From Candidatus Hydrogenedentota bacterium (lineage in GTDB: Bacteria > Hydrogenedentota > Hydrogenedentia > Hydrogenedentiales > CAITNO01), in contig CAIXUF010000424.1 in assembly GCA_903922535.1 (NCBI GenBank), forward strand, positions 1 to 6,343: DNA of 6,343 nt, written 5' to 3'. Below, one piece after another: positions 1-6,343 of the stretch. Under the pieces are notes generated by a model. The model saw only the letters and a program-made list of their open reading frames with translations, was not told the origin of the DNA and searched no databases. Position 1 is the stretch's first letter; the number at the start of each line of letters is the position of its first letter. The position numbers and the translations under genes are program-made.

Positions 1-1
1 C

Positions 2-2227
2 GCCCCCAAGGCCGGGCTGCTCCTGGCGGAAAACGGCGAAGCGAAGGCGGCCATTGTGGTCGGCGCGAATGCCTCGCCGAGCACCCGCTACGCGGCGGAG
101 GAGCTGCAGCGCTTTCTTAAAGAGATCACGGGGGCCTCGTTCGATCTGATTACCGACGCCGAACCGGTGCGCCCGTCGGAAATCATTGTCGGCGCAAACG
201 ACCGCATGTACGGGCTCAACCTCTCCGTCGATTTTCAGCGGCTCGGCGCGGAAGGCTATGTGCTGCTGACGAAAGGCACACACCTCGTGATCGCCGGCGG
301 CGAGCCGCGCGGCACGCTCTACGGGGTGTACGGCCTGCTTGAGGACCACCTTGGCTGCCGCTGGTTCACGCCGACCATCAGCACCATCCCCAAAGCGTCC
401 ACGCTGACCGTGGAGAATCTCGACGAACTGCGCATCCCTGCGCTGGAATACCGCGAGCCCTTTGTCATGGACTGCTTCGACGGGGACTGGTGCGCGCGCA
501 ACCGCATGAACAGCACCGCAGGCCGACTGGAGGCGAAACACGGCGGCAAGGTGAACTACTGCGGGTTCGTCCATACAGCGAACGGGCTGGTGCCCCCGGA
601 GGTGTATTTTGACGGGCACCCCGAATACTTCGCGCTGGTCAAGGGTGTGCACGTGAAGGACCGCACCCAGCTTTGCTGCACCAACGACGACGTGGTGCGG
701 ATCGTGACCGAGGAGGTGCGCAAGCGGATGCGCGAGCATCCGGAGGCGACCGTGTTCTCCGTGTCGCAGAACGACTGGGCCAACTACTGCACCTGCGACA
801 AGTGCGCCGCCCTGGCCGCAGCCGAGGGCAGCCAGATGGGACCCATGCTCTACCTGGTCAACAGCGTCGCCCGAGCGGTGCGTGACGAGTTCCCCGACAA
901 GCTGATCGACACGCTGGCCTACCAGTACACGCGCAAGCCGCCAAAGACGATGCGGCCGGAACCGAATGTCATTATCCGCCTGTGCAGCATCGAGTGCGAC
1001 TTCTCCCACCCCTTTGAGGAGCGCGCGACCAAGGAGAACGCCGCATTCTGCAACGACCTGGAAGGCTGGGCGCAGGTGAGCAAGCGGCTCTGGGTGTGGA
1101 ATTACAACACGTCATTCTCGCACTACCTGACACCCTTCCCGAACCTGCGCGTGCGCGGGCCGAACATCCGCTACATGATCAAGAACAACGTGCGCGGCAT
1201 CTTCGAGCAGGACGTGTACACGACGCTCAACGGCGAGTTCAACGGGTTGAGCGGCTACCTGGGCGCGAAGCTGCTTTGGAACCCGCAGTACAACGAGGAC
1301 TACGCCGCCACCGAGTTCCTGAACGCCGTCTACGGGAAGGCGGCAACCCCCATCTGCATGTATCTCAACCTCATCCACGACGCAGTGAAGGACCCCAAGG
1401 TCAACATGGGCATTTGGATTGGCCCTGATTTCAAGTGCTTCACGCCCGAACTGCTGAAACGCGCCGACGAGCTGTTTGACTCGGCGGAAAAGGCCGTGGC
1501 CGACGCGCCGGAAACGCTGGAGCGCGTGCGCGTGGCCCGGCTCAGCCTCGACTACACCCAAATCGAGCGCCTGCGCAAGCACGCCTCGGATGCGTATGAA
1601 TTCGACCACAAGAACTACACGGTGCACATGAAACCCGAGTTCGCCCGGCTCGTGAACCGTTTCTTCGAGGTGGCTGAACGCAACGGCGTCACCCAGATTC
1701 GCGAGAACGACGGCGCCATGCCGAAGTACAAGGACATGGTCATGGCATCGTTCAAGTCGGACGGGGGGACTTTCCCGGTGCAGCCGGCCCTGGACGGCAA
1801 GGGCATCAAGCCCGGCCTCAAGTGCGCCTACTACGAGAAGACGCTGGACAAGCTGCCCGATTTCGCCACACTGACGGCAAACAAGACGAGCGTGGTGGAA
1901 CGCATCTCACTGGAACCGCTCGTCAACAAGGACGGCGGGGCGCTGCATTTTGAGGGATTTGTCCACGCGCCGACCGACGGCCTCTACTCCTTCGGGCTGC
2001 GATCGAACGACGGCAGCAGAATGTTTGTCGGCGGCAAAGAGCTGATCGACAACGACGGCCTGCACAAGGCCGAGACGGAGACCGCGTTTGTGGCGCTGCG
2101 CAAAGGCTGGCATGCCATTGTGGTTGATTATTTCCAGGCAGGCGGCGATTTGGACCTGTTGCTGACCTGGTCCGGCCCCGGCGTCAAGAACCAACCGGTG
2201 CCCGCCGAGGCGTTCGGGCACAAGTGA
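2..2227 (+). CDS. DUF4838 domain protein with C-terminal PA14-like domain (5' truncated by window edge)
   Basis: The reading frame is open from position 2 to the TGA at 2225-2227, giving 741 residues. The GTG at 56 is an internal valine, because the protein reads continuously upstream through an ordinary beta-strand lead-in (LLLAENGEAKAAIVVGANAS), so the true start is outside the window. Residues about 20-125 resemble the N-terminal domain found before alpha-glucuronidase and hexosaminidase-type barrels (AAEELQRFLKEITG, then GTLYGVYGLLEDHLGCRWF). Residues about 195-465 look like DUF4838, including SQNDWANYCTCDKC with a CxCxxC cluster at 263-268 and a following LAYQYTRKPP. Residues about 604-739 form a PA14-like beta domain (FEGFVHAPTDGLYSFGLRSNDGSRMFVGG), a type that often binds carbohydrate. 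It is probably a secreted glycan-acting protein, but any signal peptide is outside the window and DUF4838 has no reaction I can assign. The gene converges on the GH116 gene across a repeat-bearing gap. Confidence 0.85.
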   Translation, partial: APKAGLLLAENGEAKAAIVVGANASPSTRYAAEELQRFLKEITGASFDLITDAEPVRPSEIIVGANDRMYGLNLSVDFQRLGAEGYVLLTKGTHLVIAGGEPRGTLYGVYGLLEDHLGCRWFTPTISTIPKASTLTVENLDELRIPALEYREPFVMDCFDGDWCARNRMNSTAGRLEAKHGGKVNYCGFVHTANGLVPPEVYFDGHPEYFALVKGVHVKDRTQLCCTNDDVVRIVTEEVRKRMREHPEATVFSVSQNDWANYCTCDKCAALAAAEGSQMGPMLYLVNSVARAVRDEFPDKLIDTLAYQYTRKPPKTMRPEPNVIIRLCSIECDFSHPFEERATKENAAFCNDLEGWAQVSKRLWVWNYNTSFSHYLTPFPNLRVRGPNIRYMIKNNVRGIFEQDVYTTLNGEFNGLSGYLGAKLLWNPQYNEDYAATEFLNAVYGKAATPICMYLNLIHDAVKDPKVNMGIWIGPDFKCFTPELLKRADELFDSAEKAVADAPETLERVRVARLSLDYTQIERLRKHASDAYEFDHKNYTVHMKPEFARLVNRFFEVAERNGVTQIRENDGAMPKYKDMVMASFKSDGGTFPVQPALDGKGIKPGLKCAYYEKTLDKLPDFATLTANKTSVVERISLEPLVNKDGGALHFEGFVHAPTDGLYSFGLRSNDGSRMFVGGKELIDNDGLHKAETETAFVALRKGWHAIVVDYFQAGGDLDLLLTWSGPGVKNQPVPAEAFGHK

Positions 2228-2429
2228 CGAACGACTGACAGGCTGGGCCACGGCAACACCTGACCGCGGCAAGACAACGAACATCATGGACGAGATGGAC
2301 ACAATGGACCGTATGGACGATATGGACGGTATGGACTCTTCATCCTGTCCATTCAGTCCATTTTGTCCATAGCGTCCATGCCGTCCATTCCCAGAGACAC
2401 ACAACCAACAGCCACCGCCAATCTTGGCA
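2228..2429. other. Convergent intergenic region
   Basis: These 202 bases lie between the stop codons of the two convergent glycan-related genes. Bases 2228-2285 and 2389-2429 show no gene and no classical intrinsic terminator with a T-tract. A small palindrome, GCCAA-TC-TTGGC at 2417-2428, sits just past the GH116 stop on the minus strand and is too short to call a terminator on its own. The centre is filled by the inverted hexamer array described separately. Confidence 0.8.
2286..2388. repeat. Inverted array of ATGGAC / GTCCAT hexamers with 9-base period
   Basis: The left arm has six perfect ATGGAC copies starting at 2286, 2295, 2304, 2313, 2322 and 2331. The right arm has five perfect GTCCAT copies starting at 2347, 2356, 2365, 2374 and 2383. 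Within each arm every copy is separated by three variable bases (left: gag, aca, cgt, gat, ggt; right: tca, ttt, agc, gcc). CTTCAT at 2338-2343 is in phase with the right arm and matches four of six bases, so it may be a decayed sixth copy. Folded in register, left copies 6 to 2 pair with right copies 1 to 5, giving five 6-bp helices separated by 3x3 internal loops around a 10-base loop (2337-2346). The spacers are mostly not complementary. Its place between two convergent stops suggests a bidirectional terminator-like or REP-like role, which is inference. I do not recognise it as a named family. Confidence 0.9.
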
Positions 2430-5400
2430 TCACGCCACCGATGCCGCATCTCCGAGCGTGGCTTTTACCTCCAGCACCGCGCCGGTCTTGAGCACCGTGT
2501 CGGCCTTGACGGCAAGCGTCATGCGCCCAACCTGTGTCGCGACTTCCACCGGAAACGCCTTGCCATCCAGCGTGGCCTGCACCGCACCAGCCGACTTGCC
2601 CACCGGCAGGCCGAAGGAGGCTTCCTGAAGCCGCAAGGAACCGCGCACCACTTTCAGCCGGTTGACTTGGTGGCCGTTCTCGCGTTTCTGCTCGAACACG
2701 ACCCATCCCTCCGCCGTGGTGAAGAGTGCGCGGAAATCGTCGGCATTGATCTTGGGGTCAAACCCAATACGGCCCGCCGGACCGTCGTAGTTGAACCCGG
2801 CCAGCGACAGGTAGACGCCCCAACTGGCCATCGCGCGGGCGTAATGGTCACCGCATTCCACCTCGTTGTATGGATTGGCGAGACTGGGCTGATAGCGGTC
2901 GTGCACGGCACGGCAAATGACCATGGCTTCGTCGGTCATGCCCTCGGCGGCCATGTGCCCCGCCACCTGGTACTCGATGCCCGTCCACACCTCCTCGCGG
3001 TACAGCACGCCCTCCTTGAGGTGCTCGCTCTTGGGCCAGGTGCAGGTGAACAGGCCGGCGTGGCCCGGTGTGATGAACCAGCGCTGCGGCGGGTACTTTT
3101 CGTTGAATGGGGCCACGTCGGGCGCCCAGCAGTAGCGCCACACGGACCACAGTGCCTGCTTCACCTTCTCCGGATCGTAGATGTAGCCCAGCCCCAACTG
3201 GTGCGCCCAGCCTTGGCCGAACAACTGGTCAGCCAGGCATCCCGTGCCATACTGCGCCTTGGGATGCTCTTTCAGGTCGACATCCTGAATGAAATACTCA
3301 CCGTTCCACAGGCGGGTTTCCGAGGCCGCACGGCCCTTCTCAAAGATCTCGCGCACTTTCTTGGCGAACTTGCCATCCCCCACCTCGCTGGCCATTTCCT
3401 CGGCCGCGCGCAGCGCGGCAAGGTACAAACTGCCCACGAAGGTGTTGGCGCCGTAGAAGTCGATGTCGTAGGTGTTGGGCTGTTTGTTCTCGATGAGCCC
3501 GTCGTCATTCTCGTCCTGCTTGATGAGATACTGGAGTGCGTGCTTGATGCGCGGCCAGTTGCGCTGGAGGAACTCCGCGTCGGCCGACATGAGGTGCTCG
3601 CGATAGGCCTTGAGCACCGTGCCGCACTGCCCATCGGCGGCGTAGGCGTCGTTGCTGCGGAATCCCACCAGCCCCGTCTCCGGATCAAAGCCGCCGCCGT
3701 CGGCCGTGTCGCGAAAGTCCTGCATCTCGCGAACGCGGCGCGTCAGATCGGGGAAGAGGCGTGCCTCGGAGTGGGAGTAGTTCCAAACGTGGGTGCAGTT
3801 GCCCTCGCAGCAGGTAACGCCCTCATAGGCGTAGAAGCGGCCGTTGGCCCACCATTGGCAGGTGCCCGTGGCCAGCGTGGACACGGTCGAATGCAGCCGG
3901 TCGAGCAGCCAGTAGGGCAGCGTGGAATCGTAGAAGGTGTCGCGCCACTGCCGTGTCCCGGCGGTCAGCGCCTCGTGGTTGTCAAACAGATGCGCCGCCA
4001 CCGCCTGCGCGTCGGCGAAGCGTGTGGCGTAGTACTGGCCATGGGACTGGTTCGGGAAATGCCAGGTCAACGCGAAAACGAAGGTCGCCTTCTCACCCGG
4101 CTTCAGCGCCACCGGTTTCGCTGCCAGCAGCCCCGTGCGCTCGTCGCCGATTTCATAGTCCGCATCGGCCACCACGGGCGCGCCGCCGGGCAGCCCGCCC
4201 GGGTCCGCCGCGGCAGCCCACGCTCCCCCACGCTCCGCCTCGCCCAGGAAGGCCAAGCACATCGTTCCAAAATCCGGCATCCGGCTGAGCGCCGCCGCCT
4301 CGCCGTCGTGCGGCCGGTCAGCAAACTCGATATGGTCCACGTTGACATGGCCCCATCCCTCGGACGCATCGTCAACGATCTCGATATGCGCCTCGCGCCC
4401 CTCCAGTTTCACCACGTTCCAGTGCTGCCAATGAAGGTGCTCCTGGTTCTTGCCGGTCGTCGTGCGCTCCACCTTGCCATCCACGACAAGGTTAATGCAG
4501 GTCCGGTCCTTGTACGCGCCGCCGCCAATAAGGAAATTGATGAAACGCCGCGCAATGGTGAAAGCCGGTGAAATCAGTTTCCCTTTCGGCACGTCGCCGC
4601 CGTTGAAACTGTTCACCAGGCCCGCGCCCGTAAAGCCGTCCACCGGCTGCTGGCCCGGCAGCGCGCCGTGCGCCGGTCCCTTGCCGAAGGCCTCGCCCTC
4701 GGCCTTCCAGTCGCCATAGTCGTCACCCTCGAAGTCGGTGAAGAGTATCCGCTCGCGCCCGGTGTCGCCCGTGTCGGCGGCTTCCTGTTCGGCCGACTGT
4801 TCCGCGGCAAGATTCATCCATGCCCGGCCGTTCCCCTGGCCGAAGCGGATGCTGCGCTGCGCGTGGAACACATCGCCGTTTCGGAACGCAACATAGTTCT
4901 CCAACAACCCCGCGACAGACACTTCCTGGTGCGCCTTGGACACGTTTTCGACCGTGTAGTGGAACAGCGTCGCCGGATAGGACGAGTTTTCCGCATCCAG
5001 CGGGATAAACGGCGAGAAGGCTTCCAGTTCCACCTTCACCGGAGCGGCCGGGTCCGTGTAGTGCACCTGTGCGACGGGATATTCGCCCTTGAACGCCACC
5101 TGCGCGAAGCCGTCCTTGTCCAGCACGCGCCGCACGGGGGAGTCTTTGCCGGACCTTGCCAACACCATGAAGCGCTGATGGCAGGGCTTCTTGTGCGCGC
5201 GCCGTTCATAGGTCGAGCCGGTGGCGCCAATCCACATCGACTCGGCATTGTTGAAGATCTGCCAGCAGCCCAGCGTGCCGTCGCCGCAAAGGTACATCTG
5301 GCCGCTGCCGATGCCGCCGCAGGGCATGCCAATGGCGTCCAAATCCGCCCCACGATAAACTTCCTTCTCGCCGCGCGCATAAAGGCCGCGCACCCACTCG

Positions 5401-5624
5401 GGGGTGAGTTTCTTGTCGCCCGGCACCGGGAAACCCGGCGTCTCCGGCGCGTCAAAGGGCCCCGCCATCGCGATCAGCGGCCGCCCCACCGAAGTCGCCA
5501 GCAGCCCCAACCCCGCCACCTGCATGAACCGGCGCCGGTCCAGCTTCGCCCCACCGCATTTTCCGCCACAACCGCAGCCGCCACTTTGATTAGACTGACC
5601 CTGGGAATTGACCGCATCCGACAT
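2430..5624 (-). CDS. Tat-exported GH116-type (DUF608) glycosidase with inserted beta-sandwich-like module
   Basis: The protein has 1064 residues. I chose the ATG at 5624 because AAGGAG lies seven bases upstream and the Tat signal follows; an in-frame ATG at 5693 would only add a proline/arginine-rich leader. Residues 29-35 (DRRRFMQ) are a twin-arginine motif, followed by a hydrophobic stretch (VAGLGLLATSV) and a possible cleavage site after AMA at 54. Residues about 95-290 and 440-540 look like the GH116 N-terminal beta domain (PCGGIGSGQMYLCGDGTLGC). The alpha-barrel catalytic domain follows at about 560-955. By alignment from memory with human GBA2 (Glu527, Asp677), the nucleophile is Glu607 in CCEGNCTHVWNY and the acid/base is Asp720 in QPNTYD, just after DENDDGLIEN. 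GH116 enzymes are retaining beta-glucosidases, beta-xylosidases and related enzymes; the substrate here cannot be told. Unusual points are an extra module at about 288-436 and a Cys/Gly-rich segment before the Tat motif. It is probably periplasmic or secreted. Confidence 0.88.
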   Translation of the reverse strand: MSDAVNSQGQSNQSGGCGCGGKCGGAKLDRRRFMQVAGLGLLATSVGRPLIAMAGPFDAPETPGFPVPGDKKLTPEWVRGLYARGEKEVYRGADLDAIGMPCGGIGSGQMYLCGDGTLGCWQIFNNAESMWIGATGSTYERRAHKKPCHQRFMVLARSGKDSPVRRVLDKDGFAQVAFKGEYPVAQVHYTDPAAPVKVELEAFSPFIPLDAENSSYPATLFHYTVENVSKAHQEVSVAGLLENYVAFRNGDVFHAQRSIRFGQGNGRAWMNLAAEQSAEQEAADTGDTGRERILFTDFEGDDYGDWKAEGEAFGKGPAHGALPGQQPVDGFTGAGLVNSFNGGDVPKGKLISPAFTIARRFINFLIGGGAYKDRTCINLVVDGKVERTTTGKNQEHLHWQHWNVVKLEGREAHIEIVDDASEGWGHVNVDHIEFADRPHDGEAAALSRMPDFGTMCLAFLGEAERGGAWAAAADPGGLPGGAPVVADADYEIGDERTGLLAAKPVALKPGEKATFVFALTWHFPNQSHGQYYATRFADAQAVAAHLFDNHEALTAGTRQWRDTFYDSTLPYWLLDRLHSTVSTLATGTCQWWANGRFYAYEGVTCCEGNCTHVWNYSHSEARLFPDLTRRVREMQDFRDTADGGGFDPETGLVGFRSNDAYAADGQCGTVLKAYREHLMSADAEFLQRNWPRIKHALQYLIKQDENDDGLIENKQPNTYDIDFYGANTFVGSLYLAALRAAEEMASEVGDGKFAKKVREIFEKGRAASETRLWNGEYFIQDVDLKEHPKAQYGTGCLADQLFGQGWAHQLGLGYIYDPEKVKQALWSVWRYCWAPDVAPFNEKYPPQRWFITPGHAGLFTCTWPKSEHLKEGVLYREEVWTGIEYQVAGHMAAEGMTDEAMVICRAVHDRYQPSLANPYNEVECGDHYARAMASWGVYLSLAGFNYDGPAGRIGFDPKINADDFRALFTTAEGWVVFEQKRENGHQVNRLKVVRGSLRLQEASFGLPVGKSAGAVQATLDGKAFPVEVATQVGRMTLAVKADTVLKTGAVLEVKATLGDAASVA
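4317..4763 (-). other. Inserted accessory module within the GH116 protein (residues about 288-436)
   Basis: This coding segment interrupts the N-terminal beta domain of the glycosidase. It begins near ILFTDFEGDDYGDWKAEG and ends near WGHVNVDHIEFADRP. The pattern (FEGDDYGDW, GLVNSF, SPAFTI, INFLIGGG, CINLVVDGKV, then IEIVD and GWGHVNVDHI) strongly recalls a beta-sandwich module that I remember from GH32-type secreted enzymes of Planctomycetes and relatives. It is flanked by a polar, low-complexity linker (residues 273-290, rich in Ala, Glu and Asp) and by PHDGEAAA. A carbohydrate-binding or structural role is inference. Boundaries are approximate. Confidence 0.7.
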
Positions 5625-5631
5625 GTTGAGT

Positions 5632-5637
5632 CTCCTT
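5632..5637 (-). promoter_or_regulatory. Shine-Dalgarno sequence of the GH116 gene
   Basis: On the minus strand this reads AAGGAG, seven bases before the ATG at 5624. It decides the start in favour of MSDAVN over the upstream in-frame ATG at 5693, which lies before the ribosome site and would translate through it. Confidence 0.88.
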
Positions 5638-5764
5638 GGCGGCGCACCCCGCGCCGGCCGGTCATTTTTGCATGGAGACCCGGTCCCGCGCAAAGCCGAG
5701 ATGCACGCCCCAGCGCCGAAATGCTATCCTTTAACCTTCGGTCGCTTCAGCCATTACGTCCATT

Positions 5765-5769
5765 GGGAG
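5765..5769 (+). promoter_or_regulatory. Weak candidate ribosome binding site of gltX
   Basis: GGGAG lies 13 bases before the ATG at 5783, longer than the usual spacing, and no better purine-rich site is closer. The start itself is set by protein similarity rather than by this site. Confidence 0.4.
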
Positions 5770-5782
5770 TCCCGTAACCATC

Positions 5783-6343
5783 ATGAGCACTGTTCGCTGC
5801 CGCATCGCCCCGTCGCCTTCGGGTTTTCTACATATCGGCACGGCCAAGATGGCCCTGTTTAACTGGCTCTTCGCGCGCAGCCAAGGCGGCACCTTTGTGC
5901 TGCGCCTGGAAGACACCGACGCGGAGCGCACTGAGGAAGAGTTCGTCGAAGCCATGTGTGACGGCTTCAAGTGGCTTGGTATCGACTGGGACGAGGGCCC
6001 GCCCTTCGGCGACGAACCGGAGAAGGGCGCGCTGGGCCCCTACCGCCAGTCGCAGCGGCGTGAGCTGCACCACGCCGAGGGTATGCGTCTGGTGGCCGAG
6101 GGCAAGGCGTACCGCTGCTTCTGCACCAAGGAGGAGTTGGACGCGGACCGCGCGCTGGCCGAGGCGGAGAAGCGGCCTTTCCGTTACAGCCGCAAGTGCC
6201 GTGACCTGACCCCGGACGAGATTGCGGCCAAGGGCGACACACCCTTCGTGGTGCGCTTCCGCGTGCCGGACGGCGAGACGGTGGTCGAAGACCTCGTGCA
6301 GGGGCCGGTCAAGTTCAACAACAAGGAGTTTGACGACTTCATC
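5783..6343 (+). CDS. gltX: Glutamyl-tRNA synthetase, N-terminal part (3' truncated by window edge)
   Basis: The frame opens with ATG at 5783 and stays open for 187 codons to the end of the window. The enzyme charges tRNA-Glu (in some bacteria also tRNA-Gln) with glutamate in the cytoplasm. Residues 9-20 (APSPSGFLHIGT) hold the class I HIGH-type signature, followed by RLEDTDAERT at 41-50, which is the glutamate/ATP pocket motif. A zinc-binding pattern is visible: C112-F-C114, then Y135-SRK-C139. Residues 176-187 (VKFNNKEFDDFI) begin the segment that normally leads to the RSDG motif. The KMSKS loop and the anticodon-binding domain lie beyond the window. The start gives MSTVRCRIAPSPSG, which matches the usual short lead before the APSP motif. 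GluQ-RS is unlikely because the CxC...YxxxC insertion and the downstream DDF segment fit full-length GluRS. The gene is divergent from GH116 and shows no functional link to it. Confidence 0.95.
   Translation, partial: MSTVRCRIAPSPSGFLHIGTAKMALFNWLFARSQGGTFVLRLEDTDAERTEEEFVEAMCDGFKWLGIDWDEGPPFGDEPEKGALGPYRQSQRRELHHAEGMRLVAEGKAYRCFCTKEELDADRALAEAEKRPFRYSRKCRDLTPDEIAAKGDTPFVVRFRVPDGETVVEDLVQGPVKFNNKEFDDFI

Follow-up and report, generated by a model that had tools for sequence, protein, structure and literature searches.

The hexamer array at positions 2286–2388 of the window (the whole 6,343-nucleotide stretch of DNA analyzed here) probably belongs to a repeat system as one of its dispersed copies that lack a gene; the full form of the system would be a TIGR04258 gene with arrays of the same hexamer inside it and on its flanks, and the TIGR04258 protein most likely recognizes these arrays. 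The pairing of arrays with TIGR04258 genes is well supported by the genomic evidence below, and this pairing suggests that the protein may bind the arrays directly, that the units may be mobile, and that the system may have a function of its own. The target would be a hairpin, in RNA or single-stranded DNA, rather than duplex DNA. The window's own genome, seen here as a 6.3-kb contig, presumably holds or once held a TIGR04258 partner gene.

Results

Architecture of the window array

Eleven exact hexamers lie between two genes whose stop codons converge on the array, a gene for a DUF4838 and PA14 protein on the left and a GH116 gene on the right, and a class-I (E/Q) tRNA synthetase gene begins to the right of the GH116 gene (Table 1). 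The number of copies, the two orientations, the strict 9-base grid of each arm, and the converging stops had all been described in an earlier note on this DNA, and the coordinates confirm every one of them. The window contains 14 copies of the hexamer in total against 2.35 expected and a maximum of 7 across 200 shuffles. The nine spacers of the array include no two that are alike and pair in register across the axis at only 3 of 12 positions, which bears out the view that they all differ and are mostly noncomplementary. The array's loop falls within the range of 0–36 bases found for the 129 inverted arrays considered below. When the folding check proposed in the earlier note was run on 2276–2400, it gave a strong predicted RNA hairpin for both the plus strand (−56.1 kcal/mol, z −6.30) and the minus strand (−58.1 kcal/mol, z −6.05). 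A scan of 2150–2500 for intrinsic terminators (a GC-rich stem with a T run) returned 0, a promoter scan at the array site found none, and Rfam gave 0 matches over the gathering score in the window.

Table 1. Coordinates of the array and its surroundings in the window
Feature	Positions	Strand	Details
Left neighbor	2..2227	+	DUF4838 + PA14 protein; 5′ end cut by the window; stop 2225–2227
Intergenic region with array	2228..2429		
Left arm	2286..2336	+	ATGGAC at 2286, 2295, 2304, 2313, 2322, 2331; spacers gag aca cgt gat ggt
Loop	2337..2346		10 bases, separating the arms
Right arm	2347..2388	−	GTCCAT at 2347, 2356, 2365, 2374, 2383; spacers tca ttt agc gcc
Right neighbor	2430..5624	−	GH116 protein (PF04685/PF12215); stop 2430–2432

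The hexamer is constrained and the spacers are not

The proposal that the hexamer, rather than the stem, is the conserved unit holds across genomes. Where the two outer copies were kept fixed, the one between them matched exactly 1150 times out of 1252 in eight genomes (exact-triplet counts over free-middle counts), and the reversed control gives 9. Per base, the middle hexamer is 98.5% identical (6764/6864) versus 59% for the adjacent spacers (2035/3432), in loci largely chosen for having arrays. Spacers pair across the arms at the level of a within-genome shuffle, both in arrays outside AS22 (309/798 vs. 311 ± 11.6) and in all 129 arrays (405/987 vs. 422 ± 13 shuffled), so spacer pairing is rejected as evidence for a selected perfect stem. 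Adjacent spacers are identical in 95 of 477 cases (20%) versus 10% for random pairs, and because of this, and because some arrays are uniform runs, slippage lengthens arrays while the hexamers stay constant. The slippage idea of the earlier note is thus retained as a contributor but fails as a neutral explanation, since hexamer identity lies far above that of the spacers.

With two copies per side and a gap of up to 30, the order ATGGAC-then-GTCCAT gives 249 overlapping matches in 19 of 20 genomes, and the reverse order gives 25, of which 21 fall in one Verrucomicrobia genome (G019). There, at loci L268–L275, the GTCCAT arm mostly comes first and the ATGGAC arm second; a universal polarity is rejected because this genome is mostly reversed. 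In Chlorobiaceae (L040, L054, L099) and a Chlamydiae MAG (L021, L070), genome-specific stems on the outer flanks lengthen the palindrome (GAATGTAAGA/TCTTACATTC in L040, GAATGTAGGAT/ATCCTACATTC in L054, CTAAAGGA/TCCTTTAG in L021), and these stems show paired changes between copies.

Occurrence across bacteria

The arrays are widespread and patchy. A scan of GTDB contigs for three plus three inverted hexamers returned at least 117 stretches from at least 46 contig prefixes, which we grouped as genomes. Among the matches listed, inverted 6+3 arrays occur in records of about 12 phyla or more, assigned by record title, and the groups represented there are Lentisphaerae, Chlamydiae, Verrucomicrobia, Planctomycetota, Hydrogenedentota, BRC1/Sumerlaeota, Chlorobi, Cloacimonadota, Desulfomicrobium, Kapaibacterium, Anaerolineae, and Lindowbacteria, with Oligosphaera ethanolica DSM 24202 as an isolate bearing an array. 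Three ATGGAC units in a row are present in 20 of 20 whole genomes, with 2 to 321 matches each and the reversed pattern at 0; as these genomes were picked by array, they are silent on array frequency. The 321 triplets belong to AS22 (G011). In Hydrogenedentota, the phylum of the window's nearest relatives, triplets occur in 37 of 68 genomes and range from 0 to 221 matches. Two contigs classed as viral also carry inverted ATGGAC arrays (L143:1193-1296 and L173:1758-1830).

The candidate partner gene encodes a TIGR04258 protein

Ten arrays were read within ORFs, and in five of them (L010, L072, L095, L100, and L102) the ORF encodes the same protein, of about 211–227 residues. The NCBIfam model TIGR04258 (“four helix bundle suffix”) scores over its cut-off in 6 of 6 proteins and TIGR02436 in 5 of 6; Pfam 23S_rRNA_IVP (PF05635) is slightly below cut-off in both partner proteins tested and is named for all 120 homologs among the matches listed. 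The N-terminal domain thus belongs to the S23, or 23S rRNA intervening-sequence, protein family (PF05635, TIGR02436), and the predicted structure is the four-helix bundle of the S23 fold, with 2gsc and 2rld as the closest folds; a likeness to the Avd-type bundle of diversity-generating retroelements (DGRs) is less certain. Unlike S23 proteins, TIGR04258 proteins add a suffix domain behind a linker, and this linker is often encoded by the array itself. A PDB sequence search with one TIGR04258 protein returned nothing credible, and the protein showed no catalytic domain.

When these five proteins were used in tblastn, family genes were found in 19 of the 117 array-pattern loci, and the array was inside or near the gene in 18; at L094 the gene is about 5.8 kb from the array. 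At L397 and L491 the gene is bracketed by oppositely oriented arrays. TIGR04258 is present in 17 of 18 array genomes searched, or 19 of 20 when G009 and G010 are included via the phylum search, and the Desulfomicrobium genome (G003) has arrays with no TIGR04258 match in the family search. Within Hydrogenedentota the family is found in 42 of 68 genomes versus 0 of 14 control genomes. Nine of the 37 array-bearing genomes of this phylum have no gene match, and 14 of the 31 array-free genomes do have one, so that the mere presence or absence of TIGR04258 has little bearing on ATGGAC counts (p = 0.013); the link is weak because genes elsewhere often carry the 9-base grid with other hexamers. The suggestion that the hexamer is a protein-binding site or a mobile repeat becomes more concrete through a named partner, from which we infer the binding and the mobility. 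The open-access literature searched, judged mostly from listings, yielded no report on such arrays or on TIGR04258.

Hexamer type follows protein clade

Other hexamers found at family genes include TAGGAC, TGGGAC, TCGGAC, GTGGAC, AAGGAC, GAGGAC, CGGATC, and more, and most of them share a GGA[C/T] core. Of the 56 clade-A genes, 23 have an ATGGAC array no farther than 400 bp away, versus 0 of 63 others (p = 1.5e-9; 119 distinct gene loci, clade assigned by best tblastn score to tree members). These 119 loci come from 120 examined of 139 family hits; 60 of the 120 were hand-picked, and the first 20 were mostly from array-rich genomes. The other 33 clade-A genes have no nearby ATGGAC array, and some of them bear GTGGAC or a 10-base unit. 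An array of any hexamer on the 9-base grid is present at 77 of the 119 loci, a few of the 77 being unlike the GGA core, and is missing from 42; in the controls, such an array is present in 15 of 675 random 1.4-kb stretches, drawn from four of these genomes, and at 1 of 30 Y1_Tnp loci.

A tree was built from 73 protein sequences stripped of the linker, with hexamer labels set by hand and a bootstrap that had not fully settled. One clade of 33 (100/100) contains all of the 22 ATGGAC and 4 GTGGAC genes, along with 7 rows lacking a called array, and all 7 CGGATC genes fall in another clade of 11 (100/99). Of 101 family ORFs, 28 were kept out of the tree because they were duplicated or fragmentary or had broken frames. 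The labels require 27 changes on the tree versus 42.6 when shuffled, and 0 of 200 shuffles are as low. Taken singly, the TAGGAC, GTGGAC, and AAGGAC labels are not clustered beyond chance. The ATGGAC rows span eight phylum names; 17 of the 22 come from array-selected loci, and the other five, which come from family searches, fall in the same clade.

Hexamers other than ATGGAC are borne by the two TIGR04258 gene loci of AS22, and 10-base CACGGAC-type units occur in or around the TIGR04258 genes at L391 (in G009, a sister genome of the window), L403, and L388. GGAC runs at period 10 were also observed in the G030 and G069 samples. In Oligosphaera ethanolica (L386), 34 uniform copies of a GTGGAC-type 9-mer sit right behind a TIGR04258 gene. 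G047, G069, and G070 were expected to abound in dispersed arrays, each of its own hexamer, but random samples of 135–333 kb did not bear this out and contained 0 inverted arrays; a looser count found five GGAC-core runs in the G069 sample and none in G047 or G070. The G047 and G070 genes themselves carry arrays.

The orthologous site in close relatives

The aligned blocks on either side of the array (84% nucleotide identity) are separated by 206 bp in the window, by 26 bp in G009, and by 103 bp in G024. The gene pair is retained in both sister genomes but the array is in neither, and G024 has other hairpins, so the window array came or went among close relatives. The G024 orthologue of 2228–2429 (L308) has REP-like hairpins, CGCGGCATCCTGCCGCG and AGGCTGGAAGCCT, in place of the array between the same convergent genes. 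In G025 the neighbor gene at the orthologous site is not the same as in the window. The earlier note had counted uniqueness in the genome, together with absence from close relatives, against its own reading; the absence is found at this site in G009 and G024, while the element class is widespread.

Position relative to genes

The 129 inverted arrays comprise 33 in tandem gaps, 24 in convergent gaps, 24 in divergent gaps, 18 in called ORFs, and 30 at contig edges, as placed by a home-made, rough codon-model gene caller that leaves the 30 contig-edge arrays unclassified. Outside AS22, arrays in tandem gaps are closer to the upstream stop than to the next start in 22 of 26 cases (p = 0.0005), with medians of 21.5 nt to the stop and 98 nt to the start, and 15 of 21 arrays in convergent gaps are within 40 nt of a stop. 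Divergent gene pairs flank 19 of the 66 classified intergenic arrays outside AS22. We translated eight such pairs, and several flanking products were recognizable by eye, such as those at L029, which we take to be RelA/SpoT-like and alcohol-dehydrogenase-like proteins; two Chlamydiae pairs were not. One neighbor of the divergent array at L064 is a TIGR04258 family gene.

A separate case is L074:5034-5110, where an in-frame array (residues 244–269) lies inside the protein-kinase domain (Pkinase, residues 22–293) of a 1103-residue Ser/Thr kinase. It resembles the Rickettsia palindromic elements (intragenic REPs) in being an in-frame palindromic insertion into a coding gene, and differs from them in sequence, in hosts, and in having, in the present case, a single gene family as chief intragenic carrier.

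Discussion

The most likely account of these observations is that a basic, S23-like helical-bundle protein recognizes the array of hexamers as a series of inverted sites able to form a hairpin. In its simplest form the binding would be to a hairpin or to phased duplex sites, with each protein clade tied to its own hexamer, ATGGAC in the window's case. Through the protein, or through enzymes working with it, array units would be able to spread inside a genome and from one genome to another, and because no catalytic domain is seen in the TIGR04258 protein, this spread may need host enzymes. The copy of the array in the linker could serve autoregulation or could be the footprint of a unit inside its own gene, and the small arrays would be copies without the gene.

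The same pairing would be expected if the system were resident and non-mobile, that is, if the TIGR04258 protein were a regulator or nucleoid protein that binds arrays near gene ends, organizes DNA or stabilizes 3′ RNA, and if copies of the array were distributed solely through recombination and the horizontal transfer of chromosomal segments. This account and the one we prefer share the pairing and differ in mobility. It draws on the same gene–array linkage, on the constraint on the hexamers, and on the closeness of tandem-gap arrays outside AS22 to the upstream stop (22 of 26; median 21.5 vs. 98 nt). Against it are the array-free orthologous sites of G009 and G024, the wide range of triplet counts within one phylum (0 to 221 in 68 genomes), and the bracketing of the gene by opposed arrays at L397 and L491, as for a mobile unit, and we regard it as unlikely.

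Ordinary REP/REPIN palindromes spread by RAYT (Y1) transposases would be another way to obtain dispersed inverted repeats. REPs of the GTAG/CGTC super-families are palindromes of 20–40 bp, one end of which carries an unpaired GTAG or CGTC tag, and most REPs occupy intergenic sites close to 3′ ends, within tandem and convergent gaps. By inspection, neither the window array nor the arrays of the 117 loci have a constant tag at their edges, which speaks against this explanation. Y1_Tnp is present in 18 of 20 array genomes, and in 24 of 25 Hydrogenedentota genomes with six or more triplets versus 19 of 31 with none, but the rank correlation of 0.35 falls to 0.16 after allowing for genome size. In addition, 0 of 30 Y1 loci examined have an ATGGAC run, so no Y1 gene flanked by this repeat was found there and RAYT as the sole partner is rejected; the TIGR04258 linkage likewise disfavors it as a sole explanation. 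At AS22 loci such as L063 and L117, composite elements with GTAAGCGGTCA- and TGACCGCTTAC-type ends carry ATGGAC arrays, and the end motif recurs near the Oligosphaera array L277 and at the AS22 Y1_Tnp locus L258, whose GTAAGCGGTCA-type ends are a point for REP/RAYT. REP-like and array systems can therefore overlap, since the AS22 arrays ride in a composite element that shares its end motif with a Y1 locus. The positions may also count as REP-like (PMC3733652): outside AS22, 22 of 26 tandem-gap arrays are nearer the stop, but 19 of the 66 classified arrays lie between divergent genes. Overall, we consider REP/RAYT spread very improbable.

A bidirectional transcription terminator or boundary between convergent genes, which the earlier note had suggested, is very improbable. 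The strong hairpin predicted on both strands speaks for it, as does the finding that, outside AS22, 15 of 21 arrays in convergent gaps have a stop no more than 40 nt away. However, no terminator matches at 2150–2500, the array is missing from two sister species that keep the gene pair, arrays also occur inside coding regions, and 19 of the 66 classified intergenic arrays outside AS22 lie between divergent genes. With arrays between divergent genes and no terminator motif, a bidirectional terminator is not the general answer. A neutral minisatellite made by replication slippage can be practically dismissed: uniform long runs such as the 34 copies of one 9-mer at L386 and the above-chance likeness of adjacent spacers fit it, but unrelated phyla share the same hexamer, the arms are inverted in 19 of 20 genomes, hexamers far exceed spacers in identity, and the arrays are linked to one gene family.

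We return to recognition of the arrays by the TIGR04258 protein as the preferred reading, and its organization has a known parallel. In REPtrons (REP/REPIN-RAYT; PMC3733652, PMC3116915), dispersed intergenic palindromes lie near gene ends, a dedicated gene is flanked by its own repeat, and species with several repeat families have repeat-specific units. The combination of array and dedicated gene works like a REPtron (PMC3733652; PMC3116915). The parts are different: the partner is of a four-helix-bundle family and not an HUH/Y1 transposase, the repeat is a modular 6+3 array without the constant GTAG or CGTC tag, the array is often inside the partner gene, and many arrays lie between divergent genes. 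No homology to REP or RAYT was seen in either half, so the repeat–protein system is REP-like in its organization and not in its parts.

A broader version, which we offer tentatively as a possibility, is that this is a second, non-homologous counterpart of REP-RAYT. Here an S23/Avd-type, possibly ring-forming, transposase-free protein, with the pentameric Xcc0516 as an S23 relative, would read hairpin arrays in a switchable hexamer code (a GGA[C/T] core with two leading bases that match the protein clade), would keep a copy of the code in the gene that encodes it, where it is tolerated as a disordered linker, and would spread the code across many phyla, perhaps via an RNA or single-strand intermediate.

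TIGR04258, a family name without a stated function, thereby acquires a specific candidate target, and a candidate partner is now at hand for an abundant repeat absent from Rfam. Because each protein clade has its own hexamers while the grid is shared, the clades form a natural series for studying how a four-helix-bundle protein could recognize nucleic acids. The arrays may represent a new selfish or architectural class of repeat, one that annotation would show merely as intergenic DNA or as odd protein linkers.
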